This document shows positions 1 to 64,000 of a DNA stretch of 64,000 bases, piece after piece. Below the pieces are notes generated by a model. The model did not search any database and had not been told where the DNA came from. It saw only the letters and a program-made list of their open reading frames with translations. The stretch is from assembly GCF_000327285.1 (NCBI RefSeq), contig NZ_HE998568.1, positions 390,810 to 454,809 on the forward strand, read 5' to 3'. Numbering within the stretch: position 1 is the stretch's first letter; every line of letters begins with the position of its first letter. The position numbers were made by a program, and so were the translations under genes. This DNA comes from Holdemania massiliensis AP2. GTDB lineage: Bacteria; Bacillota_I; Bacilli_A; Erysipelotrichales; Erysipelotrichaceae.

Positions 1-2
1 CC

Positions 3-1778
3 AACCCGACCAACCTGGTTGAACAGGGCGGTTCCCGGCGCGGAGCTCAGATGATTATGCTGGCTGACTGGCATCCGGATATCATAGAATTCATCATCTC
101 CAAAATGCAGAATCCGCGCGTTTTAAAATGGCTGAGTGAGAACAACAAAGACGAGCAGGTTCGGGAACTGGCGCAGCGGAAACTGAAATTTATTCCGCTG
201 ACGCGGCTGGAACGGCAGATGCTGGAAACTCTGATCGACAATAAAAATACCCCGGCCGAAGTGCTGGATTATGCCCAGCAGACCTTGCTGGAAGGAGGAC
301 GGCTGGAAGTTGTCAATCCGGAATTCTTAAGCGGCGCCAACATTTCCGTCACTTTGACCGATGAATTTATGCACGCGGTCGAAACAGACGGAACTTTCGA
401 TCTGCGTTTCCCAGACATTGCCAATTATACGCCGCAGCAGAAGGAAGCCTACGACACGCATTGGCATAAGATCGGAGATGTGCGCGAGTGGGAAGCGCTG
501 GGTTATCCGATCAAAACCTACCGCACGATCCGCGCCCGCGATTTGTGGGATCTGATCTGCTTCTGCGCCACCTATTCGGCGGAACCGGGAATTTTCTTCA
601 TTGACAACGCCAACAAAATGACCAATGCCAAAGCTTATGGGCAGAAAGTCGTCGCGACCAACCCTTGCGGAGAGCAGCCGTTGGCTCCCTATTCTGTCTG
701 TAACCTAGCGGCGGTCAACCTGGCCAACTTCGTTGATAAAAAGACCGGACGCATCCTGTTCGAGGAGCTGGCTCAAACCGTTTCTCTGACAGTCAGAATG
801 CAGGACAATGTCATCGACAGCACACCGTATTTTCTCAAAGCCAATGAGGATCAGGCGCTGGGCGAACGGCGCGTGGGTTTGGGCGTGATGGGTCTGCATG
901 ACATGCTGATTTGGAACCGCAAGCGTTACGGCTCCGCCGCAGCGCTGGAAACCATTGATCAGGTATTCCACTGTATCGCCCGCGCGGCCTATCAGACCTC
1001 GGTTGAACTGGCGAAAGAAAAAGGCAGCTTTCCGTTTTTTACCAGCGGTGAGGCGTTCATCAATACCGGTTATATGAAACAGATGGATGAAGATCTTCGG
1101 CAGGATATCCTGAAATACGGAATCCGCAATTCCCATCTGCTGACGATTGCTCCGACCGGCTCGACTGGGACGATGGTTGGGGTTTCGACCGGACTGGAAC
1201 CGTATTTCAGCTTCTCTTACTTCCGCTCCGGACGGCTGGGCAAATTTATTGAAGTCAACGCCGCCATCGTCGATCAGTGGCTGGCACTGAACCCCGGCTA
1301 TACCCGCGACACACTGCCGGAATTCTTTGTCAGCGCCATGGAACTGACGCCGGAAGAACATGCGGATACGCAGTGTGCAATTCAGCGCTGGATTGATTCT
1401 TCCATTTCCAAGACTGTCAATGCTCCGCGCGGGTTCTCTGTGCGCCAGGTGCAGGGAATTTATGAGCGGCTGTATGCCGGCGGCGCTAAAGGCGGTACTG
1501 TTTATGTCGATGGTTCCCGTGATTCCCAAGTGCTGACCTTAAGCAATGAAGAAGAAAACAGCTGGGATCAGATGGATATCGAACGCGATTTCGGGGTTCC
1601 GGTCAAAAAAACGCAGGAAGCGGAAAAGAAGACCGACCTGCGCGCCGACCGACAGGACCGCAACATCGGCGTAGAAGTCGGCGATATCTGTCCGATCTGT
1701 CTGGAAGGCATCGTAGAAGAAATCGGCGGGTGCAATACCTGCACCAACTGCAACGCTCAGCTGAAATGCGGGCTGTAA
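3..1778 (+). CDS. nrdJ: Adenosylcobalamin-dependent (class II) ribonucleotide reductase, 3' part
   Basis: Reduces ribonucleotides to deoxyribonucleotides with a B12-generated thiyl radical. The frame is open from base 3, and residues before the first ATG (51) already read as family sequence (NPTNLVEQGGSRRGAQM), so the true start lies left of the window. Visible motifs are the radical-site NPCGE (about nt 660-674), the APTGSTG phosphate-binding loop (about nt 1150-1170) and a C-terminal Cys-rich tail (CPIC, CNTC, C near the end) that is typical of NrdJ-type enzymes with a zinc-ribbon/redox tail. About 590 residues are visible. No radical-generating small subunit lies nearby, as expected for class II. 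The gene is followed by a strong intrinsic terminator. Confidence 0.95.
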   Translation, partial: NPTNLVEQGGSRRGAQMIMLADWHPDIIEFIISKMQNPRVLKWLSENNKDEQVRELAQRKLKFIPLTRLERQMLETLIDNKNTPAEVLDYAQQTLLEGGRLEVVNPEFLSGANISVTLTDEFMHAVETDGTFDLRFPDIANYTPQQKEAYDTHWHKIGDVREWEALGYPIKTYRTIRARDLWDLICFCATYSAEPGIFFIDNANKMTNAKAYGQKVVATNPCGEQPLAPYSVCNLAAVNLANFVDKKTGRILFEELAQTVSLTVRMQDNVIDSTPYFLKANEDQALGERRVGLGVMGLHDMLIWNRKRYGSAAALETIDQVFHCIARAAYQTSVELAKEKGSFPFFTSGEAFINTGYMKQMDEDLRQDILKYGIRNSHLLTIAPTGSTGTMVGVSTGLEPYFSFSYFRSGRLGKFIEVNAAIVDQWLALNPGYTRDTLPEFFVSAMELTPEEHADTQCAIQRWIDSSISKTVNAPRGFSVRQVQGIYERLYAGGAKGGTVYVDGSRDSQVLTLSNEEENSWDQMDIERDFGVPVKKTQEAEKKTDLRADRQDRNIGVEVGDICPICLEGIVEEIGGCNTCTNCNAQLKCGL

Positions 1779-1830
1779 ACTGACGCCGGATTTTCTGTCT
1801 GAAATGACTTCTCTTCTTGGATCTGTATTG

Positions 1831-1870
1831 AAAAGGATTGCCTTCGGCTTTGCGAATGACAATCCTTTTT
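1831..1870 (+). terminator. Intrinsic terminator of nrdJ
   Basis: AAAAGGATTG pairs with CAATCCTTTT around a 19-nt loop and runs into Ts. It lies 53 bases after the nrdJ stop. Confidence 0.85.
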
Positions 1871-1929
1871 CATGTTTATTTTCTCCGGCTTCTTTACAGC
1901 TTGGCTTTTCCCGGCTTCGCATTAAGTGC

Positions 1930-1949
1930 AGGCTGCCTGGCAGCAGCCT
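1930..1949. repeat. Small hairpin downstream of the 1984 gene
   Basis: AGGCTGC and GCAGCCT form a perfect 7-bp stem with a 6-nt loop. It sits just past the 3' end of the leftward gene at 1984. No T-run follows, so a terminator role is uncertain. Confidence 0.4.
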
Positions 1950-1983
1950 AATGGATCTGCGTTACATATCAGAGTGACAACCG

Positions 1984-2610
1984 TTAATCGTTTAAAAACG
2001 GAAACAGCTGATTCATCACGCTTTCCCAGACTGGCTGATCGGTAAGAATTTCACCTGTCAGTCCCGGCTCGCCGTAAACCAGTTCTCCCAAGTAGAATAA
2101 ATCGTTATGCTTAAACATGAACTGACCTTCCAGCGAATCACCGACATTGTGATATTCCATGATCGCCGCGGTTGTGCCCAGCCATCCAAGCTGCCGTTCT
2201 TCCCCCAGCCACACTCGATTTTCCTGCAGCGGCATCACCGCGCTCAGATCTTTTTCGCTGACAACCAATTCCAGACGAAGGGAACGGCCGTCCGGAGAAT
2301 CTGCCTGTCCGTAATAGCGAAGACCGATCGGCTGGGGATCCGCGGTAAAACTGGGAGCATAGTTGATCGTATAACATTCGCCGTGAAACTGCACTTCTGC
2401 CTGCGCAGGTGAAATCTCACGGCTGAGCTGATCGCGGAACAGTTCGTTAATCAGCGTGATATCCATGTGGACTTCATCTTTCAGCGCTTCTGTGGTCATG
2501 CTGACCGGCGCAAAGGAATAGGGCTGATGACGGAAGCTTTTCCACGTCCAAAAGCCGGCGCCGTACAAAATAACAAAGATCATCATGCCGATTTCGATTT
2601 TTTTCCGCAC
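1984..2610 (-). CDS. Membrane-anchored extracytoplasmic protein of unknown function
   Basis: 208 residues. The start is a GTG preceded by AGGAGGG at good spacing. The N-terminus (KKIEIGMMIFVILYGAGFW) is one signal-anchor helix after basic residues, and the rest is soluble and presumably outside the membrane. No known family was recognised. The C-terminal part is rich in beta-type sequence with W/Y residues. It lies 52 bases downstream of the lipoprotein gene at 2663 on the same strand, so the two are probably co-transcribed and may both act at the cell surface. Confidence 0.7.
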   Translation of the reverse strand: MRKKIEIGMMIFVILYGAGFWTWKSFRHQPYSFAPVSMTTEALKDEVHMDITLINELFRDQLSREISPAQAEVQFHGECYTINYAPSFTADPQPIGLRYYGQADSPDGRSLRLELVVSEKDLSAVMPLQENRVWLGEERQLGWLGTTAAIMEYHNVGDSLEGQFMFKHNDLFYLGELVYGEPGLTGEILTDQPVWESVMNQLFPFLND

Positions 2611-2662
2611 ACTGATCCCTCCTTTTAAATCCAGTATGACCCCAAAGCCTGAAATCAGCGGC

Positions 2663-3421
2663 TTACAGCTGCCATCCGGAAAGATCCGGCTGCGTCATCG
2701 GCTTGTCTGTACTGATCATCAGCGTCAAAGTAAAGCTGATCCGCGTTGGTATTTCCTCTTCCAGCGTAGAAATAGCCAGATTCAGTTCACCGCGGGTCAT
2801 CTGATACTCTTTGCTGATATCATAATTCAGCGTACAGGCCTCCAAAGCGACCGAGTCATCGATATCCTTCCATTGATCCCGAAGGTTGTTCAGCGTTTCT
2901 TCATTCCCCGTTTCCTCGATCAAACTTTCCAGCATTCCCTGAAGCTCCGCAAAATTATCGGCCTGATAGCTCAGCCGGTAACCCTCACTTGTTTTCTCCA
3001 CTGAGAATTTTTGAAACATCGATGCGATGGACTGGGTTTCGTTGTTTTCTGAATCGGACGAAACAAACGGTTCAATGCTTCTTTCTCCCATGATATCGGA
3101 ATAAAATGTCTGATCCTGAACAAAGAAGCTGAACGTCATAGCCTGTCCCAAAAAGGTTGTCCCCATTTCAAAATAAATCGCAGGTTCTCCTACGGTGCTT
3201 AACGGCTGGGTCTGAATTACACCGGACAGCGGAAAATCCAAGGTCATGCCTTGAGCCTCCATACTCATTTTGCCATCCAGTTCAAGGGTCTGAACAGCCT
3301 CATTTTGGGCAGACTGAGCTTCTACCCGAGCCATGATTTCCTGGGCCGATTCCTGTTTTGCGCAGCCGCTGAGGAGTAAGCAAACCAACGCGGTGAATCC
3401 GAATCCTATTCTTTTCTTCAT
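2663..3421 (-). CDS. Lipoprotein, DUF6612/LolA-like fold candidate
   Basis: 252 residues from the ATG at 3421, which follows AAAGGAA. A longer reading to 3526 lacks a ribosome site and would bury the signal peptide. The signal peptide ends in a lipobox (LLLSGC). The mature part has an early helix with QEIMARVEAQ, followed by alternating beta-type strands ending near ISTDKPMTQPDL. This layout resembles the LolA/LppX-like lipoproteins of Firmicutes often annotated DUF6612; the family match is by style, not proof. Expected outside the membrane. First gene of a likely two-gene unit with the anchored protein at 1984. Confidence 0.75.
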   Translation of the reverse strand: MKKRIGFGFTALVCLLLSGCAKQESAQEIMARVEAQSAQNEAVQTLELDGKMSMEAQGMTLDFPLSGVIQTQPLSTVGEPAIYFEMGTTFLGQAMTFSFFVQDQTFYSDIMGERSIEPFVSSDSENNETQSIASMFQKFSVEKTSEGYRLSYQADNFAELQGMLESLIEETGNEETLNNLRDQWKDIDDSVALEACTLNYDISKEYQMTRGELNLAISTLEEEIPTRISFTLTLMISTDKPMTQPDLSGWQL

Positions 3422-3449
3422 CTTCCAATTTCCTTTCTTTGCTTGGCTT

Positions 3450-3468
3450 ATCAGGACGCAGGCCTGAT
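3450..3468. promoter_or_regulatory. Inverted repeat in the leader of the 2663 lipoprotein gene
   Basis: ATCAGG and CCTGAT are separated by 7 bases, about 30 bases upstream of the start codon. It could be a leader hairpin or an operator; nothing decides between them. Confidence 0.35.
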
Positions 3469-3621
3469 GATTTTTTTCAAGTCTTGGTACGTAAAGTATA
3501 TCATAGGCTAAAATGAATTCCGACAAAATCTGACTGAGATTGGACTTCCGCTTTTCATCGCTGCAGCTTTTTTTAACCGCTTCATAAGATAAAGTTTAAA
3601 ACAGTGCTTTTCCATTTTAAT

Positions 3622-5124
3622 TCACGCTTCTCTATGACAGTTCAGATCAACCGCAGCCCCCGTGGGAAAAGCGGCAGGCAGTTCGCTTTCCTGACCTCCA
3701 TAGTACAAAACCAGGGAACGGGCCAGCGCATAGGCCTGAAAGAACAGCGCCTGCAACAGTTCAATAAATAGATCTGTTCGCTGCATATTCAGAGCCTGAA
3801 CAAGCTGATTCAAAATCGCCGCAATCCGCTCCGGCTGCGTTAAGTCCGGATAATCTGCATCCAGCGGCAGATGTTTGAGATAATATCCCCAGATCAGAAG
3901 ATTTTTCAGCTGTTCCAGAAGACTTCGCTGCCCAGGATAGACAGCCTTTTCTCCCAGCTGCCAAAGCAGTTCGCTTAACAAGGAATCCGAGGTCAGTCCC
4001 AAAACCGCTAAACGCTGCGCATACTGTTCACATTCAGCTTTGGACAGAAATGGATAAACCGTTTTAGCCAGCGGAGACCAGCACAGCGCCAGCAGCTGCA
4101 GGGCATCCAGAAAATAGATGATGTTCTCCCTGACCAACGCGATCTCCAGTTTCATCGTCTTAGCCGGGACTGGCCTGCGCAGAATGACCGAACCTTTCTT
4201 CGGCGCTGTTTGTATCAGTCCGATGTCATTAAGCAGCGCAACCGCGCTGCGGATCGTCGCCAGGGACGCGTCATATTCCTGCATCAACTGCGGAATAGAG
4301 GGAATGTAGGGCTGAAAAGCAAACTCCTGACTGCGGATGCGATTTGACAAAGACCGGGCAACCGCCGTATATTTCGGCGTACGGCTGTTCAGCGCAGCCC
4401 AGGTATATTCAGCAGGAGCTTTCACTTCCGCACAATCCTCGGTCAAAGCATTCAGAATTTTCTCCGCCCGGGTCCAGCCTTTATAATAAATCTGCCGCAG
4501 AAGATCCTCACATTGCGAACGCCGTCCGGCTTCCATCGCTTTGAACAGCTCTTGAATCAGAGCTTGAAACTGTTCAAAAGGCAGGGCATAGCGGGCATCC
4601 AGCTGCAGCGTAGCATACAGCGGAATATAAGTGGAATGACTGACCTCCTGAGCCCAATCCATCAACACCTGGTTGTGCATCGGGAGGAACAGCGAATCCA
4701 ACAGTTGGGAATAGGCATGCAGCTGCCCGCGCTGTTCCTCGGATTTCGCAAATTGTTCCAAAAGCTCACGCAGCGGGTTCAGATCTTTCATCTGCATTGC
4801 TCCCCAGGCCTGAAGTCCGGGATACAACGGAGCCAGACTGCAGAACATATCTAAAATGATGGCTTTGCGCATTACCGCCAGCCCGGCGCTTTTTTCCTGC
4901 GGCAGATCACATTGAATTACCGCTTTCGTCCGGGCGCCGGAAGAAACGATGCCCTCCGCCTGAAGCATACGGTAAACCCGGCGAACGGTGGTTATGCCGA
5001 CATTATACTGACGGCACAGTTCCGTTTGGGAAGGCAGCTGATCCCCGCGGCGCAGAGCTCCGCAGCGGATCTGCGTTAAGATCGATTGATAAAGATAATC
5101 GTACAATGTCGTTGCCGACTGCAT
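3622..5124 (-). CDS. Double GntR-type winged-helix regulator
   Basis: 500 residues. It has two winged-helix DNA-binding domains of GntR type: residues about 5-75 (LPSQTELCRQYNVGITTVRR) and about 245-315 (IPSIPQLMQEYDASLATIRS). Each is followed by about 170 residues of helical sequence, so the protein looks like a tandem duplication of a wHTH-plus-helical unit. Ordinary GntR regulators have one such DNA-binding domain and 230-330 residues. The helical part matches no effector domain I know (not clearly FadR C-terminal, UTRA or aminotransferase). The start has GGAGGAGG upstream. It is divergent from the hybrid kinase at 5346, sharing a 220-base intergenic region, which suggests joint control. 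Confidence 0.8.
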   Translation of the reverse strand: MQSATTLYDYLYQSILTQIRCGALRRGDQLPSQTELCRQYNVGITTVRRVYRMLQAEGIVSSGARTKAVIQCDLPQEKSAGLAVMRKAIILDMFCSLAPLYPGLQAWGAMQMKDLNPLRELLEQFAKSEEQRGQLHAYSQLLDSLFLPMHNQVLMDWAQEVSHSTYIPLYATLQLDARYALPFEQFQALIQELFKAMEAGRRSQCEDLLRQIYYKGWTRAEKILNALTEDCAEVKAPAEYTWAALNSRTPKYTAVARSLSNRIRSQEFAFQPYIPSIPQLMQEYDASLATIRSAVALLNDIGLIQTAPKKGSVILRRPVPAKTMKLEIALVRENIIYFLDALQLLALCWSPLAKTVYPFLSKAECEQYAQRLAVLGLTSDSLLSELLWQLGEKAVYPGQRSLLEQLKNLLIWGYYLKHLPLDADYPDLTQPERIAAILNQLVQALNMQRTDLFIELLQALFFQAYALARSLVLYYGGQESELPAAFPTGAAVDLNCHREA

Positions 5125-5230
5125 TTTATGTGCCTCCTCCGCTGTTTTTTTCTTTATTTTATATTATATCATGAGCAGAATCGGATGGAAATGACCCTTG
5201 CCAACCTAGCTCCGCAGAGGTACAATAAAG

Positions 5231-5243
5231 TCAGATAATCTGA
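5231..5243. promoter_or_regulatory. Candidate operator between double-GntR gene and hybrid kinase
   Basis: TCAGATAATCTGA is a 6-bp inverted repeat around one base in the divergent intergenic region. It is a candidate binding site for the GntR-type protein; assignment is inference only. Confidence 0.3.
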
Positions 5244-5345
5244 TAGCCTAATAGATAAAGACAAACTGTCAATTGCCCCTCTGTTCTGTTGACTCATCAG
5301 AATTTTCAGATTTGTCTTCAGCTGGATATCAGGGAGGAAATTGCC

Positions 5346-7760
5346 ATGAACGCCATCAATCCGCAGGCTGTACCGCGTCAGAATCAGGATTATACGCTTT
5401 TGATGAACATGCTTCACGTCAGCGTCAGCAAGCATCTTCTGGACGAGCATTTCACATTGATCTGGGCCAATGATTTTTATTATGATCTGATCGGTTACCC
5501 GCAGGCGGAATATGAAGCGCTGTATCACAACCGCCCGGATCTGTATTATGCACAGAACCTGGAGGATTGGCATGCGATCCAGCAGATTGTCATCAAAGCA
5601 ATCTCAGCTGGCCAGCCCGGCTATACCACGGTCACCCGGATGCGCCGCAAGGACGGCAGCTATATTTGGGTTCAGCTGGCCGCCACCTTTGTCGATGAAC
5701 AGATCGGCGGTGTTCAGGTCGCCTATACCGTTATGAACAACATCGACGAAGTGATGCAGATGCGGATGGAACAATCCGTTACGTATGATAATTTGCCGGG
5801 TTTTGTTGCCAAATATCAGATTGGCCCCGATCTGCAGCTGAAGCTTCTGGACGCGAATCGGAAGTTTCTTGATTTTTTTGGTGAAGACAGCTGGAAGAAC
5901 GAGGATTATCCGCTGTTTGTAGAAAATGTTGCCCGCAGCGCCGAGCAGCTGGAGGCTAACCGTGAACGACTCAGCAACGGTCTGCCGGTTCATTTTACAG
6001 CCCAAATGCGGGGGCAGAGCGGCGCCGATGCTTGGCTGCAGATTAACGCTGAACAGATCGGCGTAAAAGACGGCCTGCCGGTCTATCTGGTCATCTACCT
6101 GGATGTCACCAATGAAACAGAACTGCGGCAGATGCAGACCAAGCTGGAACATCAGGCCGTGGAACTGAAAGCGGCGCTGAAAACCGCCAACCAAGCCAGC
6201 CGCGCCAAATCTGATTTTCTTTCCAGCATGTCGCATGATATCCGCACGCCGATGAACGCCATTATGGGGATGACGGATCTGGCGCTTCTGCATCTGGACG
6301 ATCCTGACAAGCTGCGCAGCTGTCTGCGCAAAATCGCGCTGTCCAGTGAACATTTACTGGGACTGATCAACGACGTCCTCGATATGAGCCGCATTGAAAG
6401 CGGCCGGATGACGCTGAACAATGAGCCGCTCACGCTGCCGGAAACACTGGAAAATATCGTCGCGATCATGCAGCCGATGCTCAAAGCCAAGCATCAGAAA
6501 TTTGCCATTCATCTGCGGCATGTGCGGCATGAACAGCTGTGGTCGGATCCGCTGCGGCTGCGTCAGATTCTGATCAACATTTTATCCAACGCCTCCAAAT
6601 TTACGCCTCCGGAAGGCTCGATCACATTTACGCTTGAAGAACAGGCAGAAATGAGCGGCGGATATGCTGAGTTCCGGTTTATCGTGCAGGACAGCGGTAT
6701 CGGTATTCATACGGAGTTTCTAAGCCAGCTTTTCGAGCCGTTTTCCCGTCAGATGGACAGCCGGGTTGACAAAACCGAAGGCAGCGGATTAGGCATGGCG
6801 ATCACGCACCGGCTCGTCGATCTGATGAATGGAAAAATTGAAGTGGAAAGTCAGGTTGGACAGGGAAGCACCTTTACTGTCACCCTGCCGCTGCGCATCC
6901 AGCAGAAACCAGACGAACTGACAACCCATTTCCCCAACCTGCATGTGCTGGTTGTCGATGACGATGTCATCATGAGCGAAACGATGACAACAGCCCTGCA
7001 GCAGCTGGGCGTGCAGGTAACTCTGGCAGCCAGCGGAGAGGAAGCCCTGCGGCAGGCAGCGCTGATCAAGGCGCAGAACAAGCGGTTTGACTCCGTCTTT
7101 CTCGATTGGAAAATGCCGGACATGGATGGTCCGGAAACAGCCCGGCAGCTCCGCCGCCAGATTTCCGGCACTGTCCCGATTCTGATTGTTTCGGCCTATG
7201 ATTGGGGCGATATTGAACTGGAAGCCCGAAAAGCCGGAATTGACGGCTTTATTTCCAAGCCGTTGTTTGCTTCGACGCTTTGCCGGGCGCTGCAAACCTA
7301 TGTCATGGGGAAAACTGACGTTCATCCTCATCCCGATCAGCCTGCGGAAAGCTTTGCGGGAAGACGGTTTCTGTTAGTCGAGGACAACGCGTTAAACCGT
7401 GAAATCGCCGTTGAGCTTTTAGAACAGGAAGGCGCCTGTGTGGAAACGGCTGAAAATGGTCAGGAGGGCATCTGGAAAATGGAACACGCCCCCTATCATT
7501 GGTATGACCTGATTTTGATGGACGTTCAGATGCCGATCCTCAATGGTTATGAGGCTGCCCGTCAGATTCGTCGTCTGCCGCGCCGGGATGCCCAGCAAAT
7601 CCCGATACTGGCGCTGACTGCCGACGCCTTTGCTGAAGATATCGCCTTGGCCAAAGAAGCCGGCATGAATGGGCATCTGGCCAAACCGCTGAATATCAAA
7701 GCGCTGCGCAAAGAGATCCTGCAGCAGTTGAAAGGTGAGGCAAGTGAACAGACTTTTTAA
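5346..7760 (+). CDS. Soluble PAS hybrid histidine kinase with two receiver domains
   Basis: 804 residues from the ATG at 5346, preceded by AGGGAGGA; an upstream TTG start has no comparable site. Order of domains: PAS-type sensor region (about 30-130), a second PAS-like region (about 140-260), HisKA with the phospho-acceptor His in SSMSHDIRTPMNAI (about 300), HATPase with N box (NILSNASKF), DSGIGI and GSGLGMAI, receiver 1 (VLVVDDD, acceptor Asp in FLDWKMPDMDG), receiver 2 (LLVEDN, acceptor Asp in LMDVQMPILNG). There is no membrane segment and no HPt domain, so it should sense something in the cytoplasm. No separate output regulator is adjacent except the divergent double-GntR gene. Confidence 0.92.
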   Translation: MNAINPQAVPRQNQDYTLLMNMLHVSVSKHLLDEHFTLIWANDFYYDLIGYPQAEYEALYHNRPDLYYAQNLEDWHAIQQIVIKAISAGQPGYTTVTRMRRKDGSYIWVQLAATFVDEQIGGVQVAYTVMNNIDEVMQMRMEQSVTYDNLPGFVAKYQIGPDLQLKLLDANRKFLDFFGEDSWKNEDYPLFVENVARSAEQLEANRERLSNGLPVHFTAQMRGQSGADAWLQINAEQIGVKDGLPVYLVIYLDVTNETELRQMQTKLEHQAVELKAALKTANQASRAKSDFLSSMSHDIRTPMNAIMGMTDLALLHLDDPDKLRSCLRKIALSSEHLLGLINDVLDMSRIESGRMTLNNEPLTLPETLENIVAIMQPMLKAKHQKFAIHLRHVRHEQLWSDPLRLRQILINILSNASKFTPPEGSITFTLEEQAEMSGGYAEFRFIVQDSGIGIHTEFLSQLFEPFSRQMDSRVDKTEGSGLGMAITHRLVDLMNGKIEVESQVGQGSTFTVTLPLRIQQKPDELTTHFPNLHVLVVDDDVIMSETMTTALQQLGVQVTLAASGEEALRQAALIKAQNKRFDSVFLDWKMPDMDGPETARQLRRQISGTVPILIVSAYDWGDIELEARKAGIDGFISKPLFASTLCRALQTYVMGKTDVHPHPDQPAESFAGRRFLLVEDNALNREIAVELLEQEGACVETAENGQEGIWKMEHAPYHWYDLILMDVQMPILNGYEAARQIRRLPRRDAQQIPILALTADAFAEDIALAKEAGMNGHLAKPLNIKALRKEILQQLKGEASEQTF

Positions 7761-7765
7761 CAAAT

Positions 7766-7819
7766 AAAACGAAGCTCAATCCTGCGGTTAGCCTAACAGG
7801 ACTTCAAGCTTCGTTTTTT
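7766..7819. terminator. Bidirectional terminator between hybrid kinase and MATE gene
   Basis: AAAACGAAGCT pairs with AGCTTCGTTTT with T-rich sequence on both sides. It lies between two convergent genes. Confidence 0.8.
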
Positions 7820-7884
7820 AATATTTAGCTAATTCAGAATTCAGCCTGCGGCCCCGGAGATTCCGGTCTGTCTGACATTAAATC

Positions 7885-9252
7885 CTAAGCATGCACCTGC
7901 TGCTTTTCTACCTGACGGAAGAAGCGGAAGAACAAAATCACCGTGGTCAGTACGGAAATTGTATCCGCGATCGGTTCCGCCACAAAGACCGCAAATACCT
8001 GATTTTCGAAGAAATTCGGCAGAATGTAAATCAGCGGAATCAACAGAATAATTTTGCGCAGCAAGGCTAGGAACGTGGAAATTTTGGCATTGCCCAAAGC
8101 GATGAAGGTCTGTTGGCAAGCCAGCTGCGCCCCCATCAGGAACACCGCGGCAATATAAATTCTTAGCGCCCATACCGTGATCTGCGTCAGGGCTGGATCG
8201 CTGGTAAAGATCGCCGCGAACATCTGCGGGGCCACCATGCACAGCAGCCACATCGTCGTTGAATAAACCAGGCAGCAGACTAACAGCAGGCGGAAGGCCT
8301 GCTTTACCCGGTCAATCTTTCCCGCACCGTAATTAAAGCTGATGATCGGCTGCGCTCCCTGCGTCAGTCCCTGCAGCGGAAGCATCGAAAACTGCATTAC
8401 GCTGGACAGGATCGTCATCGCTCCGACCGCCAGATCGCCGCCGTATTTAAGCAGAGAAGAATTAAAGCATAAGACCAGCAGACTTTCGGTGGACTGCATG
8501 ATAAACGGCGCTACGCCAAGCGCCAGAGCCGGGAATAGGATCTTGGTATTGATATTGAAATATTTCGGATGCAGCCGCAGCTGACTTTTTTTACCGCTTA
8601 AAAACAGCAGTACCCAAACTGTGGAAACAGCCTGCGACAGCACCGTCGCCAACGCCGCTCCGCGCACGCCCATATTGAAGCCGAAGATCAAAATCGGATC
8701 CAGAACGATATTGGTAATCGCGCCGATAATCACAGTGAGCATACTGATGCGGGAGAACCCCTGCGCCGAAATAAACGCGTTCATCCCCAATGTCAGCTGA
8801 ACGAAAATCGTTCCGGCCGCATAGATCATCATATAGGCTTTGGCATAGACAATTGTATTGGCACTGGCTCCGAACAACATCAATAACGGCTCGCAGAACA
8901 GCATCGTCACAGCGGTCAGCACCACGGATGTGATCACCAGCGCTGTAAAGCAGTTGCCTAAAATTTTATTGGCCTGTTCGGTATCCCCTTTGCCCATCAT
9001 GATGGAAGCCCGCGGCGCGCCGCCCATGCTGACAAGCGCGGCAAAAGCCGAAATGATCATGATCAGCGGAAAAGCCACGCCGACACCGGTCAGCGCAGCT
9101 GCCCCATTGCCAGGAATGTGGCCGATATACATGCGGTCGACCATGTTGTAGAGTGCATTGACAACCTGAGAGGTAATCGCCGGTACCGCCAGCGCGAAAA
9201 ACAGCCGGCCTACCCGATCCTCTCCTAAATTTGTTTCCTTGGATTGAAGCAT
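7885..9252 (-). CDS. MATE-family multidrug/Na+ antiporter
   Basis: 455 residues with about 12 hydrophobic segments. The start of the protein (LFFALAVPAITSQVVNALYN, MVDRMYIGHIPG) is characteristic of MATE exporters of the NorM/MepA kind, which expel cationic drugs using a proton or sodium gradient. The length is normal. The start codon follows AAAGGGG and lies 4 bases after the marR stop, so it is translated from the marR transcript. Substrate cannot be told from sequence. Confidence 0.93.
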   Translation of the reverse strand: MLQSKETNLGEDRVGRLFFALAVPAITSQVVNALYNMVDRMYIGHIPGNGAAALTGVGVAFPLIMIISAFAALVSMGGAPRASIMMGKGDTEQANKILGNCFTALVITSVVLTAVTMLFCEPLLMLFGASANTIVYAKAYMMIYAAGTIFVQLTLGMNAFISAQGFSRISMLTVIIGAITNIVLDPILIFGFNMGVRGAALATVLSQAVSTVWVLLFLSGKKSQLRLHPKYFNINTKILFPALALGVAPFIMQSTESLLVLCFNSSLLKYGGDLAVGAMTILSSVMQFSMLPLQGLTQGAQPIISFNYGAGKIDRVKQAFRLLLVCCLVYSTTMWLLCMVAPQMFAAIFTSDPALTQITVWALRIYIAAVFLMGAQLACQQTFIALGNAKISTFLALLRKIILLIPLIYILPNFFENQVFAVFVAEPIADTISVLTTVILFFRFFRQVEKQQVHA

Positions 9253-9255
9253 CGT

Positions 9256-9723
9256 TTAATCCCCTTTCTGATTCGTCATCGCTTCGATATTCGCATAAAT
9301 CTGATGCTGAACCCGACTGTAAACAGCCAGGTCTTCCTCCGTGATATTGCGTGTCAGGGTATGGGAAAACTGATCCATGCTCAGACGCATCTGGCCGATC
9401 ACCGGCGCGGCTTTGGGCGTCAGCTTCAAGTGCAGAATTCGATGATCGTGGACATCTTCCTCACTGGTCAGATAGCCCCGCCGGGTCAGAGCGTCAACGC
9501 TGCGGCAGACCAGTCCTTTGGAAACCGACAGCGTCACGGTCAGCTCCTTCGCAGTATTGATCGACGGATTGTTGAACAAAAAGATCAGAACATTCATCTC
9601 ATTGGGTGAGAAGACCTCGCCCGCTACAGAACGCGCGCAGTAGCGGCTGTAAGCCTCGCGCAGACGCGCATAGCCTTTCAGCATCTGTTCAACGTTGAAG
9701 ATAGGTATACGGATTTTATTCAT
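9256..9723 (-). CDS. MarR-family transcriptional regulator
   Basis: 155 residues with the MarR winged helix: SPNEMNVLIFLFNNPSINTA, then the recognition region LSVSKGLVCRSVDALTRRGY and wing SEEDVHDHR. The start follows AAGGAGG. It is the first gene of a two-gene unit with the MATE exporter, the usual arrangement of a drug-responsive repressor that controls itself and its pump. Confidence 0.92.
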   Translation of the reverse strand: MNKIRIPIFNVEQMLKGYARLREAYSRYCARSVAGEVFSPNEMNVLIFLFNNPSINTAKELTVTLSVSKGLVCRSVDALTRRGYLTSEEDVHDHRILHLKLTPKAAPVIGQMRLSMDQFSHTLTRNITEEDLAVYSRVQHQIYANIEAMTNQKGD

Positions 9724-9753
9724 CTGCCTGCCTCCTTGCCAATTAGTTTACTT

Positions 9754-9777
9754 GTATACGAACATGTCTAAGTATAC
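9754..9777. promoter_or_regulatory. Candidate MarR operator
   Basis: Two GTATAC palindromes (9754..9759 and 9772..9777) lie 18 bases apart centre to centre in the region just upstream of marR. Their spacing and place fit an autoregulatory operator, inferred only from position. Confidence 0.4.
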
Positions 9778-9882
9778 TCCGGATCTGACGCAAGTCAAGC
9801 CATCCTCCGTCTTATTCCTATTCTTTCCTCCTCGCGCTGGTTATTCTTTCCTCTCTGTATCGAGATTGATTCCATCACCAAT

Positions 9883-9912
9883 TAAAAAAACAACGATCTG
9901 AGAAGACCGTTG
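9883..9912 (-). terminator. Terminator of the leftward uvrA-like operon
   Basis: On the minus strand CAACGGTCT pairs with AGATCGTTG (one G-T pair, 4-nt loop) and is followed by seven Ts. It lies about 320 bases past the stop of the gene at 10233, beyond the repeat copy. Confidence 0.75.
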
Positions 9913-9930
9913 AATTCCAGCTAATGATTA

Positions 9931-10120
9931 TTTCAATCCCCATGATGAGTCCTATATCGCTCAACATGACACGGCAGCATTGCTGCCTTGGATCTCGTTT
10001 CCAGATCGGCTTGACTTCATGTCAATGCGGGATCGATGCCCGCCGCTGCCGTTAAACTTGTTTTTGGCGATTTCTCCCTCCACCTGCAGAGGTGGGGGAA
10101 TCCTCGCTTATTCGTTGAAA
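9931..10120 (+). repeat. Dispersed structured repeat, copy 1
   Basis: 190 bp that align with 32634..32820 at roughly 80-85% identity by eye, in the same orientation. Conserved hairpins: GGCAGC/GCTGCC at 9973..9987, GCGGG/CCCGC around 10027..10043, and CCTCCACCT/AGGTGGGGG with GCAG loop at 10077..10098. A short open frame (9980..10189) inside it is not conserved because of an indel. It fills most of the 509-base gap between marR and the uvrA-like gene; the remainder holds the marR promoter region and a terminator. No transposase or terminal repeats are visible. Confidence 0.8.
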
Positions 10121-10232
10121 GTTGAAAAAGCCAATTCACCAGCCGATTCAATCCGCTCGCTTCAGTTTAGGATTGCACGCCGCGATTGAAGCCATGAGTA
10201 CCTCTCAAAAAGACCGCCGCCAGCCATTCCGG

Positions 10233-12650
10233 CTACAAATAACGGGCTGTGGCACTGACGCCGGCGGATTTTAAGACCTGCGGCTCACCGGCAAACATCA
10301 GCTGTCCTCCCTGATCGCCGCCCTGCGGACCCAAATCAATCACCCAGTCGCAGGCACGGATCAGCTGCGGATTGTGTTCAACCACAATCAGGGTATGGCC
10401 TGCCTCCCGCAGCCGGTAAAGCAGCCGGATAAAGCGGTCAATGTCTTCCGGATGCAGACCCGTCGTCGGTTCATCCATTAAATAGAGCTGCCTCTTACCG
10501 CTTGGATTTTCAATCAGCTCTGCCGCCAGCTTTAAGCGCTGCGCTTCCCCGCCGGACAACGTCGTCAGCGGCTGGCCTAACGGCAGATAACCCAAGCCGG
10601 TTTCGGCCAGCAGGGCAAGCTGAGCATGAAGTTTTGGCTGATCCGCAAAAAAATCCAGCGCTTCCTCGACCGTCAGATCCAGAACTTCCCGAATTGTCAT
10701 ACCGTTGTATCGGACATCCAGCACCGTTTCATTGAACCGCTGACCCTGACATTGCGGACAGACGATCTCCGTATTGGCGAAAAACAACAAATTGCTTTCC
10801 ACAATTCCCATGCCCTGACACCTTTCGCAGCGGCCGCCCGGAGTATTGAAAGAGAAAGCCTTCGCGCTCAGTCCGGCTGCCCGGGCTTGTTCGGTCTGAG
10901 CAAAAAGCTGGCGCATCAGCGTGTAGATTCCGGTGTACGTCGCAGTATTGGAGCGCTTCATTCGAGTGATCGAAGTTTGTTCAATTCGGACGATCTGATC
11001 AAAATTTTCCAAACCGCGGATCATCGCCTGAGGACAGCGCCCGGCTGAAAGCACCTCAAAGATCAGCGTTGATTTACCGGAACCGGAAGGCCCGGTAACG
11101 GCGTTCAGACAGCCGATCGGTATTTTTACATCAAGATGCTTTAAATTATAAAGACTGGCATTTTCAATCGTAATCCAATTCTGAGCCGGTCTGGGATGCG
11201 GATTGAATTCATCAGGACGCTGCAGCCAGGCGCCGCTCAGGGATGCCGGATCCGCCTGCAGCTGTTTTAAGGTCCCGAAGCTGACAATCCGGCCGCCATG
11301 GATTCCCGCTCCCGGACCGAATTCCACTAACAGATCGGCCGCGGCCATGATCTCCAGATCATGTTCGATCACGATCACCGTGTTGCCCAGATCCCGCAGA
11401 TGCTTAAGCAGATCAATCAGACCTTCGGTATCCTGCGGATGCAGGCCCGCCGTCGGCTCATCCAGCATGATCACCAACCCCGACATTTCCAAATCCAGCG
11501 CTGCCGCCAAGCGCAGCCGCTGCCGTTCACCGCCGGATAACGTCACAATCTGCCGATCCAGCGTCAGATATCCTAAGCCTAAACGAATCAGCCGTCTGAG
11601 TTTGGTCTGAATATCGCGCAGATACGCTTCTGCCACAATTCTCGCATTGCCGAATAAAATAGCATCCAACTGTTCTATCCAGTTCTGCAGCGCCGTCAGT
11701 GAAAGCGCAGATAATTCCGGCAGCCGGGTCTTGTTGACTGTTACGGTACGGCTTAGCTCAGTGAGCCGTTCGCCATGACAGATCGGACATGGCGTTTGTT
11801 TAAAATAAGCATCCAAGGCCGAAGCCTGACCGCCTTTTTCAGCCCAGCGCCGTTTCAGGTTGGCAACCACCCCTTCAAAATTGCCTGCTTTTTTTAAATC
11901 TGGCTTCCCCCGCAGCGAAGCCTTTCCTTCCAGCAGCAGCTTGCGCTGAAGGACGGTGTATTGCGACAGCGGGACGTTATGCGGTTCCTCGATTCCCAAT
12001 GCTTTGCAGGCAGCATAATAAAGCTCGCTTTGATATTCGCCATACCGTTTTTCCCAAAAGCGCACTGCGCCCTGTTCAAGCGATAACGAATCATCGAGAA
12101 TCCGCGCTGAATCGATCACCGAAATCTGTCCCAAACCTTCGCAAGCCGGACACGCTCCCTCCGTGGTATTGAATGAAAAATAAGTCCGGGTCAGCTTATC
12201 CATGCGGAACCCGCAATGCGGACAATCCATAGTTACATGAAAGTCCCCGTTGATTTTCTCCGTCGTTTCCCGACATTCGGCCGCTTCAATCTCGCGATGA
12301 CACTGAGGACAGGTGCGGCGGTGCAGCTTCTCATAGATCATCCGCAGATCGGTATAGATGTTGCTTTGGGTACCGACCGTCGAGCGCGGATTTTTATTTT
12401 CCATCGTTTGGGTGATCACAATCGCCGGACTGGCGCCGCGGACTTTCCTGACTTTGGGTTTCGGTATTCCCTGCATGCCCATAGCTTCCAGATACTGCCG
12501 CTGACATTCATTAAACAGCACGTCGATCAGAAATGTAGATTTCCCGGAGCCGGACACCCCGGTCAAGACGATCAGCTTTTCTTTCGGCAGCGTCAGTGAA
12601 ACGTCCTTCAGATTTCCTTCCCGGGCGTTCAGAATTTCTATTTTATCCAT
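10233..12650 (-). CDS. Short UvrA-like ABC ATPase (UvrA2/DrrC type)
   Basis: 805 residues, against about 940 for housekeeping UvrA. Two ABC modules are visible: Walker A GVSGSGKST and signature LSGGERQRLRL with LDEPTAGLHPQD in the first, GPSGSGKST, LSGGEAQRLKL and MDEPTTGLHPED in the second. Several CxxC zinc pairs are present (CPQC/CPHC, CPAC, CPIC, CERC, CPQC). The short length fits the UvrA paralogs that lack the UvrB-binding insertion, some of which (DrrC) protect against DNA-binding antibiotics. Last gene of a five-gene leftward unit that also holds a MATE exporter, 23 bases after the preceding stop. Function in repair or drug protection is inferred. Confidence 0.88.
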   Translation of the reverse strand: MDKIEILNAREGNLKDVSLTLPKEKLIVLTGVSGSGKSTFLIDVLFNECQRQYLEAMGMQGIPKPKVRKVRGASPAIVITQTMENKNPRSTVGTQSNIYTDLRMIYEKLHRRTCPQCHREIEAAECRETTEKINGDFHVTMDCPHCGFRMDKLTRTYFSFNTTEGACPACEGLGQISVIDSARILDDSLSLEQGAVRFWEKRYGEYQSELYYAACKALGIEEPHNVPLSQYTVLQRKLLLEGKASLRGKPDLKKAGNFEGVVANLKRRWAEKGGQASALDAYFKQTPCPICHGERLTELSRTVTVNKTRLPELSALSLTALQNWIEQLDAILFGNARIVAEAYLRDIQTKLRRLIRLGLGYLTLDRQIVTLSGGERQRLRLAAALDLEMSGLVIMLDEPTAGLHPQDTEGLIDLLKHLRDLGNTVIVIEHDLEIMAAADLLVEFGPGAGIHGGRIVSFGTLKQLQADPASLSGAWLQRPDEFNPHPRPAQNWITIENASLYNLKHLDVKIPIGCLNAVTGPSGSGKSTLIFEVLSAGRCPQAMIRGLENFDQIVRIEQTSITRMKRSNTATYTGIYTLMRQLFAQTEQARAAGLSAKAFSFNTPGGRCERCQGMGIVESNLLFFANTEIVCPQCQGQRFNETVLDVRYNGMTIREVLDLTVEEALDFFADQPKLHAQLALLAETGLGYLPLGQPLTTLSGGEAQRLKLAAELIENPSGKRQLYLMDEPTTGLHPEDIDRFIRLLYRLREAGHTLIVVEHNPQLIRACDWVIDLGPQGGDQGGQLMFAGEPQVLKSAGVSATARYL

Positions 12651-12673
12651 TGTTTTTGACTTTCCTTTCCCGC

Positions 12674-13414
12674 TTATTCCGCGCTGAACTGAAGAGAAGG
12701 CGGAACCTCTGTATCGATTAACGGGCGAATCTTGGCGATGACTTTCGGATCCGTTAAATCCCAGGGAATACTCTGTGTGGGATCGGCGTTGATTTTTGTC
12801 CGATTGATCCGGCTGAAAGAAAACATCCGTTTGCCCGCCGTTCCGACAATCCTATCTTCCACCCGCAGCAGCTGGTCAGCCTGCCAGCTTTGAGCATCTA
12901 AAACTTCTACAAAGTCCAACATATTCGCTTCCGTGATTTCTGTTTCATTTATCCGAACACAAGAATAGAAGCAGCCTGCTCTTTGATAAAACTGTGCCCA
13001 GCGCATCAATTCTTGTATCAGCGCGGTTTCAAGCTTCTGCCCATCATCAAACTGTTCCACGGTTATTCCAAAGTCCAGATAAGAACGTGTATCTTCTGAA
13101 AGTCCCTGAGCCTTAAGCAATTGTTGTTCCCGGGTCATCTCCATGTTCGAGCAATGGTATTGCAAATCCAGATACAGCCGGTCTTCGCACTGCGTCACAG
13201 TCATGCGGTTTACTTCATCTGATCGGCAGCCTTCTAAGAAAGGCGGCAATTCCACAACCGCCTGCGGCAGCGGTTCCGGTTGATGGAAAAGGGGATAGAG
13301 GAAATCAAGATTCTGAATCAGCAGCCCGGATCCGATCAGGGAAATTAATGCGAAAACCAGCGTCCGGGTAGGGATAAACCGATCGCTGGTCTGTGTCTTT
13401 GCCTGGTTTGCCAT
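12674..13414 (-). CDS. Membrane-anchored protein, paralog B of a tandem pair
   Basis: 246 residues. One N-terminal membrane helix (about 17-36) is followed by an extracytoplasmic domain. Clearly related along its length to the next upstream gene (13477): shared PPFLEGC near 55-62, GCFYSCVRINETEI near 145-160, EVLDAQSWQADQ, and a shared end DPKVIAKIRPLID. Conserved Cys in EGC, GCFY and CVR, plus an extra Cys pair around MTVTQCEDR and QYHCSN, could form disulfides outside the cell. No known family recognised. Start follows AAAGGGGA. 62 bases separate it from its paralog and 23 from the uvrA-like gene. Confidence 0.75.
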   Translation of the reverse strand: MANQAKTQTSDRFIPTRTLVFALISLIGSGLLIQNLDFLYPLFHQPEPLPQAVVELPPFLEGCRSDEVNRMTVTQCEDRLYLDLQYHCSNMEMTREQQLLKAQGLSEDTRSYLDFGITVEQFDDGQKLETALIQELMRWAQFYQRAGCFYSCVRINETEITEANMLDFVEVLDAQSWQADQLLRVEDRIVGTAGKRMFSFSRINRTKINADPTQSIPWDLTDPKVIAKIRPLIDTEVPPSLQFSAE

Positions 13415-13476
13415 AATAAATATCCCCTTTCTCCGTTCTGTCCGTCTTTTGATTTTTTCATATCAGGATGAAAAAA

Positions 13477-14190
13477 TTATTGAGGAACTTCAAGATCAAC
13501 TAACGGCCGGATTTTGGCTATGACTTGAGGATCGGTTACGTCGAGCACGTTGATTTCCTCCGTAGATTGGGCAGGCTTCAGTACTTCTGCGATATTAAAC
13601 ATAAACAAACGATCGCCGACCGTTCCAAACACTTCATAGTCAATCCGATAAATCTGATCCACCTGCCAGGCTTGCTCATCCAAAACTTCTGCGTAGTTCA
13701 TGATGTTGGCTTCGTTGATTTCGGTTGTGCTCAGCCGCACGCAGTGATAGAAACAGCCGACATACTCCACCAGCTTCTGCCATTCGATCATTTCCTGAAG
13801 CAGCTGATGCTGCAGCTGCGAAGCTTCCGGAATAATTTGAATTTCCATGGAAAAATGGACTTCCTGCGTATTGATCGAAGGGATGCCCTGGGCTAAAAGC
13901 TGCTTATCTGCCTCCGTAAGCTCATTGACCTCACAGCGGTATTTCTGAAGCAGACTCACCATCCCATCCATTTCCGTGATGGTCAGCGTATTCTCTTCAT
14001 GACGCAGACAGCCGTCCAGGAAGGAAGGCAGCGCCACCGTTTTTGAAATAGGCTGAGGCTTAGGGGTAGCGGAAGCGATCTCCGGGAAGATCTGATCGAC
14101 ATTTTGTACGGCAATGCCAAAACCGATCAGCGCAAGCAGAACTACGGCAACGACCACAGCGGTCAGAGTGCGGTCTGAATTTTTCTTCAT
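13477..14190 (-). CDS. Membrane-anchored protein, paralog A of a tandem pair
   Basis: 237 residues. A basic N-terminus and one helix (VVVAVVLLALIGFGIAV) anchor an outside domain. Shares with the protein at 12674 the LPSFLDGC, GCFYHCVRLSTTEI, EVLDEQAWQVDQ and DPQVIAKIRPLVD segments, so the two arose by tandem duplication. The start codon overlaps the stop of the ammonia-lyase gene by 4 bases (ATGA), showing translational coupling. Unknown function; being coupled to a diaminopropionate ammonia-lyase is the only clue. Confidence 0.75.
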   Translation of the reverse strand: MKKNSDRTLTAVVVAVVLLALIGFGIAVQNVDQIFPEIASATPKPQPISKTVALPSFLDGCLRHEENTLTITEMDGMVSLLQKYRCEVNELTEADKQLLAQGIPSINTQEVHFSMEIQIIPEASQLQHQLLQEMIEWQKLVEYVGCFYHCVRLSTTEINEANIMNYAEVLDEQAWQVDQIYRIDYEVFGTVGDRLFMFNIAEVLKPAQSTEEINVLDVTDPQVIAKIRPLVDLEVPQ

Positions 14191-15323
14191 CCGCTCACCT
14201 CAATCCATGGCCGGCCGACAACCCGCAGATAATCCGCAGGATCGGTTGCGCCTTCCGTATTGAAAAGCAGGACAACCGAATTCTCATCCAAGCCTAACGC
14301 CTGTTTCATCTGCGCATAACTCGCGTCCTGACATAACTTCATCAACAGACCCAAGCCTACCGCTCCGGATTCTCCGGCAACGATCGCTTGATCTCCGTCG
14401 GATGGATCGGCATACTGACGCATCCCCGCCTCAGTAATTTCATCGGCACAGGCAAAGTAGAACGAAGCATAATCACGCAGGACAGGAAAGATATCGGGAT
14501 TGACTTCACCGCAGTTCAGCCCCGCCATGATCGTCGGCGTGATTCCTGCCTTCGACACCAGCTCGCCTCGCGGACAGGAAGCAAAAACACAGGCTGAATC
14601 CGCAGCCTCAATGATTGAAGTAACAGGCAGCTGATCTTTCTGCGTATCCGCCAGCCAGCCTAAAACCGCCCCGGCCATCGACCCGACCCCGGCCTGCAAA
14701 AACACATGCGTCGGCTGAATTGAAGGCGGAAGCTGCTGATAAACTTCGCGGATCATCGTTGTATAGCCTAAAACAATATTCTGCGGAATTTCATGGTATC
14801 CGGGCAGCACGGTATCCTGAACCAGGATATATCCCTGCCGCTGAGCATAGTCCCGTGTCCAGCGCACCGTTTCATCATATCCCCATTCCGTCACTGTGAC
14901 TTGGGCATTGCCCAGGGCTTCAATCGCTTCAACCCGGCTGGCCACGGTCCCCTTCGGCATAAAAATCTCTGCCCGGCAGCCCGCCTGCAGCGCCGCCCAG
15001 GCCACGCCTTTGCCATGATTGCCGTCCGTGGTCGTAACAAAAACCGGCTTTTGATCCGGCATTTCAGCCAGAATCTGATGAACCGCATAACTGGCCCCCA
15101 AAGCCTTAAAAGCTTTGAGTCCAAACCGCTGCGACTCGTCTTTAACCAGGATCGCCCTGATGCCCAGCTGCTTCGCCAAAGCTTCCAAATGGATCAGCGG
15201 CGTTGGCGCATAGTCAGCCAGCGATTGATGAAAGGCCTTAACCTGCTCGTAATGACGGGCGCTGAACATGGCCGGCAGCGGCCCGCGCGCTAATTTTCCC
15301 TCCGCTATTTGAATTGATTTCAT
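14187..15323 (-). CDS. dpaL: Diaminopropionate ammonia-lyase
   Basis: PLP-dependent cleavage of 2,3-diaminopropionate to pyruvate and ammonia. 378 residues, close to the family's ~400. Family marks: YAPTPLIHLEALAKQLG, the Schiff-base Lys in RFGLKAFKALGASYAV (about residue 70-85), TDGNHGKGVAWAA, MPKGT, and the glycine-rich QAGVGSMAGA. The start has AAGGAG upstream. It lies 27 bases after the MATE exporter stop and overlaps the next gene by 4 bases. Threonine-deaminase-like enzymes are the alternative, but the N-terminal and NHGKGV motifs favour DpaL. Confidence 0.88.
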   Translation of the reverse strand: MKSIQIAEGKLARGPLPAMFSARHYEQVKAFHQSLADYAPTPLIHLEALAKQLGIRAILVKDESQRFGLKAFKALGASYAVHQILAEMPDQKPVFVTTTDGNHGKGVAWAALQAGCRAEIFMPKGTVASRVEAIEALGNAQVTVTEWGYDETVRWTRDYAQRQGYILVQDTVLPGYHEIPQNIVLGYTTMIREVYQQLPPSIQPTHVFLQAGVGSMAGAVLGWLADTQKDQLPVTSIIEAADSACVFASCPRGELVSKAGITPTIMAGLNCGEVNPDIFPVLRDYASFYFACADEITEAGMRQYADPSDGDQAIVAGESGAVGLGLLMKLCQDASYAQMKQALGLDENSVVLLFNTEGATDPADYLRVVGRPWIEVSG

Positions 15324-15350
15324 AATTTATCTCCTTTTCCTGATTTCAGT

Positions 15351-16796
15351 TTATGCCTGCTCGCCCCGCAGCTTCATCAACTGCCATTTTCCGCTTCGGT
15401 AACGCAGCCAGATCAGCAGAGTGCGCAAAAGCTGATCCGCAACCAAGGCCATCCAGGCTCCATATAAGCCCCACTTCAGCTCGTAAACCGTTAAAACGGC
15501 CAATAATGGACGAACGATCAGGGTTGTGACAAAGATGACCACAGCCGTGGTCTTCGTATCCCCAGCGCCGCGCAGAACACCGGCCAGAATAAACTGCGTC
15601 GCCTGGAATGGCTGAATCAGCGCCAGAAACATCAGAATCCGCGTCCCCTGTTCGATGACTTCTGCTTCATTGCTGTAAAGGGCGACAATCGGACCGCCGA
15701 TCACAAAGAAGATCATAGCCAGAATCAAGGAAAAGCCAATTCCGATCTGCTGACTGACTTTTCCATAATGATGGGCCATATCCGTGCGTTTTTTTCCTAA
15801 TGACTGGCCGACCAGCGACGTCGAGGAAACCGCGAAGCCCTGACCGATCATAAATGACAGAGCCTGAATGTTCATGCAGATATTATGCGTGGCAAACGCC
15901 ACCGTGCCTAAGGAAGCTACCGTTTTAGAATAGAGGATGACGCCAAAGCGCATGAACAGCTGCTCCACCATCGCCGGCAGACCAATCGCAAAGATGTTGC
16001 CGAGGATTTCTTTATCGATGTGATATTTCTCAAGCAGATGAAATTCAAGATATCCGCCCTTCTTCATCAAGGCCCAGGCCGCCATCAGAAAGGCGGCCGT
16101 CTGACCGATGACCGTGGCCAGCGAAGCTCCTGCCACACCCATTTTAGGAAATCCCAGATTGCCGTAAATCAAGATCCAGTTCAAAACAATGTTGACGACA
16201 TTCGCCGTCACATTGTATTTCATCGCGGTTTTGGAATCCCCCACTCCGCGCAGCAGCGCCGTAATCGTCGTAGTCAGCGCCATCAGCACAAAGCCTGCCA
16301 TCTGAATCTGCAGATAAATTGTTCCGTTGACCAAACTCAGCTCATCCGTCGCCCCCATAAACCGAACCATGGTTTCGGAAAAGAAGAAGCCGGCTAACGA
16401 AGCGGCAATTGACATAATCAGCGTCAGCATCAAAGCCTGCCGCACTGTTTCATTGGCTTTTCCCGGCTGTTCTGCGCCTTTATAACGAGCCACAAGAGCG
16501 GTAGCCCCGACATTCATCGCCATAAACATCGTCATCATTAAAAACTTCGGCTGCGTTGTTAATCCGACGGACGTAATCGCCCAGGCCCCCAGCTGTCCGA
16601 CCATCATTAAATCGGCCATGGAGGTCAGCTGCGTCAGCGTCAGCTCCACAAAAGACGGCCCGGCAATCCGTAAGACATCCTTCATCAACATTCCCCGCGT
16701 AATTCCCTCCGGCAATGTCTTTCGTGTTTTTGTAATTTCTAAGTTTTCCCCGGCTTCCACCCGATCCAAAGCCAGCTGTGCAGTTTCCCCCGCCAT
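15351..16796 (-). CDS. MATE-family exporter, first gene of the dpaL operon
   Basis: 481 residues, about 12 membrane segments. The N-terminal cytoplasmic lead is about 35 residues, then GPSFVELTLTQLTSMADLMM with the family layout of two six-helix halves (second begins around IFAIGLPAMVEQLFMRFG). A GGAAAGG lies upstream of the ATG. It probably exports a small cation or drug. It heads a same-strand series (MATE, dpaL, two paralogs, uvrA-like) with gaps of 62 bases or less and no terminator between, so it may work with them. Confidence 0.9.
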   Translation of the reverse strand: MAGETAQLALDRVEAGENLEITKTRKTLPEGITRGMLMKDVLRIAGPSFVELTLTQLTSMADLMMVGQLGAWAITSVGLTTQPKFLMMTMFMAMNVGATALVARYKGAEQPGKANETVRQALMLTLIMSIAASLAGFFFSETMVRFMGATDELSLVNGTIYLQIQMAGFVLMALTTTITALLRGVGDSKTAMKYNVTANVVNIVLNWILIYGNLGFPKMGVAGASLATVIGQTAAFLMAAWALMKKGGYLEFHLLEKYHIDKEILGNIFAIGLPAMVEQLFMRFGVILYSKTVASLGTVAFATHNICMNIQALSFMIGQGFAVSSTSLVGQSLGKKRTDMAHHYGKVSQQIGIGFSLILAMIFFVIGGPIVALYSNEAEVIEQGTRILMFLALIQPFQATQFILAGVLRGAGDTKTTAVVIFVTTLIVRPLLAVLTVYELKWGLYGAWMALVADQLLRTLLIWLRYRSGKWQLMKLRGEQA

Positions 16797-16982
16797 TCCT
16801 CATCGTCCTTTCCCTGTTGTAAGATTTATTATATCATGAACAGCTCTATCGGAAAACGCTTTCAGCTTTGTCCTTACTGCTTTGCTTATGATTTGATTCA
16901 ATCCGGATTGATCTGCCAATCTCTGCTTGGTCACAGTAAATGCGCAGATGTTATAAAACAGGATATAAAATCATGACGTCAA

Positions 16983-17021
16983 AAACAAAAAAACAGACAG
17001 CACTGGGGGATGTGCTGTCTG
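16983..17021 (-). terminator. Intrinsic terminator of groEL
   Basis: On the minus strand CAGACAGCAC pairs perfectly with GTGCTGTCTG and is followed by seven Ts, about 30 bases after the groEL stop. Confidence 0.9.
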
Positions 17022-17051
17022 CCTGGAACTCAATGTTATACAAACGAAGGC

Positions 17052-18695
<1,644 letters not shown>

Positions 18696-18699
18696 TTAT

Positions 18700-18981
18700 T
18701 TATTCAATTACAGCCATGATCTTGGATTCCTGGACTAACAGATATTCCACACCGTCGATCTTGACTTCGGTTCCGCCGTACTTTTCGTAGATAACACGAT
18801 CGTTGACTTTGACGCAGCAATCTACATGCTTGCCGTCAACTTCATGTCCGCCGTTGACTGCCAGCACCTTGCCGACGGTCGGTTTTTCTGTGTTTTTGTC
18901 AGTCAGGATAATCCCGCTGGCGGTTTTTTCTTCTGCCTTTTCTTTCTCTAAGAGCACAAAATCATTACATGGTCTAATCAT
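18700..18981 (-). CDS. groES: Co-chaperonin GroES (Hsp10)
   Basis: 93 residues, normal length. IRPCNDFVLLEKEKAEEKTA, the mobile-loop segment TASGIILTD, GKVLAVNGG and YEKYGGTEVKIDG are family hallmarks. The start follows AAGGAGGA. First gene of groES-groEL. Confidence 0.98.
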   Translation of the reverse strand: MIRPCNDFVLLEKEKAEEKTASGIILTDKNTEKPTVGKVLAVNGGHEVDGKHVDCCVKVNDRVIYEKYGGTEVKIDGVEYLLVQESKIMAVIE

Positions 18982-19005
18982 CGTAATTCCTCCTTATCGC
19001 TCACC

Positions 19006-19032
19006 TTAGCACTCTTGCTTCATCAGTGCTAG
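19006..19032. promoter_or_regulatory. CIRCE element (HrcA operator)
   Basis: TTAGCACTC, 9 bases, then CAGTGCTAG. The left arm matches the CIRCE consensus fully and the right arm matches 7 of 9. It lies between the sigma-A promoter and groES, as usual for HrcA repression. Confidence 0.9.
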
Positions 19033-19040
19033 CACTTATT

Positions 19041-19068
19041 ATTATAGTCTGCCAAGCTTCTTTGTCAA
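19041..19068 (-). promoter_or_regulatory. Sigma-A promoter of groES-groEL
   Basis: On the minus strand TTGACA (19063..19068) and TATAAT (19041..19046) are both perfect consensus with a 16-base spacer. CIRCE begins 9 bases downstream of the -10. Confidence 0.88.
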
Positions 19069-19299
19069 CACTTCTTCGCGACTTTCTGCAAGAAATTCTA
19101 ATTTGACAGGCTGTGCTTCAAGTCTATCGCACAGAAACAGCGAAGCTTCACCCTTTTTGACGGCGGAATGGATAATAAATCCGCGAAGAAATGCACCGAA
19201 GCCGATCTTTGCAGACCTAGGTTTCAAAACTGAAGTCTTTAAAGGATTCCCTTTCCTTCCCTGACAATGATATAATGGAAAAAAGTCAGGAGGAAACAT

Positions 19300-20229
19300 A
19301 TGCTGAAAAGAAAACTAGGAAAAACAGGATTGGATGTTTCGGCGGTGGGTATGGGAACCTGGAACATTGGCAATCAATGGGGTGAACTGGATGAAAAACA
19401 GGTTTACGATACAATTCAGACTGCGTACAGCCAGGGTATTACCGTTTTTGATACAGCGGATGCTTACGGCATCCCCGGAGGCTGTTCGGAAGAACGGCTG
19501 GGACAGGCCTTAAAAGGAATGCGTGAGAATGTCGTTTTCATCTCCAAATTCGGCAACTGGGCCAAACGGTTCGGCGGAGCGATGCAGTTTACCTGTGCCG
19601 ACATCGTAATCGAAGCCTGCCATGCTTCGCTGTTTCGCTTGCAGACAAATTACCTGGATGTTGCGCTGTGTCATCTCAATGATTTAAAGCCGGAGGAAAC
19701 CGAACCTTGGCTGGATGGACTGGATGAGCTGAAACGGCGAGGATTGATCCGCCATTATGGAATTTCGACGGATGATCTGAACGTCCTGAAAGAATTCAAC
19801 CGCCGCGGCAGCTGCGAGGTGGTCGAACTGGATTATTCACTAATCAATAAAACACCGGAAACTAACGGAATGCTGGACTACTGCCTGAATAACAACATCG
19901 GTGTGCTTGTCCGCGGCCCATTAGCCCAAGGCATTCTTTCTGGTCATTATACCCGCGAAACGCACTTCACGGACACAATCCGAACACCGTTTAACGAAGG
20001 CGGCAGTGCCCGTGAAGTTTATCTGCAGAAAATGGACCGCTTAGACCGGATCATCGCCGCTGCCGGCCGTGAAAATCTGATCGAAACCAGTCTGCGCTAT
20101 ATTCTTAACCATCCTTGTCAACCTGTCGTTATTCCCGGCGCCAAATCGCCAAAGCAAGCCATCGCCAATGCCGCTGCCGGCAGCGCTTTATTAGAAGACG
20201 AATTGTATGCCAAACTGAAAGCCTGTTAA
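19300..20229 (+). CDS. Aldo/keto reductase
   Basis: 309 residues. NAD(P)H-dependent oxidoreductase of the AKR superfamily with the TIM-barrel marks MGTWNIGNQW, FDTADAYG (catalytic Asp and Tyr), FISKFGNW (catalytic Lys), LCHLND (His), RGPLAQGILSG and VIPGAKSPKQ near the end. Substrate unknown. The start is an ATG after AGGAGGA. A TATAAT at 19271..19276 is a possible -10 with a poor -35. It is followed by its own terminator, so it is probably a single-gene unit. Confidence 0.92.
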   Translation: MLKRKLGKTGLDVSAVGMGTWNIGNQWGELDEKQVYDTIQTAYSQGITVFDTADAYGIPGGCSEERLGQALKGMRENVVFISKFGNWAKRFGGAMQFTCADIVIEACHASLFRLQTNYLDVALCHLNDLKPEETEPWLDGLDELKRRGLIRHYGISTDDLNVLKEFNRRGSCEVVELDYSLINKTPETNGMLDYCLNNNIGVLVRGPLAQGILSGHYTRETHFTDTIRTPFNEGGSAREVYLQKMDRLDRIIAAAGRENLIETSLRYILNHPCQPVVIPGAKSPKQAIANAAAGSALLEDELYAKLKAC

Positions 20230-20258
20230 GACAGTTCCATATTATTCTTTTAATTCCT

Positions 20259-20289
20259 GCCCATCGGCGAATTCCGATGGGCTTTTTTT
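20259..20289 (+). terminator. Terminator of the aldo/keto reductase gene
   Basis: GCCCATCGG pairs with CCGATGGGC around a 6-base loop and is followed by seven Ts. Confidence 0.9.
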
Positions 20290-20417
20290 AAGTCAGAATT
20301 ACTAACAGATCAATGTAAATATCGATTAAAAACGATAATCTGAAATCTGGACATCGGACATTTCATCATCTTGCATAGGATTAAAAAACGACGAACTGAA
20401 AAAGGGGGTTCTTAGTT

Positions 20418-20796
20418 ATGTTTCCCCGAAAACTACCATGCTTTATGCTTAGCCTGCTTCTGTTTGCTGCCTGCAGATCCAAGAAAAGTTCATTGGGGGC
20501 TGAGATTTCAAAAACGCCTGAACTTCTGATTATGGATGAAACTCAGCTGGAGCATTTGAGTGATATAGAAGATGACTATTATTTGTTATTCTGCAACGAA
20601 AAGAATACTGTTCAAGCCTTTGCGGTTTTCTTAAAAGAAACTGCCAAATCACGCCGAACAGCCCCAGCTCGTTCACTGTCTTTTATGTGGAACCAATCCC
20701 TGAGTTCACTCAGCCCCCGACACCCCTGAAGAATATGCGAAAATCTTTGAGGCAAAGCTCAATAAAAGGCAGTCATCCGTTTCTTTGAGTATCTAG
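20418..20796 (+). pseudogene. Frameshifted small lipoprotein gene
   Basis: The intact first part (20418..about 20648) encodes a signal peptide with lipobox (LLLFAAC) and a segment with EDDYYLLFCNEKNTVQAFAV. Sensible protein then continues in other frames: FTVFYVEPIPEFTQPPTP from about 20648 in a second frame, then EEYAKIFEAKLNK in a third frame up to a stop at 20796. The frame actually joined to the start instead runs into low-complexity Arg/Ser sequence and stops at 20729. Two indels therefore appear to have broken a gene of about 125 codons. A ribosome-like AAAGGGGG precedes the ATG at rather long spacing. Sequencing error is an alternative. Confidence 0.6.
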
Positions 20797-20863
20797 CTCT
20801 GGCTCAGCCCTTGTGAATCCTGAAAGAAAAATCAAATCATTGTTAGCTTAATTTAACTTTTGA

Positions 20864-20892
20864 TTGACAAACCGTTTAATCAATGTTAAATT
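20864..20892 (+). promoter_or_regulatory. Candidate promoter of cydDC
   Basis: TTGACA at 20864..20869 and TAAATT at 20887..20892 with a 17-base spacer. The promoter is flanked by TTTAAC (20852) and GTTAAA (20885) inverted arms and overlaps a CAATGTTA motif. Confidence 0.5.
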
Positions 20893-20908
20893 TCATCATG
20901 TTGAAGAT

Positions 20909-20942
20909 AAAAAGAACGCGGGTACAACATCCGCCTTCTTTT
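20909..20942 (+). other. Leader hairpin upstream of cydD
   Basis: AAAAGAA-C-GCGG and CCGC-C-TTCTTTT pair with one C-C mismatch around a 9-10 base loop. It resembles a weak terminator or attenuator in the leader, between the promoter and the start codon. Confidence 0.45.
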
Positions 20943-20946
20943 CAAA

Positions 20947-20974
20947 TCAAATGTTATCTCACACTAACATTTGA
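20947..20974. promoter_or_regulatory. Perfect inverted repeat just upstream of cydD
   Basis: TCAAATGTTA and TAACATTTGA (10-bp arms, 8-base spacer) end right before the ribosome site. Similar TTGTTA/ATGTTA motifs recur at about 20838 and 20880, suggesting a set of regulator sites. The spacing does not match a Rex or Fnr consensus exactly. Confidence 0.5.
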
Positions 20975-20991
20975 CGAAAGGAGTTTTCTCA

Positions 20992-22731
20992 ATGATGATC
21001 AATAAACGACTGATTCAGGCCGTACCCGAATCAAAACAGGCTGTCAGGGATCAAGTTTTGCTGCAATGGGGCAGTTTGATCGCCAACCTGATCATTTTGT
21101 TTACCTTCGCGTTTCTGTTGGAAGCCTTGTGGAAAAATCAGCTGAACGCTCTGCGGCTAAGCTGCGCCGCCGTACTTATTTTCGGCAGTTTGGTGGTCCG
21201 GTGGTTCTGCACAAGCGCCGCCAGCCGTAAAAGCTTCGAGGCTTCGCGCTCTGTCAAGCAGATTTTACGCCGGCAGATCCTGGAAAAATTACTGCGTCTG
21301 GGCGTGAGTTATCGGGAACAGACTGCGACAGCGGAGATCGTACAAATTGCGGTTGAAGGCGTTGATCAGCTGGAAACCTACTTTGGAGCTTATCTGCCGC
21401 AGTTTTTTTACAGTATGCTGGCGCCGCTGACGCTCTTTGCCGCCCTTTCCTGGATCAGCCTGCCTTCGGCATTAGCCCTTCTGTTCTGCGTTCCATTAAT
21501 TCCCATCGCGATTGCGGCTGTGCAGACCTTTGCAAAGAAACTGCTCTCTCGCTATTGGGGACAATACGCTTCTTTGGGCGACAGCTTTTTAGAAAATCTG
21601 CAAGGTTTGACAACCCTAAAAATTTATCAGGCCGATGAAGCGATGGCCTTGAAAATGGACGTTGAAGCCGAGCATTTCCGCAAGATCACCATGCGGGTGC
21701 TGACGATGCAGCTCAACTCGATTATCATCATGGATTGGGTTGCTTATGGCGGGGCCGCCTTGGGTGTATTTCTGGCTGCGGCACAGCTGCGGTCCGGAGC
21801 TATTTCATTGGCTCAGGCGTTGGCCATTATTTTCTTATCGGCTGAATTTTTCATTCCGATGCGGCAGCTGGGCAGTTTCTTCCACATTGCGATGAACGGC
21901 ATGGCCGCCAGCGACAAGATTTTTCAGCTGCTCGATCTGCCCGAACCTTCCGAAAAAACGGAAATCATCACCGAAACCCATCCGACGATTGAAATTCAAA
22001 ACTTAGGCTACCAATACCAGCCTGATCAAACGGTACTGAAGAACATCAGCACAGCCTTCCCCTTCGGCAGCTTGATTGCGATCGTCGGCGAAAGCGGCAG
22101 CGGCAAATCGACGCTGGCCAAGATTCTGACCGGACAAAATCAAAACTACAGCGGCCATGTTCGGCTTGGATCTCTGGAATTAAACCAGATCCGTGAGACC
22201 AGTCTGATGAAAACCGTGACCTATATCGGTCACAGCAGCATTTTGTTTAAAGGCACCGTCCGCGACAACCTGTTAATCGGCAATCCGCACGCGGATGATT
22301 CACAGCTCTGGACCGTTCTTGAACAGACCCGCCTGGCTGATTTTCTGCGCAGTGAACAAGGTCTGGATACTATCCTGCTGGAAAAAGCCGCCAATCTCTC
22401 AGGCGGTCAGATTCAGCGGTTAGCTTTAGCCCGCGCATTGCTGCATGACACGCCTATCTACATCTTTGATGAAGCGACTTCCAATATTGATGTAGAAAGT
22501 GAGGCTGATATTCTCAGCCGGATTCACCAGCTGACCCGCCAGCATCTGGTCATCCTGATTTCCCATCATTTAACTCAGGTTCAGCATGCGGATCAGATTC
22601 TGGTTCTGGAACAGGGATCGCTGAAAGAAGTTGGAACGCATGAGGATTTATTGAAATACAACGGTGTCTATGCTGATCTTTGGCACACCCAGAAGCAGCT
22701 GGAGAACGGCTGCGAGGAGGTAAACGCATGA
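20992..22731 (+). CDS. cydD: ABC exporter half, CydD-type (thiol/heme-linked)
   Basis: 579 residues from the ATG at 20992, which follows GAAAGGAG; the TTG 21 bases earlier overlaps the operator-like repeat. N-terminal six-helix membrane domain (about 20-310), then an ATPase domain with Walker A GESGSGKST, signature LSGGQIQRLALARALL and Walker B IYIFDEATSNID. CydD pairs with CydC to export cysteine/glutathione and support assembly of cytochrome bd. It overlaps cydC by 4 bases. No cydAB is in the window, so the assignment rests on the pair's order and the VAYGGAALGVFLAA-type membrane sequence; another heterodimeric exporter is possible. Confidence 0.82.
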   Translation: MMINKRLIQAVPESKQAVRDQVLLQWGSLIANLIILFTFAFLLEALWKNQLNALRLSCAAVLIFGSLVVRWFCTSAASRKSFEASRSVKQILRRQILEKLLRLGVSYREQTATAEIVQIAVEGVDQLETYFGAYLPQFFYSMLAPLTLFAALSWISLPSALALLFCVPLIPIAIAAVQTFAKKLLSRYWGQYASLGDSFLENLQGLTTLKIYQADEAMALKMDVEAEHFRKITMRVLTMQLNSIIIMDWVAYGGAALGVFLAAAQLRSGAISLAQALAIIFLSAEFFIPMRQLGSFFHIAMNGMAASDKIFQLLDLPEPSEKTEIITETHPTIEIQNLGYQYQPDQTVLKNISTAFPFGSLIAIVGESGSGKSTLAKILTGQNQNYSGHVRLGSLELNQIRETSLMKTVTYIGHSSILFKGTVRDNLLIGNPHADDSQLWTVLEQTRLADFLRSEQGLDTILLEKAANLSGGQIQRLALARALLHDTPIYIFDEATSNIDVESEADILSRIHQLTRQHLVILISHHLTQVQHADQILVLEQGSLKEVGTHEDLLKYNGVYADLWHTQKQLENGCEEVNA

Positions 22732-24383
22732 AAACCCGGAATACTTATACGCTGTGCCGGCAAATGATCGGTCTGGTTAAACCGTTGAGCGGCTGGATGG
22801 TGATGGCTGTCACCTTTGGTTTTCTTGGTCATCTTGGTGCTGCTTTCATTACTATTGAAGGCGCGGGTGTGCTGCTCAGCATTATTTTTCCAGGCACTGC
22901 CGCATATCTAGGCGGCTTATGGCTGATCGTTGTCCTAGCTTTGCTGCGTGGTATCTTACGGTATGGTGAACAGGCTTGTAATCATACGATAGCCTTCCGC
23001 TTGCTGGCGCTGATCCGTTCTCAAGTCTTCAGCGCCCTGCGGAAATTGGCGCCGGCAAAACTGGAAGGGGCGGATAAAGGGAATCTGATCACACTGATCA
23101 CCTCTGATATTGAATTGCTTGAAGTCTTTTATGCGCATACGATTTCTCCCATTCTGATCGCCTTGTTCATGAGCCTGTTTATGACCCTTTGGATCGGCCG
23201 CTTCCACCCGCTGTTAGGGGTCATAGCGCTGGCTGCTTATGTCACTGTCGGAATCCTCGTTCCGCTCTATATCCACCGAAAATCGCAGGGTTTAGGCACG
23301 CAGCTTCGACGGCAATCCGGGTCGTTGAGCAGTTCGGTTCTGGAAACCTCGCGCGGACTTTCGGAGATCCTGCAGTTTGATGTTGGCGAACAGCGCCTGG
23401 CTGATCTGGATCAGCGTACGGAAGTCCTAGCCAAGCATGAATTGACGATGAAAATTCTCAATGGAAAAAATATAGCGCTGACTCAGACTCTGGTTTTACT
23501 TTTTGACAGTCTGCTGCTGATCGCCGCCGGTTTGCTCGTTCATACAGGCCGGCTGGATTTCAGCAGTGCGGTGCTGGCCTTTGTCGGTCTGATGAGCTCC
23601 TTCGGACCGGTCATCGCCTTGGCCAATCTGGGCAGTACGCTGCAGAACACCTTGGCCAGCGGCAACCGTGTGCTGGACCTGCTGGAAGAAACGCCGGTTG
23701 TCGATGAAATCACCGGCCGGCCGCAGATTGACTTCACCGGCGCCAAGGCCGAGAATCTGAGCTTCAGTTATGGAGAAGAAGAAATTCTTTCCGACCTCTC
23801 GCTAGATATTCCGCAGGGAAAAATCACCGGCATCGTCGGCCGCAGCGGCAGCGGCAAATCGACCTTTCTGAAACTCTTGATGCGCTTCTGGGAAGTCCGG
23901 CAAGGCACATGCACACTGTCCGGCACATCGATTTCCGATATCAACACGGTTAATCTGCGGGAATTGGAAAGCTATGTTACCCAGGAAACCCATTTGTTTC
24001 ATGATACGATTGCCAACAATCTGCGGATTGCCAAACAAGACGCAACCCTAGAAGAAATCCAGGAAGCCTGCCGCAAAGCTTCCATCCATGACTGGATTCT
24101 CACGCTTCCCCAAGGCTATGATACCCCGGTAGGTGAGCTGGGCGATACCTTATCCGGCGGAGAACGGCAGCGGCTGGGTCTGGCTCGGGCATTTCTGCAT
24201 TCAGCGCCTTTGATTCTTCTGGATGAACCCACTTCCAATCTTGACAGCCTGAACGAAGCCATCATTCTGCATGCGCTGCAGAAAGAAACACAGGATCGGA
24301 CCGTCGTTCTAGTTTCCCATCGCGCTTCAACGATGCGGATCGCCGATCAGGTGATCCCCGTTGAAAACGGAAGGCGCAGCTGA
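22728..24383 (+). CDS. cydC: ABC exporter half, CydC-type
   Basis: 551 residues from the ATG at 22728, preceded by GAGGAGG and overlapping the cydD stop (ATGA). Membrane domain about 10-310, then ATPase with GRSGSGKST, LSGGERQRLGLARAFL and LILLDEPTSNLD. Sequences such as SRGLSEILQFDVGEQRLADL and LGSTLQNTLASGNRVLDLLEE resemble CydC. Expected to dimerise with the product of the preceding gene. Confidence 0.82.
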   Translation: MKTRNTYTLCRQMIGLVKPLSGWMVMAVTFGFLGHLGAAFITIEGAGVLLSIIFPGTAAYLGGLWLIVVLALLRGILRYGEQACNHTIAFRLLALIRSQVFSALRKLAPAKLEGADKGNLITLITSDIELLEVFYAHTISPILIALFMSLFMTLWIGRFHPLLGVIALAAYVTVGILVPLYIHRKSQGLGTQLRRQSGSLSSSVLETSRGLSEILQFDVGEQRLADLDQRTEVLAKHELTMKILNGKNIALTQTLVLLFDSLLLIAAGLLVHTGRLDFSSAVLAFVGLMSSFGPVIALANLGSTLQNTLASGNRVLDLLEETPVVDEITGRPQIDFTGAKAENLSFSYGEEEILSDLSLDIPQGKITGIVGRSGSGKSTFLKLLMRFWEVRQGTCTLSGTSISDINTVNLRELESYVTQETHLFHDTIANNLRIAKQDATLEEIQEACRKASIHDWILTLPQGYDTPVGELGDTLSGGERQRLGLARAFLHSAPLILLDEPTSNLDSLNEAIILHALQKETQDRTVVLVSHRASTMRIADQVIPVENGRRS

Positions 24384-24420
24384 TGATGCATCGATTTAAG
24401 GAAAAAGGAGAAAAAATGAT

Positions 24421-24831
24421 ATGAAGCGAACTCTTTTGATCTCGCTGGGTACCGTCAGTCTGATCCTCGGTGCTTTGGGCGCTGTACTGCCGCTGCTTCC
24501 GACCGTTCCCTTTCTGTTATTTTCGGTCTGCTGCTATGCGAAAAGCTCCAAAAGGCTGCATACCTGGCTTCTCAATACCGCACTTTATAAGCAGAATCTG
24601 GAAAGCTATGTTCAGGGAAAAGGCATGACTGCCAGGACAAAATTACGGATTATGACAGCAGTGACACTGATGATGGCCTTGGGATGGATCATGATGTCCC
24701 GTGTTCCTGTCGGCCGGCTTATTCTGTTGGGCGTCTGGCTTTTTCATATCCTGTACTTTATTTTTGGAATCCGCACGCTGCCGGAAAATAAGGGCAAAGT
24801 TCCTATCACTGAAGCTGAAGAAGAATTCTGA
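24421..24831 (+). CDS. DUF454 (YbaN-family) membrane protein
   Basis: 136 residues, with hydrophobic stretches at the N-terminus (about 5-40) and in the middle (about 80-115). LGALGAVLPLLPTVPFLLFS and CYAKSSKRLHTWLLN are the DUF454 signature. Function unknown, a small inner-membrane protein. It lies 37 bases after cydC with GGAGAAAAA upstream, so it is probably the last gene of cydDC. Confidence 0.88.
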   Translation: MKRTLLISLGTVSLILGALGAVLPLLPTVPFLLFSVCCYAKSSKRLHTWLLNTALYKQNLESYVQGKGMTARTKLRIMTAVTLMMALGWIMMSRVPVGRLILLGVWLFHILYFIFGIRTLPENKGKVPITEAEEEF

Positions 24832-24895
24832 GCGGATATCATCCGCCGTGATGATTCTGCCCTTGCCTCTTTGAAAAGTTCTGCCAGACAGAAAA

Positions 24896-24937
24896 GACGC
24901 TTCCTCCCATGGGGTGAGGAAGCGTTCTATTTTTTTA
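24896..24937. terminator. Bidirectional terminator after the cydDC operon
   Basis: GACGCTTCCTC pairs with GAGGAAGCGTT around a 9-base loop, with a T-run on the plus side and TCTTTTC on the minus side. It lies between convergent units. Confidence 0.85.
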
Positions 24938-24966
24938 GGCTAAGTGCTTCAAGTATCCGCCGCGGT

Positions 24967-26739
24967 TTATTTCGCCGCCGCTGCCGTGCCGGCAATCCGG
25001 CCGGTTGTAGCATACAGACCTAAAGAAGCTGCCAAAACATAATTTTCGTTATAGAAATAACGATTGCTCATTTCGCCGGCCGCAAACAGGCCCGGGATGG
25101 CCTCGCCGGTCTGGTTCAGGACCTGACCGGTTTCGCTGGTCAAAACCCCGCCCTGAGATCCGAAAGTCGTCGGATAGAAGATCACGGCATAATAAGGAGC
25201 CTGATCCAAAAAGACTAAGTTTTCAGGCGACTTCCCGAAATCTTCGTCTTTCCCGGCTTCTGCCTGCTGGTTGTAGCGGTCAAAGCTGGCCTTCAGCGCG
25301 GCTGCGTCCACCTTCATGCCTTCCGCTAAGGCTTCGATCGTATCCGCCTTGACTACGGCGCCGGCCGCTGCTCCTTTTTCCAGAATTGCAGCTGTATCCG
25401 CATCGCTGGAATCATAAATATAGTAGAACGGAGCATTGCCGTCCTGAATCATATCCGAGCCTAAAGCATCATAATAAACCGCACTTTCGCTGGCAAAACG
25501 TTCACCCTTGGCATTGACGCCCAGCTGCTTATTCGTTGTCAGCTTTGCCGCCTCCTCCACCTGGCTGGCTAATCTCGGATCCACCGTGGTTGCGCAAATC
25601 GAAGTAAAGAAGTTCTCAAACGGAACAGCTCCGGCTTCCAATGCCATAGTCATGCCATCCCCGGTTGAACCTGACGCGGCAACAGAAATCGTCTGCGCCT
25701 GGGCAACCTTCGGTGAATACTGCTTTACCATTTCACCATTCGCAGAGATCCCGCCGGTAGCCAAAACGACGCTGGAGGCATTAAAGGTAATCACTTTGTC
25801 TGCCGTTTCCGCAACGACGCCGACAACGGCGCCCTGATCATCAATAACCAGCTTTTCACCCTTGCACTCCGTGATTACTTCGATTCCTTGGTTCTCTGCA
25901 ATCTTGACCATTTCATCAATCAAGCCGCGTCCGCCTAATGGATTATGCGCTGTCGGATAAGGCCCAAAACCGGTAAAGACTTCCCAGGTCACGCCTTTTT
26001 CCTGCAGCCAATCGACCGTTTCTCCGGTTTTGGAAACAATCTCTTCCCACCGCGTTTCATCAGGATAACCGGACTGCTGGCCAGAATAACTCATCCGCTC
26101 ATCCCAATACTTACGGAATGTATCCAGAGAATCATCAAAATCAGTATCGTCATACAGTTTGGAATCAATGCTGATCAAATAACCGCCCGCAATCGCCGTC
26201 GTGCCGCCGGTCACAGCCTGCTTTTCAATGACAACGACATCGGCCCCAGCTTCTTTGGCACTCAGGGCCGCGCTCATTCCGGTAATTCCGGAGCCTACGA
26301 CGATCACATCCGTATCACGGCTTTCTTCCGTCTTGGTTTTTGCCGTCTGATTGGCAGCTGTCTTAAGCTGTTCTGCATCGCCGCCCGCCTGCACGACACA
26401 GTCTTCAATCGCTTCCAGAATTCCCTTGCTTGACTTGGTTGCCCCTGCAACGGTATCTACCGCCAGGCTCTGGCTGCTCATCACGCTCTGCGGAATCTTC
26501 TCGATTGCCGGATCACTGATCCCTGCGGTTTCTTGATGTTCTTTAATCGTGATTGAGGCAATTTCCGTATCCGTAAAGGTTACCTCTACAGTGATCGAAT
26601 CGTTGTTGCCCTTCCCTGTTCCGGTGTACGTTCCCGCTTTGAATAAACTGTTTCCGCCCGAAGTTGGTGATTTCGGACTGCCGGAGCATCCAGCTAAGCA
26701 TAATAACGATGCTAAACACAGACAAATGAGCTTTTTCAT
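24967..26739 (-). CDS. Flavinylated lipoprotein reductase (FMN_bind + fumarate-reductase-like FAD domain)
   Basis: 590 residues from the ATG at 26739, preceded by AGGAGGG; the longer reading lacks such a site. Signal peptide with lipobox (LCLAGC), then an FMN-binding domain with the ApbE attachment motif DTVAGAT (about residue 100), then a FAD domain starting TDVIVVGSGITGMSAALSA and ending GLFAAGEMSNRYFYNENYVL. Such secreted enzymes reduce unsaturated organic acids as respiratory electron acceptors. The canonical fumarate-site block HTMGG and HGxNRLGGN of flavocytochrome c is replaced (GSQGGVL and SNRYFYNENY), so fumarate is not the evident substrate. Single-gene unit with its own promoter. 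Confidence 0.88.
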   Translation of the reverse strand: MKKLICLCLASLLCLAGCSGSPKSPTSGGNSLFKAGTYTGTGKGNNDSITVEVTFTDTEIASITIKEHQETAGISDPAIEKIPQSVMSSQSLAVDTVAGATKSSKGILEAIEDCVVQAGGDAEQLKTAANQTAKTKTEESRDTDVIVVGSGITGMSAALSAKEAGADVVVIEKQAVTGGTTAIAGGYLISIDSKLYDDTDFDDSLDTFRKYWDERMSYSGQQSGYPDETRWEEIVSKTGETVDWLQEKGVTWEVFTGFGPYPTAHNPLGGRGLIDEMVKIAENQGIEVITECKGEKLVIDDQGAVVGVVAETADKVITFNASSVVLATGGISANGEMVKQYSPKVAQAQTISVAASGSTGDGMTMALEAGAVPFENFFTSICATTVDPRLASQVEEAAKLTTNKQLGVNAKGERFASESAVYYDALGSDMIQDGNAPFYYIYDSSDADTAAILEKGAAAGAVVKADTIEALAEGMKVDAAALKASFDRYNQQAEAGKDEDFGKSPENLVFLDQAPYYAVIFYPTTFGSQGGVLTSETGQVLNQTGEAIPGLFAAGEMSNRYFYNENYVLAASLGLYATTGRIAGTAAAAK

Positions 26740-26785
26740 GCCCTTCCCTCCTTGACATGCATCAACGCATGTTTTCTTTATCACA

Positions 26786-26814
26786 ATTATACATCAATGC
26801 ATAAAATAGTACAA
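26786..26814 (-). promoter_or_regulatory. Promoter of the flavinylated reductase at 24967
   Basis: On the minus strand TTGTAC (26809..26814) and TATAAT (26786..26791) have a 17-base spacer. Two direct repeats, ATCAACGCAT (26761) and ATCAATGCAT (26793), lie 32 bases apart; one sits within the promoter spacer and the other downstream of the -10, a candidate regulator binding arrangement. Confidence 0.7.
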
Positions 26815-26984
26815 GAGTAAGAAAAGGACTGTTACAAATCAGAAATTGAGAGAAAACCTGAGCGTTTTAGTCTATACTCTGAGTTTTCCCCATTTTATAG
26901 CAAAACGATAAAAGGAAACAATTCTGAAAATAACTGGATCTCTTCAAGTCTGGATTTCAATCCTATTTCAAGTCCGGCCGCTGC

Positions 26985-27689
26985 CTACATTCCCGATTTT
27001 GAAACAGGACGCAGAATCCCGATCGGCGTACTCTGATCACTCTGCCCCAACGGATTATCACTGAGGATCTCCGCCAGCTTTCGGCGGTTGACAGACGCCG
27101 GCCAGACGCCGAGGATTTCAGCTCCGTAATCATTGATATCCACAATCGCAACCGGATGGTCCAGCAGCATAGCACAGTGCATCGCTGTCCGCTGGGGATC
27201 CAGCGGTCCCAGCACAACATATTGATGATATGGAGGCAGAGTGTAATCACAGGGACCGTCAATCACCGCCGCTTTTCTTCCGGCTACACGATAGAACCAG
27301 CCTTTCTGACCTAACAGCTTACCCAGCATGCCGATTGCCGCGGCCAGTAAGATTCTCAGAACACCGCATTCCTCAATAGCCATCTGCATGGTTTCCGGCA
27401 TGCCCAGACCAATTCCGCGGGGCGTTTTGGTTACGAAACGGCTGAGCAGCCGTGCCAGACGGCCCGGCACAATCGCTGACAGCGGAAAAGCCCGGCCTTG
27501 AGTACAGGCCACCATTTTTTCGCTCATGAATACAAGATCTCCCTTTTCCAGCTGCGGCGCCACTACCTGGCGAAGCAGCTCATCCAGATCATCGTGTTCC
27601 GTGATGACCGGCGTTTTCAGGGCGTAACGGTCATAGCTATAACCAGAGACCTCGATTCTTTTCTGTTTGTTTTCATTCACTTTTAACAT
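26985..27689 (-). CDS. Coenzyme F420-0:L-glutamate ligase-like (CofE-like) protein
   Basis: 234 residues from the ATG at 27689, which follows AGAGGA at 7 bases; a GTG one codon earlier is the alternative. CofE marks: the early LEKGDLVFMSEKMVACTQGR segment (about 45-65), AIDGPCDY-like metal/nucleotide region (about 145), and AIVDINDYGAEILG (about 180). CofE adds glutamate to F420-0 with GTP. No other F420 genes are nearby and such bacteria are not known to make F420, so the real acceptor is probably another carboxylate. Lone gene on its strand between unrelated units. Confidence 0.75.
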   Translation of the reverse strand: MLKVNENKQKRIEVSGYSYDRYALKTPVITEHDDLDELLRQVVAPQLEKGDLVFMSEKMVACTQGRAFPLSAIVPGRLARLLSRFVTKTPRGIGLGMPETMQMAIEECGVLRILLAAAIGMLGKLLGQKGWFYRVAGRKAAVIDGPCDYTLPPYHQYVVLGPLDPQRTAMHCAMLLDHPVAIVDINDYGAEILGVWPASVNRRKLAEILSDNPLGQSDQSTPIGILRPVSKSGM

Positions 27690-27800
27690 CACGACGTCCT
27701 CTTTTCATAAAAACAGCTTAGACGTGTGTTGTTGTCAGAGTGTATGCAAATTGTTATGAAGTTGTAAAAACTGCAGGCATTATCTCAGTCCACATTGAAA

Positions 27801-28592
27801 TTATTCATTAGGAGCCTGAAAATCTGCATTCTCTATGGACACCAGCAGATTCTCCGCAAAGGATCCGGTGCCGAAAGCCATCGGCCGCCCATCAGCCAAG
27901 TTTGTATAGAGATAGCCTTTATGTCCCTGAGCGTCGGCAAAGATCGAGAGCGCAATTTGGTTTTTCATCTGCACGGCGTAAATACCGGTCAGCGATGCCA
28001 TGTCAAATTCCGGACGGTTGATTTCAAACCAAGTTTTTGCCTGACTTTGTATCTGTTGTTCTGTTTCCGGTGAAATTTTTAGGGGCTGGGCAGTCTCAAA
28101 ATTCATCTGGGCAGCCAGCACCTCCTGTGTTTTTTCATCCAGACAGACGCCATAACTGATCTCATCCGCATTTCTCTGACGCAGAAACAAGACCAGCATC
28201 GTTTCCATTTCTTCAATCATGACGTATTCCTGCGTTTCGGTTCTGATTGCGGAACTATAATGGATATCCCACTGCCAGCCTTCAACCGTCAGTTCCAGTC
28301 CAAAATAACGATTCAGGGTATCCACTGCCCGCTGCTTCAGACGTTCCTCTTCACTGAACAAAGCAGCCGGCCCGCTGCTAGATGGATAATCCCGGATCAT
28401 CAGCGACTCCGATCGGGCGGAACAGCCGGTCAGCATGTTCATCAGCATCAGGCCGGCCAAAAACCTCAGTTGCCATGCTGCGCCGCGTTGACGGGGAACA
28501 AGAGAAAGTCGATGCCATATCATTTCACCATGAAATCGAAGGCCGTCTTGAATCTGGACGGCGGTCTTTTTTATCTTATATTTTATGCTCAT
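27801..28592 (-). CDS. Lipoprotein in a two-component operon
   Basis: 263 residues from the ATG overlapping the kinase stop (TGATG). The signal peptide is unusually late: a basic stretch then LRFLAGLMLMNMLTGC (lipobox about residue 50). The ATG at codon 24 (MIWHRL) could be the real start and would give a normal signal. The mature part has no recognised domain. It is translationally coupled to the sensor kinase, so it may be an extracytoplasmic partner of that kinase or a stress sensor. Confidence 0.7.
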   Translation of the reverse strand: MSIKYKIKKTAVQIQDGLRFHGEMIWHRLSLVPRQRGAAWQLRFLAGLMLMNMLTGCSARSESLMIRDYPSSSGPAALFSEEERLKQRAVDTLNRYFGLELTVEGWQWDIHYSSAIRTETQEYVMIEEMETMLVLFLRQRNADEISYGVCLDEKTQEVLAAQMNFETAQPLKISPETEQQIQSQAKTWFEINRPEFDMASLTGIYAVQMKNQIALSIFADAQGHKGYLYTNLADGRPMAFGTGSFAENLLVSIENADFQAPNE

Positions 28593-30082
28593 CAGCAGCC
28601 TTCCTTTCCAGTCTTCGCTTTCCCAGCCGCAGATTCTTTTTCAAGCTGACTTTTATCGGATGCCGTTGGCTGTTCTGAAGACAGCGGAAATACAAAACGA
28701 ATCTCAGTCCCGGCATGAGGTTTGCTTTTTACTTCAACCCGGCCGCCGTGAGCCGTTACAATCCGCTGTGTCAGCGCCAGACCCAAACCGGCTCCATAAT
28801 GCTTCCGAGTCCGGGCTTTATCCTCCATGACAAAGGGTTCCAGCATACGCTCCGGATGCGGGTCTTGTATCCCGCTGCCTTCATCCCGCACAGCAATGAT
28901 TATCGTTGTATTCAGACGGAAGGCGCTCAGCCAGAGGCAGCCGCCGGCAGAGCTGGCTTTGACAGCATTATCCAGAACATTGCGAAGGGCTGCCTGCATC
29001 AGCTCTTCTTCCATTTCCAGCTCCAGCGGTTCACTTTCCACAATCAGCTGCAGCTGCTCCGCCTGAAGCACAGGTTCCAATCGTACTGCCGCCTGCTTCA
29101 GCAGCTGCTCCACGGACTGTGATTTCAGCGGCGGCAGGGGCTGAGCCGCCATGATCAGCTGCATCAGCCGGGATGATAGCTGTTCCATCCGCCGCGCCTC
29201 TGATTCAATAACATCCAATGCCTTTTCAGCGTCTTCCGGTTTCATCGCTGTCCGTCTGAGCAGCTGCGCATAGCCTAATATCGACGTCAGCGGCGTCTTC
29301 ATTTCATGCGATAAATTATGAATAAAAATTTCCTTTTCCTGATTGCCAGTTTCCAGCTCTGCAACCTTTTGTTCAACAGTTTCAGCCATGCGGTTGAAAT
29401 TCACGGCCAGCGCCTTCAGCTCCCGGCTGCCGCTGAGGTCTAAGCGCTGATGCCAGTTCCCCGAAGCAATCTGCCGTTCCCGCTCTGCCAGCAGCTCCAC
29501 AGGATGGGTCAGCCGCCGGCTGATCACAATCATGGCGCCAAGATAGACTGCGGAAGCCACAAGGGTAATGATCAGAAAAAGCCACCGCTGATGCTCCTGA
29601 TCTAAGCGAAGTTCTGTGATCTCCGCACTGGTCTGCACGATCAGCGTTCGAGAATTCAGCGCCACCTGATGCGCGGAAATCAGGTATTCCCGATCTTTAA
29701 ACCGCTTCGTTTTCAGCCAGATCTGATCTGGCTGAGGAAGTGTCAGCTGATCATCGGCAATCTCCGGAAACTGATTCTCAGCGAGGCAGACGCCGCTGTC
29801 ATCTAAAATGCGAACGCCGGTTTCCAGCACGTTTTCCTTCAGCATCTTTTCCAGCTGATTCTTCAGCTGTTCATCCAGAGATTGGACTGACGGATAAAAC
29901 TGAAGCAATGAAACCGTGGTGGTCAGAAGGCCGTCGAGAGCCCGGTTCTGCCCGATCATCGCCTCAAGCTGATCCTGAAAACGCTGATGCGCACTGATCT
30001 CAATCAGCATCAGCCCAGCGCCGTTAAAAATCAAGGCAAACAGCGCAAAGGCACTGAGCGCCAGCTGATAGCGCAGTCTCAC
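28592..30082 (-). CDS. Membrane sensor histidine kinase
   Basis: 496 residues. Membrane helix at about 5-28, an extracytoplasmic sensor region about 30-165, a second helix about 168-190 (LFLIITLVASAVYLGAMIVI), HAMP about 190-245, HisKA with the His in HNLSHEMKTPLTSILGY (about 255), and HATPase with NVLDNAVKAS, DEGSGI and GAGLGLAL. The start overlaps the response-regulator stop by 4 bases. It senses an unknown extracellular signal and phosphorylates the regulator encoded upstream. Confidence 0.93.
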   Translation of the reverse strand: MRLRYQLALSAFALFALIFNGAGLMLIEISAHQRFQDQLEAMIGQNRALDGLLTTTVSLLQFYPSVQSLDEQLKNQLEKMLKENVLETGVRILDDSGVCLAENQFPEIADDQLTLPQPDQIWLKTKRFKDREYLISAHQVALNSRTLIVQTSAEITELRLDQEHQRWLFLIITLVASAVYLGAMIVISRRLTHPVELLAERERQIASGNWHQRLDLSGSRELKALAVNFNRMAETVEQKVAELETGNQEKEIFIHNLSHEMKTPLTSILGYAQLLRRTAMKPEDAEKALDVIESEARRMEQLSSRLMQLIMAAQPLPPLKSQSVEQLLKQAAVRLEPVLQAEQLQLIVESEPLELEMEEELMQAALRNVLDNAVKASSAGGCLWLSAFRLNTTIIIAVRDEGSGIQDPHPERMLEPFVMEDKARTRKHYGAGLGLALTQRIVTAHGGRVEVKSKPHAGTEIRFVFPLSSEQPTASDKSQLEKESAAGKAKTGKEGC

Positions 30083-30741
30083 AGCCGGTCCTCAAGCCGA
30101 TAGCCGATCTTATAAACGGATACAATCTGGCGGCTCAGGCCCAGCTTCCGCCTCAGAGAGGCAACGTGCATGTCCACCGTTCTCGTCGTGCCTTCATAAT
30201 CATCGTGCCAGACCTTTTCCAGTATTTCCTCACGGTAAAGAGCGATATTCCGGTTACGGACAAAAAAGACAAGCAGATCAAATTCCTTAGGCGTCAGCTC
30301 TAAGCTTTGGCCCGAAGCCTTTCTGACCTGACGCTGATCTTCATCGATGCAGAGATGCTGAAATGTGAGAATGCCGTTCTTTCTTCCAGTCCGCCGCAAA
30401 ACACTTTCCACCCGCGCAAGCAGTTCCATCATTTCAAACGGCTTGGTGATGTAATCGTCCGCTCCGGCCTGCAGACCCTGTACCTTGTCCGCCAGCTGAG
30501 TTCGGGCACTGACAAAGATTACCGGCACCTGATAGCGGCGGATCTTTTTCAGTATGGAAAAACCATCCTCCTCTGGAAGCATGACATCCAGAAGAATCAG
30601 ATCAAGTCCGCCATGTTCGAGTGTTTCTATGATCTGTTTTCCATCCGTCAGCTCCGCAGTCTGATAACCGGCCGCTGTTAAAGCCAAGCGCATCAATGTA
30701 CGGATTGCCTCTTCATCTTCAATCAACAGTATTTTTCCCAT
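30079..30741 (-). CDS. OmpR-family response regulator
   Basis: 220 residues from the ATG at 30741, which follows GAGGAGAGGGG; a longer open frame to 30837 adds non-family sequence. Receiver domain with LLIEDEEAIRTL, phospho-acceptor Asp in ILLDVMLPEEDG and Lys in YITKPFEMMELL, then a C-terminal winged helix with LELTPKEFDLLVFFVRN and TVDMHVASLRRKLG. Pairs with the overlapping kinase gene. Confidence 0.94.
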   Translation of the reverse strand: MGKILLIEDEEAIRTLMRLALTAAGYQTAELTDGKQIIETLEHGGLDLILLDVMLPEEDGFSILKKIRRYQVPVIFVSARTQLADKVQGLQAGADDYITKPFEMMELLARVESVLRRTGRKNGILTFQHLCIDEDQRQVRKASGQSLELTPKEFDLLVFFVRNRNIALYREEILEKVWHDDYEGTTRTVDMHVASLRRKLGLSRQIVSVYKIGYRLEDRL

Positions 30742-31152
30742 AGTTCCCCTCTCCTCTAACTCCGCAAAATTTCCACCTCTGGCTATTTGCAGAATACGGC
30801 GCAGAAAACCGAAGCTGACTGCGCTCAAGCCTGACATGGACAGTCCTTTATCTTTTGACGTTTAGCCTGAATCTGGGTTTCAGTCAGCTTCATCTCATTG
30901 CATGATTCTATTATAACAGCCTGTGCCTTGAAGCAATGATTACAAATTACGGAAGATCATGAAGAAAAAGAGTCTAATCTAAATTTTAGCAGAAGAAAAA
31001 AGCAGACCGAGAAACAGATTTCAAAAGAGCCGTGTTTTCAGAATGCTTTCCTTTTGATTATTTTACTATAAAAGTGGGGAGCAGCCACAGTTTTCTTTTT
31101 TCCCTGAAATGCCGCAGCTTCTTTTTACGTTATTCGTTTTAAGGTCATACCG
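30742..31152. other. Intergenic region upstream of the response-regulator operon
   Basis: 411 bases without a supported gene. A minus-strand TATAAT at 30910..30915 has a possible TTGCTT at 30931..30936 (15-base spacer, weak). A short GTGG/CCAC hairpin at 31074..31088 with Ts after it on the minus strand may end the TetR transcript. Nothing else seen. Confidence 0.4.
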
Positions 31153-31731
31153 TCAAACTCCGTAACGGACAGAAAAAATCTCGACAAACATTTGGGCATC
31201 CTGCATCAGCGTTCGCTGTTTCAGAACAAGTTCCGAATTCTCAGTTTTTCGCAGTTCGGTCATGCCATAAACAAAGATATACAAAAATTGAAGCATTTCT
31301 TCAATCTTGGCATCCGTTCTTAACTCTCCCTTATCCACAGCCCGCTTGAGCGCTTCTTCCTTGATCTGATACACTTTCTGCGAATAATCCTGCATGGGGA
31401 TTTCCGGTTCTCCCTGACCGCCAACCCCAATCTGACGAAGCAGAGATTGGCTGGAAGAACAGTAAAGGATATCTTTCTCTAATTTTTCATAGATCGAACA
31501 CGGCTGTTCAAAGATCTGTTTGTATTGATCGACAACACGAATTTTTTCCTGTTCAATCACTGCCGCATACAGCTCTTTTTTATTCTTGAAATAGTAATAC
31601 AACGGTCCGCGAGTCACCCCCGCTTCCTTTCCAATTGCTTCTAAATTCGTTCCGGCATACCCATATCGGGAAAAATGTTCTTTCGCGATTTCCATAATTT
31701 TCTGTTTGGTCTGTTTCTCTGCGTTTCCCAT
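31153..31731 (-). CDS. TetR/AcrR-family transcriptional regulator
   Basis: 192 residues. N-terminal helix-turn-helix: KIMEIAKEHFSRYGYAGTNL, EAIGKEAGVTRGPLYYYFKNK (residues about 10-55). The helical C-terminal part would bind a small ligand. The gene stands alone; the divergent neighbour is the lipoprotein at 32014. The target is unclear because no pump or enzyme is adjacent. Confidence 0.93.
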   Translation of the reverse strand: MGNAEKQTKQKIMEIAKEHFSRYGYAGTNLEAIGKEAGVTRGPLYYYFKNKKELYAAVIEQEKIRVVDQYKQIFEQPCSIYEKLEKDILYCSSSQSLLRQIGVGGQGEPEIPMQDYSQKVYQIKEEALKRAVDKGELRTDAKIEEMLQFLYIFVYGMTELRKTENSELVLKQRTLMQDAQMFVEIFSVRYGV

Positions 31732-31936
31732 ATTGATTCCCCTTTAATTTTTTTTATTATATCACTTTTTAATCGCACTTCGGCAATGGGATCACAGAAC
31801 TGACAACTTATTTTTTGAATCAATTTGTATCCGTAGTCTAGAATAAGGATCAAAATTGCAGTGTTCTCTTTCTCTTTGTTTTTTGACTGTTAAAAGCTTA
31901 CCCGTTCGTTTATAATACTAGTAACAGAACTTCGAG

Positions 31937-31970
31937 GCCGGTTCTCATCAGGGATTCTTCGAAAACCGGC
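31937..31970. promoter_or_regulatory. Leader inverted repeat upstream of the DUF1307-like lipoprotein
   Basis: GCCGGTT and AACCGGC are separated by 20 bases in the 5' region, after a possible TATAAT at 31911. It may be a leader hairpin or operator. Confidence 0.4.
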
Positions 31971-32013
31971 ATGAATAACTGTGATACTGCGGTAATTCCG
32001 CAATGGAGGAAAA

Positions 32014-32475
32014 ATGAAAAAGATCTTAATCTTAACCCTTGCCTTAGCCTGCCTGATGATTGCGGGTTGTTCCAGTGCGCCAAAAAAGCAAACAGCTTCC
32101 TGCAGCTACACTCAGGAAGGACTTATGACTGCAACGTACAACCTGACAGCGGAAGAAAATCAGATCACTGTCATGTCCATGCAGATGACTTATGACAAAG
32201 CAATGTTCGGAAACATGGACTTTTCAGCACTTTCTGAGGAAGAAAAAACTCAAATGACCGATGCGATTTTGGCGCAGTCTGGTTTTTCAACGGAAATCAA
32301 AGGGATTAAAACAACGGTTGACATTCAGGATACCATCAGCGCTACGATTGAAATCGATCTGAAAGAAGTAGATCCGACGATGTTAAGCAATCTTGGAATT
32401 GATCTTACCAATACAGAAATGAATATGGACACCATTGTTCAGCAGATGAAAGATCAAGGTTTTCAGTGCAAATAA
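32014..32475 (+). CDS. YehR/DUF1307-like lipoprotein
   Basis: 153 residues after GGAGG. Signal peptide with lipobox (LMIAGC), mature domain with CSYTQEGLMTATYNLTAEEN and ATIEIDLKEVDP. The size, the early Cys and the beta-rich repeats agree with the YehR/DUF1307 lipoproteins. Expected outside the membrane; role unknown. A terminator follows. Confidence 0.75.
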   Translation: MKKILILTLALACLMIAGCSSAPKKQTASCSYTQEGLMTATYNLTAEENQITVMSMQMTYDKAMFGNMDFSALSEEEKTQMTDAILAQSGFSTEIKGIKTTVDIQDTISATIEIDLKEVDPTMLSNLGIDLTNTEMNMDTIVQQMKDQGFQCK

Positions 32476-32544
32476 ACGCTGCTGGACTGAAACTTTAGTT
32501 AAACTGCCGGATTTTTTAGTCTTGGGATTCATCGATTTTTAGAA

Positions 32545-32595
32545 AAAAGGAACAGATTCGACTGGGCAGTTGCGCCAATCTTGTCTGTTCCTTTT
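32545..32595 (+). terminator. Terminator of the DUF1307-like gene
   Basis: AAAAGGAACAGA pairs with TCTGTTCCTTTT around a 27-base loop that can itself fold. The symmetrical arms could stop transcription from either side. Confidence 0.6.
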
Positions 32596-32633
32596 ATCGT
32601 ATTTTCCAATGATCTCTTTACGAAAGAATCGGA

Positions 32634-32820
32634 TTTCATTCCCTATGATGAGTTCTATATCGCTCAACATGACACGGCAGCGCTGCTGCCTTTAATCTTG
32701 TTTCCAGATCAGCTTGACTTCATGTCAGCGGGGGATAATTGCCCGCCGCTGCTTAAGCCTGCTTTTGACGATTTCTCCCTCCGCCTGCAGAGGTGGGGGA
32801 TCCTCGCTTCTTTCGTTAAA
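32634..32820 (+). repeat. Dispersed structured repeat, copy 2
   Basis: 187 bp matching 9931..10120 at roughly 80-85% by eye. Hairpins: GGCAGC/GCTGCC at 32676..32690 (loop differs from copy 1 but the stem is kept), a GC-rich AGCGG/CCGCT hairpin around 32727..32750, and CCTCCGCCT/AGGTGGGGG with GCAG loop at 32778..32799. In the last stem the A-T pair of copy 1 becomes G-T, which pairs only if the plus strand is the RNA. It occupies most of the 398-base gap before the DUF3604 gene; the rest is terminator. Confidence 0.8.
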
Positions 32821-32873
32821 GAAAAGCTTTCCTTGTTCGGATAAAATTCTGATTTTTCAGCAAAGCACCGTGC

Positions 32874-35093
32874 TTATCCGCGCTTGACCCAGATCGGAGA
32901 ACACCATGCGCAGTGATCATCGGCCTGTTCCACGCGCAGATAGTAATAATCTTCTTCGCCGCGTTCACTGTCTTCCACTGTGAAGTCCATCGCCTGACCG
33001 CAGCCTTCCATTTCAACAAGAACTTCGTTATTCTTGATAATCTGAACTGTGCGGAGATCATTCACGGCCAGCACGCTGACATCCAGCTTAACGCTTTCCC
33101 CAGCCGGGATCATAATTTCTTCACCCATGTGATGGCTGCCGATTTTAAGCGAAGCCAGAATTCGGGCGCCGCTGGTGCCATAGGTGAAGCGGTTATAAAT
33201 CGCCGACCAGACGTTTTCACTGGTCAGTGTCGGTACGAAAGCGCCCAAGATTCCGCCTTCCACACCATGCTCCATCTGATGCGAATCTGAACCGGCAATA
33301 AAGCCCAGATGATAACCGCGGGCCAGGGCGTCCTGCGCGCAGTGCCGTTCAAATTTCATGATGTTTTTGGTATATTTTGACTGATTTTCAAATTTTTCGT
33401 AATCCGCATGACGCGAGAAAATTTCAACGACGCGCTGGACTTCCGGATCATGGTAGTCCCAGTCTGTCGCCGCTGAAACCAGCCCCCAGTTGGCTGCCGG
33501 ATGATGCGGAATACACTGACCGCCATCTTTCTTGATGCTCGCAAACAGAACTGTCGGATTATTGCCTTCCGGGTCGGTGCTGCGGTACAGTCCGCCGGTG
33601 CTGGATGGATAGTAAACATTCTTATGTCCGAAGTCGTGCTTGTATTCGTTCGACGTCCATTCATAAGCTAACAGAACCGCAAAGTTCTTTTCGCCATTGA
33701 ACAGATTACGGGTCGTACGATTCCATTCCCATTCCGAATCCGTCGCGATATCAGGATAATCATCATGATCGGTTAAGGCGCAGAAATCCATCTTGGCGTC
33801 TTTGATTGCATAATGATAATACTGATCGATCTCGCCTAAGGCATCCGACAGATTCGACTGCCCGTGAATATCACCAAAAGTTAAAGTCAGGTTTTCATAG
33901 CCGTTTTTCTTCAGCCATGCCGCAACTTCTTCCTCGCTGCGGCTGTCCAAGGCTTTTTCGGCCGGAATCGGCTGCACGAACTGGTCAATCTTGTTTTCAA
34001 TCTCCAGATCATAGAACTGCGGCAATACCTCCAGGGCAACTTCATTGTAGACAATCGATGCATAACGGTGCATATGGCCGTTCTTATTGCCAAACTGCCA
34101 GATATAATGCAGAACATTCTTTTCATCCAAAGCGATATGCGGACGCACAGCACACTGGCTGTCATTGTAGGTAATCACGACGGGTTGAGACCAGACGCCT
34201 TCCAGATCCCGGACACGGATGATCGCATTGTATTTTCCCCAAGTATACGTCACGACCGTATAGCCTTGAGAATTCGCTGTAATATCAATGTTATTGTACC
34301 AGTTGCGGTTTTCTGTCAGCACGGTATAGTTGGAAACGACAGCCTGACCTGCTTTGACTTCAACGTCAGCGACGTTATTGCTGAAATAACAATGCTTGCC
34401 ATTCTCATACCAGGCCACTGTCACTTTGTTTCCAACCCGGGTCATCACCGGATGCGTGCTGTAAATCGCCGTTTGATTCAGTTTGATTTCTTCGCCCCAC
34501 ACGCCGTCGATTTTAGCACGGACAACGACATCATAATTGACGCCGTTATACAAATCATAGGCAACAAAGCAATGCCCCAAACCATCGTGATCAAAGCACG
34601 GACGATAGCTTTTCATGGCGGTATTCACCTTTTCCCGTGTTACGGTTTCACCCAGAGTAGCAACGAGGGTATCGCTGAAACCAACGCCCTGACGGTTATA
34701 GACAACAACCGGATGCGTTCCGTCATCCTTTACCGATGGATAGAACAGAGCTTCACCTTCGTCGATCACCTGAACAGCCCCGAATACCCCGTCTTTGTAT
34801 TCGCGGACACACAGCTTCCAGACTTCGTTTTCAAATTCGGACCAGGCCGTGATAATCCGATCATTGAAAGTGTGCATACTTGGCCGCAGCGCCAGGCCGG
34901 AGCCGGAAATCTGAACTTCGTTATGCGGATGATTGTCGATCATCTGCGCGAACTGAATCACCTCCGTGTGATCGAGATATTTCTCCCAAACCACAAAGGT
35001 TTCGTTTTGGCTGTTGACGGTGACATCCGGATATTGGCAGCTGCTCTGCCAGATATCGGTAATCTCAACGGACGTACGCTTGAAATGTTCCAT
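32874..35093 (-). CDS. DUF3604/PHP-type metal-dependent hydrolase with N-terminal propeller-like domain
   Basis: 739 residues from the ATG at 35093, after AAAGGAGG; no signal peptide, so cytoplasmic. Residues about 1-380 show repeated strands (ITAWSEFENEVWKL, VTVAWYENGKHCYF, VVTYTWGKYN) like a beta-propeller. The C-terminal part is a PHP-type metal site: GDIHGQS (usual HxH with the second His as Gln), LTDHDDYP, LAYEWTS, CIPHHPAANWG and GFIAGSDSHQ. Related proteins (DUF3604, CehA/McbA) cleave phosphoesters or carbamates. It starts 10 bases after the permease stop, as the last gene of the nucleoside-type importer operon, which suggests it works on the imported substrate. Confidence 0.8.
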   Translation of the reverse strand: MEHFKRTSVEITDIWQSSCQYPDVTVNSQNETFVVWEKYLDHTEVIQFAQMIDNHPHNEVQISGSGLALRPSMHTFNDRIITAWSEFENEVWKLCVREYKDGVFGAVQVIDEGEALFYPSVKDDGTHPVVVYNRQGVGFSDTLVATLGETVTREKVNTAMKSYRPCFDHDGLGHCFVAYDLYNGVNYDVVVRAKIDGVWGEEIKLNQTAIYSTHPVMTRVGNKVTVAWYENGKHCYFSNNVADVEVKAGQAVVSNYTVLTENRNWYNNIDITANSQGYTVVTYTWGKYNAIIRVRDLEGVWSQPVVITYNDSQCAVRPHIALDEKNVLHYIWQFGNKNGHMHRYASIVYNEVALEVLPQFYDLEIENKIDQFVQPIPAEKALDSRSEEEVAAWLKKNGYENLTLTFGDIHGQSNLSDALGEIDQYYHYAIKDAKMDFCALTDHDDYPDIATDSEWEWNRTTRNLFNGEKNFAVLLAYEWTSNEYKHDFGHKNVYYPSSTGGLYRSTDPEGNNPTVLFASIKKDGGQCIPHHPAANWGLVSAATDWDYHDPEVQRVVEIFSRHADYEKFENQSKYTKNIMKFERHCAQDALARGYHLGFIAGSDSHQMEHGVEGGILGAFVPTLTSENVWSAIYNRFTYGTSGARILASLKIGSHHMGEEIMIPAGESVKLDVSVLAVNDLRTVQIIKNNEVLVEMEGCGQAMDFTVEDSERGEEDYYYLRVEQADDHCAWCSPIWVKRG

Positions 35094-35103
35094 AGTTCCT
35101 CCT

Positions 35104-36012
35104 TTATTCATCTTCATATTTACCCACACCGGCAGGCGGCTGAATGTTCTTGACGCCAAAGGCCAGAACCAGCAGCGTGACGATGTACGGAATCATTTGA
35201 ACCAGCTGCGAAGGAATTCCGTAGCCTTGAACATAAATCTGAACGGCGTCGCACAACGCAAACAGCGAGCCGCAAAGCAACACGCTGAGCGGATTGTAGC
35301 GCGAGAGGATCGCGATGGCGATCGCAATGTATCCGCGGCTGGCCGACATATCCCGAACAAACATATTCAGACTGTCGATCGACAGATAGGCCCCAGCTAA
35401 ACCAGCTAAGGCGCCGCAGACCAAAACGCCGATATATTTCATCCGGCGGACCGGGATGCCCATGCTGCTGGCCGCTTTCGGGTTTTCGCCAACCATGCGC
35501 AGCCGCAGGCCGAACGGCGTCTTAAATAAGATAAACCAGCTGAGAATACAGGCCGCAATCGCAAAGATCAGAAGAACAGACTGGCGGCTGAAAATATCGC
35601 CCAGAATCGGAATATCCTTTAGAAATGTCAGTTTGGTATTGACCGAAGCCACGGCTTCAGAGTTGCCTTTATTGCCCCAGATAATCTGCATCAGCAAGGT
35701 CGACGCCGCCGTCGCCAATAAGTTTAAGCCGATACCGCTGATGACCTGATTGACTTTGTAGCGGATACACAGAACGCCATGGCATAAACCAAAAATCATT
35801 CCGCCCAGGATTCCGCACAACAAGCCGATCCAGGCATTGCCGGAATAGAAGGAACCTACCGCCGCGGTGAACGCACCGGTCAGGATCATGCTTTCCAAGC
35901 CGAGCGCCATAATCCCGCTGCGCACGGAATACACGCCGCCCAAGGCCGCTAAAATCAGCGGAATCGACATTGAGAACATCGTGCTTAAAATGCCTGTCAC
36001 ATTATTCAGCAT
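35104..36012 (-). CDS. nupQ: Nucleoside-type ABC permease (NupQ/YufQ family)
   Basis: 302 residues, about 8-9 hydrophobic segments. Starts MLNNVTGILSTMFSMSIPLI; LAALGGVYSVRSGIMALGLE and FKTPFGLRLRMVGENPKAA are typical of the smaller permease in BMP-dependent importers. The start overlaps the nupP stop by 11 bases. With NupP it forms the membrane channel. Confidence 0.88.
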   Translation of the reverse strand: MLNNVTGILSTMFSMSIPLILAALGGVYSVRSGIMALGLESMILTGAFTAAVGSFYSGNAWIGLLCGILGGMIFGLCHGVLCIRYKVNQVISGIGLNLLATAASTLLMQIIWGNKGNSEAVASVNTKLTFLKDIPILGDIFSRQSVLLIFAIAACILSWFILFKTPFGLRLRMVGENPKAASSMGIPVRRMKYIGVLVCGALAGLAGAYLSIDSLNMFVRDMSASRGYIAIAIAILSRYNPLSVLLCGSLFALCDAVQIYVQGYGIPSQLVQMIPYIVTLLVLAFGVKNIQPPAGVGKYEDE

Positions 36013-37072
36013 GACGCTGTCCTCCCTTCTTCTTCCGGTCTGCGCCGATCAGCGCGCGGATCAGCAACGGCGCTGAAACAAAGATAACCACCAGCGCCTG
36101 AATCACGCTGACAAATTCCGTTGGAATCTGACTCATCATGTTCAGATACATCGCTCCGGTTTTCAAGGCGCCGAAGATGATGCCGGCCAGAACGATTCCC
36201 AGCGGCGAATCACTGGCCAGCGCTGCCACGGAGATGCCGCTGAATCCATATCCTGGCGAAAAGCCGCTGATGAAACGCTTGCCGACACTGGTTACATGCA
36301 CAGCTCCGCACAAACCGGCCAGCGCGCCGCTGAACAGCATTGCTTTCATCATGACGCCGCCGACCTTGATGCCTGCCGTTTCCGCGGCCTTCATATTCAA
36401 ACCCACCGCCCGGATTTCATAGCCGAAGCGTGTTTTCTCAAGGATGAATTTAACTACAAGAGCCGCGATCACGGCGATCACAATCGCCCAGGTCAGCTGA
36501 TAACCGGGAATCATTTTGCCTAACAGCGCGCCTTCAACAATTTTGTTGGTCTGGGCGACTGCCCCTTCGGCTTTCAGCGGATAATTGACCAGATAATCAC
36601 AAAAATTAATGATGATAAAGTTTAACATCGTTGTCGTGATCACTTCATTCGATCCAAACTTAACTTTCAGAAAGCCGATCAGCGCGCCGGACAAACCGCC
36701 GCCGATCACTCCGCAGATTAATGCCGCAAGCAGGTGGATCACCCCCGGCAGCGGCAGCGGCGTCATACCGACCAAGGCCGCAACCATCGCGCCGGTATAC
36801 ATCTGGCCCTCAACGCCCAAGTTGATCAACGTTGCCTTTTTGCCGATCATAAACGCCAGACCGGTAAAAATTAGCGGCGTCGCCTGAATTAACGTATTAG
36901 TGAAGGAACGCACCGATCCCAATGAACCTTCAATGATCACGGAATATGCAAAGATCGGATCATAGCCGCAAAATAACATGATAATGCAGCTGACCAGAAT
37001 CGCCAGCATAAAGGAAACCAGCGAAATCACGATGGAGCTGGTTTGCATCAAACGGTTAGACAGCTTGCTCAT
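36002..37072 (-). CDS. nupP: Nucleoside-type ABC permease (NupP/YufP family)
   Basis: 356 residues, about 9-10 hydrophobic segments. LIQATPLIFTGLAFMIGKKA, INLGVEGQMYTGAM and EKTRFGYEIRAVGLNMKAAE are the family's marks. Start after AAAGGAGG, overlapping the nupO stop by 17 bases. Confidence 0.9.
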   Translation of the reverse strand: MSKLSNRLMQTSSIVISLVSFMLAILVSCIIMLFCGYDPIFAYSVIIEGSLGSVRSFTNTLIQATPLIFTGLAFMIGKKATLINLGVEGQMYTGAMVAALVGMTPLPLPGVIHLLAALICGVIGGGLSGALIGFLKVKFGSNEVITTTMLNFIIINFCDYLVNYPLKAEGAVAQTNKIVEGALLGKMIPGYQLTWAIVIAVIAALVVKFILEKTRFGYEIRAVGLNMKAAETAGIKVGGVMMKAMLFSGALAGLCGAVHVTSVGKRFISGFSPGYGFSGISVAALASDSPLGIVLAGIIFGALKTGAMYLNMMSQIPTEFVSVIQALVVIFVSAPLLIRALIGADRKKKGGQRHAE

Positions 37073-38579
37073 GACGCGCCTCCTTTCCGCCGGTCATCAA
37101 CAATCCTAACGACAGTTCATCGGCGTCCTCTGCTTGCTGCACGCTGACGATCCGGCCATCATAGATCACCGCGATCCGGTCAGACAGCGAACGAACTTCA
37201 TCAAGATCAGCCGAAATTAACAAAATAGCCTTGCCTTCATCGCGCAGCTGCAGCAGCTGATGATGAATATATTCCATCGCGCCGACATCCACGCCGCGGG
37301 TCGGCTGAGCCACGATCAGAACATCCGGATTCTGCTTGAAAACGCGGGCAATGACAACCTTCTGCTGATTTCCGCCGGACAGCGAGGAAACCAGTTCACG
37401 GGCATTCGGCGTTTTAATCATATATTCATTGACCGCTTCATCCGCATAGCTTTGAATATTTTTCTTTTGCAGCATGCCCTGCTTCAGAAACTGCGGCGCG
37501 TCATGGTAGCCTAAGATCAGATTATCTTCAATCGACATTTCGCTGACTAAGCCGCGGGTCAGCCGATCCTCCGGAATATGCCCGATTTTATGCTTCAAAA
37601 ATGTATGCGCATCGCCATGGATCGACTCCAGACCCATCGTGATCGTTCCGGAATCCGCCTTGCGCAGTCCGGTCAGCACTTCAATCAATTCCGTCTGACC
37701 ATTCCCCTCAATCCCGGCAATGCCGAGGATTTCGCCTTTGCGGATCGTCAGCGATATTCCGCTGAGCACCTGCACGCCGCGTTCGCTCAGCTTGAGATCC
37801 TGAATCCGGAAATAGTCTTCACCCAGGTTGGTATTCTTCCGGCGTACGTTCAGTTCCACTTCCCGGCCGACCATCATTTGAGCCAGATCGTTTGTCGTAA
37901 CATTGTCTAACGGCAGACCGGATTCCACCATTTTCCCATCCCGCAAAACCGAAATGCGGTCGGCAATGGCCAGCGTTTCCTTCAGTTTGTGCGTAATGAT
38001 GATAATGGATTTCTTATCGTTCTTTAAATTCCGCATGATGACAAACAGTTCTTCCACTTCCTGCGGTGTTAAAACCGCGGTCGGTTCATCCAGAATCAAA
38101 ATATTAGCGCCGCGGTAGATCGCTTTGAGAATCTCTACGCGCTGCTGCTCGCCAACCGACAGCTCCTGAACCTTGGCCCGCGCATCAATGTTGAAATGAA
38201 ACCGGTCGATCAGCTCCTGAATCTGCTGTTCGGCCTTTTTTTCATCAATCAGCCAGCCTTTACGCGGCTCATGATTGACGATGATATTTTCCGTTACGCT
38301 CATGACCGGGGAAAGCATGAAATGCTGATGCACCATGCCGATTCCCAGCTGAATTGCGTCTTTGGGGCTCTTGATCTTAACCGGTTTGCCATTGATGCGG
38401 ATTTCGCCTTCATCCGGCGACGTCATCCCGTAGAGGATTTTCATCAATGTTGATTTGCCGGCTCCATTTTCTCCCAGCAGGGAATGAATCTCTCCCTCAC
38501 CTAAAGAAAAGGAAACATGATCAACAGCTCGTACTAATGGATATTGCTTAACAATATCGATCATTTCTACACTGTTCAT
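37056..38579 (-). CDS. nupO: Nucleoside-type ABC importer ATPase (NupO/YufO family)
   Basis: 507 residues with two fused ATPase modules, as in the ribose/nucleoside group. First: GENGAGKSTLMKILYG, LSVGEQQRVEI and LILDEPTAVLTPQE. Second: GIEGNGQTELIEVLTG (degenerate Walker A) and SLSGGNQQKVVIARV. Starts MNSVEMIDIVKQYPLVRAVD after AAGGAGGA. Powers import through NupP and NupQ. Confidence 0.93.
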   Translation of the reverse strand: MNSVEMIDIVKQYPLVRAVDHVSFSLGEGEIHSLLGENGAGKSTLMKILYGMTSPDEGEIRINGKPVKIKSPKDAIQLGIGMVHQHFMLSPVMSVTENIIVNHEPRKGWLIDEKKAEQQIQELIDRFHFNIDARAKVQELSVGEQQRVEILKAIYRGANILILDEPTAVLTPQEVEELFVIMRNLKNDKKSIIIITHKLKETLAIADRISVLRDGKMVESGLPLDNVTTNDLAQMMVGREVELNVRRKNTNLGEDYFRIQDLKLSERGVQVLSGISLTIRKGEILGIAGIEGNGQTELIEVLTGLRKADSGTITMGLESIHGDAHTFLKHKIGHIPEDRLTRGLVSEMSIEDNLILGYHDAPQFLKQGMLQKKNIQSYADEAVNEYMIKTPNARELVSSLSGGNQQKVVIARVFKQNPDVLIVAQPTRGVDVGAMEYIHHQLLQLRDEGKAILLISADLDEVRSLSDRIAVIYDGRIVSVQQAEDADELSLGLLMTGGKEARHEQAV

Positions 38580-38622
38580 TGTTTCCTCCTTTTTCTTTTA
38601 CAAAATCAACTTAGCTGTCAGC

Positions 38623-39711
38623 TTATTTTGTATACTGATTGGAAGATACCCAGCTCTCCAGTTCATCTTCAGTTTCACAGATGACCAGTTCGCCGTTTTG
38701 AATCTTAGCTTTGATATCCGCAATCGCTGCCGCAATATCTTCAGGAACTTCAACATTGGAGAACTCATTGGAATATCCGACAGCTTCTTCCTTCAAGCCG
38801 CTGATCTTGACGCCTTCGGTCCATGTGCCTTCAACTAAAGCCTTGACTTCGTTGTAAACCATTTCGTTAACGTTGCGGATGGAAGTCGCCGCGATCGAAT
38901 CTGGATCGATGGCATTCTGATTTCCGCCGACACCGAACGCATAGCGGTCTGCTTCCTTCGCCGCGTTGAAGACGCCCAGGCCGGAAGCACCAGCAATATG
39001 CTGAATGAAATCCGCACCCTTGTTATACATCGACATCGCAATGTTTTTACCCTTATCCGAATCACTGAAGCTGCCCACTGTCGCAGTCAGAACTTCGCAT
39101 TCAGGATTAACATATTTAACACCTGCTTCAAAGCCAACGACACCGGAACGCAGGTTCGGATTGTCCATACCTAAGATAACGCCAACAACATTGTCAGCAT
39201 TGGCTTTCGGCATCTCTGACAGCGTGCCCAAGCCAGCATAAACGCCGCACAGGAAGGTCTGTTCCTGCCACTTGGTAGAAACGGCGCTGACATTCGGCAG
39301 CTCGACCGAAGAATCAATGATGGAGAATTTCTGATCCGGATAATCTGCCTGAACTGCAGTTAACGCATCATTCTGATCGGTAGCCAGACCAATGATCAAA
39401 TCATATTTTCCAGAATCCGCAAATTGACGATAACCCGCTTCAAAGTCACTGGCTGATTCCGGCTCTACATACTGGAAATCAATGCCGAAGTCCGCTTTGG
39501 CCTGGGTCAGTCCATCATAAGACATGTCGTTGAAGTTCTTATCGCCCAGTCCCCCGGTGGACAGAACGATTGCAACACTGATCTGCTTTTTGTCATCATT
39601 ACCGGCGGTTCCGTTGTTGTCTGTGCCGCCTTGTTTAGCGTTGTTGCCTGAGCAGGCAGCCAGCGATAAAGTAAGCAGTGCGGCGGTACAGAGAAGTCCT
39701 AACTTTTTCAT
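38623..39711 (-). CDS. nupN: BMP-family substrate-binding lipoprotein (NupN/BmpA type)
   Basis: 362 residues. Signal peptide with lipobox (LSLAAC), then an acidic/Asn-rich linker. The BMP fold is seen in VAIVLSTGGLGDKNFNDMSY, YDLIIGLATDQNDALTAV, NVVGVILGMDNPNLRSGVVG and GADFIQHIAGASG. It captures the ligand outside the cell; relatives bind purine nucleosides. First gene of a five-gene operon (nupN, O, P, Q, DUF3604). Cre-like sites in its promoter region suggest carbon-catabolite control. Confidence 0.9.
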   Translation of the reverse strand: MKKLGLLCTAALLTLSLAACSGNNAKQGGTDNNGTAGNDDKKQISVAIVLSTGGLGDKNFNDMSYDGLTQAKADFGIDFQYVEPESASDFEAGYRQFADSGKYDLIIGLATDQNDALTAVQADYPDQKFSIIDSSVELPNVSAVSTKWQEQTFLCGVYAGLGTLSEMPKANADNVVGVILGMDNPNLRSGVVGFEAGVKYVNPECEVLTATVGSFSDSDKGKNIAMSMYNKGADFIQHIAGASGLGVFNAAKEADRYAFGVGGNQNAIDPDSIAATSIRNVNEMVYNEVKALVEGTWTEGVKISGLKEEAVGYSNEFSNVEVPEDIAAAIADIKAKIQNGELVICETEDELESWVSSNQYTK

Positions 39712-39728
39712 CTTTTCCCTCCTGGTAA

Positions 39729-39742
39729 GCTTAACGCTTACA
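39729..39742. promoter_or_regulatory. cre-like site 1 of the nup operon
   Basis: The minus strand reads TGTAAGCGTTAAGC, matching 12 of 14 positions of TGWAARCGYTWNCW. It lies about 17 bases upstream of the start codon. Confidence 0.5.
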
Positions 39743-39762
39743 AATACAGTAGATTTATATCA

Positions 39763-39776
39763 TGGAAAAGCTTACA
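39763..39776. promoter_or_regulatory. cre-like site 2 of the nup operon
   Basis: The minus strand reads TGTAAGCTTTTCCA, 13 of 14 against TGWAARCGYTWNCW, but the mismatch is in the central CG, which usually matters for CcpA. It lies near a possible TATAAA -10 (39755..39760). Confidence 0.4.
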
Positions 39777-39778
39777 AA

Positions 39779-39800
39779 AAAAGTGACAAATGTCACTTTT
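39779..39800 (-). terminator. Hairpin between the 39905 gene and nupN
   Basis: AAAAGTGAC and GTCACTTTT pair around a 4-base loop, and the minus strand continues with Ts. It is placed to end transcription of the leftward gene at 39905; read as part of the nup leader it could be an attenuator. Confidence 0.6.
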
Positions 39801-39832
39801 ACTATATTTCCTGTGATTCTTTCGATTTCTTC

Positions 39833-39846
39833 TGTAAGCGTTTTCC
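39833..39846. promoter_or_regulatory. cre-like site 3 upstream of the nup operon
   Basis: The plus strand reads TGTAAGCGTTTTCC, 13 of 14 matches with the central CG intact. It is the best of the three, but lies beyond the terminator hairpin, about 120 bases from the start codon. Confidence 0.55.
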
Positions 39847-39904
39847 GATCTGTAATGAAATCGTCATTTTCCCGCATAATTACTGACCCTTGGATCCTAT
39901 TTTT

Positions 39905-40402
39905 TTACTTTTTATTGAAAATTTCTTCTATATTCATAGGACCCGCTTGACCACAGCAAACGCGAATTTTTGTAATATCAGTTAATCCTTCAAAATCGGA
40001 TACTTCCACTCCGATACCGTAAACATCAATTCCATAACCAAATCCATCATCCGTTTTTACGTTTAAGTAATAATGTCCGTCTTCTATGCACATAACATCC
40101 AGCAGTCTTCTTTCAATATCTGCTTCATCAAGAAGCATTATCGTTCCTTCTGAATTGACATATTCACCGGCAAATGAAGCAAAATTCCCAGCCATAATTT
40201 CTTCATGATTAAGTCCTGAATCGACTATATTCTCCCCATTCTCCGCCGGATCATGATTAAACTGAGGATTTTCATCCGGACTTAGCTCTATCCCCGCTTC
40301 TTGGTTTAATTCAGAATCTTCCTTGTGGTTTTCCTTCTCGTTTATGTAAGAACAGCCCGTCAATAAAAATGCAACACTTAGACCGATCACCATTTTTTTC
40401 AT
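39905..40402 (-). CDS. Small lipoprotein of unknown function
   Basis: About 165 residues from the ATG at 40402, six bases after AAGGTG; an adjacent ATG at 40405 is equally possible and a longer frame to 40474 lacks a signal at its start. Signal peptide with lipobox (AFLLTGC), then an acidic Glu/Asp/Asn-rich linker and a domain with FASFAGEYVNSEGTIMLLDE and EVSDFEGLTDITKIRVCCG. No family recognised. It lies about 70 bases downstream of the lysR gene and may be co-transcribed with it. Confidence 0.65.
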   Translation of the reverse strand: MKKMVIGLSVAFLLTGCSYINEKENHKEDSELNQEAGIELSPDENPQFNHDPAENGENIVDSGLNHEEIMAGNFASFAGEYVNSEGTIMLLDEADIERRLLDVMCIEDGHYYLNVKTDDGFGYGIDVYGIGVEVSDFEGLTDITKIRVCCGQAGPMNIEEIFNKK

Positions 40403-40470
40403 CATTTTCACCTTATTTCCGTCATTCCTTTTTTGCCACAAAAACAAATCGCTTTCGTCAGTCCGTCTGC

Positions 40471-41349
40471 TCATGTGTTGAAAGCTTTTAAATAATCCAA
40501 AAATCGCTTCACCGGTTCATTTGCGGCTACATCTTTGCGGATTAATGCATGAACCTCGACCTCGACCTCCAAGTCCGCTAAAGGCAAGGCAACAATTCCC
40601 GGATATTCTGTATATTGCCAGCCTGCATTAAAGCTCACCGCAAGTCCGCTTTGAACAAGCTTCATAATCAGATTCCGATCTGATGCATTCAGATAGAAAT
40701 CCGGAGTTTTCAATTTGTTTCTGTTGATCTCCGCCTCCGTTCGGCCTTTCTGTCCAATATCATGAGTGAGTCCGATCAGCGGATACGGCGCAAGATCGTT
40801 GAGGTAGACTTTCTCCTGTTGGGCCAGCGGATGATTTTGCGCCGCAAGCAAAAACAATTTGTTTCTGCGGGTGTAGACAGGATGAAAAGCAGCATCATTA
40901 TAATGACCCGCGGCAATCCAGATCGGAATATCTTTTTGATCCATCGCCTCAATTATTCTTTCCCGGGTATAGGAGCGGACACGGATGGACAGATCCGGAT
41001 TCTGAATGATGAAATTTGCCAGAAAGTCTTTACCAAAACCTTCAGAAAATCCGGATTGAAGACCAATATTCAGTTCATGGGCCGGATTCAGCTTCATTTT
41101 ATCAACTTCCGTAAGAAAATTCTGATGAAACCGAATATAGTCTTCCGATCTTTGATATAACGATTGACCGAACACGGTTGGAACGACACCGGTTCCGGTG
41201 ATGTCAAACAACTGCGCTCCCAGTTCATTTTCCATTTTCTTCATTATTTTGCTTAATCCTTGCCGGGAAATGTAAAGAATTTCCGAAGCTTTATTCAAGC
41301 TCCCTTGTTCAACAATTGTCCGAAAATAATGCAGCTGATTTACATCCAT
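40471..41349 (-). CDS. LysR-family transcriptional regulator
   Basis: 292 residues from the ATG at 41349, six bases after GAGGG. N-terminal HTH: MDVNQLHYFRTIVEQGSLNK and ILYISRQGLSKIMKKMENEL, then a periplasmic-binding-like ligand domain (LNIGLQSGFSEGFGKDFLA onward). It is divergent from the flavinylated reductase at 41473 with 123 bases between, so it very probably controls that gene in response to its substrate. Confidence 0.93.
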   Translation of the reverse strand: MDVNQLHYFRTIVEQGSLNKASEILYISRQGLSKIMKKMENELGAQLFDITGTGVVPTVFGQSLYQRSEDYIRFHQNFLTEVDKMKLNPAHELNIGLQSGFSEGFGKDFLANFIIQNPDLSIRVRSYTRERIIEAMDQKDIPIWIAAGHYNDAAFHPVYTRRNKLFLLAAQNHPLAQQEKVYLNDLAPYPLIGLTHDIGQKGRTEAEINRNKLKTPDFYLNASDRNLIMKLVQSGLAVSFNAGWQYTEYPGIVALPLADLEVEVEVHALIRKDVAANEPVKRFLDYLKAFNT

Positions 41350-41370
41350 ACTCATCCCTCTTTTTTTAAT

Positions 41371-41399
41371 TGTAACACATTGCTGTAATTATTGTTACA
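41371..41399. promoter_or_regulatory. Candidate LysR operator
   Basis: TGTAAC (41371) faces GTTACA (41394), and a tighter pair TGTAA (41384) / TTACA (41395) lies within. It sits in the divergent lysR/reductase intergenic region, as LysR sites usually do. Confidence 0.5.
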
Positions 41400-41472
41400 C
41401 CCAATGCAAACAACTGCTTCTTCTTTCCTGAACACAAGGCATGCTAAATTATTATCAAACGGAGGAAAGAAA

Positions 41473-43794
41473 ATGAAAACATTGATGTCTAAAACAGGGA
41501 TACTCTTTGCCGCCAGCGCTCTGCTGCTCAGCGGCTGTGCCAAATCCGGAACCTCTTCCGGCGCGCAAACAGCCACGGCAAGTGCTCAGGGCTTTGGCGG
41601 TGAAGTTTCCGTCACCGTCACAGTTCAGGACAACGCTTTAACCCAGGTTGAAATCCAGGGCAGTCAGGAAACGGAAACGGTTGGGGGAAAAGCCATGACT
41701 GCACTGCAGACAGCCATGCTGGAAAGCAAGTCAGTCCATGTCGATACCATCAGCGGTGCGACAATCACCAGCGAAGCAGTCTTAAACGCCGCAAAGCAAG
41801 CCTGGAATACGGCTGTCGGTAACCAAACTGCGGCCGCGGAAGTGAAGATGAAACCCGGCACCTATACCGCTGCAGCCCCGGGATTCCGTTCAGCCTGGGA
41901 TATTGAAGTCAGTGTAACAGTCGATGAAACAAATCTGATTTCCATTGACGTCAACCCGGATTCCGCAGATACCGTCGGTATTTTTCAGAGTGCAGCTGAA
42001 ATTCTTCCGCAGCGTATGATTGAGCAGCAGTCCGTTGCCGTCGATTCTGTATGTGGGGCAACTGTTTCCAGCAACGCGATCAAAAGTGCGGCTAAGAAAG
42101 CGATTGCCGAAGCTTTGGAAGCTGCCGGAACCGATCCATCGGCGATATCCGCGTTTGAAGCGGCTGCCGCAAAATCCACTGACGCGCAAGAACTCAATAC
42201 GGATATCTTAGTTGTTGGCTTGGGGGCAGCCGGCACAACTGCGGCTTTAAGCGCTGCAGAAACTTTATCTGAAAAAAATCCGTCCGATGTCTCCGTTCTG
42301 GCCATTGACAAAGCAGGGCGTTATGGCGGTGCTTCCTCGTTATGCGCCGGCGTCTTTGCGGTCAATCCACAGGGATTAGCCGCTAAGTATAACGACGGAA
42401 ATGATTTCACAGACCGCGACGCCCTTTTGGCAGATTGGTTAGACTATGTCGAAGGTGATGCCAAACCGGAAATGATCGAACTTTTGCTGGATGAATCCGG
42501 CAATACATTAGACTGGTTGGTTGAAGATTATGGACTTGAGCTTGAAAAACCGCAGACAGGTTTAACGGAAGCGGATTCCAATGTCGTTCTGTTCTCCTAT
42601 GCGCCGAGCAAGGAAGGAATGACGGTAAGACGTCAGCACAACATCCAATTCTATGACCGCTGCATGGAAAAATTTACTGAAATGGGCGGTCAAATCATGC
42701 TGGAAACCGAAGCTTATGATCTGATCCTGGAAAACGGCAGCATCGCCGGGGTCAAAGCCCGCAGTACGGCCGATGGTACGGAATATATCATCCACGCGCA
42801 GAAGGTCATTATGGGAACCGGCGGGTTCCTGTCTAATTCCGAAATGACCACAAAATATTTATCCAATGAATATTACCCATTATCAGGAACCTGGGACATG
42901 GTCGGAATGAAGCAAAATGACGGCAAGCTGATCGAGTCATCGATCACTCAGGGTGCAGCAACCTATAACATCGGAATGTGCCCGGCTGTTCATATCATCG
43001 GTGCGGCAGGATTCCTGAACAATTTTGAATATCATACCCTGGAAGATCAACTATGCATGCAGACGATGAAGCCAACTAAATGGACGGAAGGGGATCTGCC
43101 GCATTACATGGGCGTCGCCCCGGATTCACTGGCCGTCGATACCAAAGGAAACCGTTTCGCTGATGAATCGCGTCTGAATTTTGATGCTTGGGTTTCAGGT
43201 CCAAACTATTATTCCCTTTACAGTGAGAATCAAATTCGTGCGATTGAAGAACGAGGTCTGCGGACAGCGCCAGCCTACATGATGACTGTAAACTTAGGCG
43301 CTAATGGCTGGGCTCCGGCGGGCACACCAATTCCCAACGCGCATGAAGTCATGGAAGCTGCCATAAAAGCGGGATTTGTTTTCAAAGCGGATACGGTAGA
43401 AGCTTTAGCAGAACAGCTGAATATGGAGCCTGAAATCTTAAAGCAAACGGTCACAGCCTATAATGATGCCTGTGAATCGGGATTGGATGAAGAATTCAAT
43501 AAGAAGGCCGAGAACTTAGACCCACTCTCTGGCGAAGGGCCTTTCTATGCGATCAAAATGACAAATTATCCTTACAGCACTTGTGCGGCCTTGGACGTCA
43601 ATACCAACCTGGAAGTCCTTAAAGCTGATGGTTCACCGATGAATAACCTGTATGCTGCAGGCTTGGATGCCTCCGGCGTGCTGTATTCGGAAAAGAAACC
43701 CTATGTCACTTACGGCGGTGTTGATCAAGGTTTTGCCTTCACTTCCGGCCGCTTAGCTGGAATTCATGCAGCCCAGTCCTTGTCCAACGAATAA
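41473..43794 (+). CDS. Flavinylated lipoprotein reductase with two FMN_bind domains
   Basis: 773 residues from the ATG at 41473, after GGAGGAAAG. Signal peptide with lipobox (LLLSGC), FMN_bind 1 (about 35-115, attachment motif DTISGAT), FMN_bind 2 (about 125-220, motif DSVCGAT), then a FAD domain beginning TDILVVGLGAAGTTAALSAA and ending DASGVLYSEKKPYVTYGGVD, QGFAFTSGRLAGIH. The usual fumarate-site HTMGG/NRLGGN block is absent (YSTCAALDV, YVTYGGVDQG). Likely a surface enzyme using electrons passed through covalent FMN to reduce an unsaturated acid; substrate unknown. Divergent LysR gene is the probable regulator. Confidence 0.88.
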   Translation: MKTLMSKTGILFAASALLLSGCAKSGTSSGAQTATASAQGFGGEVSVTVTVQDNALTQVEIQGSQETETVGGKAMTALQTAMLESKSVHVDTISGATITSEAVLNAAKQAWNTAVGNQTAAAEVKMKPGTYTAAAPGFRSAWDIEVSVTVDETNLISIDVNPDSADTVGIFQSAAEILPQRMIEQQSVAVDSVCGATVSSNAIKSAAKKAIAEALEAAGTDPSAISAFEAAAAKSTDAQELNTDILVVGLGAAGTTAALSAAETLSEKNPSDVSVLAIDKAGRYGGASSLCAGVFAVNPQGLAAKYNDGNDFTDRDALLADWLDYVEGDAKPEMIELLLDESGNTLDWLVEDYGLELEKPQTGLTEADSNVVLFSYAPSKEGMTVRRQHNIQFYDRCMEKFTEMGGQIMLETEAYDLILENGSIAGVKARSTADGTEYIIHAQKVIMGTGGFLSNSEMTTKYLSNEYYPLSGTWDMVGMKQNDGKLIESSITQGAATYNIGMCPAVHIIGAAGFLNNFEYHTLEDQLCMQTMKPTKWTEGDLPHYMGVAPDSLAVDTKGNRFADESRLNFDAWVSGPNYYSLYSENQIRAIEERGLRTAPAYMMTVNLGANGWAPAGTPIPNAHEVMEAAIKAGFVFKADTVEALAEQLNMEPEILKQTVTAYNDACESGLDEEFNKKAENLDPLSGEGPFYAIKMTNYPYSTCAALDVNTNLEVLKADGSPMNNLYAAGLDASGVLYSEKKPYVTYGGVDQGFAFTSGRLAGIHAAQSLSNE

Positions 43795-43813
43795 ACGATA
43801 TTCCTATCCTGTC

Positions 43814-43858
43814 AAGCTGTTGTCGAATGGAGCTATTCAACCGACGGCAGCTTTTTTA
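43814..43858 (+). terminator. Terminator of the two-FMN reductase gene
   Basis: AAGCTGTTGTCG pairs with CGACGGCAGCTT (12 bp including two G-T) and runs into six Ts. Confidence 0.85.
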
Positions 43859-43887
43859 TACCCGACAAAAGACCGGATAAAACAAAA

Positions 43888-43923
43888 CAGGAAACGACTC
43901 TGCCGCAGGCTTGTCCTTTCCTG
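43888..43923 (-). terminator. Terminator of the Crp/Fnr gene
   Basis: On the minus strand CAGGAAA and TTTCCTG arms enclose a GC-rich loop and run into TTTTGTTTT. It lies about 100 bases past the stop of the gene at 44022. Confidence 0.6.
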
Positions 43924-44021
43924 AATCTTTTATGTTTTGACTTTCCTGCTGCTTCTAACCAAACAGCCGCTACACATCAGTTTTCTAGTTATCTGCCGAT
44001 GTGTGAATTTTTTAATTTTGC

Positions 44022-44678
44022 TTACTCTTCCCGCTTTTTAAACAATTTCTTTCTTTGTTCAGAGGTAATGGTTAAGGTATTTCCTTCTTTTCCAATCAGC
44101 CCTTCACTTTTAAACTGGCTGAGCAGTCGATAAACCGTCCGTCGGGAACAGCCCATAAATGCGGCCAGCTCTTCCCTCTTGATCTTGATTCGAATAAGAT
44201 CCCCGCTTGGTTTCAGCGCATCACATAACCGCAGCAGATAATCAATCAGCTTGATATCCATCGAATTGGTAGGATAACGGGATTCGTTAATCGAAGACTC
44301 ATAAAACTGATTAGCCCAGTAACAAATCAAATATTCCTTAAATGGATCACAATCCGACAACAGGATATACAGATCTTCCTTACTGATCCGATAACCGCAG
44401 CAGCGTTTATCAACTTTCAGCGAGCAGCAGTAACGATGGTGATCCGAGAAGATTTCCATCAATCCGACAAAACGGGCTTCATAATTGGTCACATAAGTAT
44501 AGGCAATGCCGCGGGTGTTAACACTCTGCACATCCAGTACGCCTTCGGTGAATATATAGCCGCAGGTAACGGGCGCACCTTTTTCAATGATCGTATCCCC
44601 TGGTTCAAAGGTGACCGGAATCAGCCGCATCCGCACACGTTCGGGAATGGATTCTAAAACTTTCTCAAAACTCTGCAT
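44022..44678 (-). CDS. Crp/Fnr-family transcriptional regulator
   Basis: 218 residues. N-terminal cyclic-nucleotide-type sensor fold (FEPGDTIIEKGAPVTCGYIF, EGVLDVQSVN) and a C-terminal HTH (REELAAFMGCSRRTVYRLLS). Several Cys are present (CCS, CC in the sensor part), but the N-terminal Cys cluster of Fe-S Fnr is not obvious, so it is more like the variable Firmicutes group that sense redox or small effectors. It stands alone between two terminator regions. Confidence 0.9.
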   Translation of the reverse strand: MQSFEKVLESIPERVRMRLIPVTFEPGDTIIEKGAPVTCGYIFTEGVLDVQSVNTRGIAYTYVTNYEARFVGLMEIFSDHHRYCCSLKVDKRCCGYRISKEDLYILLSDCDPFKEYLICYWANQFYESSINESRYPTNSMDIKLIDYLLRLCDALKPSGDLIRIKIKREELAAFMGCSRRTVYRLLSQFKSEGLIGKEGNTLTITSEQRKKLFKKREE

Positions 44679-44822
44679 TCGTACTCACCTCTTGTTTCTC
44701 TGGTAAAGATTATAGCTTATTTTAATAGGGGTGAAAATGCTTTCCTGTAAAAAGTCTCAGATCTTCCGCAAAGCCCTTACGCAAACACTCCTTGGATCAA
44801 ATTTCTACTCTATCCAGCTGTT

Positions 44823-45977
44823 TTAATTTACTTTAGCTTCGCTTGATTCCTGCAGGCATAATTTTTCTTTAGTTGCGGGATGAATCAGAAACTGTTGAAT
44901 TTGCCCGTTTTCCATCTGAACCTGCACTAATAAATATCCTCCCAGGGGTGAAATTTCGGCTGAAACTCCATCTTGAAACTCACTGATGACCACTGTTTCA
45001 GCCCCCTGTTTTCGCATTAACAGAAGTCCGGGCGCTCTCGTACCCGACTGCGCTGAAAGCACAGTTCCATAATAATACCCAGTTTCAGAAATACATACCT
45101 GGCTATTAGCGAGCGAGCCTAACTCCTGGATCTGACCGATTCCATCAGCTCCGGCTTGGAAAACAAGCGTACCCGTTTCATTCTGTGTTTGGAAAAATAA
45201 CTCATTGTCCCGGTTTCCGATATATTCCACAGATGCCCTCTCTGCCCCAAAATCAGGGATAAACGAAATTTCAATCCATTGATCCGGCAAACGTGATGCA
45301 AAATTCCAGATCCAGTATCGCTGCTCAGAAGAATTCGTTTCCTTCTCTGAGTTTCCCGCTCTGACCTGCAAAATTAAGCGTTTGTCAACCGCAGACACAA
45401 CTTCCACTTTTTCACCGCCTTCAACTCGATCCCAGAATGAATTTTCATTGATTGCAAAGCCCTGACTTAACACGATTCGCCGCAAAATATTGTCCGTGAT
45501 GACATAGGCATTTATCCCGTGAACCACGGCTCCCAGAGGGACTTTCAAGATATCTCTGATTTCCCCTGCTGAACGATCCCAAATGACAACCGCTGCGGGA
45601 ATGAAGGATTCATCTTCAAGAAAATAAAATTCTTTTGCCGCAATGGGCAGCGTTGAATCCGATGATGCGGTCAGCCATATTGCAAAATAGCGCTCATTCA
45701 CCACTGTGATGCGCCGGATTTTTATTTCACCCAACGCTTGTTCTGATGCAAAATCCCAGATTTCGGATTCTCCGGTTATCGTATTCATGCGTAAAATAGC
45801 ATGATGATCCAACGTAGGTGTCCATAAAACTCCATCCATCAATATTGAATCGGAATTTTGATCCGTATACCAGCATTCATGACTTTCTGAAATCACCGGA
45901 ACTTTTTCCGCTGCACAGGCACTGACAAGCAGTGCAGACAGGATTAGCCGGAGCCCTATTTTCTGCCTTTTCTTCAT
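44823..45977 (-). CDS. Lipoprotein, propeller-like, paralog 1
   Basis: 384 residues. Signal peptide and lipobox (LLVSAC). The mature part has repeats of WTPTLDHHAILRMN and YYYGTVLSAQSG, the style of a beta-propeller. Its opening (EIWDFASEQALGEIKIRRIT) aligns with the start of the larger protein at 46087 (STWDFVQEANLEPSKILRIT), showing common origin. Function unknown; a surface sensor or binding protein is plausible. Start after AAGGAAG. Confidence 0.7.
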   Translation of the reverse strand: MKKRQKIGLRLILSALLVSACAAEKVPVISESHECWYTDQNSDSILMDGVLWTPTLDHHAILRMNTITGESEIWDFASEQALGEIKIRRITVVNERYFAIWLTASSDSTLPIAAKEFYFLEDESFIPAAVVIWDRSAGEIRDILKVPLGAVVHGINAYVITDNILRRIVLSQGFAINENSFWDRVEGGEKVEVVSAVDKRLILQVRAGNSEKETNSSEQRYWIWNFASRLPDQWIEISFIPDFGAERASVEYIGNRDNELFFQTQNETGTLVFQAGADGIGQIQELGSLANSQVCISETGYYYGTVLSAQSGTRAPGLLLMRKQGAETVVISEFQDGVSAEISPLGGYLLVQVQMENGQIQQFLIHPATKEKLCLQESSEAKVN

Positions 45978-46086
45978 TTCATCTTCCTTAATTCTTTCCT
46001 GTATTTCAGCGTAACTTGGTTTCAGAAATCCAACAGGATCTCAAAAGCTGAATCTTCATCCACTTCTGATCAATCCAATCAGACAT

Positions 46087-48345
46087 TCACTCATAGATGT
46101 TGAAGGTTTCTTCGTTGATTGTACGCAGTTCACCGGAATTGAGATCGTAGAGATAACTGATCCAGGTTTCCTGCGGATATTCTGACTGTTTATCCTGCGC
46201 CCTCAGCCATAACAGATCAACCGATGGAAGATAGGCTAATTCCACTTCCATACTGTCTAATTGAAACAGTTCATCCTTGCGCTCCCCGCTGCGATAATAA
46301 ATCGTTGAATAAGGACGATAGCTTGGTGAATTATAGTCCTGAAACGGCTGCGCGTAATCCCCGTCTGAGAGCTCCGCGGTAAATGCACCCCGCTGCGTAA
46401 GAACGGCACTTCCCATCATCGATATATCTTTGATTAGTAAGTCTGCCTGATTTCCTTCCAGGAAATAATAGTCTACATTATCACCAATCAAATCTTCCGC
46501 CTGCCATAAACCCAAAAGCAATTTCGGCCGCGCTGATGGAGTTAACAAAAAACTCTGTTCATTGTAGGTATCAATTTGTTCAGGACGGGCTTTTAACGTT
46601 AAGGTTTGATTCGTCAGATCATACTGATAAAGATCTCCACTGCGGAAACCACCCTGAATCAGCCATAAACAATGATGGGCATCATCATAGGTTATCCCGC
46701 TCAGCGATGAACCATAAGACTCGTTATTAAACAATCTTTCATCCAGAAGGAGCACATCCTCTCCGCTGGAAAGGTCAAGACAGCGCACCTCGGCTGCTTC
46801 AGTCCCATTTCGATTTCGGATATAATATACCTTCCCCTGAGCCGCGGAAACAAGTCTGACATTTTCCAGAGTATAAACTGGAGTGAATTCCTGATTATCC
46901 AAGATCAGTAAACACTCCATACCTCCAGGCTGATCCATCGTTGCCTTAATGAACAGCCAATCTTCAACCGGGATCATCGAACGCATTCTTCCGCGTGGAT
47001 ATTTCGCCTGCGATATAAAGTAGCGTTCTTCATAGGTACCCGTTTCTGGATTCAACTGCTGCAAAGTCTTCCCATTAGCACTGAGAACCAAAATCTTGTC
47101 TTCAACTTCCACCACTTTCCCTTCTAAGGTAAGCAGTTCTCCAGGATCCAGGGCACTGCCTTGAGCAGCCGGTACTTCCTGATCGAATTGCATCGGCTGA
47201 TCAATGCCATCCAGCGCTTGGTCTTCCTGCGCTTGATAAAACGCGTTTTTATTCTGCACCACCTCATAAGTCTTACCTGTTTCAGGCTGAATTAATGAAA
47301 TCCGATGCATTCCATTGCCGGACAAAGTCGCTGTTTTCAGCCATCCGCCCACCCTTGTCAGCCGTGTTTCCAGATCGCAGTCCACAGTTGCGATGGGTGT
47401 TTTATCATAATTCTGTTGACGAATCACCTGACATTGCCTCGGATTGTCAAAATTACCAATTTTACGATTGGATACCACGGAATAAATACCTTTTTCCGAT
47501 AAACATGGCTGATTGCTCAGTGAATCCTGAAGCGTAATCAACTCAGCCTTTTTTCCTTCCAGATCCGTAGAAAAATAAACAACCTGCTTTGCACCGTAAA
47601 TCTGAAAGTACAGCTTTTCATCATCCGCACCAATCAAATAAGCCACTGAATAATAAGGGGCACCCCAGTTTTCAGGTTGCACGGCAAAGGAAGAAACTGT
47701 CTGTTCGCTGCGATCTATTTTAAAATAAGTCCGCACACTTTCCGGGGAATACTGTTCGGCAGAAACGATCACATACAAATCTTGGACGGTTTCCACTTTA
47801 ACCTGCTGCATATCACCGACGAGGGTACTCAGATCTGCGACCATCTTAGCCTCGTCTTGATTTACGGATTGATGCCACAGCTGATTCTGAACGATCCAGT
47901 ATAAGTCCTCACCCCGCATCTGCCCCGAACCGTTTGCCTGAATCTGTCTTTCCAGACGGCTCTCTTTCAAATTCCACAGGTTTACCGTCAACGGATTCAT
48001 CTCATAAAGTCCAGTCGCTTCTTCCTCAGTCTGAGTCCAAATTGCCAAATGCTGATCATCAAAAGATGTGATCCTAAGAATCTTACTGGGTTCCAGATTG
48101 GCCTCCTGTACAAAATCCCAGGTCGACAAAGACTGATCCTGAAAATGCCAGACATAGATCTGATTTTGATCGAAATCCGGCATATAATAAGTCCCTTTTA
48201 CAATCACTGCCTGTGAATCAGCCTGACTCAACCATTTCTCGTTTGAGCCCTTTGCCGCATCAGAGGACTTGCAGCTGCCCAGTCCTAACAATCCCAGGAT
48301 CAGACATATCCCGATTCCAATCTGTTTTCTTCGTTTGATCTTCAT
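46087..48345 (-). CDS. Lipoprotein, propeller-like, larger paralog
   Basis: 752 residues from the ATG at 48345, after GGAGGAAA. Signal peptide with lipobox (LLGLGSC), then two propeller-like halves (first about 30-350, related to the protein at 44823; second about 390-750 with NIYE at the end). Many Trp/Tyr/Asp in blade-like strands (WNLKESRLERQI, YQYDLTNQTL). No enzymatic motif. It sits about 110 bases upstream of its smaller paralog on the same strand, so the pair may be an operon. Confidence 0.7.
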   Translation of the reverse strand: MKIKRRKQIGIGICLILGLLGLGSCKSSDAAKGSNEKWLSQADSQAVIVKGTYYMPDFDQNQIYVWHFQDQSLSTWDFVQEANLEPSKILRITSFDDQHLAIWTQTEEEATGLYEMNPLTVNLWNLKESRLERQIQANGSGQMRGEDLYWIVQNQLWHQSVNQDEAKMVADLSTLVGDMQQVKVETVQDLYVIVSAEQYSPESVRTYFKIDRSEQTVSSFAVQPENWGAPYYSVAYLIGADDEKLYFQIYGAKQVVYFSTDLEGKKAELITLQDSLSNQPCLSEKGIYSVVSNRKIGNFDNPRQCQVIRQQNYDKTPIATVDCDLETRLTRVGGWLKTATLSGNGMHRISLIQPETGKTYEVVQNKNAFYQAQEDQALDGIDQPMQFDQEVPAAQGSALDPGELLTLEGKVVEVEDKILVLSANGKTLQQLNPETGTYEERYFISQAKYPRGRMRSMIPVEDWLFIKATMDQPGGMECLLILDNQEFTPVYTLENVRLVSAAQGKVYYIRNRNGTEAAEVRCLDLSSGEDVLLLDERLFNNESYGSSLSGITYDDAHHCLWLIQGGFRSGDLYQYDLTNQTLTLKARPEQIDTYNEQSFLLTPSARPKLLLGLWQAEDLIGDNVDYYFLEGNQADLLIKDISMMGSAVLTQRGAFTAELSDGDYAQPFQDYNSPSYRPYSTIYYRSGERKDELFQLDSMEVELAYLPSVDLLWLRAQDKQSEYPQETWISYLYDLNSGELRTINEETFNIYE

Positions 48346-48487
48346 CCTATTTCCTCCACATTCCTGTAAATATACTCGCAAATTCTTTTTCTGCCCACTT
48401 CAATATTGATCTAATTTCATTATAGCACCAGTCACGGTTTACAACAATAGACCCAAAAAAAGAAAACCTCTGCGCATACATAAAAAA

Positions 48488-48535
48488 CATTCAAAGAAAA
48501 CCCTCAGGTCAAGATCTTTGAATGTACTGTGTATA
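48488..48535 (-). terminator. Terminator of the nitroreductase gene
   Basis: ACATTCAAAGA pairs with TCTTTGAATGT, and on the minus strand runs into TTTTTT. It lies 36 bases past the nitroreductase stop. Confidence 0.8.
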
Positions 48536-48570
48536 AACCTTTTTTATCTGGAAATTATCGATGAATGTGT

Positions 48571-49083
48571 TCAGAGATACTTTACGGTTTGATCCAGCGG
48601 CTTGCGCTGATCATGTTGGCGGGATGGGCGACAGTCTGCCGCCGGATACCCGAAAGGAAGCAGACAATACGGTTCAACCGCTTCCGGCAGGTTTAAAGCT
48701 TGTTTCACCTGGGCTGTATCAAACCAGCAAACCCAGGTGCTGCCGATCCCCAGTTCCTGCATTTGGAGCATCATGTGGACGGCGACGATGGAAGCATCCA
48801 TTTCCGCAGAACTGTGCTGATTGAATGGATTGACCCAAGCCTCCTGCTCATCCCCGCAGATAACCATGACCTGCGGCGCGTTGAACGTCATCGATGTGAT
48901 CGCGGCTAATTTGGCTAACATCGCTTCACTTTGGATGACATAAATGCGCTGCGGCTGAAGATTTTTCGCCGTGGGCGCCCGCCGGCCGGCTTCTAAAATC
49001 TGATTTACAAGCAGTGAATCGACCTTTCGGCTGTCGAAACGCCTGACGGAATACCGCTGAGCGGCCAAATCCAGAAATTCCAT
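48571..49083 (-). CDS. Nitroreductase-family protein
   Basis: 170 residues. FMN-dependent NAD(P)H oxidoreductase fold: LAAQRYSVRRFDSRKVD, LEAGRRAPTAKNLQPQR, and ELGIGSTWVCWFDTAQVKQA. Small enzymes of this type reduce nitro groups, quinones or other electron-poor compounds. Start after AAGGAGG. The next gene, on the same strand, is a HAD hydrolase ending 49 bases upstream. Confidence 0.9.
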   Translation of the reverse strand: MEFLDLAAQRYSVRRFDSRKVDSLLVNQILEAGRRAPTAKNLQPQRIYVIQSEAMLAKLAAITSMTFNAPQVMVICGDEQEAWVNPFNQHSSAEMDASIVAVHMMLQMQELGIGSTWVCWFDTAQVKQALNLPEAVEPYCLLPFGYPAADCRPSRQHDQRKPLDQTVKYL

Positions 49084-49132
49084 ACGTTTTCCTTCCTCCT
49101 TGATTTCTGATGCTAGGTTGCCTGTCTAGTGT

Positions 49133-49954
49133 TTAAACCAGCTGTTCCAAAAGCTGAGCCACGCCATTCTGGGCGTTCGTGCCTGTAATGATATCGGCCT
49201 TCGCCTTTAAAGCTGAGGAAGCGTTGCCCATCGCTGCCCTGACGCCGCAGACTTCCAGCATTTCGATATCATTCAGACTGTCCCCCACACCTAAAACTTG
49301 ATTCAACGGAATTGACAGCTGTTTTGCTGCACAGCGGATGGCTGTTCCTTTGTCATGCTGATCCGACGTGATTTCCAGATTGGTCTTCGCATAGCTGTAT
49401 ACCTTGATGCCCGGCAGGGATGATAGCTGCTGGTTCAATTTTTTCACCTTGATTCCGCCCAATGCAATAATTTTATAAACCGGCTCTGACGATTCCTGAA
49501 TTCTTTGCAGTGGGTCCGTCCAGCTGTGGACTTCAATTCGTTCCTGAGCCGGATTGTTCCGGGTAACCTTCTGATAATCCGGACGAATCAAATTCAAGGC
49601 ATTGCCATAGATGTGGTGAAACGTCTTGGCCTGCATCCATACATGTTCGCGCTGAAGCAGCCGCAGAATTTCCAAGGCGGTTTCCCGTGCAATCGGCGTT
49701 CCTTCCGCCTGAGATCGAATGCTGCGGTAGTTTCCGACATAGCCGATAACATCCACGCGCGGATCAATGGATAATGCGACACCGCGGGCAAACAAATACG
49801 GCCGGCCGGTAACGAGAATCACCTCAATGCCCCGATCCAGGCAGGCCACGATCGCTTTACGGCTGCGTTCGCTGACCTTCTTTTGAGGCGTGAACAACGT
49901 GCCGTCCAGATCCAGACAAACCATACGGATTTCGCATTGCGCTAAATTAACCAT
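49133..49954 (-). CDS. HAD-family phosphatase (Cof-type)
   Basis: 273 residues. HAD motif I VCLDLDGTLF (about 12-21), motif II LVTGR, motif IV GVGDSLNDIEMLEVCG, with a cap domain of the Cof/YkrA kind between (about 85-190). Removes phosphate from sugars or nucleotides in the cytoplasm. Start after AGGAGG. It may be co-transcribed with the nitroreductase. Confidence 0.92.
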   Translation of the reverse strand: MVNLAQCEIRMVCLDLDGTLFTPQKKVSERSRKAIVACLDRGIEVILVTGRPYLFARGVALSIDPRVDVIGYVGNYRSIRSQAEGTPIARETALEILRLLQREHVWMQAKTFHHIYGNALNLIRPDYQKVTRNNPAQERIEVHSWTDPLQRIQESSEPVYKIIALGGIKVKKLNQQLSSLPGIKVYSYAKTNLEITSDQHDKGTAIRCAAKQLSIPLNQVLGVGDSLNDIEMLEVCGVRAAMGNASSALKAKADIITGTNAQNGVAQLLEQLV

Positions 49955-50178
49955 GAAATTCCTCCTGAAGTACCTCTATTATAACTGAATAGAGAAGCAT
50001 TCTGAAAGTTTTATTGAAATAGAAACCATCTCAGTTCAGCTTGAATAAAACTCTGACTTTGCTGTTCTTAAGATGAGAAACTTATTTTTGGTTTTTCGCG
50101 TTAAATAGTGTTAATTCATTAAATTATTCCATTGAATTTTACATGAATATGCAATGAAATAAACACAGGAGGTTTGCT

Positions 50179-51457
50179 ATGCAGAGAAAAATGATGATGT
50201 TTTTAAAATCATGGAAATCAAATCCATATCGTAAGCCCTTAATTCTGCAAGGAGCGAGGCAGGTCGGAAAAACATATACATTACTTGAATTTGGACAAAT
50301 CCATTATGAGAATGTTGCTTATTTTAATTTTGAAACCCATCCCAAACTAGCTAAAACATTTGCCGAGAACATCCAGCCAGATTATTTAATTCCGATCTTG
50401 CCCCATCTTGCCAATCAATCCATCATCAAAGAGAAAACGTTGATTATTTTTGATGAATACAATTATGCGAACGAGCCTTGACGAGTTTGAAATATTTTTG
50501 TGAAAGTGCTCCGGAATATCATGTTGCTGCTGGAAGTCTATTGGAAGTTGCAGTCAATCGAGCCGAATTTTCATTTCCTGTTGGTAAAGTTGATATTCAA
50601 ACAATGTACCCAATGGATTTGGAAGAGTTCATGCTTGCTATGGAAGAGCGCGAACTCGTCCTGCAAATTAACAAAGTTTTAATACAAACAGACCGCTGCC
50701 GGCCGTTTATCACGATGCTGCAATGCAGTTGTATCGACAATATCTCATCGTGGGGGGAATGCCTGAATGTGTCATGCAGTTTACCCAAACACAGGACTAT
50801 CTTACTCAAGAAATGATTTTGACTGGTTATCTGAATGATATGAGTAAATACAATCATTCCAACGAAATTAAGAAAACCCGGTTGGTTTATGATAACATAA
50901 CCGTTCAGCTTTCTAAAAAGAACACGCGTTTCCAATATAAACTTGTGAAAAAAGGAGGCCGTGCCGCTGAATTTGAAAATGCCATCGAATGGCTTTGCCT
51001 TTCGGGAATTACCTCGCGGATTTACCGAGCAGAGCAGATCAGGAAAGCACTAGAGAATGATCGAGATATTGACGCCTTTAAGATTTATGTTTCTGATTCA
51101 GGTCTGCTTTGTGCAAAAAAAGAATTATCCGCAACAGATATTCTTTATATGGTGGATGAAATTAATGATTTTAAAGGTGGAATGACAGAAAATTATGTGA
51201 ATAATCAACTTATTGTGAATGGATATTCCCCTTACTATTGGGAGTCAGAACGAGGTGCTGAAATTGATTTTATTATTCAGCGCGAAAACCAGATCATCCC
51301 GATTGAAGTCAAAGCTGCAGATAACACGAAAGCAAAGAGTCTCAAGCGATATATGGAGCTATATAAACCGGCTTATGCCATCAAATGTTCGGCTAAGAAC
51401 TTTGGTTGGGAAGAAAATAAGAAAATCGTACCCCTTTACGCCGTATTTTGTATCTGA
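50179..51457 (+). pseudogene. DUF4143-type AAA ATPase, broken by two frameshifts
   Basis: Three frames together make one family protein: 50179..50478 (Walker A GARQVGKTYT, Walker B LIIFDE), then 50478..about 50672 (TSLKYFCESAPEYHVAAGS, FSFPVGKVD, MYPMDLEEF), then from about 50672 to 51457 (LYRQYLIVGGMPECVMQF, AEIDFIIQRE, VKAADNTKAKS). Both breaks look like single-base deletions (before TTGACG at 50478; near AACAAAG at 50671). The parts are AT-richer than neighbouring genes, a sign of acquired DNA. Intact relatives act with Fic/restriction-like or unknown stress functions. Sequencing error is possible but two breaks make decay likelier. Confidence 0.8.
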
Positions 51458-51474
51458 ATATCAATTTCCCAAAA

Positions 51475-51513
51475 GTCCCCATCTCCGTTTCAAATCAGAG
51501 ATGGGGATTTTCT
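51475..51513. terminator. Bidirectional terminator between ATPase pseudogene and EFR1 gene
   Basis: CCCCATCTC pairs with GAGATGGGG around 12 bases. ATTTTCT follows on the plus strand and ACTTTTGG on the minus, between convergent genes. Confidence 0.75.
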
Positions 51514-51519
51514 CATGGG

Positions 51520-52266
51520 TTACAAAGGGCAGGTATAGCGTGGTAATCCCACGCTATGCGTACCGTATTCAATCGCTTCTTTCGGACAGCGGCAAATACA
51601 GGCCATGCAATGAGTGCAGTTCTTTCCCCATTGAGGCTGGCCTTGACGAAGCTGGATATTGTTCAAAGGACAAACCTTCGCACATAGCCCACAGTGAATA
51701 CAGGCGTCGGTTACCGTAAACTTTTTCGCGGATACCATCATGGGATAAAACAAAACATTGACGATCCCGCTGTTCAGCTTGTCTTTTGCGTCTGCCTGAA
51801 TGGATGAAAACGGAACTTCCTGACGAATTTCCTGAGCGGCCTGATCGATCCAAGGCTCGCTTTTGCGGATGCATTCCAGCGCCTCATCCTGGGTTGGAGT
51901 GGTAAATAAAGCAAGATAGTTTTCCGGCATCACAATCGGAAAACAGCCGCAAAAATTCATCTGTTTCTGCCGGCAGAGCTTTTTCAAATAAACTTCTGCG
52001 TTTCCGATGCTGCCGCCGCAGGTCATGACAAAATACAAATCCCGGCTGCCGGTCAGCGGCGTCTGTTTGAGCCAGGTGCTGAGAATCCGCGGTATCCGCC
52101 AGGCGTAGGTCGGACAGACAATAACCCACGGCTTTTCAGAATGCAGCGCTGTGTGATCTTGGCTGCGAATTTTTTCAAATAGATTGAGGACCTCCTGTTC
52201 AGTCTGGCCGGCTATTCTGGAAGCCACATAAGCGCTGTTGCCGGTTCCTGTAAAATAACAAATCAT
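51520..52266 (-). CDS. EFR1-family ferrodoxin (flavodoxin domain + two 4Fe-4S clusters)
   Basis: 248 residues. N-terminal flavodoxin-like FMN site (CYFTGTGNSAYVASRIAG) followed by a C-terminal 2[4Fe-4S] region with CIHCGLCAKVCPLNNIQL and CTHCMACICRCPKEAIEYG. Electron-transfer protein of anaerobes. Start after AGGGAGGG, two bases after the arsR stop, so translated from the same mRNA. Confidence 0.9.
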   Translation of the reverse strand: MICYFTGTGNSAYVASRIAGQTEQEVLNLFEKIRSQDHTALHSEKPWVIVCPTYAWRIPRILSTWLKQTPLTGSRDLYFVMTCGGSIGNAEVYLKKLCRQKQMNFCGCFPIVMPENYLALFTTPTQDEALECIRKSEPWIDQAAQEIRQEVPFSSIQADAKDKLNSGIVNVLFYPMMVSAKKFTVTDACIHCGLCAKVCPLNNIQLRQGQPQWGKNCTHCMACICRCPKEAIEYGTHSVGLPRYTCPL

Positions 52267-52268
52267 CC

Positions 52269-52643
52269 TTATCCCTCCCTGCGTGCATCCGCGGCACTGA
52301 TATGCTCAACGCTCGCATAAATCAGATTGACTAAATCCGCTATCGCCTTCCACTGCGTCTGCTTCAGGCTCAAGTAGTAATAATTCTTTGTTCCTTCCTG
52401 ACGCATCGCGACAATCCCGGCCGCTTTCAATATCTGAAGATGATGGGAAACTGAAGGCCGGGTCAGATGGGTTTTGGCCGCAATCTCGCCGACCCGGATA
52501 CCGTTAAGATCACTTTCCAGCAAAACCTGCAGAATCAGCTGCCGCGTTTCATCGCCGATCGCCGTAAAGGCGCTGCGGCATTGTTGGAAACCTTCAGCGA
52601 TGAGCCGGACTCGTTCTTCACATTCCCGCTTATCCGATTTCAC
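52269..52643 (-). CDS. ArsR-family HTH regulator
   Basis: 124 residues from a GTG that overlaps the nitroreductase stop (GTGA) and follows GGAGGTGA. HTH: VGEIAAKTHLTRPSVSHHLQ and LKAAGIVAMRQEGTKNYYYL. No obvious ArsR-type CVC metal ligands, so the ligand may be another molecule or redox state. Sits between the ferredoxin-nitroreductase and the EFR1 protein, probably regulating the operon. Confidence 0.88.
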   Translation of the reverse strand: MKSDKRECEERVRLIAEGFQQCRSAFTAIGDETRQLILQVLLESDLNGIRVGEIAAKTHLTRPSVSHHLQILKAAGIVAMRQEGTKNYYYLSLKQTQWKAIADLVNLIYASVEHISAADARREG

Positions 52644-53413
52644 AGCCGCGTCACCTCCGGTTCATCCCGCGGCACGGAGCGCTGATAATGAACCGCCGGA
52701 TAGCCCAGTACCAGCGTCATCGCGATCTTTTGTCCGCGCTGAAGCTTTAAGGCCTTTCGGATTTGACCGGATGCCTGCGCCGCCATCGTGAAATAACCAC
52801 TGTATAAAACGCCAAGGCCGCATGCTTCAGCCACATATTCCATATTCTGCGCCGCAAGCAGACCATTCGTTTTATCCTCGGCTAAAATGACAATCACCGC
52901 CGGAGCTTCAAAAAAGAAGAAATGATCATCAATCGGATGTTCCCGCACCAGCGAATTGACCAGCCCGGCCGCCGGCTGAATTCTGCGGAACAGCTTAACC
53001 GCCATCTGTTCAATGCGGTCTTTCTGCTGATCCAAAACAACAAAGGAAACATCCCGTTTATTTTTTGCCGTATGTGTCAGCCATCCGGCTTCGATAATTT
53101 GATCCATAATTTCCGGCGCTACCTCTCGCTTCTGAAACTGCCGGATCGTGCGGCGAAACCGCAGCGTGTCCAATAAAGCCTGAGGATCCAAGCGGTCCAG
53201 CTTCGGTTTTTCAACCGGCGCGCAGGCATAACCGGAGAGGCTGACCGCCTGTTTCGGACACACTGCAACGCAATGTCCGCACTGAATACAGTGATCTGAC
53301 ACCGTTTGTGCTTTCTGCTGACGAAGCTGCAGATGGTTGACAGGACAATCCCGCACACAAAAGCCGCAGCCGATGCACCGGCTTTTGTCTACAAGAACCT
53401 GATGTTTTTCCAT
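52640..53413 (-). CDS. Nitroreductase with N-terminal 2[4Fe-4S] ferredoxin domain
   Basis: 257 residues from the ATG at 53413, after AAAGGAGA. Ferredoxin part: CIGCGFCVRDCPVNHLQL and CIQCGHCVAVCPKQAVSL. Nitroreductase part begins RFRRTIRQFQKREVAPE, with AGWLTHTAKNKRDVSF and ACGLGVLYSGYFTMAAQA. It can pass electrons from low-potential donors to an FMN-bound substrate reduction. First gene of a three-gene redox unit with ArsR and EFR1. Confidence 0.9.
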   Translation of the reverse strand: MEKHQVLVDKSRCIGCGFCVRDCPVNHLQLRQQKAQTVSDHCIQCGHCVAVCPKQAVSLSGYACAPVEKPKLDRLDPQALLDTLRFRRTIRQFQKREVAPEIMDQIIEAGWLTHTAKNKRDVSFVVLDQQKDRIEQMAVKLFRRIQPAAGLVNSLVREHPIDDHFFFFEAPAVIVILAEDKTNGLLAAQNMEYVAEACGLGVLYSGYFTMAAQASGQIRKALKLQRGQKIAMTLVLGYPAVHYQRSVPRDEPEVTRL

Positions 53414-53569
53414 GGTGGATCTCCTTTCGTTCATGTTCGTTAACCATTATAACCATTCTGAACGGAAGGCTGCAACATCGGTAAAGAAAGTGATTACCAT
53501 TTCCCTGTCCTTTCCCAGCTGAAACGTATCCCGCTTCCTAAAAGCTCAGCTCTGGCAGACCCTTACCCC

Positions 53570-54394
53570 TTATATCTTTTCCTTATTCATCTTATCGAGG
53601 ATGTAGTCGAACGTGGTTTCTTTCGCTTTCAGTGTTGCCTTCTGATCAATCATCCCGGTCCGCGTTGAAAGCAGGTCGGCAATATAGAGCTGCGTAATCT
53701 GTCCGATCATACTGCCTCCGCCGAGCGGCCCAGACCAACGCTTCATCAGAATGCAGTAGTCGCAAAGCGACGCTAAGGAAGAAACAATGGACGAAGTCAC
53801 GCATACGGTCGTCACTTTCCGCTGTTTCAAAATTTCAGCACAGTGCAGCGTATCAATGGATTCACCGGAAGCGCTGAAGAAAATCGCAATATCGCCGCGT
53901 TTCAATTCATTGAGATAAATCGACTGAAAATGGCTGTCTTTAAAATAGACGCCATTTTTTCCATTGCGCACTAAACGCATCGCGCAAGCCTCGGCTGGGA
54001 TTCCGGAATTGCCGACGCCGGCGCAGAAAATGATCCCCGCCTTCTCCATCCGACCAGCTATCTCATCAAGCTGATTCAAATCCAGATTTTCGATTGTGTA
54101 TTCAATAGAAGTCTGAATATTGTGATAAATCTGAGTGACAAACGAATCGTTTTCACTCTTGCGGTGTTCCCGCGTTTCCTCCGCCAGTTCCTCTTTGAAA
54201 TCATGATAGCTCTCACAGCGGATCTTTTTGCAGAAGCGGACGACCGTGGCTTCCCCGCAGTTCGCTTTTTCTGCCAGCTGCGAAAGCGTGTGCGTACTGA
54301 CCTCCATATAATTGTCAAGACAATACTTGGCAACCCGCTGCTCACTTTTCGTAAAGGACGCGTAATTGTCTTTGATTTTCGTATAAATGGACAC
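53570..54394 (-). CDS. RpiR/MurR-family regulator with SIS domain
   Basis: About 274 residues from the GTG at 54394, six bases after AGGCAGGA; the open frame extends to 54550 with non-family residues. HTH: TLSQLAEKANCGEATVVRFC and KKIRCESYHDFKEELA (about 30-75). SIS sugar-phosphate domain: IIFCAGVGNSGIPAEACAM, SASGESIDTLHCAEILKQR. The divergent operon encodes a PTS and ManNAc-6-P epimerase, so its ligand is probably ManNAc-6-P or GlcNAc-6-P. Confidence 0.88.
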   Translation of the reverse strand: MSIYTKIKDNYASFTKSEQRVAKYCLDNYMEVSTHTLSQLAEKANCGEATVVRFCKKIRCESYHDFKEELAEETREHRKSENDSFVTQIYHNIQTSIEYTIENLDLNQLDEIAGRMEKAGIIFCAGVGNSGIPAEACAMRLVRNGKNGVYFKDSHFQSIYLNELKRGDIAIFFSASGESIDTLHCAEILKQRKVTTVCVTSSIVSSLASLCDYCILMKRWSGPLGGGSMIGQITQLYIADLLSTRTGMIDQKATLKAKETTFDYILDKMNKEKI

Positions 54395-54724
54395 AAGGAT
54401 TCCTGCCTTTCTTTTTAAGAGGATTTCATTGTCAGACTCTGTTTCAATCATATCATAAATTTTAAACCAACAAGCCTCTTTCGTTCGGAAAAAGAAAGAA
54501 ATCCAAAGGGACACATCCCCTGTCAAATCAATCCTCGGCTTCGTTCTCATTGTAAACTTTTAAAAAACTATTGCTTATCTTGTCAAACGGGTGTATTCTG
54601 TGTTTGGAGTAAAATACTCCAATTTATAATATTTTGGAGTATTTTATAAAAGAGGAGAGGTGAGTTCTTATGCTTTAGTTAGATCCGTCAGCGTACGATC
54701 ACAGTTTCAGAGAGGAGGAAAAGC
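54395..54724. other. Divergent regulatory region between rpiR gene and PTS operon
   Basis: 330 bases without a supported gene. Holds the palindromic TTGGAGTA operator set and TATAAT of the PTS operon, and the leader with GAGGAGAGG near 54651 that does not begin an open frame of useful length. Sequence to the left is the 5' region of the regulator gene. Confidence 0.55.
54604..54641. promoter_or_regulatory. Operator and promoter of the mannose-family PTS operon
   Basis: TTGGAGTA, AAA, TACTCCAA form a perfect palindrome at 54604..54622; a third TTGGAGTA half-site is at 54634..54641. TATAAT lies between (54625..54630). A regulator on these sites would block the -10. The RpiR protein encoded divergently is the natural candidate. 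Confidence 0.7.
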
Positions 54725-55210
54725 ATGATCAATCTCATTCGCTGCGACGACCGTCTGATTCACGGCCAATGCATGACCCGTCTGGTTCAGCACTACTTCA
54801 TTAAACATATCATCGTCATTGATGAATTCACCGCGACCAATTCCACAATGAAATATGTTGTAGAAAAAATCGCGATGCCGGGGATGAAAAACGACGTCTA
54901 CACGGTGGAGGAAGCGATCGATCCGATTCGTGAGGCGATCGCGGACAAAGTCGGAACGATGATCGTCTTCCGTTTTCCCACTATTGCCAGAATCTTGTTT
55001 GAACAAATAGAAGAACTGCCGAAAAGCCTGATGATCGGTCCGGTTCAAAAACGCGACAATACAATGACAGTCCAGGACGGCACTTACCTCACGGCTCAGG
55101 AAATTGCCGATCTGGATGTTCTGGATACGAAAGGGATTGAGATTTTCTTTCAGGTTGTTCCGGACATGAAGCGGATCGAATACAAAGATTTCAAAAACAA
55201 AATGAAATAA
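54725..55210 (+). CDS. PTS system, mannose-family IIB component
   Basis: 161 residues. Starts MINLIRCDDRLIHGQCMTRL with the phospho-accepting His in RLIHGQ (residue 14). Takes phosphate from IIA and phosphorylates the sugar entering through IIC-IID. Start follows GAGGAGG. First gene of an operon of six (IIB, IIC, IID, NanE, YcxB-like, IIA). Confidence 0.93.
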   Translation: MINLIRCDDRLIHGQCMTRLVQHYFIKHIIVIDEFTATNSTMKYVVEKIAMPGMKNDVYTVEEAIDPIREAIADKVGTMIVFRFPTIARILFEQIEELPKSLMIGPVQKRDNTMTVQDGTYLTAQEIADLDVLDTKGIEIFFQVVPDMKRIEYKDFKNKMK

Positions 55211-55222
55211 GGAGGGATCGTG

Positions 55223-55987
55223 ATGAATTTACTTCAGGTCATACTCATTTCTCTGCTTGGTTATCTGACTTACATTCACACGCCGTTTCTGGGCGGCGGC
55301 TTAATCGGATGGTACTGCCTTGGCCGGCCGTTAGTTTCGGCTCTGTTCATCGGTCTGATTCTGGGCGATGTCAAAACCGCGATGATTTTAGGCACCTATG
55401 TGCAGCTGATCTTCATCGGTTTAGTCACGCCGGGCGGATCGATTACGCCGGATATGAATCTGGCTACCTTTATCGCGATACCGTTAGGCGTCGTCGCGCA
55501 TCTGGATTCCGGAACGACGGTTGCCCTGGCGGTCACGGCTTCGGCAGTGGGTCAGATCATGGCAACGCCGTGCTATGCCGCAACGCTGCTGCCGGTCAAC
55601 TATCAGAAGAAGCTGGTGGAACAGGGGAAATTAAAAGCCGCGGCCTGGGTTCCGGTCTGGGGCAACGCCGTCAAGTTCCTGTTCCGCTTCATTCCGACTT
55701 TCATCTGTTTGTATTGGGGGCAGAGCGCGATTGAAATGCTCGTAGCGAATTCGCCGCAGTGGCTGATCGACATCATGACCATCTTTGGCAATCCAATGCC
55801 GTTAATCGGCTTCGCCATTCTAATGAAATTGTTGGTTAAAAATCCGACGGATCTCATTTTCTTCACCGTTGGTTTCGCTTTTGTCGGCGTTTTAGGCGTC
55901 GACATGCTGACAGTTTTGGTCTTCGCCATTCTGTTCGCGTTATTTGAATTCAAAATTAGCCGCAGTCGGAAAGAGGTGCAGAACTGA
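55223..55987 (+). CDS. PTS system, mannose-family IIC component
   Basis: 254 residues from the ATG at 55223, six bases after AAGGAGGG. About 7-8 hydrophobic segments; GGGLIGWYCLGRPLVSALFI and GLVTPGGSITPDMNLATFIA are hallmarks of the AgaC/ManY family membrane channel. Starts 12 bases after the IIB stop; the stop overlaps the IID start (TGATG). Confidence 0.92.
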   Translation: MNLLQVILISLLGYLTYIHTPFLGGGLIGWYCLGRPLVSALFIGLILGDVKTAMILGTYVQLIFIGLVTPGGSITPDMNLATFIAIPLGVVAHLDSGTTVALAVTASAVGQIMATPCYAATLLPVNYQKKLVEQGKLKAAAWVPVWGNAVKFLFRFIPTFICLYWGQSAIEMLVANSPQWLIDIMTIFGNPMPLIGFAILMKLLVKNPTDLIFFTVGFAFVGVLGVDMLTVLVFAILFALFEFKISRSRKEVQN

Positions 55988-56832
55988 TGACTTCCATCAA
56001 TCAAGAAAAGAAAGACAGCGTGCTTTCTAAAAAGCTGATCCGCAAATGTTATATCAATTGGATGTGCTTCAATCTTTCCCTGTATCAGCCGGAAACGATG
56101 CAGGCTCCGGCCTTAGTCAAGATGTTCGGCGATATCCGCGAAGATCTCTACCCCGGCGACAAACAAAAGCAGCAGGAACTGATGGCCCGTCATCTGCCGT
56201 TTTTCAATACCGAGCCGTTCATCGGCTGTCTGATTCCGGGCATCACTTTGGGCATGGAAGCGGAAAAAGCCCGCGGCGAGGATATTCCGGAAGATCTGAT
56301 CACGTCGATCAAATCGGCATTGATGGGACCGTTTGCCGGAATTGGCGACGCGCTGCTGCCGGGAACGTTCATTCCGATTCTGTTGGCGATTGCCTGCGGA
56401 CTCAGCGCGGACGGGCAGATTACTGGGGCAATCTTCTACATCGTCGCCTTCTTAGCGGTGATGGTGCCGCTGACATGGTTCTTATTTAACCGCGGCGTTG
56501 CCTTCGGTGCGAAAGCCGCTGAGCTGATCCTTGGCAATGATTTAAAGGATGACATCATCAGCGCCTTAAACATTGTCGGTCTGATGGTCGTCGGCTGCAT
56601 CGCCTGTGCTTATGCCAACATTAATCTAGGCTTTCAATATGTCAAAGACGGCGTTGTTATCGTTGATCTGCAGTCACTAATCAATGGCGTCTGGCCGAAG
56701 CTGCCGGTTTTCTTAGCCGTTTTGGGCACCTATTATCTGATGGCCAAGAAGAACTGGAGCGCGACCAAAATGATCCTGCTGTATCTGGTCATCGCGATCC
56801 TCGGATACTTCTCAGGAATTTTGACAGTCTGA
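55987..56832 (+). CDS. PTS system, mannose-family IID component
   Basis: 281 residues. Typical IID: LIRKCYINWMCFNLSLYQPE at the start, MARHLPFFNTEPFIGCLIPG, ALMGPFAGIGDALLPGTFIP, and C-terminal hydrophobic segments. Pairs with IIC to form the sugar channel. Its stop overlaps the nanE start. Confidence 0.93.
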   Translation: MTSINQEKKDSVLSKKLIRKCYINWMCFNLSLYQPETMQAPALVKMFGDIREDLYPGDKQKQQELMARHLPFFNTEPFIGCLIPGITLGMEAEKARGEDIPEDLITSIKSALMGPFAGIGDALLPGTFIPILLAIACGLSADGQITGAIFYIVAFLAVMVPLTWFLFNRGVAFGAKAAELILGNDLKDDIISALNIVGLMVVGCIACAYANINLGFQYVKDGVVIVDLQSLINGVWPKLPVFLAVLGTYYLMAKKNWSATKMILLYLVIAILGYFSGILTV

Positions 56833-57542
56833 TGAAAACCTGTGTAAACGCCTGCCTAGGCCAGCTGATCGTTTCGTGCCAGGCTTACGAAGATACGCCG
56901 CTCTACGGTGCGGAAAACATGAAAAGAATGGTACAGAGCGCGATGCTGGGCGGGGCAAAGGTTGTTCGCTGCTGCTGGCCGCAGGACATCCGGGCTGCCC
57001 GTTCATTAAGTCCGGATCTAGTCATCATCGGAATCAATAAAATCATGCCGCAAGCGGGAAACAGTCTGGATGACGTCTTCATTACGCCGACCTTTGAAAA
57101 AGCCCGCGAAGTGGTGGAAGCGGGAGCGGATCTGCTTGCGCTTGACGCCCGGATTACGAAAAAACGCGGCAAATCCGAGCTGCTGGAGCTGCTTCATCAA
57201 ATCCGTGAAGCTTTTCCAAACATCGGCGTCATGGCAGACTGCGCGACCTATGAAGAATGCCAGATCTGCGCTCAAAGCGGAGCTGTTGATATTCTCTCCA
57301 CAACCTTGTCAGGCTTAGTCAAGCCGATTGAAGGCCCAGATACAGAACTGGTTCGGCAGCTGAAAGCCGATTTCACCCTGCCGGTCAACGCGGAAGGACG
57401 AATCTGGGAACTGAAAGACATCGACGCCGTGGTAGAAGCTGGGGCAGATATGATCACGATCGGCACCGCCATCACTCGGCCGCATCTAATTACTGAACGA
57501 TTCCTGAACCATTACCTGCAGCTACAGGATCATGCGGAATAA
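56832..57542 (+). CDS. nanE: N-acetylmannosamine-6-phosphate 2-epimerase
   Basis: 236 residues, normal length. Converts ManNAc-6-P into GlcNAc-6-P. Family blocks: GQLIVSCQAYEDTPLYGAEN, IIGINKIMP, ADLLALDARITKKRGKSELL, GVMADCATYEECQICAQSG, DILSTTLSG and NAEGRIWELKDIDAVVEAGA. The gene lies inside a mannose-type PTS operon, so the PTS probably imports ManNAc directly as ManNAc-6-P, sparing NanK. NagA/NagB for later steps are not in the window. Confidence 0.93.
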   Translation: MKTCVNACLGQLIVSCQAYEDTPLYGAENMKRMVQSAMLGGAKVVRCCWPQDIRAARSLSPDLVIIGINKIMPQAGNSLDDVFITPTFEKAREVVEAGADLLALDARITKKRGKSELLELLHQIREAFPNIGVMADCATYEECQICAQSGAVDILSTTLSGLVKPIEGPDTELVRQLKADFTLPVNAEGRIWELKDIDAVVEAGADMITIGTAITRPHLITERFLNHYLQLQDHAE

Positions 57543-58092
57543 ATCAGACTGCATGGACAAATCGATCACCTTTACCCTTCAGGACGTGGAGTTGGCAGAA
57601 GCCTATCAGTTTCTGGCTTCCCTGCTGCCCCGCAATAAAACGCGGTATCTGGCGATAAAGCTGAGCATTCCGATCCTGGCTCTTTTCACCCTGATCTATT
57701 TCCATGGCGCTTCCACGCTTTTAGGCTGGATCCTCACCCTTGGACTCAGCGTCTTATGGATTTTAAAAATCAGCCGCTGGCTTTGGACAATCTATCTGCA
57801 TAACCAAGTCAGCGGGCTGTTCAAAGAAACGCTGGCCAACGCCCGATACATTCCGGTAACCGCGGTCTTCAGCGATGACATTCAAATTGCAGGCCAGACG
57901 CTGACCTATTCGGATATCCAACGCATAGTCCCCCTGGCTCATACGCTGTTGTTCTTCCATGCCCCGCATCAGATGTTTATTCTCCCTTTGCGGGTACTGG
58001 GTGAAGCACAAGAAGTTGAGGCTTTCTGTCGGGGAATTCTGAAACGGCAGGCATCGGAGGCCGCAGAAAAAGAAACAAAGGAGGAATGCTGA
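57532..58092 (+). CDS. YcxB-like membrane protein in the PTS operon
   Basis: 186 residues from the ATG at 57532, overlapping nanE by 11 bases, with ACAGGA upstream. Two membrane helices about 48-85 (IPILALFTLIYFHGASTLLG, WILTLGLSVLWILKI), then a YcxB-like domain with SDDIQIAGQTLTYSDIQRIV and FFHAPHQMFILPLR. Role unknown. Its place between nanE and the IIA gene, with tight spacing on both sides, suggests a part in the PTS's membrane function. Confidence 0.75.
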   Translation: MRNKSDCMDKSITFTLQDVELAEAYQFLASLLPRNKTRYLAIKLSIPILALFTLIYFHGASTLLGWILTLGLSVLWILKISRWLWTIYLHNQVSGLFKETLANARYIPVTAVFSDDIQIAGQTLTYSDIQRIVPLAHTLLFFHAPHQMFILPLRVLGEAQEVEAFCRGILKRQASEAAEKETKEEC

Positions 58093-58500
58093 ATGATTCA
58101 AATTCTGATCGTCACCCATGGGCCGCTGGCCGAAGCGCTGAAAGTCAGCGCCGGAATGTTTTTTCCCCAGGCCTCTGACATAACAGCCCTCAGCTTAAAT
58201 CCGCAGGATAATCCGCTGGAATTAAAAGACCGGATTGTCGCGGAAGTCCGCAAAGTGAATGAAGGCGACGGCGTGCTGATCTTTGCCGATCTGTTCGCGG
58301 GAACGCCCTGCAACATGACAGCCTTGGCGCTGACTGAACTTTCCGACATTCCAATTCAGTGTTTAGTCGGCGTCAATCTGCCGTTAGTGATGGAGGCGCT
58401 GGGCTCCCTGAATTCGATGGATCTGCATGCGCTGACCGCTCATTTAACCCAGATCGCCGCCGATACTATATTGGATCTGCGGGCAAAACTGGAGTTATAA
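58093..58500 (+). CDS. PTS system, mannose-family IIA component
   Basis: 135 residues. VTHGPLAEALKVSAGM has the phospho-accepting His (residue 9), and ADLFAGTPCNMTAL and ANLPLVMEAL-like blocks complete the EIIA-Man fold. Starts directly after the YcxB-like stop with AAGGAGG in that stop region. Completes a IIB-IIC-IID-IIA system. Confidence 0.93.
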   Translation: MIQILIVTHGPLAEALKVSAGMFFPQASDITALSLNPQDNPLELKDRIVAEVRKVNEGDGVLIFADLFAGTPCNMTALALTELSDIPIQCLVGVNLPLVMEALGSLNSMDLHALTAHLTQIAADTILDLRAKLEL

Positions 58501-58505
58501 TTCAG

Positions 58506-58536
58506 GCTCCTGTCTGAAAATCAGACAGGGGCTTTT
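58506..58536 (+). terminator. Terminator of the PTS operon
   Basis: GCTCCTGTCTGA and TCAGACAGGGGC pair around two bases of the A-rich loop, followed by TTTTC. It lies just past the IIA stop. Confidence 0.9.
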
Positions 58537-58551
58537 CTATCCTTTTCCATA

Positions 58552-58588
58552 AGAAAACGGCATAGCTCAAACAAACGAACTATACCGT
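58552..58588 (-). terminator. Terminator of the merR gene
   Basis: On the minus strand ACGGTATAG pairs with CTATGCCGT (one G-T) and runs into TTTTC. It lies about 75 bases past the merR stop. Confidence 0.65.
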
Positions 58589-58662
58589 GGAGTCAAAACA
58601 TAATTTTTTTGCAATCTGAGCCTTAAATCTGAATATCAGCCGAGTTTTCGCTCTCCTTTTAA

Positions 58663-59025
58663 TCAGGGATGACATTCGGCATTGCGTTCATAGGCAGCGA
58701 TTTTATAATTCAAGCGTTCCAACGTCTTGTTCATTTCATCCAGTCTTTCAATCAGCTGCTCCCGCTGTTCGATCAGCAGCCGTTTGCGGGCCTCAATTGT
58801 TTCATCCCCCTTTTGGAATAACGCTACATATTCGATCAGCACTTCAATCGGCAGGCCTGCCTGACGCATACATTTGATAAACTCTACCCAGCGGCAGTCT
58901 TCCTCAGTATAATCGCGAATACCGCTGGCTGTGCGGTTGACTTTAGGAAGCAGTCCTACCCGTTCATAATAACGCAGCGTGTCCTGTGTGAGATTGTATT
59001 TTTTACTGACTTCCGCAATATTCAT
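58663..59025 (-). CDS. MerR-family transcriptional regulator
   Basis: 120 residues from the ATG at 59025, after AGGAGGG; a longer open frame has no start signal. N-terminal HTH: MNIAEVSKKYNLTQDTLRYY and ERVGLLPKVNRTASGIRDYT. Coiled coil about 80-110 (EQREQLIERLDEMNKTLERL). A single Cys close to the C-terminus does not form a metal site, so it belongs to the effector/redox-sensing MerR proteins. Downstream of the aldo/keto reductase by 49 bases; matching MerR-type promoters at 60263 and 63220 are its likely targets. Confidence 0.92.
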   Translation of the reverse strand: MNIAEVSKKYNLTQDTLRYYERVGLLPKVNRTASGIRDYTEEDCRWVEFIKCMRQAGLPIEVLIEYVALFQKGDETIEARKRLLIEQREQLIERLDEMNKTLERLNYKIAAYERNAECHP

Positions 59026-59074
59026 ACCTTTTAATCCCTCCTGTTCCCTTTGATTATGCTTCACTGCAAACTGA

Positions 59075-60223
59075 TTATTTGCCGAATACAGCCGCGGCTT
59101 GACGCATGTTCTCCGTGACCTCCACATCAAACGGACAGCGTTTTTCACAGGCATGGCAGCCGATGCATTCAGAGGCAGTGTGTTCCAGAACCGCATAGTG
59201 TTCCCGGACGGTTTCTGGCATCCCGCTCTGAGCTTTCACCAAATTTAAAAATTTTGTCACTGTGGCGATGTCGATCTCCATCGGACATGGAGCGCAGTGA
59301 CCGCAGTACATACAATGGCCTTTCCAGCTGATTTTCGGGAAGGACGCCAGCGCCGAAGCATAATCCCGTTCTTCCTTACTGGCGGTTTCATAAGCAACAC
59401 TTTGGCGCAGCTCTTCAACCGTATGCGCTCCCGGCAGCACGGTCGCAACGCCGGGACGGGTCAGGGCATAATGCAGACACTGAATCGGGGTCAGAGCTTT
59501 GCCTGCCGGCGACAGGCTCTCATCCAATAAATCTCCGCCGCCAAACGGTTTCATAACGGTGATGCCCACGCCTTTGCGCTGGCATAATTCATACAGCGCC
59601 TCGCGCTGCGGATCCATGTTCACCAATGGTTTTGCATAGCTTTCATCCGCCCATAAGGTTTCGATATCCTCACTTCCCGGCTGCAGGTCATAGCAGGGAT
59701 TTACGCTGAACATCAGCACTTCGATCAAGCCGCTTTCCACTGCTTTGATCGCCGCTTCCGGATTATGGCTGCTTAAACCGATATGTCCGATCCGGCCTTC
59801 TTTCTTCAGCTGCAGCGCATACTGCATCACCGGTCCCTCGGCAATTTCCTGCCAGTCCTTCAAGGAATCCACATAATGGATCATGCCGACTTCCACATGA
59901 TCAGTATGCAGCTGAGTCAAACAATCCTCAAATCCAGCCCGTACTTCTTCGACCTTCCGCGTGCGCTTATATTGACCGTCGATCCACACGGAACACAAAT
60001 GAGCCTGAATAATAAACTGATCCCGCCGTCCTTTCAGGGCTTCGCCGAGGTGATGACGGAGGTTGGGATCAGGAGAATACAGATCAAAATAATTGATTCC
60101 CGCCTCCGCTGCCGCATCCACCAAAGCATAGGTGTTCCGGCCTTCTTCTTCCGTAAATCCTTCACAGCCCAAACCAATCTCACTGACTTTCAGGCCTGTG
60201 CTGCCTAATGTACGATAGATCAT
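59075..60223 (-). CDS. Aldo/keto reductase with C-terminal 4Fe-4S domain
   Basis: 382 residues. AKR barrel (RTLGSTGLKVSEIGLGCEGF, YFDLYSPDPNLRHHLGEALK, GHIGLSSHNPEAAIKAV, GVGITVMKPFGGGDLLDESL) followed by a ferredoxin-like tail with CMYCGHCAPCPMEIDI and CIGCHACEKRCPFDVEV. The usual AKR Lys position reads IIQAHLC, as seen in this Fe-S AKR subgroup rather than as damage. Likely an anaerobic oxidoreductase coupled to ferredoxin. Transcribed from the MerR-type promoter at 60263, with merR as second gene. Confidence 0.9.
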   Translation of the reverse strand: MIYRTLGSTGLKVSEIGLGCEGFTEEEGRNTYALVDAAAEAGINYFDLYSPDPNLRHHLGEALKGRRDQFIIQAHLCSVWIDGQYKRTRKVEEVRAGFEDCLTQLHTDHVEVGMIHYVDSLKDWQEIAEGPVMQYALQLKKEGRIGHIGLSSHNPEAAIKAVESGLIEVLMFSVNPCYDLQPGSEDIETLWADESYAKPLVNMDPQREALYELCQRKGVGITVMKPFGGGDLLDESLSPAGKALTPIQCLHYALTRPGVATVLPGAHTVEELRQSVAYETASKEERDYASALASFPKISWKGHCMYCGHCAPCPMEIDIATVTKFLNLVKAQSGMPETVREHYAVLEHTASECIGCHACEKRCPFDVEVTENMRQAAAVFGK

Positions 60224-60262
60224 CTTTGCTTCCTCCTGTTTTTCTAACGATTTCCTGCTTTT

Positions 60263-60293
60263 ATCGTAACTCTTAGAGCTGGCTCCAGGTCAA
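60263..60293 (-). promoter_or_regulatory. MerR-type promoter of the Fe-S aldo/keto reductase-merR unit
   Basis: On the minus strand TTGACC (60288..60293), 19-base spacer, TACGAT (60263..60268). The spacer holds a dyad with CCTGGAG and CTCTAAG. The 19-base spacing is the hallmark of MerR-activated promoters. Confidence 0.75.
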
Positions 60294-60362
60294 GCTTTTT
60301 TTATTGTAAAAATGATAAAAGAATACTTTTTCTTTATCTTGATCGAACAGAGTAAAGTCTGC

Positions 60363-60779
60363 TTACGCTCTGCATTTCAATTCCAGCATCTTCTGAACAT
60401 CGCGAAACTGAGCTTCATTGGTTACCCGATAATGCAGCCAGCCGCCGTCCCCGCAAGGATATTTCTTATCAATGCAGGCTTGCGTTTCCTGTTCAACTTG
60501 ATAATAGATCTGCGCAAATTGTTCGTTCGATAAGCGAAGCATCACCGTCAACGAATCTGTTTCCGCAAAAACATTGCAGATCAGTTTTTTCTTTTTTTTA
60601 TGAGCGACTGCCCAGCCATAGTGATTCCCATAGGGAAAGCAAATCGTCTGTACCGTGCCGCAAACGGCAGACAGCAATTCATTGATTTGAATAAACAACG
60701 CACGGCTTTTACCGCAAGTTTCCGCCATCTCCTCAAATGTCGGTGTATTCAGCTTATCGAGCATTCTTTCACCCATCAT
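60363..60779 (-). CDS. DUF3788-family protein
   Basis: 138 residues after GGAGGA (an adjacent ATG at 60776 is also possible). The pattern GWAVAHKKKKKLICNVFAET, LTVMLRLSNEQFAQIYYQVE and GGWLHYRVTNEAQFRDVQKM fits DUF3788, small soluble proteins of unknown role that look like DNA-methyltransferase-repair or lipid-binding scaffolds in different hands. No operon partner is obvious. Confidence 0.75.
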   Translation of the reverse strand: MMGERMLDKLNTPTFEEMAETCGKSRALFIQINELLSAVCGTVQTICFPYGNHYGWAVAHKKKKKLICNVFAETDSLTVMLRLSNEQFAQIYYQVEQETQACIDKKYPCGDGGWLHYRVTNEAQFRDVQKMLELKCRA

Positions 60780-60946
60780 GATTCCTCCATTTCACGGGTT
60801 CCCCAGCTTGAAATATTGGTTAAGCTCAAGATCTCTCTGAGCTTATCTTAGCCGTGGAAGCAGAATTGATCAAGGCCGATCATAAAAAATATATCAAAAA
60901 GGATGCAAGTTTCACAGTTGCCGCCTTAGTCTCCTTGCTTTATTGA

Positions 60947-61435
60947 TCATCCCAGCTCAATGTAAGTTTCTCTGGAATCAAAGAAGACTTTGATCTGCTG
61001 GATCGTAAAATGAATAACTTTGAAATCACCGCCGAACATTCCCTCTGGATACCAATCGTTCAGCTCACTTCGCCATGATTTTCTAATATACGCTTCCCGC
61101 TGCTCAAACTCCGCCTGCCCCTGCAGCATCACTCCGCAGACCGATTCCTCATCAAAAATAATACCGGTCACCTGCTTGTTCGACTTTAAATACTGACAAA
61201 ATTCCGCGTTCTCATCGGTATTTATCCAGATTTCCTTCCCATTTTCAACAAAGTTGATATACACCGCTTTGGAAATAATCATCCCCTTTGGGGAAGGATA
61301 GGAACAGACCATCGTCTTTTTGCGCTGCAGAAGATCTGTAAAAACATCCATTCTTTTTCTCAGTTCTAAATCTGAACATTCCTGATTCTTAATCCATTTT
61401 CCTTGAATCCATTTTTTATCTTCCAATACCTTCAT
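60947..61435 (-). CDS. Pyridoxamine-5'-phosphate-oxidase-like flavin protein
   Basis: 162 residues after GGAGGAGAGGG. Split-barrel marks: LQRKKTMVCSYPSPKGMIIS, GKEIWINTDENAEFCQYLKS, VTGIIFDEESVCGVMLQGQA. Such proteins bind FMN, F420 or heme and reduce small molecules; the exact substrate is not evident. Its upstream region carries no clear MerR-type promoter. Confidence 0.85.
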   Translation of the reverse strand: MKVLEDKKWIQGKWIKNQECSDLELRKRMDVFTDLLQRKKTMVCSYPSPKGMIISKAVYINFVENGKEIWINTDENAEFCQYLKSNKQVTGIIFDEESVCGVMLQGQAEFEQREAYIRKSWRSELNDWYPEGMFGGDFKVIHFTIQQIKVFFDSRETYIELG

Positions 61436-61544
61436 TGTCTTTCCCTCTCCTCCTTCTTATCTAACCTTTGTCCATGAGAACTCAGGCTCATCTGTTTCTC
61501 GAATCCATTATACCGTCCCTTTTCAGTTCTGTCCTGACAATTCA

Positions 61545-61580
61545 AAACAGGTTCAGCGATGTTATCTGCTGAACCTGTTT
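61545..61580 (-). terminator. Terminator of the ECF/DUF3842 operon
   Basis: AAACAGGTTCAGC and GCTGAACCTGTTT form a perfect 13-bp stem with a 10-base loop; GTTTTG follows on the minus strand. It lies about 50 bases past the stop of the gene at 61633. Confidence 0.75.
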
Positions 61581-61632
61581 CTCTTTGAATTCCGATTGAC
61601 AAAGCTCCTAGGAAAAGAATAGACCTGTTATT

Positions 61633-62139
61633 TTACAAACGAGCTAAATCGATTGCGTAAGCTTGTAAAATCACTCTGTATGCTGGATGTTCCTGACGCC
61701 GATAAACGTCCGAATGATGCACTGCGCCGCCTGGATAATTCGTTAGCCAAGTTTTCCATGTCCGTTCATCAAACGGCATTTTTCCTCGCTGCGCCAGATT
61801 TTCCAATTCTTTCAGCTTCATTTGAAATGCGGCTTCACGGCCTTGATGCCGTTGAGCCGTATGCAGCATGGCTTCAAAGATGGCTTCCGCCTGAGTCGGT
61901 TTTAATCCGGCTAAATGCAGCCGCACCAAACCATTGCCAAGTTCATCCCAGGACCGCACGCGGGGACGATCCGTATTCGCTTCGATCTCCTGCTTGAGAA
62001 ATTCCAGCATTCCCTGCGCATCGCCAATCAGATGCTCGCAGCCGAATTCGTTTTGATAAATCAGCTTGACTGCATCCTGCGGCTGCATTGCGGGATAATG
62101 CGCGGCATGCCAAAGCAGGATGTCCGTCAGTTCACTCAC
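61633..62139 (-). CDS. Uncharacterised protein linked to an ECF S component
   Basis: 168 residues from the GTG at 62139, which overlaps the ECF stop (GTGA). The longer frame to 62238 reads through the ECF gene and is a shadow there. The body has DAVKLIYQNEFGCEHLIGDA and WKTWLTNYPGGAVHHSDVYR; no family recognised. Conserved-looking Cys/His residues may bind a ligand. Coupling to the transporter subunit suggests it processes the imported compound. Confidence 0.6.
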   Translation of the reverse strand: MSELTDILLWHAAHYPAMQPQDAVKLIYQNEFGCEHLIGDAQGMLEFLKQEIEANTDRPRVRSWDELGNGLVRLHLAGLKPTQAEAIFEAMLHTAQRHQGREAAFQMKLKELENLAQRGKMPFDERTWKTWLTNYPGGAVHHSDVYRRQEHPAYRVILQAYAIDLARL

Positions 62140-62651
62140 GCCAGCTTCGCCTTCTGCAAGGCATAAACCACAGCCGGCAGGATCAGCAGCTGCAGAAGAA
62201 TACCCGGCAGCGCCGTTACGAAGGACGCCGTCATCCACATTTGAATGGAATACGCCCCAGCTCTAAAAATCAGTGCGTTCATCAATCCATAAACGATCCG
62301 TCCGCCGATCATCGCTGTGACAAGCGCGGCATACAGATTGATCATCGGTTTTTCCGTCTTCATCACTTTGATCATGATTCCGGCAAGCAGGCCATAAACC
62401 GCCAGCTCGCAGATCATGCTTGGCAGATACGCCGGACCCGGCATCCCGGTAACCAAGGACGACAGCACCGGTGTGAAAATTCCGCAGATCAAGCCCAAGA
62501 TCGGACCGCAGATCAGACCGCAAAGCAAAACCGGAATGTGCATCGGCAGCATCACGCTGCCGGCATTGGGAATGACGTGAAAGGCCATTGGAAGAACAAC
62601 GCCTAAGGCCATACATAAAGCCGTAATAATCAAATGTTTCGTATTTTTCAT
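62136..62651 (-). CDS. ECF transporter S component
   Basis: 171 residues, about six membrane segments. MKNTKHLIITALCMALGVVL and GSVMLPMHIPVLLCGLICGP match substrate-binding S components of energy-coupling-factor vitamin importers; the latter segment is reminiscent of thiamin-type S components but not decisive. It has no A/T components here and would use a shared module elsewhere. Second gene of a unit led by the DUF3842 gene (114-base gap with a hairpin in it). Confidence 0.85.
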   Translation of the reverse strand: MKNTKHLIITALCMALGVVLPMAFHVIPNAGSVMLPMHIPVLLCGLICGPILGLICGIFTPVLSSLVTGMPGPAYLPSMICELAVYGLLAGIMIKVMKTEKPMINLYAALVTAMIGGRIVYGLMNALIFRAGAYSIQMWMTASFVTALPGILLQLLILPAVVYALQKAKLA

Positions 62652-62765
62652 CTTTGTTTTCTCCTACTCAAAAACAACAGTGCTCTGCCGCATGGAAACC
62701 TTCGTGATTTCCGCATTCGCTTTTTGTTTCTGGTTGGAACGACATTTCAGCTTCTGCCGAAAACA

Positions 62766-63191
62766 TCAAACAGCAAGTCTTTCCAGGATCAGGCCGGCAG
62801 CCTTTTCAATCAGCTCGTCGACAGAACAATCCTGAACCCCAGCGATCAGAATTCCGCAGCGGTTTAAAGGGATTAAGACCTTTTCCGCATCGCTCTGTCC
62901 GATCACCGCCGCCATCTTCGGAGTGATTTCACCCAGCATCGAATCGGCTACGACAAGGGAAGCCGGACCGGCAATCACCGCCGCCCGCCGGGCAGCGACT
63001 AAAACCGGATTTTCTCCGGTTGCGCCCTGCCGCGCTTTTCCTTTCAGCATCGTTGAAGTTGCAGCGCTGTTGGTGCCCAGGGCCAACAGATTCAGTTCAG
63101 GATTGCACTCCAGCAGCCGATCACACAATTTCCGGCCGATCATCCCGCCCTGTCCGTCAATGACCACGACCAGCGGTGTTTTTTCTTTCAT
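62766..63191 (-). CDS. DUF3842-family protein
   Basis: 141 residues. VVVIDGQGGMIGRKLCDRLL, ALGTNSAATSTMLKGKARQG and ATGENPVLVAARRAAVIAGP form a small nucleotide-binding-like fold named DUF3842. Often next to vitamin transporters, as here. Transcribed from the MerR-type promoter at 63220; first gene of the DUF3842-ECF-61633 unit. Confidence 0.88.
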   Translation of the reverse strand: MKEKTPLVVVIDGQGGMIGRKLCDRLLECNPELNLLALGTNSAATSTMLKGKARQGATGENPVLVAARRAAVIAGPASLVVADSMLGEITPKMAAVIGQSDAEKVLIPLNRCGILIAGVQDCSVDELIEKAAGLILERLAV

Positions 63192-63219
63192 CGCAATCCC
63201 CCTTATTCTGTTCTCTATT

Positions 63220-63250
63220 AGATTAACACCTGAAGCTGGCTCCAGGTCAA
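63220..63250 (-). promoter_or_regulatory. MerR-type promoter of the DUF3842-ECF unit
   Basis: On the minus strand TTGACC (63245..63250), 19-base spacer, TAATCT (63220..63225). The spacer dyad ACCTGGAG/CTTCAGGT matches 7 of 8. The whole GCTGGCTCCAGGTCAAGC core is identical to that at the promoter at 60263. Confidence 0.75.
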
Positions 63251-63327
63251 GCTTTTTTTGAAAAAACGATCAATTGGAAGGTGTTATGCTGGCTCAAATG
63301 TCCTTTGTCTTCCATTTTATTAAAAGA

Positions 63328-63375
63328 AAGAAAAAATCGGATCTCAGTTCAGGAAGTTCCTGCTTTATCCGATTT
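63328..63375 (-). terminator. Terminator of the gene at the right edge
   Basis: AAATCGGAT and ATCCGATTT enclose a 24-base partly foldable loop, followed by Ts on the minus strand. It lies 15 bases past the stop of the gene at 63391. Confidence 0.7.
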
Positions 63376-63390
63376 CTTATTACAAGCTTC

Positions 63391-64000
63391 CTATACAGGC
63401 CGATCCTTGCTTTCCTCCCGTTGATCAGCTGGCTTCGTCTTCGCTTTGAACACAAGCTCATAGCGAGTATTGTAATACAGCCCCAAATCCTCGCATATCC
63501 GCTGATTCATGCGGTCCAGCGCTTCATGATAGGTCTTGTAGGCAGGCGAAAGGGCGATCATGCTGGGAATGAAAATATCATTGTAGCCGCAGTCCTGCAG
63601 CTGTTTCATCAATTTGCGCTGAGCTATAAAGGCCGGATGATATTTCATCGGAAAGCTCGTTTTCAGTTTAACGCCCTGCAATACTTGTCTTTTCAGTTTC
63701 TCGTAATCCTGATCACTGAGTTCAATCATCTGCTTCATCTGATTCTCCATCTTTTCAGCCTGACTGAACGCTTTATCCCCGCCCAGCTTATATTGCACAA
63801 AGGAAATCAGACGCAGCAACAATGGAATTTTAATGGAAACCGAATCCCAAAAGGCCAGGATCCGCTGATAGGCAGCCTGCTGCTGAGGCGTTGTGATCCG
63901 GATCTGCAGATACGGCATGAAGTGATGCATGAAATAGTACCCGGTAAAACCCGGAAACATATCCCGCATCGCCTGTGCAATTGTTTCATAGTCTATCGTC
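63391..64000 (-). CDS. Unrecognised protein, cut by the window edge
   Basis: At least 202 residues. Codons to the very edge (TIDYETIAQAMRDMFPGF) are open, so the start lies to the right of the window and the ATG at 63969 is internal. The visible part is soluble and helix-rich, with MHHFMPYLQIRITTPQQQAA, DKAFSQAEKMENQMKQMIEL and AFIAQRKLMKQL. No family recognised. It is followed by its own terminator. Confidence 0.7.
   Translation of the reverse strand, partial: TIDYETIAQAMRDMFPGFTGYYFMHHFMPYLQIRITTPQQQAAYQRILAFWDSVSIKIPLLLRLISFVQYKLGGDKAFSQAEKMENQMKQMIELSDQDYEKLKRQVLQGVKLKTSFPMKYHPAFIAQRKLMKQLQDCGYNDIFIPSMIALSPAYKTYHEALDRMNQRICEDLGLYYNTRYELVFKAKTKPADQREESKDRPV

Follow-up and report, generated by a model that had tools for sequence, protein, structure and literature searches.

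A propeller-bearing CehA/McbA-type hydrolase tied to import genes in Holdemania massiliensis: a putative uptake-and-cleave module

A 64,000-nucleotide stretch of the Holdemania massiliensis AP2 genome (the window) was found to encode a protein in which an N-terminal beta-propeller is joined to a CehA/McbA-type (PHP) metallohydrolase. An importer gene lies directly upstream of the gene for this enzyme in all seven full-length cases found, the type of importer varying, and what is conserved is the enzyme's association with import as such, whatever the importer. We favor, with modest confidence, the interpretation that the genes form a regulated module by which a conjugate, sugar-containing or aromatic, is taken up and cleaved.

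The enzyme gene occupies 32874..35093 on the minus strand, its open reading frame ending at 32874 and its probable start being the ATG at 35093, immediately 3' of an AGGAGG. Counted from this ATG, the protein has 739 residues (761 in the ORF listing, which starts from an upstream TTG). Ten bases separate the ATG from the stop of a permease gene at 35104, and the enzyme gene is the last of the run because the next downstream gene is convergent. The protein scored above the cut-offs of two family profiles, with 30.8 bits for DUF3604 (PF12228; Pfam gathering cut-off, 20.4) and 92.3 bits for CehA_McbA_metalo (NF038032; NCBIfam cut-off, 80) over residues 407-737. The NF038032 cut-off was also passed at loci L005, L037, and L038, the relatives scoring 89.6, 89.3, and 83.9 bits, and the enzyme of a Cetobacterium plasmid fell below it (72.4 versus 80 bits). 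The relative in genome G050 gave no DUF3604 match.

Residues about 20-353 (34035..35036, minus strand) were modeled by AlphaFold, using four sequences, as a seven-bladed beta-propeller of seven sheets, with most ten-residue blocks at pLDDT 62-88 and a few at 43-52. Foldseek comparison with solved structures gave PLL-type sugar-binding lectins as the top matches of the propeller (E about 2e-8, 11-14% identity), followed by sialidases and rhamnose-glucuronate lyase. Since propellers match one another widely, the lectin resemblance is weak and is taken as a hint only. The PHP-type metal hydrolase domain (residues about 400-643; 33165..33896, minus strand) was placed by the NF038032 match and the invariant motif residues. 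It was poorly modeled in both AlphaFold models (four sequences each), too poorly to judge the PHP fold, and the hydrolase profile matched PHP chains weakly (best E, 4e-4). The C-terminal beta-sandwich (residues about 645-738; 32880..33161, minus strand) falls inside the NF038032 match and has strands mostly at pLDDT 60-89. Compared as a whole with solved structures, the enzyme had no credible match. No signal peptide was apparent by eye in its sequence (MEHFKRTSVEITDIW...). The enzyme is probably intracellular.

The enzyme resembles the CehA/McbA carbamate hydrolases (NF038032) in its predicted PHP-type domain, with the C-terminal beta-sandwich inside the family match, and ester-type hydrolysis would by analogy be the probable reaction. 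The enzyme differs from that family, as represented by its profile rather than by CehA's own sequence, in having HGQ in place of HxH at residues 410-412 (33858..33866, minus strand; from the alignment), in its N-terminal lectin-like propeller, and in being encoded in an operon that includes an importer and a Crp/Fnr-type regulator. Its score, above the NF038032 cut-off, therefore places it in the family, from which its HGQ motif deviates in a single metal position. The sequence-only reading had described an HGQ hydrolase with a propeller, encoded last in a BMP-ABC run and ten bases from the permease gene, and this description is borne out by the ORFs, Pfam, NCBIfam, and AlphaFold.

HGQ is kept in all seven full-length proteins (five aligned, plus those of L003 and L004). 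The residues D417, D442-H443-D444, E478, H530, E557, D603, and H605 did not vary among seven aligned sequences, the most distant at about 30% identity, and are those expected to bind metal. A review reports that in carbofuran-hydrolyzing CehA four histidines matter, including His313 and His315 (PMC8292978); these two would correspond to the HxH pair aligned with residues 410 and 412 of the enzyme. A glutamine at a metal-site histidine position could mean weak or lost catalysis, and one explanation is that the protein is no longer a hydrolase, HGQ leaving a binding or sensing protein, or one with a different reaction, attached to an importer. The change of one metal-site residue in seven of seven proteins is consistent with this, as is one reported DNA polymerase PHP domain in which a single altered residue of nine is accompanied by no exonuclease activity (PMC5636811). 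However, the invariance of the other motif residues over seven sequences suggests a working metal site, and a domain-only relative (L006) has glutamine at the other histidine of the motif (QIH), so that single changes occur elsewhere in the family; we regard loss of hydrolase function as very unlikely. Two further domain-only relatives (L039 and L040) have HGH.

When the order was searched, the enzyme was matched in 23 of 315 genomes and at full length in 6, source genome included: four Holdemania (the close relatives being H. filiformis and two other Holdemania), G312 (65% identity), and G050 (46% identity). Wider sampling, with 392 genomes from the phylum and 395 from the class, yielded no further full-length relative, and scans of viral contigs with full-length and hydrolase-domain alignments yielded no relative. 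Of 72,556 plasmid records, 59 matched, one of them at full length (a Cetobacterium somerae plasmid, Fusobacteriota). BMP-ABC genes directly precede the enzyme gene in the four Holdemania and in G312, which belongs to another genus. In G050 (Erysipelotrichaceae) and on the Cetobacterium plasmid, the order is Crp/Fnr-type regulator, glycoside-pentoside-hexuronide (GPH) symporter, enzyme, and the two sets are 77% (enzyme), 68% (symporter), and 53% (regulator) identical, indicating that the trio is common to two phyla. GPH symporters such as MelB or YagG (TIGR00792) are thus represented as importers for the same enzyme in these two cases, although none is present in the window operon. Chance adjacency was dropped as an explanation, given an importer gene directly upstream in 7/7 cases, four of which come from the one genus Holdemania. 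The check set beforehand, conservation of the enzyme-importer linkage beyond the source genome, thus came out positive. What stands of the earlier reading is an enzyme tied to import and probably intracellular; its nucleoside importer and modified-nucleoside substrate are not supported.

The importer operon of the window, all on the minus strand, runs from 39711 to 35104 ahead of the enzyme gene. It comprises genes for a BMP-family solute-binding lipoprotein (38623..39711; PF02608, 4.1e-57), a NupO-like ABC ATPase with a double cassette (37056..38579; PF00005, two stretches), and two ABC permeases, NupP-like (36002..37072) and NupQ-like (35104..36012), both matching PF02653 (BPD_transp_2). Protein family, gene order, and a Phe pair are common to this operon and to PnrA/BmpA/BmpD with NupOPQ-type ABC transporters; the window operon differs in including a hydrolase gene and in a BMP protein with neither the Asp nor the Lys that anchor ribose and with one pocket Phe missing. 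According to two structural papers, the conserved contacts of nucleoside-binding BMP proteins include the pair Phe27/Phe176, Asp98, Asp225, and Lys242 (PMC13325309, PMC7093131). When BmpA numbering (from PMC13325309) was placed on the window protein by alignment, the stacking pair Phe27 and Phe176 and the ribose-side Asp98 were found to be kept, whereas Asp225 is replaced by Gly, Lys242 by Arg, and Phe151 by Gly. A second BMP protein of the same genome (L041) retains all of those contact residues. Judged from the alignment, the two changes to Gly probably widen the pocket. The losses point to an altered ligand, perhaps larger and sugar-like or anionic, without proving it, and an altered nucleoside may also be compatible with the loss of the ribose anchors.

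Both the ribose-anchoring Asp and Lys are kept in 65 of 72 BMP proteins of the order (75 rows minus three repeats, L042, L043, and L047); one of the 72, the BMP protein of L114, was scored by eye outside the alignment and keeps both. Seven of the 72 lack the Asp, five of these adjoining the gene for the present enzyme and two (in G312 and G052) lying directly behind a sulfatase gene, with the qualification that loci L041-L072 have short flanks and that hydrolase neighbors of Asp-keeping proteins were surveyed in part. The sulfatase-associated proteins belong to a second BMP-ABC operon with the sulfatase gene directly before it (L037:13365-19433 in G312; L084:5465-11605 in G052). Among 40 BMP loci with longer flanks, an author-selected subset of further BMP matches, a sulfatase-like gene was seen at one (L111), at a distance of about 2 kb. 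The putative vitamin B6 ABC transporter (NF047927-NF047930) was rejected as an identity for the window importer, the scores lying below the equivalog cut-offs (65/400, 447/670, 151/400, and 176/465 bits).

These results bear on nucleoside salvage, in which the importer would take up a modified or phosphoester-linked nucleoside for cleavage by the PHP enzyme. PHP enzymes are often phosphoesterases, the hydrolase profile reaches PHP phosphoesterases weakly, and BMP family membership together with the retained Phe pair and Asp98 would suit a nucleoside. Against this, Asp225, Lys242, and Phe151 are lost from the window protein, whereas 65 of the 72 BMP proteins compared have both the Asp and the Lys; in two relatives a GPH symporter takes the importer's place, and no nucleoside enzyme was seen among the scanned neighbors. 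No riboswitch was detected at Rfam gathering scores in 32000-45200, around the operon. The nucleoside assignment of the importer made in the sequence-only reading is therefore probably wrong, and we consider nucleoside salvage rather unlikely. The exchange of the importer for a GPH symporter and a BMP protein with the Phe pair but without the ribose anchors make a conjugate a likelier cargo than a free nucleoside.

An aromatic ester or carbamate might also be imported and detoxified, as by the carbaryl hydrolase CehA/McbA, nutrition being secondary. The family match of the enzyme and the Phe pair in the BMP pocket agree with this, and CehA is reported to act on aryl carbamates, plant physostigmine included (PMC8292978). 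It would be odd, however, for a toxic compound to have an active importer; the GPH symporter as partner points to a sugar compound, and one HxH histidine is absent from the enzyme. Detoxification as the main role is thus quite improbable, and we retain the uptake-and-cleave module as the preferred explanation.

A Crp/Fnr-type regulator gene was present upstream in 7/7 full-length cases. In the window, it encodes a protein of 218 residues (44022..44678, minus strand) that matched a CRP model weakly and is 41% identical to the Crp/Fnr-type protein adjoining the BMP gene in L037; on these grounds it is probably the regulator of the module. In G312 the Crp/Fnr-type gene is directly before the BMP gene, and a likely orthologue (40-44%) of the G312 regulator occupies the same position in L005 and L003, the L003 gene being apparently frameshifted in the assembly. 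In the window and in L004, a LysR gene and a flavoprotein gene stand between regulator and BMP. The intervening stretch of the window (39905-43794) holds genes for a lipoprotein, a LysR regulator, and an 800-residue flavoprotein; the LysR and flavoprotein insert is absent from this place in L003 and L005.

An operator-like perfect inverted repeat of 22 bases, AAAAGTGACA-AA-TGTCACTTTT (39779..39800, no strand), was observed 67 bases before the BMP start codon. The core of this repeat, GTGACANNTGTCAC, was found exactly once in each of the five BMP-type genomes, compared with zero for the reversed control, and no occurrence is expected in shuffled versions of the window. In G050 this longer core was not found, and a shorter core, TGACANNTGTCA, lies 111 bases before the regulator gene. 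Two one-mismatch sites occur on the Cetobacterium plasmid, neither of them preceding the unit, and no palindrome was seen in the stretch read before that unit. The Crp/Fnr-type regulator is predicted to bind the palindrome.

Related hydrolases were viewed in other settings. Short CehA-like enzymes (L073-L080), which carry HSN as an N-terminal motif and of which one is in the source genome (G000:C3 about 110000), have as neighbors in 8/8 loci mannose-family PTS genes, GntR-type regulators, and either one sulfatase or two; NanE, SIS, or radical-SAM genes are sometimes present as well. Pfam names were obtained for ten selected proteins. These enzymes of Erysipelotrichaceae resemble the present one in their related hydrolase domain and adjoining importer genes but differ in their length of about 515 residues, in lacking propeller and palindrome, and in using a PTS instead of an ABC or GPH importer; the one tested was under the CehA/McbA cut-off. 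On a Palleronia plasmid (L082:4573-9452), a CehA/McbA member above the cut-off directly follows ABC importer genes and is near protocatechuate-pathway genes. Import with intracellular cleavage thus appears as a recurring setting among the loci viewed, which were selected by similarity and not at random. An intact HxH, as HSH or HAH, is present in very large CehA-like proteins from Erysipelotrichaceae and other members of the class, whose open frames exceed 900 aa (L019, L022-L028, and L033-L036). The domain-only QIH relative (L006:4186-10237) is near two genes that look sulfatase-like by eye.

Taken as an uptake-and-cleave module, the genes would work as follows. The Crp/Fnr-type regulator probably senses the compound or a signal and exerts its effect through the palindrome that precedes the BMP gene. 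From their families, the BMP lipoprotein would capture the compound for import through the ABC permeases. The propeller-CehA/McbA enzyme would then hydrolyze an ester-type bond inside the cell (a carboxylic, carbamic, or phosphoric ester, to go by its family) at a PHP-type metal center with glutamine for one HxH histidine, and the propeller, given its fold resemblance, may hold the sugar part of the substrate. More tentatively, and at somewhat less than even likelihood, we propose an undescribed catabolic unit of gut bacteria, made up of a dedicated Crp/Fnr-type switch, an importer that can be exchanged, and a PHP enzyme of the HGQ type bearing a lectin-like propeller. The enzyme would free a usable sugar or amine from a conjugate originating in the host or the diet. 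The proposal includes two BMP-ABC subfamilies that have departed from nucleosides, the second of them accompanied by a sulfatase. No account of this module was found in the literature at the level of titles and abstract openings, a coverage outside which most subscription journals fall.

A BMP-type importer is often taken for a nucleoside transporter, and a simple residue test marks a subset without the ribose anchors; every Asp-less BMP protein in this sample is encoded beside an intracellular hydrolase. The exchange of importers narrows the substrate to a compound within reach of both a BMP-ABC transporter and a GPH symporter, so that searching for it becomes practical. CehA/McbA-type enzymes, whose best-known role is in the breakdown of pesticides, would also gain a natural setting in gut bacteria.

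Follow-up and report, generated by a model that had tools for sequence, protein, structure and literature searches.

An NmlR/AdhR-like MerR regulator and a conserved promoter-operator suggest a regulon of aldo/keto reductase, DUF3842-ECF-S, and DUF362 genes in Holdemania, with a possible link to the nickel-pincer nucleotide

The closest described relatives of the regulator considered here are the NmlR and AdhR proteins of the MerR family, which respond to formaldehyde or methylglyoxal; Cys52 is the redox/aldehyde cysteine of AdhR (PMC4776306). On the metabolic side, the nearest described system is that of lactate racemase, LarA, in which His174 is catalytic, Lys184 tethers the nickel-pincer nucleotide (NPN), and His200 is a nickel ligand. 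About 15% of genomes contain larB, larE, and larC and lack larA, which implies that unknown NPN-binding proteins must exist (PMC11796402). The DUF362 proteins belong to the same Pfam clan as LarA (PMC11770544).

The window, i.e. the whole 64-kb stretch of Holdemania massiliensis AP2 DNA analysed here, contains two operons preceded by similar promoters; all genes and sites given below for the window lie on the minus strand. As originally predicted, an 18-base core, GCTGGCTCCAGGTCAAGC, has exact copies at 60278-60295 and 63235-63252; no further copy with up to three mismatches is present in the window. Dinucleotide shuffles give an expectation of 0.04 for this core, two matches being reached in 1 of 100 shuffles. 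The promoter/operator of the AKR-nmlR operon (60263..60293; TTGACCTGGAGCCAGCTCTAAGAGTTACGAT) reads TTGACC-TGGAGCCAGCTCTAAGAGT-TACGAT, with the -35 box at 60288-60293 and the -10 box at 60263-60268, and that of the DUF3842-ECFS-orfX operon (63220..63250; TTGACCTGGAGCCAGCTTCAGGTGTTAATCT) reads TTGACC-TGGAGCCAGCTTCAGGTGT-TAATCT, with boxes at 63245-63250 and 63220-63225, 28 bases from the DUF3842 start codon. Both thus show the TTGACC, 19-base spacer, and TAnnnT that had been claimed for them. The half-sites form the dyads GAGC-CA-GCTC and CCTGGAGC-CA-GCTTCAGG, whose centre lies 7-8 bases past the -35 box in both sites, filling the 19-base spacer; the published spacer and dyad centre of MerR-family operators match those of both sites (PMC5045206). 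No riboswitch or other known RNA was found above gathering score in 58000-64000.

The first gene of the AKR-nmlR operon (59075..60223) encodes an aldo/keto reductase (AKR) of 382 aa with a C-terminal 4Fe-4S domain, matching PF00248, Fer4_17, and Fer4 over cut-off. Inside the same operon, 49 bases downstream of the AKR gene, lies the predicted MerR gene (58663..59025). It encodes an NmlR/AdhR-like protein of 120 aa, with PF13411, PF00376, and PF09278 over cut-off, which consists of a MerR HTH and a short dimerisation helix, without a large effector domain. The NCBIfam model NF041849 (NmlR) fits it best by far, with 147.7 bits for a cut-off of 175, and because this cut-off is not reached we file the regulator as NmlR-like rather than as NmlR. 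It is the sole close NmlR relative among the 21 MerR_1 matches of the genome, the next being 30% identical. Cys52 (AdhR numbering) is present in the window regulator and in most orthologues, and missing in two of them (L039 and L048) in the orthologue alignment.

The second operon starts with a DUF3842 gene (62766..63191; 141 aa, PF12953 155 bits), whose AlphaFold model is Rossmann-like (pLDDT 85.8); a structure search returned UbiX and low-molecular-weight phosphatases as top matches, none with E<=0.001. Next comes an ECF transporter S component (ECF-S; 62136..62651, 171 aa), which matches PF12822 with 66.8 bits (gathering 30.7) and PF07155 over cut-off. Comparison with the PDB gave no useful match as to its substrate, and no dedicated ATPase for the S component is encoded in the operon. 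The last gene, orfX (61633..62139, 168 aa), has a GTG start overlapping the ECF-S stop, and its product belongs to no family of Pfam or NCBIfam. Its AlphaFold model is very confident (pLDDT 96.9) and matches no PDB structure with E<=0.001, so orfX may have a new fold; its sole sequence match in the PDB, a cytochrome trimer construct, was taken as chance. The orfX family comprises 123 candidate loci, mostly in Clostridia, where fusions of orfX to a P-loop kinase are frequent; the closest PDB match of this kinase is a protein without characterisation. Of 80 orfX loci, 31 have a recognisable ECF-S and 11 a DUF3842. At five loci (L116, L123, L130, L131, and L166) a MerR HTH, orfX, and the P-loop kinase occur in one protein, a regulator joined to the enzyme of a pathway that may be its own. 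Between the two operons of the window lie a DUF3788 gene (60363..60779) and a PNPOx-like gene (60947..61435). As neither is found in this interval in two congeners (G002 and G003), the segment 60363-61435 looks like an insertion, and both genes are probably outside the regulon.

We searched the whole genome (3,811,476 bases) for further sites. With up to three mismatches, the 18-mer TTGACCTGGAGCCAGCTC is found in the two window copies at 0-1 mismatches and in two others at 3. Near-exact cores thus occur only at the two window places, and the many unrelated copies that had been named as counter-evidence to a shared regulator are not seen. A degenerate pattern of dyad and -10 box has three exact matches, namely the two window sites and a perfect NmlR-type site at C1:1238029, on a contig other than that of the window, upstream of a DUF362 gene. 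Another NmlR-type site, with 2 mismatches, lies at C1:1524080 (L089 7081-7111) upstream of a MATE exporter, with another MerR gene about 2.2 kb away. The reversed-pattern control had no matches in the whole genome. The regulator's own promoter carries the dyad between -35 and -10 in a spacer of 19 bases, as expected of the NmlR/AdhR subfamily (19-20 bases). Other MerR loci of the genome are without the site, except for the locus overlapping the DUF3842 site. The two-operon regulon of the original prediction appears too small: it would be extended by DUF362 and probably by the MATE exporter.

The sites were compared in three congeners, H. filiformis DSM 12042, Holdemania sp. Marseille-P2844, and an uncultured Holdemania (G001). 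In the first two, both window sites and the DUF362 site stand out as near-identical islands in diverged flanks. Within each of these genomes, the two window-type sites differ from one another at a few positions, with dyad and spacing intact, which means that the 18-base identity overstates the constraint common to the two sites. With 2 or fewer mismatches allowed, these two genomes (G002 and G003) have exactly three sites each, the same set as the window genome. In G001, ECFS-orfX-AKR-MerR are fused into one operon behind one site, and DUF362, a flavodoxin, and a MATE exporter also have sites upstream; the one before the MATE gene has 1 mismatch. In another genus (G009), two sites in divergent orientation stand before the MerR operon and an ECFS-orfX-kinase operon, and DUF362 is preceded by a third. 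In family f2, nmlR adjoins DUF362 in three genomes (G040, G045, and G058), and in a fourth (G044) the DUF362 gene, the AKR gene, and a larE-DUF3842 operon each have a site.

These comparisons bear on the possibility that the common core arose by a recent local duplication and has no role in regulation, as two identical 18-mers 3 kb apart might suggest. The identity does not extend beyond the promoter, congeners conserve each of the two sites separately, the third perfect site is on another contig, and in another family the pattern recurs in front of the same genes. We thus regard a duplication as refuted by the cross-genus pattern and by the confinement of the identity to the promoter, and give it hardly any credence.

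A second question is which MerR protein acts at 63220..63250. Directly upstream of the DUF3842 operon, on the same strand, lies a second MerR-family gene encoding a protein of 314 aa with a full MerR HTH; its C-terminal part occupies 63391..63999 of the window, and the rest, including the HTH, lies beyond the window edge (C2:454932-455135). It is kept at that position in G002 and G003, and from its location could be taken as the regulator of this operon instead of the NmlR-like protein. Its own promoter, however, carries a different dyad (TTGACCCGGACGCCGCGTCCGGGCTTATACT and TTGACCCGGACGCGACGTCCGGGCTTACACT in G002 and G003, TTGAGTCAGACGCGGCGTCCGGGTTTATACT in the window genome), a GC-rich GGACGC/GCGTCC operator with a 19-base spacer that is conserved in three Holdemania, and its HTH is just 36% identical to that of the NmlR-like protein. 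In addition, the ECF-S promoter has an NmlR-type site in both G001 and G009, where nmlR is in or beside the operon. Since its own operator differs, we rejected the 314-aa protein as the regulator of the DUF3842 operon, and consider this assignment very unlikely.

The presence of the site follows that of the NmlR-like regulator. At 99 loci of DUF362, AKR, DUF3842, and ECF-S, we looked for a site (3 mismatches or fewer) in the 1.5 kb upstream. This test counts sites to about 1.2 kb upstream as operon promoters, and a direct-promoter test would be stricter. The site was found at 32 of the 44 target loci from genomes with this MerR and at 1 of the 55 from genomes without it (Fisher p 6e-15, two families). 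Outside the genus, the corresponding counts were 17/27 and 1/55 (p 8e-10). The genomes are related and the counts not independent, such that these p-values are inflated by common descent; the co-occurrence nevertheless has a clear direction. The reversed-pattern control gave 0 matches in 152 kb at the target loci. Conversely, 16 of the 17 MerR orthologues with at least 50% identity have a site (up to 2 mismatches) inside their 3.3-kb locus. The content of the regulon varies, since the site upstream of ECF-S is missing in four genomes (G089, G127, G248, and G259), though their MerR is 53-58% identical, and MerR-bearing genomes lack it at 4/13 AKR and 4/11 DUF3842 loci.

Taken together, it is very probable that one NmlR/AdhR-like MerR protein controls AKR-nmlR, DUF3842-ECFS-orfX, and DUF362, with the MATE exporter as a probable further target. 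The proposal that a single MerR protein governs both window operons is supported by the conserved sites, the fused operon, the divergent sites of G009, the co-occurrence with MerR, and the differing operator of the neighbouring regulator. The 120-aa protein is predicted to bind the dyad TTGACYTRGAGYNNRCTYYARG-NNN-TANNNT between -35 and -10 and, by the mechanism of its family, would activate these promoters by untwisting their over-long 19-base spacers. At least three transcription units, AKR-nmlR, DUF3842-ECFS-orfX, and DUF362, would then be switched on together, probably along with the MATE exporter. By analogy with the family, the trigger is probably an electrophile, an aldehyde, or another thiol-reactive signal sensed via Cys52. 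As these genes stand together in clusters or fused operons in other genera, the targets appear to form one metabolic module, whose chemistry we infer below.

Gene neighbourhoods in related genomes point to the NPN cofactor. DUF3842 is found in larE/larB/larC operons or clusters at several loci (L281, L299, L340, L341, L342, L343, and L267-L269). The operon of G044 reads larE-DUF3842-cbiM/nikM-Q-O-larB-larC, with LarE (269.5 bits), LarB (305), LarC1 (204), and LarC2 (154) all above cut-off; the start of this operon is shared by G054 and G057, and related arrangements occur in G040, G045, and G025. In G056, a cluster DUF362-AKR-AKR-DUF3842-larE-larB-larC1-larC2 brings these genes together, and similar clusters are present in G049 and G051. 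In the window genome, the DUF362 protein (PF04015) has H138, K148, and H164, which a profile comparison aligns without gaps and with identical spacing to H174, K184, and H200 of LarA, and which are conserved in 18/18, 18/18, and 17/18 sequences, respectively. The alignment of DUF362 with LarA by hhalign has an E-value of 0.003 and a probability of only 10%, so the argument rests on the motif and not on the score. At the DUF362 motif corresponding to that of His108, the second catalytic histidine of LarA, no equivalent of this residue was seen by eye, the hhalign match covering only residues 123-281; Arg74 is kept.

In the window genome, the Lar_N domain (PF09861) has no match with E<=0.001 and the best LarE match has 38 bits for a cut-off of 150; LarE is likewise below cut-off in G001, G002, G003, and G009. 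Among 60 relatives, LarE is above cut-off in 14, none with a LarA match above cut-off, and LarA is found in 6, none with LarE; the window genome, G001, G002, and G009 have neither. In G024 and its genus-mate G184 (L332 and L345), a Crp-type regulator with ECF-S behind it lies divergently to larA-larD (MIP); in G024, where LarE was searched, none is above cut-off. LarE and ECF-S seem to exclude each other, with both in only 2/60 genomes (p 0.015), a figure on which we do not rely as the ECF-S search was a sample that maybe did not reach every genome. Two Mediterraneibacter MAGs also have a LarA homologue (L142 9422-10492 and L143 9377-10501), at a distance of about 3 kb from an ECFS-orfX-kinase pair.

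We tentatively propose, with somewhat less than even confidence, that the regulon is a MerR-controlled module for the salvage and use of NPN. ECF-S would import NPN or its dephosphorylated nucleoside, orfX and the P-loop kinase would handle or phosphorylate it, DUF3842 would be an accessory protein shared with NPN biosynthesis operons, and DUF362 would be a non-LarA NPN enzyme working with the Fe-S AKRs. The absence of a larE match above cut-off in Holdemania suggests that the ECF-S importer may salvage an NPN-type cofactor. In this respect, the "vitamin-type importer" of the original prediction could not be established: ECF-S reaches 35.3 bits and its G009 orthologue 35.1 for the TIGR04518 (FolT) cut-off of 60, and the neighbourhoods suggest the nickel-pincer cofactor instead.

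The same regulator could also control a plain carbonyl/redox stress regulon without any NPN link, in which the AKR and the MATE exporter detoxify and ECF-S takes up a common B vitamin that stress makes necessary (folate, riboflavin, or B6). Such a regulon would fit the known signals of NmlR/AdhR proteins, formaldehyde or methylglyoxal (PMC4776306), the presence of MATE and flavodoxin among the targets, and the matches of ECF-S to PF12822, PF07155, and, below cut-off, FolT. Nevertheless, related genomes have DUF3842 and DUF362 as members of lar operons, ECF-S lies beside larA-larD in a larE-less genome, and the TIGR04518 cut-off is not reached. We see this as a serious possibility, if a somewhat doubtful one.

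The role of the regulon appears new. From the coincidence of two sites in common gut bacteria emerges a probable regulon of genes of unknown function, namely DUF362, DUF3842, orfX, and an ECF-S without known partners in a vitamin pathway. In the open-access literature, we found nothing on DUF3842, no paper linking DUF362 to a MerR regulon, and no description of a cofactor source for larA without larE. DUF362, with its Lys/His triad as in LarA, is a concrete candidate for the NPN-binding protein of genomes that have larBCE and lack larA. For genomes with larA and without larE, a concrete candidate for the cofactor source is the ECF-S found next to larA-larD. If true, the NPN salvage-and-use module would name both the missing NPN-using enzyme and the missing source of the cofactor.

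Compared with the AdhR (YraB) regulon of B. subtilis and the NmlR regulons of Neisseria, Haemophilus, and Streptococcus (PMC4776306), the Holdemania system also has a short MerR protein with Cys52 that is predicted to control its own operon, an oxidoreductase as predicted target, and a MerR-type promoter with an over-long spacer; in this likeness, spacer and dyad come from the window analysis and the signal from the literature. The known targets of AdhR/NmlR are adhC/adhA, estD, yraC, and yraA, whereas those predicted in Holdemania are the Fe-S AKR, DUF362, DUF3842, ECF-S, and orfX, and the Holdemania regulator scores under the NCBIfam NmlR cut-off. With the lactate racemase system of Lactiplantibacillus plantarum (larA, larB, larE, larC, and NPN; PMC11796402, PMC11770544), the module shares a DUF362 protein of the LarA clan with equivalents of His174, Lys184, and His200, the DUF3842 that relatives have inside larE-larB-larC operons, and the ECF-S that is divergent from larA-larD in G024 and G184. 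It differs in that the Holdemania genome lacks both a larE match above cut-off and any larA match, and in that DUF362 has no LarA domain match and apparently no equivalent of H108 (judged by eye, the alignment covering only 123-281). The larA-larD/ECF-S loci of G024 and G184 have a Crp-type regulator, whereas the Holdemania module has a MerR. Finally, as in the group II ECF vitamin transporters (FolT, RibU, PdxU, and others), the S component is of the PF12822 type and has no dedicated ATPase in its operon; unlike these, the Holdemania ECF-S is under predicted MerR control and is paired with DUF3842 and with orfX, which elsewhere is found as a kinase fusion.
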